A stretch of 6,631 nt of DNA from JALXCG01 sp026991065 [NCBI: Gemmatimonadota bacterium]. GTDB lineage: Bacteria; GCA-2686955. The position numbers and the translations under genes are program-made. Positions within the stretch are counted from its first letter, which is position 1; each line of letters begins with the position of its first letter. The DNA is taken from positions 1 through 6,631 of the forward strand of contig JALXCG010000292.1 in assembly GCA_026991065.1 (NCBI GenBank). Direction: 5' to 3'. Of the stretch, positions 1-6,631 are shown piece by piece. The notes under the pieces were generated by a model, which was not told the origin of the DNA, did not search any database, and was given only the letters and a program-made list of their open reading frames with translations.

Positions 1-423
1 TTCGCTTGCGGAGCTGCGGATCTCATAGCCGAACTCTTTGACCATCAGGGTATATTCGCTGCCATCATACGGGCTGCGAATCTCTTTCCAATCCAAGAGA
101 TAAGGCGCCAGATCGGCGATGGGACGAGGCGTCAGCGCAGGCTCCGCAGGCTCCGCGGGAGCCTCGTCGGGCATCTCATCCTCCAGAAGATCCGCATCCG
201 ACTCCTCCGCATCCCCTTCGTCTGCGGCAAGCATCTCCGCCATGTGATCGATCTCGTACAGGATCTCCGCGTATTCAATGGCACGCAGATTCTCACGGTC
301 CTTCTCTTCCCGGAGTGGAGCCTGAACGTAATCGCTCCGTTGGAACATCAGGACCGCACCAAGAGCGATAAGCGTAAGCAGGAGCAGGATATCGATCGTG
401 CCAATGCCTTTTGTACGATTCAT
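1..423 (-). CDS. Membrane-anchored protein with prepilin-like N-terminus (partial, C-terminus off left edge)
   Basis: The reading frame starts at ATG 423-421 and stays open to base 1, giving 141 residues without a stop. GAAGG lies 5 bases before the ATG and supports this start. Residues 1-6 are a short basic leader (MNRTKG). Residues 7-27 form one hydrophobic segment (IGTIDILLLL and onward). If cleavage followed Gly6, the arrangement would match class III (prepilin) signals, with Asp at +5 where pilins normally have Glu. Residues 38-68 are charged and probably helical. Residues 69-99 are an acidic, Pro/Ala-rich linker (several EPA repeats). Residues 104-139 hold a folded-looking stretch with SPYDGSEYTL and YEIRSS, reminiscent of the end of small pilins and pseudopilins. 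The role is not known. It could be a minor pseudopilin or simply a single-pass anchored protein. That it is a real gene is likely; the pilin reading is inference. Confidence 0.72.
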   Translation of the reverse strand, partial: MNRTKGIGTIDILLLLTLIALGAVLMFQRSDYVQAPLREEKDRENLRAIEYAEILYEIDHMAEMLAADEGDAEESDADLLEDEMPDEAPAEPAEPALTPRPIADLAPYLLDWKEIRSPYDGSEYTLMVKEFGYEIRSSASE

Positions 424-443
424 GGCAGCCTTCACAGATGAAT

Positions 444-578
444 TCACGCGCCGACAAGCGAGGGGAGCGCCGGCAGTTCGAGCTTTGCATCATAGCCGAA
501 TGGCCCGGCAATGGCCAACAGGATTGGCGCTCCAGTGCCCGTGAACACCTCAATCCCGCAATCCTCTATGGCTTTCAT
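444..578 (-). CDS. Possible small protein of 44 residues, uncertain
   Basis: A minus-strand frame starts at ATG 578-576, directly after an in-frame TGA, and ends at TGA 446-444, 20 bases before the start of the prepilin-like gene on the same strand. The product begins MKAIEDCGIEVF and contains a Gly/Pro-rich hydrophobic middle (TGTGAPILLAIAGPFGY). Its composition looks more protein-like than the competing plus-strand frame through the same bases. Against it, there is no well-placed ribosome binding site: GAGG is only one base from the ATG. No family is recognised. It may be a short gene, the 3' remnant of a decayed gene, or chance open sequence. Confidence 0.3.
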   Translation of the reverse strand: MKAIEDCGIEVFTGTGAPILLAIAGPFGYDAKLELPALPSLVGA

Positions 579-602
579 GCCTCATTCGGCTAAGATCAAT
601 CT

Positions 603-1202
603 ATGGATCCCATTGATTTCGAACCGATTTCCGCCTCTTTGCAGGCCGAACTCCACGCCGAGTGCCTGCGCAGCCTGCGCTCATCCGACCCCCAGCGCAT
701 CTTCAACGCTGTGCAGGCCCTGCGCTGGTTTCCCGGTGACGATCTCCTTCTCGAAGCACTCAGCAATCTGCTCCAGGCATCAACGCCGGTGCTTCGCGGT
801 CTTGGGTTGGAAGGCCTGGGGGCACTCGAACACACCGAAAGCACCGGTGCGATCATCGAGCACATTGAGCGGCATCGTCATGACACGGTCGAGGCTGCCC
901 GCGCAATTTCGGTGCTCGGCGCCACTGGAAGTGAGACGAGCATTCCCTTTCTTGAGCGGGTCATCTGGGACGACTCCTCATTCGCCACCGAGGCCAAAGA
1001 GCACGCAATCGAAGCGCTCCTCGCACTCGCCGCCGCCGGCCTGGAGGGGGCCCGGCATCTGCTGGAGACTGCGCACGTCTCAACCGACCTGGACGAAGCG
1101 CTGGTCGTCGCCGCTCGGGCCGCGCTGCGGGAACTCGGCCAGCGCGACTGGGATGACAAGGGCTTCGCCACCATCGATGCGACCATGGAACCGAGCGATT
1201 GA
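603..1202 (+). CDS. HEAT-repeat protein
   Basis: The predicted protein has 199 residues and starts at ATG 603, the first start after an in-frame TAA at 591-593. The Shine-Dalgarno match is weak. From about residue 25 to 190 it consists of paired amphipathic helices of HEAT/PBS-lyase type. Recognisable units include one beginning at the DPQRIFNAVQALRWF segment, a second around VLRGLGLEGLGALEH, a third around VEAARAISVLGATG, a fourth around AKEHAIEALLALAAAG and a last at ALVVAARAALRELG. There is no signal peptide or membrane segment, so a cytoplasmic scaffold or adaptor role is likely. The stop overlaps the start of the SprT-like gene by 4 bases, which points to translational coupling. The partner or substrate cannot be read from the sequence. 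Confidence 0.85.
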   Translation: MDPIDFEPISASLQAELHAECLRSLRSSDPQRIFNAVQALRWFPGDDLLLEALSNLLQASTPVLRGLGLEGLGALEHTESTGAIIEHIERHRHDTVEAARAISVLGATGSETSIPFLERVIWDDSSFATEAKEHAIEALLALAAAGLEGARHLLETAHVSTDLDEALVVAARAALRELGQRDWDDKGFATIDATMEPSD

Positions 1203-1915
1203 AGCTGCCGACAGAGGTCGAACTGCGGGCACTCTACACGCGGCTCAATGTCGAGCACTTCGCCTCGAGGCTGCCGGAGGCCGTCATCACATGGTCCACG
1301 CGGATGAGAAGCTCCGCGGGAATCTGCTATCCCACTCGCCGACTGATTCGCCTTTCGGTGCGCTACTGCGAAACCTACCCACAGGATCTTGTCCCGGTCC
1401 TGCTGCACGAGATGATTCACTTGCTGCATCCCGACCATGGCCGGGCGTTCAAGGCCGAAGCCGCGCGGGTTGGAGCGTTGCTTCACGCTCGCCCCACCTC
1501 AGCGGCGGAGCAGCGTCCATGGAGGTGGTTCGCGCAGTGCCCACATTGCAGCCGGCACTGGCTTTATAGAAACCGACGCAAGCTTTTCTGTCGCCATTGT
1601 CGGGACTGGCGCGGGCGACACCCGGCACTGGAGTTTCGGCGTCTGCCCGGGAGTCCCCGCTCAGCGGCTGAAGCGACGCGGCTGGTGGCGAGAGTCATGG
1701 GTGAAAAACACGCAGTTCCCGAGCGGATGCGACAAAGTGGCGGTTCAGCCCACAAACTGCAGGTGAGTTACAACGTAGAGCGCCATCGCCACGGCAATCG
1801 CCAGAGCAGGCGTGGCGAGCCAACCGGAAAAGATGCCGAGAACCGCCCGAAAACGTACCGTTTCGATGCTCTTCAGCACCCCGACACCAAGAACCGCCCC
1901 GACAACCGCCTGTGA
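1199..1915 (+). CDS. SprT-like zinc metalloprotease with C-terminal zinc ribbon
   Basis: The predicted protein has 238 residues. The start is TTG 1199, overlapping the HEAT gene stop as TTGA. No ATG or GTG lies in frame between the preceding stop (near 1153) and the conserved domain. Residues 6-95 match a SprT/SprT-like domain: an LYTRLNVEHF segment, the WSTRMRSSAG strand region, then HEMIH at 70-74 (HExxH, catalytic Glu71). His80 in HGRAF is the likely third zinc ligand. Residues 114-134 form a zinc ribbon with CPHC and CRHC pairs. The family includes eukaryotic Spartan, a DNA-protein crosslink protease; the bacterial substrates are poorly defined. Residues 183-238 are read antisense to the 3' end of the pit gene and are basic and low in hydrophobic residues. 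The ancestral protein probably ended near residue 150-180, so this tail may be read-through after loss of the original stop. Confidence 0.88.
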   Translation: MKLPTEVELRALYTRLNVEHFASRLPEAVITWSTRMRSSAGICYPTRRLIRLSVRYCETYPQDLVPVLLHEMIHLLHPDHGRAFKAEAARVGALLHARPTSAAEQRPWRWFAQCPHCSRHWLYRNRRKLFCRHCRDWRGRHPALEFRRLPGSPRSAAEATRLVARVMGEKHAVPERMRQSGGSAHKLQVSYNVERHRHGNRQSRRGEPTGKDAENRPKTYRFDALQHPDTKNRPDNRL

Positions 1916-2689
1916 AGAGGAGACCGGAACGCCGAGCATCGCATAGGCGTGGACCGTCAACGCCTGCGCGAGAACCACAATGAACGCGCCGTAGGCATTG
2001 AGCCGGACGATCCCTTTCCCAACAGTCATCATGACACGGCGACTGTAGGTAACAATCCCCAGCGCAATCGCGGCCCCGCCCACGAGGGCGGCGGAGAGAG
2101 GCGTGAGTAAACCGGCGCCGACAAAAACGCCGGTAACATTTGCGACATTGTTGGCGCCAAGCGCATACGCACCGTAGGAACCTACCACCAGCAAGGCCAG
2201 ACGCAGGACTCCATCGTAGATGGTAATGTGGTTGCCGAGACGATTGGCCAGCGGCGTCAAAACCCGATAAAGCAGCAGCGCGACCAGGAATGCGCCGATT
2301 GGTGTGCCAATCCAGCAACCGACAATTTTCGGTAGACCGGATGTATCCACGCCTCCCTTGAAGACCCCCACGCCGATCACCGCCCCAACGACAGCTTGTG
2401 AAGTGGAAACCGGCAGGCGCAGGAAGGTGAGGAGGGTGACTGCGATCGCCGCGGCCAGAGAAGAAAGAGTCGCCGATTCGGCATCGAAGCTCGAGAGCGC
2501 GCCGACCGTGTGCATTCCCGCCTCGCCCTCCAGAACTGCCCCGAGGATCACGAATGCAGATGCAAGAAGTGCCGCCGTCCAGAAGCGCACCATGCGTGAT
2601 GCAACTGCGGTGCCGAACACGTTGGACGCGTCGTTCGCCCCCAGTGACCATCCCAAATAGACCGGAGCCAGAAAATTCAACCAACTCAT
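1745..2689 (-). CDS. pit: PiT-family inorganic phosphate transporter
   Basis: The predicted protein has 314 residues and starts at ATG 2689, 15 bases after the stop of the DUF47 gene, with a G-rich GATGGGG just upstream. It is a polytopic inner-membrane protein of the PiT family, which imports phosphate (often as a metal-phosphate complex) driven by H+ or Na+. The internal duplication typical of the family is plain. GANDASNVFG at 18-27 is echoed by GANNVANVTG at 178-187. VSTSQAVVGAVIGVG at 94-108 is echoed by VSSSQAVVGAVLGVG at 256-270. The Asp and Asn residues in the GAND/GANN motifs are the expected substrate and ion ligands. Its length fits the shorter bacterial and archaeal PiT members, lacking the long central loop of E. 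coli PitA. The last 171 bases are overlapped by the SprT frame on the opposite strand. Confidence 0.95.
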   Translation of the reverse strand: MSWLNFLAPVYLGWSLGANDASNVFGTAVASRMVRFWTAALLASAFVILGAVLEGEAGMHTVGALSSFDAESATLSSLAAAIAVTLLTFLRLPVSTSQAVVGAVIGVGVFKGGVDTSGLPKIVGCWIGTPIGAFLVALLLYRVLTPLANRLGNHITIYDGVLRLALLVVGSYGAYALGANNVANVTGVFVGAGLLTPLSAALVGGAAIALGIVTYSRRVMMTVGKGIVRLNAYGAFIVVLAQALTVHAYAMLGVPVSSSQAVVGAVLGVGVLKSIETVRFRAVLGIFSGWLATPALAIAVAMALYVVTHLQFVG

Positions 2690-2704
2690 AAAGGCCCCAT
2701 CGGA

Positions 2705-3361
2705 TCAGGCACGCCGCTTGGCGCCCACCATCAGAAGACGATCCGCTGTGTTCTCGGCCAAGTCGGTCAACCCCGCACAGAGCATGATCACTTCGCGCAG
2801 GGATAGCTTCTGGATCGTCGGCAGATCGGATGAGAAAAGGCGGGTAAGCATTCCGCGCTCAAAAAAATCGCAGCGACTTTCCGCCTGGTCGATCGAAACC
2901 ACCAAAGGATGCACATCCTCTTCAAGGTGAAAAACCATCCCGGCTATCGCGTGCAGGGTCTTCAACGCGGCTATCGTTTCGCGCAACATCGACTCTGCCT
3001 CGGGCACCAGTGCCGACGGGAAACCCACTCGGAGCAGCGATATTGTTACCAATATGGATTCAGTCCGATTGGGAATGCGATCCAATTGCTCCAGCAGCCC
3101 TACAATGTCCCCTCTCGATTCCGGCAGGAGACTCTTCTGGTACATGCGATACTCGATCGTTCGTCGCAGTTCGTCCGCCTGCGATTCCGCCTTTCGGATC
3201 TCCTCGACTTTGCAGGAAAAATCGTCGGTCATCCCATTCTGTAGGTAGATTGGCATGGCGACATCGAAGATATCGATGCACGAGTTCCATGCACCGAGAT
3301 AGGCCCCGTAGAGCTTCTCAATCTCCCGCTGGTGGCGAAATAGATAGTCAAGAAACTTCAT
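2705..3361 (-). CDS. DUF47 / PhoU-like accessory protein of Pit
   Basis: The predicted protein has 218 residues and starts at ATG 3361 with the family-typical opening MKFLDYLFRHQ. Only a weak GAG-containing ribosome site is seen. The product is all helical with no membrane segment. It carries the features of DUF47 (TIGR00153 type) PhoU-like proteins: a conserved E-A-D-R helix in the first third (residues about 48-67), the DRIPNRTESI region near 93-102, and a C-terminal LTDLAENTADRLL segment. Such genes are repeatedly found directly upstream of pit, as here with a 15-base gap, and are thought to modulate the transporter. The exact mechanism is not established. Relation to true PhoU of the Pst system is structural; no pst genes are visible. 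It lies 51 bases downstream of the selenoprotein gene on the same strand. Confidence 0.9.
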   Translation of the reverse strand: MKFLDYLFRHQREIEKLYGAYLGAWNSCIDIFDVAMPIYLQNGMTDDFSCKVEEIRKAESQADELRRTIEYRMYQKSLLPESRGDIVGLLEQLDRIPNRTESILVTISLLRVGFPSALVPEAESMLRETIAALKTLHAIAGMVFHLEEDVHPLVVSIDQAESRCDFFERGMLTRLFSSDLPTIQKLSLREVIMLCAGLTDLAENTADRLLMVGAKRRA

Positions 3362-3412
3362 GGATCACAAACTCGCGGGCCACGCCCCGGCCACACGTGC
3401 AGGAGGAGCGGC

Positions 3413-3640
3413 TTATTGGCTTTTGGCACGCAAGAGGTCGAGGATCTCTTGCTCGGTAGGGAAGACCCCTGTTTGGTATTTCGAGTAGATCACTTGATCA
3501 TCAACGGCAACATCGAATATCCCGCGGCTACCGCGAATCAACTCAACCGTTGTCCCAAGGTCACGACGAATGGCGGCTTCCAACCTGGAAGCTTCCGGCA
3601 GGTAGTTTCACTGCACGCAATAGGTAATGGTCACTTTCAT
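3413..3640 (-). CDS. Rdx/SelW-like selenoprotein with in-frame UGA (Sec11)
   Basis: From ATG 3640 the frame reads MKVTITYCVQ, meets TGA at 3610-3608, then continues without interruption to TAA 3415-3413, for 75 residues in all. After the TGA come NYLPEASRLE, then VELIRGSRGIFDVAVDD and the YSKYQTGVFPTEQEI segment. These are the hallmark blocks of the Rdx (SelW/SelT/SelH) thioredoxin-like family, and the UGA falls exactly where that family has Sec or Cys in its CxxU/CxxC redox motif (Cys8, Sec11). GGAGAGG sits 6 bases before the ATG and decides this start, although the frame is open further upstream to 3793. A hairpin at 3576-3592 fits a bacterial SECIS element. The likely role is a small cytosolic thiol/selenol redox protein; its substrate is unknown. 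The alternative is a recent nonsense mutation in a Cys homologue, less likely given the hairpin and intact downstream frame. A standard gene call would miss or truncate it. Confidence 0.87.
3576..3592 (-). promoter_or_regulatory. Putative bacterial SECIS hairpin
   Basis: On the coding (minus) strand a perfect 6-bp stem GCTTCC/GGAAGC encloses the loop AGGTT. The loop begins 22 bases after the UGA. Known bacterial SECIS elements lie immediately downstream of the UGA inside the coding region. They have a short apical stem and carry a G within the first two loop positions; E. coli fdhF uses an AGGUCU loop. Position, loop sequence and stem all fit. An alternative fold pairing GGAA with TTCC (3587-3596) could compete. 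Not tested by folding. Confidence 0.75.
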
Positions 3641-3860
3641 TGAGAGCCTCTCCAGGCAAAGGTAGAATTGAAACACCCTGACGAAGACCGGTCGCGCGCC
3701 CCCCGGCTGGGCTACTGATCTCCATTCAGGATCTCTGGCAAGAAAATGATAGTAGCGTTCCGGCTTCCGGTTTGGCACGGAGAAACTGGTCACTTCCGGA
3801 GAAACCCACGCTCGGTTCCTGGTGGCGGGAACGAGTGAAAGATCGATCGAAGGGAGAGCG
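3641..3860. other. Divergent intergenic region between selenoprotein and phosphoesterase genes
   Basis: These 220 bases must hold the promoters for both the minus-strand selenoprotein-phoU-pit unit and the plus-strand phosphoesterase. No convincing -35/-10 pair, sigma-54 site or operator was found by eye. The minus-strand frame is open through part of it (to 3793), but the encoded residues look random, so it is treated as non-coding. Confidence 0.5.
3647..3653 (-). promoter_or_regulatory. Ribosome binding site of the selenoprotein gene
   Basis: GGAGAGG ends 6 bases before ATG 3640. It is the reason for choosing this start rather than one of the upstream in-frame ATGs (up to 3793). The bases GAGA-GGC-TCTC over the site could form a very small hairpin, a minor point. 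Confidence 0.7.
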
Positions 3861-4574
3861 ATGGCAAAGGAGACATTGGTGATCGGGGATGTTCACGGTT
3901 GCGCTGGAGAGTTGCGGCGCCTCCTCGAATACAGCGCCTTCGATCCCGCGCGCCATCGGGGCATCTGCACCGGCGATCTCTATACGCGTGGTCCCGACCC
4001 CCGGGGAGTGTGGCATCTGCTGCGCCGGTTCCGACTCGAAGCGGTTCGCGGCAATCACGAGGACTACCTGCTCGACGCTCTTCCGCAGCTCCCTGCCGAC
4101 GATCCAACGCTCAGCGCGATCTCCCCGGATGCGCGCGCCACGGCCCGTGCCTTCGACGGACGGCAACGGTCGGCCCTCTTGCGGGCGCTGCGCGACTTGC
4201 CCAGTGCCCTCCACGGGCCCCGCCGCGCAGGTAGCCACGAGCCCGCCTGGATCGTCGTGCACGCTGGAATAGATCCGCGCCGAGGCATTGAGTCTTCCGC
4301 TGATCCAAGAACCTGCACACGCATCCGTTACTGGCCACCGGGGGCCCCGAAATCCCACCACTGGCACGAATTCTACCAGGGAGAGACGCTTCTGGTGTTT
4401 GGGCATGACGCCGTCGGCGGCCTGGTGGAGCACCGCACTGCCGACGGCCGGCCGCGCGCAATCGGAATCGACACCGGCTGTGTCTACGGAGGCCGGCTGA
4501 CCGGCTACTGGATTGAGCGCGACAGCCTGGTATCGGTGCCCGCGGAGCGTGCGTGGTGGCCGATCAGATCGTAG
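3861..4574 (+). CDS. ApaH/PPP-like metallophosphoesterase
   Basis: The predicted protein has 237 residues. ATG 3861 is preceded by AGGGAG four bases away. A 39-base in-frame extension from ATG 3822 lacks such a site and precedes the first conserved strand, so it was not used. The metal-binding motifs of calcineurin-like phosphoesterases occur in order: GDVHG (9-13), GDLYTRGP (38-45), RGNHED (63-68), VHAGI (133-137) and FGHD (180-183), followed by IGIDTGCVYGG (201-211). HAG rather than HGG and the IDTGCVYGG end resemble symmetrical Ap4A hydrolase (ApaH) and PrpE-type enzymes. The second motif has Thr where protein phosphatases have Asp (GDxVDRG). Substrate is therefore open between dinucleoside polyphosphates and phosphoproteins. 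It is soluble and cytoplasmic, and shorter than E. coli ApaH. Its 3' end overlaps the convergent glgC by 11 bases. Confidence 0.9.
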   Translation: MAKETLVIGDVHGCAGELRRLLEYSAFDPARHRGICTGDLYTRGPDPRGVWHLLRRFRLEAVRGNHEDYLLDALPQLPADDPTLSAISPDARATARAFDGRQRSALLRALRDLPSALHGPRRAGSHEPAWIVVHAGIDPRRGIESSADPRTCTRIRYWPPGAPKSHHWHEFYQGETLLVFGHDAVGGLVEHRTADGRPRAIGIDTGCVYGGRLTGYWIERDSLVSVPAERAWWPIRS

Positions 4575-5829
4575 TTCCCGGCGGGACAACGGTGTTCTTG
4601 GGAATCACCACAACGCCATCGCGGACGGCATAGAGTGGATGATCTTCGTCCGGCCGATCCACACCTCCACGGATCACGCAATCATCGCCGATACAGACGT
4701 TCTTATCGATGATTGCCCGATAGATTTCGCAACCTCGGCCGATGCCCCAGGGGACATCGCTCGGCCGGGCGTGGCTGGGGAAAAAGTCCATCCCGAGAAG
4801 AACGGTTTCCCGAATCTTGGTTTGGCTGCGAATAATCGACCGAATCCCGACAACCGATTCACGAATCTCGGCGCTTTTGATGCGGCAGCCCTCCGATATC
4901 AGTGCATTGTCGAGGCGGGAATCCAGCACTTTGGATGCCGGCAGGTAGCGCCGGCGGGTGTAGACCGGCCGCCGAAACTCGTAGAAATTGAACGGTGCGT
5001 CCATACAGGCCAGGGAGACGTTGGTGCGGTGAAATGCGCCGATCGTTCCAATGTCCTCCCAGTAGCCATCGAATGGATAGGCTGCGATCTGCATGTCGCC
5101 AAGCACGTTCTCAAAGATGTCTTTGCCGAAGTCTATCTTGGAGCGATCCTCCAAGATGGTGACCAAGGCTGTGCGGTCGAAAACATAGATCCCCATGGAG
5201 GCGAGATAGAGATCCTCGCCGGGATCGGAGATTCCGAGGATGCGGCGGGTCTCGGCGGGCACACGAAAGCGGTCGAGAACCTCGGGATCGGTGGGCTTTT
5301 CGACAAACTCCCGAACCATTCCACCGGGACCTACGCGCACCAGGCCAAAACGCGAAGCTTCGGCGCGGGTTACCGGGATCACCGCCAAAGTAATGTCGGC
5401 CTTGCTCTCGCGATGATGCGCGAGCAACAGATTGGCGCGCATTCGGTAGAGTTGATCCCCCGAAAGAATGAGCACTTCCTTATATTGAGGGCGATCGATC
5501 CGACGTATGTTCTGCCGCACGGCATCCGCGGTTCCCTGATACCAGGCGTCCGACTCGGGGGTCTGCTCAGCCGCGAGCACCTGAACGAACCCCGGGGAAA
5601 ACCCATCGAAGCGGAACGCCCGATGGATGTGGTTCATCAGCGAAGATGAATTGAATTGCGTCAGAACAAAAATCTGGCGCAGACCGGAATTGATGCAGTT
5701 CGAAATGGGAATGTCTATCAGGCGGTATTTCCCGCCCAAAGGCACCGCTGGCTTGCACCGATCCCGTGTGAGTGGATGGAGGCGCGTCCCCCGACCGCCA
5801 CCGAGAATCACCGCGAGCACATCCTCCAT
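4564..5829 (-). CDS. glgC: Glucose-1-phosphate adenylyltransferase (ADP-glucose pyrophosphorylase)
   Basis: The predicted protein has 421 residues. It makes ADP-glucose from glucose-1-phosphate and ATP, the committed step of bacterial glycogen synthesis. The nucleotidyltransferase domain opens with VLAVILGGGRGTRL (4-17), then KPAVPLGGKYRLIDIPISNC (26-45), a YQGTADAVRQN block (97-107), SGDQLYRM (123-130, Asp125 metal/catalytic), FVEKP (175-179, Lys178 for glucose-1-phosphate), SMGIYVF (211-217), DFGKDIF (233-239) and YWEDIGTI (256-263). Residues about 300-421 are a left-handed beta-helix-like C-terminus ending VVVIPKNTVVPPGTTI. The block wording (QFNSSSL, VLAAEQTPE) resembles cyanobacterial/plant enzymes more than E. 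coli GlgC. ATG 5829 follows GGAGG by 4 bases. The frame is open upstream, but the extra sequence is antisense to the MCE gene or intergenic. Confidence 0.96.
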   Translation of the reverse strand: MEDVLAVILGGGRGTRLHPLTRDRCKPAVPLGGKYRLIDIPISNCINSGLRQIFVLTQFNSSSLMNHIHRAFRFDGFSPGFVQVLAAEQTPESDAWYQGTADAVRQNIRRIDRPQYKEVLILSGDQLYRMRANLLLAHHRESKADITLAVIPVTRAEASRFGLVRVGPGGMVREFVEKPTDPEVLDRFRVPAETRRILGISDPGEDLYLASMGIYVFDRTALVTILEDRSKIDFGKDIFENVLGDMQIAAYPFDGYWEDIGTIGAFHRTNVSLACMDAPFNFYEFRRPVYTRRRYLPASKVLDSRLDNALISEGCRIKSAEIRESVVGIRSIIRSQTKIRETVLLGMDFFPSHARPSDVPWGIGRGCEIYRAIIDKNVCIGDDCVIRGGVDRPDEDHPLYAVRDGVVVIPKNTVVPPGTTI

Positions 5830-5833
5830 TTTG

Positions 5834-5838
5834 CCTCC
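5834..5838 (-). promoter_or_regulatory. Ribosome binding site of glgC
   Basis: A consensus GGAGG lies 4 bases (CAAA) before ATG 5829. It fixes the GlgC start where the family's conserved N-terminus begins and argues against longer in-frame versions, such as one from ATG 6027 preceded by AAGGA. Confidence 0.8.
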
Positions 5839-6080
5839 GCTGGGGTTCTGTGTTGAAGCTGGCGCCGGCCCCGTTGGAACGGTCGCCGCGAGGTCGCCGA
5901 TCGCGACTTCGTTGCGCGGATCGGAATCGTGTCGATGATAGAGTATCCACCGGTCATTTCCGATGGGCTTTTCGCGGGTCCGCGGAGGATCTACCCTGAG
6001 AAAGTCGCCGGCACAGACAAGAATCATCCGTTCCTTGCGCTGGAGCGGCGCCATGAACCATTGGAGAAGCGCGATCCACA

Positions 6081-6087
6081 AGAGAGG
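6081..6087 (+). promoter_or_regulatory. Ribosome binding site of the MCE gene
   Basis: AGAGAGG ends 6 bases before GTG 6094 and favours that start over the in-frame ATG at 5935, which has no comparable site. Confidence 0.55.
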
Positions 6088-6093
6088 TGCCAT

Positions 6094-6631
6094 GTGGTAA
6101 GTCGTTCCGAACGCATTCGACTGGGGGTCTTCCTGGTCGTTGCCCTGGGCGTTCTCCTGGGTAGCATCGGCGTGCTCTCCGGAAGCCGCCTGCTCGAAAA
6201 ACGGGCGGAGTATGAGATTCGCTTCACGGGTGCTTCCGTTACCGGTCTGGAGGTGGGCGCCGACGTGCGCTATCAGGGGGTGCGCGTTGGTCGAGTAGAG
6301 AAGATTCAGATCGACCCTGTGGATCTGCAAACGGTCGTGGTTCAACTCTCGCTGCAGCCGGAAACACCGATTCGGGTCGACACCGAGGCGTTGCTGCAGT
6401 ATCAGGGGATCACCGGCTTGAAGATGGTTGAGTTGCGCGCCGGCAATCCCCTGAGCCCTGTGCTCGCACCGGGAGGCGAGATCCGCGCGAGTAGCACCTT
6501 TGTGGACGAGATCGGCGAGCGCGCGGAGAACATCGCGGACCGTCTCGACCGTGTTCTTGAGGGCTTGGCCGGGGTGGTCGACACCAAAAACCGCCACCAT
6601 CTGACCACCCTTCTCAGCAACATCCAAACCC
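6094..6631 (+). CDS. MCE/MlaD-domain lipid transport protein (partial, C-terminus off right edge)
   Basis: From GTG 6094 the frame is open to the window end, giving 179 codons. A short basic N-terminus (VVSRSERIRL) leads into a single membrane segment at about residues 10-30. An MCE domain follows at about 39-115: the YEIRFTGASVTGLEVGADV strand pair, RYQGVRVGRV, and the LLQYQGITGLKMVELRAG block are characteristic. From about 130 a charged helical region begins (EIGERAENIADRLD), as in longer MCE proteins that form helical tunnels. By family knowledge such proteins sit anchored in the inner membrane, project into the periplasm and carry phospholipids with an MlaE-type permease and MlaF-type ATPase. 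Neither partner is upstream here; they may lie downstream. The start could instead be ATG 5935, adding 53 residues without a recognisable motif. Confidence 0.9.
   Translation, partial: MVSRSERIRLGVFLVVALGVLLGSIGVLSGSRLLEKRAEYEIRFTGASVTGLEVGADVRYQGVRVGRVEKIQIDPVDLQTVVVQLSLQPETPIRVDTEALLQYQGITGLKMVELRAGNPLSPVLAPGGEIRASSTFVDEIGERAENIADRLDRVLEGLAGVVDTKNRHHLTTLLSNIQT

What the first reader, a model, noticed from the sequence alone, without database searches (positions are those of the whole stretch)
3413..3640. Hidden selenoprotein: Rdx/SelW-like gene with in-frame UGA at codon 11
The frame from ATG 3640 stops at TGA 3610-3608 after a TYCVQ segment. The next codons continue in the same frame as a well-formed Rdx-family protein (NYLPEASRLE, GSRGIFDVAVDD, TGVFPTEQEI) to a TAA. 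The UGA is precisely at the Sec/Cys position of the family CxxU motif. The observation is direct; Sec decoding is inferred from family knowledge. Automated annotation would give a truncated upstream frame or nothing at this locus.
Basis: partly seen in the sequence, partly recalled or inferred. Interest (0 to 1): 0.85.

Follow-up and report, generated by a model that had tools for sequence, protein, structure and literature searches.

The report
Bacterial SelW-like selenoprotein gene
A small bacterial redox-protein gene very probably reads an internal stop codon as selenocysteine, and its genome carries the machinery for it; this is a real but ordinary new member of a selenoprotein family known since the 2000s.

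Summary
Confirmed. Minus strand 3640-3413 encodes a 75-residue Rdx/SelW-like protein whose codon 11 is TGA (3610-3608), at the second position of the family's CxxC/CxxU motif. Read through, it matches Pfam Rdx (68 bits, cut-off 22.6). The same genome has selA, selB, selD (itself with an in-frame TGA) and tRNA-Sec with anticodon TCA. The TGA is conserved: 7 of 8 matches in 60 genomes, 13 of 14 named-contig loci; 61 of 76 Rdx matches in 386 genomes hold one TGA. A hairpin 16-32 nt after the UGA fits the published bacterial SECIS rules. In 34 Sec loci it pairs 176 of 204 positions, against 134.9 (sd 4.6) after synonymous recoding; in 14 Cys loci 40 of 84 against 37.9. The predicted fold matches solved SelW-related proteins. 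But SelW-like is among the commonest marine bacterial selenoprotein families in print, and a Campylobacter member has Ribo-seq and proteomic support. New member of a known kind; low interest.

The parts
3413..3640 (-). selW-like gene, 75 codons plus TAA, with in-frame TGA at codon 11
3608..3610 (-). TGA, predicted selenocysteine codon 11 (second position of CxxU)
3617..3619 (-). TGC, Cys8, first position of CxxU; invariant in 21 of 21 aligned rows
3576..3592 (-). predicted bacterial SECIS hairpin inside the coding frame: arms 3592-3587 and 3581-3576, loop AGGUU 3586-3582 (or 7 bp with loop GGU)
3647..3653 (-). likely ribosome-binding sequence GGAGAGG, 6 nt before the ATG
   Evidence: read; not tested
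2705..3361 (-). downstream neighbour: DUF47/PhoU_div protein, not shown to belong to the selenoprotein system
1745..2689 (-). downstream neighbour: PHO4-family transporter, not shown to belong to the selenoprotein system

Best explanation
A bacterial SelW-like (Rdx family) selenoprotein gene. The UGA at codon 11 is decoded as selenocysteine: the hairpin that starts 15 nt after it recruits SelB with Sec-tRNA(Sec), made by SelA with selenophosphate from SelD. The product is a 75-residue protein of thioredoxin-like fold whose Cys8-x-x-Sec11 pair lies between the first strand and the first helix, and which most likely works as a small thiol/selenol redox protein through a Cys-Sec bond. Shown here: conserved codon, machinery genes, conserved hairpin, predicted fold. 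Inferred from established knowledge of bacterial Sec decoding and of the family: actual Sec insertion and redox activity. Unknown: substrate and reductant.
For: Family match over the whole frame. selA 502.8 bits, selB 341.3, selD 317.8, each over cut-off; tRNA-Sec 73.5 bits against a gathering score of 47, ARAGORN anticodon tca. SelB is split over two contigs whose ends share 127 identical bases. TGA in the same column in the one other held genome of the family, 61% identical, and in loci recorded as Planctomycetota, Myxococcota, Pseudomonadota, Acidobacteriota and Zixiibacteriota. Hairpin: 176 of 204 pairs in 34 Sec loci, 0 of 1000 synonymous recodings as high; 40 of 84 in 14 Cys loci, 263 of 1000 as high. 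Published bSECIS rules with the bare hairpin's energy at or below -7.5 kcal/mol: 23 of 34 Sec loci, window included (5.4 expected from recoding), 1 of 14 Cys loci (2.1 expected). Fold model pLDDT 95.7; best PDB match 2fa8, TM 0.89 by query length. selA over cut-off in 5 of 6 other Sec-form genomes and 2 of 9 Cys-form genomes that I chose out of 73.
Against: No direct evidence of translation. One Sec-form genome of the 6 tested (G032, 86% complete) had no selA hit. No Rfam family matched the hairpin. The window's hairpin taken alone is not exceptional: 7% of its synonymous recodings score as high and the 56-nt fold has z -1.09. In the 19-locus pair count, pairs with a change on both sides (2) were no more than shuffles give (294 of 500 as high), though paired cells and covariation score beat 500 of 500. 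11 of 34 Sec loci miss the strict bSECIS test. 13 of the 14 Cys loci form one separate subfamily, so they are not a matched control.
Confidence: 0.95

Rival explanations
1. Sequencing or assembly error: the codon is really TGC or TGT and the protein an ordinary Cys form.
For: Cys homologues exist (the 14 stop-free loci read have TGC or TGT); the genome is fragmented, 902 contigs.
Against: The same TGA in the sister genome and in over 30 other loci, with a conserved hairpin that the Cys set lacks.
Confidence: 0.01
2. Pseudogene: a Cys gene that took a nonsense mutation and is decaying.
For: None beyond the stop itself.
Against: No other stop in the frame; coding-type pattern of changes after the UGA in 17 of 18 comparisons; TGA conserved across phyla.
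Confidence: 0.01
3. UGA is reassigned genome-wide, or read through as another amino acid such as Trp, not as Sec.
For: That a frame is open with TGA read as a residue is no proof of Sec; the code was chosen by hand.
Against: Sec machinery and tRNA-Sec; TGA at the family's redox Cys; a SECIS-type hairpin after it. Four window genes end in TGA and have no TGA inside (HEAT, PHO4, DUF47, GlgC), and GlgC matches its model to the last position right up to that TGA, so UGA is an ordinary stop here.
Confidence: 0.02

Closest known systems
Bacterial SelW-like selenoproteins (PF10262 Rdx, CxxU; NCBIfam TIGR02174)
   Same: Length, CxxU motif, fold, in-frame UGA and downstream hairpin. In print for the Sargasso Sea (48 genes, the most abundant family; PMC1088965, passages), GOS (427 Sec, 56 Cys; PMC2398784, passages) and sequenced bacteria (PMC1794560, passages).
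   Different: Only the host seems new: a phylum of which 2 genomes are held here.
Campylobacter jejuni SelW (CJnc60)
   Same: Small SelW with a UGA read by tRNA-Sec; full-length translation supported by Ribo-seq and proteomics (PMC11955535, passages).
   Different: The window protein scores 86 against 88 bits on the Campylobacter equivalog NF041051; no expression data for the window gene.
Cys-form Rdx proteins (for example 2fa8, Agrobacterium Atu0228)
   Same: Same fold (TM 0.89); CxxC aligned with CxxU.
   Different: Cys instead of Sec; the 14 Cys loci read here lack the conserved hairpin.

Membership tests
Rdx / SelW-like (PF10262) | Sequence match to the family profile over its length | tested here: met
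   68 bits, profile positions 1-73 of 74, cut-off 22.6, with C for U
Rdx / SelW-like (PF10262) | Fold of the solved members | tested here: met
   Model pLDDT 95.7. The 22 PDB chains at E <= 0.001 come from 7 entries (2fa8, 2obk, 3dex, 2ojl, 2oka, 2p0g, 2ljk); 6 of the 7 also match by sequence, and 2p0g is titled selenoprotein W-related
Rdx / SelW-like (PF10262) | CxxC or CxxU motif after the first strand | tested here: met
   C8-V-Q-U11; columns 8 and 11 invariant in 21 of 21 rows, with C for U
Bacterial selenoprotein | selA, selB, selD and tRNA-Sec in the genome | tested here: met
Bacterial selenoprotein | Homologues with Cys or Sec at the UGA column | tested here: met
Bacterial selenoprotein | bSECIS: 3-9 nt loop with G in its first two positions, 4-16 bp stem, 16-37 nt after the UGA, MFE <= -7.5 (rules as printed in PMC13188914, passage) | tested here: met
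   Loop GGU, 7 bp, 22 nt after the UGA, -8.3 kcal/mol for the bare hairpin, by my own script and not by bSECISearch
Bacterial selenoprotein | Selenium in the purified protein, or a peptide spanning Sec11 | not testable with these tools
   No expression data available
NF041051 SelTWH_Campy equivalog | Score over the curated cut-off | tested here: not met
   86 against 88 bits with C for U; so not filed under this equivalog

The most novel reading that the evidence does not exclude
Sec-form SelW proteins in many bacterial phyla are one old subfamily that carries a single homologous bSECIS in nearly fixed register (loop mostly 21-22 nt after the UGA), rather than the product of repeated Cys-to-Sec changes; the window's sparsely sampled phylum is one more carrier. 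allow this but do not show it: the tree needs 2 changes of label at least and is poorly resolved.
Probability: 0.35. Interest if true: 0.35.

Novelty: new member of a known kind. Interest (0 to 1): 0.2.

Why it matters
It shows that a sparsely sampled phylum very probably uses selenocysteine, and that plain ORF calling cuts this gene: at a minimum of 60 aa the only frame listed there in its reading frame ends at the UGA. The contrast between Sec loci (hairpin well above synonymous recoding) and Cys loci (no excess) is a simple check for SelW-like genes in unannotated genomes. It does not change what is known of the family, whose role in bacteria is still open.

Tried and rejected
Rfam in the window: nothing at gathering score; in 3400-3700 with E up to 10, one miRNA match at E 5.5, taken as chance. 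The fold of the window hairpin alone was not significant, so loci were compared. The 19-locus pair count gave mixed signs (told under evidence against). Promoter and terminator scan of 3300-3900 gave one promoter-like and one terminator-like site, both on the + strand, so nothing for selW. Operon with DUF47 and the PHO4 transporter as a clue to function: 18.7 kb around selW in the sister genome G001 has HEAT, SprT, ApaH-like and GlgC relatives but no DUF47 or PHO4 hit, so dropped. Recurrent neighbours (ORFs of 80 codons or more within about 4.5 kb, 20 loci): the largest group, 5 loci, is ORFs on the opposite strand that overlap selW; the next, 4 loci (3 recorded as Myxococcota, 1 as Pseudomonadota), was not identified; no partner gene followed from this. 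Sec-form formate dehydrogenase: 8 matches in the genome, none over cut-off and none with a stop; the genome is 84% complete. SelW in plasmid records: 1 of 72,556, a chromosome-sized Klebsiella record, no lead. Tree of 33 Sec and 14 Cys forms: 7 of 43 inner branches well supported. Rows dropped: L028, L040, L042; L028 (read again as L062), L040 and the duplicates L063 and L070; L028, L040, L042, L063 and L070.

Full report
The observation. The minus strand of the window holds ATG 3640-3638, TGA 3610-3608 at codon 11 and TAA 3415-3413. Read with TGA as a residue, the 75-residue protein matches Pfam Rdx (68 bits, cut-off 22.6) and NCBIfam TIGR02174 (58.3 bits, cut-off 34.2); NF041051 is just missed (86 against 88 bits). 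These scores were computed with C in place of U. Four other window genes end in TGA and hold no TGA inside, so UGA is an ordinary stop here.

The machinery. The window is contig C292 of a genome of 4.14 Mb in 902 contigs, 83.81% complete. It holds selA (502.8 bits), selB (341.3 bits), selD (317.8 bits, with one TGA) and a tRNA-Sec (73.5 bits against a gathering score of 47; ARAGORN anticodon tca). SelB runs off the end of contig C45, and its C-terminal part lies at the end of contig C415; the two ends share 127 identical bases. The TGA of selD begins a UARK motif, which fits the UxxK motif given for SelD in PMC13188914 (passage), so the genome very probably makes at least two selenoproteins. 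No formate dehydrogenase alpha match is over cut-off, and none of the 8 matches found holds a stop.

Conservation of the TGA. In 60 genomes, own included, 8 had a match to the protein; 7 of 8, among them the sister genome G001 (61% identity), have one TGA, and the eighth has Cys. Of 14 loci in named genome contigs, 13 have TGA at the CxxU position; the other, L040, is a partial match that runs into another coding frame upstream and has no TGA. In 386 genomes, 73 had 76 Rdx matches: 61 with one TGA and 15 without a stop, one of the 15 too short to cover the motif. The 30 best of these 76 were fetched and read: 16 have TGA at CxxU and 14 have Cys. For the rest only the count of stops is known, apart from loci already read.

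The hairpin. The 48 nt after the TGA (or Cys codon) were compared in 34 Sec loci, window included, and 14 Cys loci. The stem +16 to +21 with +27 to +32 pairs in 176 of 204 cells; synonymous recoding with the codon use of five window genes gives 134.9, sd 4.6, none of 1000 as high. In the Cys loci it pairs in 40 of 84 cells against 37.9, sd 2.6, 263 of 1000 as high. Under the bSECIS rules printed in PMC13188914 (passage), with the energy taken for the bare hairpin, 23 of 34 Sec loci qualify against 5.4 expected, and 1 of 14 Cys loci against 2.1 expected. The window qualifies: 7 bp, loop GGU, 22 nt after the UGA, -8.3 kcal/mol. Alone it would not stand out (z -1.09; 7% of recodings as strong). 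Limits: one codon-use table for all loci, some near-identical loci in both sets, and a Cys set of which 13 of 14 form one separate subfamily.

Fold and function. The model (Cys in place of Sec, 21-row alignment) has mean pLDDT 95.7, with strand 3-8 followed by helix 14-28, so Cys8 ends the first strand and residue 11 lies before the first helix. The best PDB matches are 2fa8 (titled putative selenoprotein W-related), 2obk and 3dex. A redox role follows from the family: PMC1088965 says that the function is unclear and that CXXU suggests redox (passage). The substrate is not known, and neighbours gave no clue that I could use.

Machinery and form. Of the 73 Rdx-bearing genomes I chose 15: selA is over cut-off in 5 of 6 with the Sec form and 2 of 9 with the Cys form. 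The exception among the Sec forms, G032, is 86% complete.

Place among the known. [quoted passage not shown] PMC1088965, passages) and heads the GOS table (427 Sec, 56 Cys; PMC2398784, passages). It also appears in sequenced bacteria of the 2006 survey (PMC1794560, passages) and is listed as PF10262, CxxU, predicted with high confidence, in a 2026 review (PMC13188914, passages). SelW genes missed by annotation are reported for Epsilonproteobacteria (PMC4607533, passages), and in C. jejuni full-length translation is supported by Ribo-seq and proteomics (PMC11955535, passages). Three paper searches were made. The window's gene is therefore a new member of a known kind. Its phylum was not named by the tools used; a search of the phylum covered 2 genomes, the own one and G001.

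Noticed in passing
G000 contig C739 (L010), selD: selD of the same genome has its own in-frame TGA (UARK motif): probably a second selenoprotein.
   Followed up: partly
window 1745-3361: selW is followed on the same strand by DUF47 and PHO4-transporter genes; 18.7 kb around selW in the sister genome G001 has no DUF47 or PHO4 hit.
   Followed up: partly
L040 2110-2280: A SelW 3' part, hairpin included, is joined upstream to another coding frame without the SelW start or the TGA: assembly chimera or a broken gene.
   Followed up: no
genomes G128, G264, G363: Each holds two Rdx matches, one with a TGA and one without: Sec and Cys paralogues in one genome.
   Followed up: no
L066 (genome G219): A Cys form that groups loosely with Sec forms, in a genome that has selA: possible Sec-to-Cys change, but on a long branch.
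   Followed up: no
window 3416-3643, + strand: A 75-aa ORF lies antisense to selW; similar opposite-strand ORFs overlap selW at 4 other loci, probably mirror images of the coding sequence.
   Followed up: no
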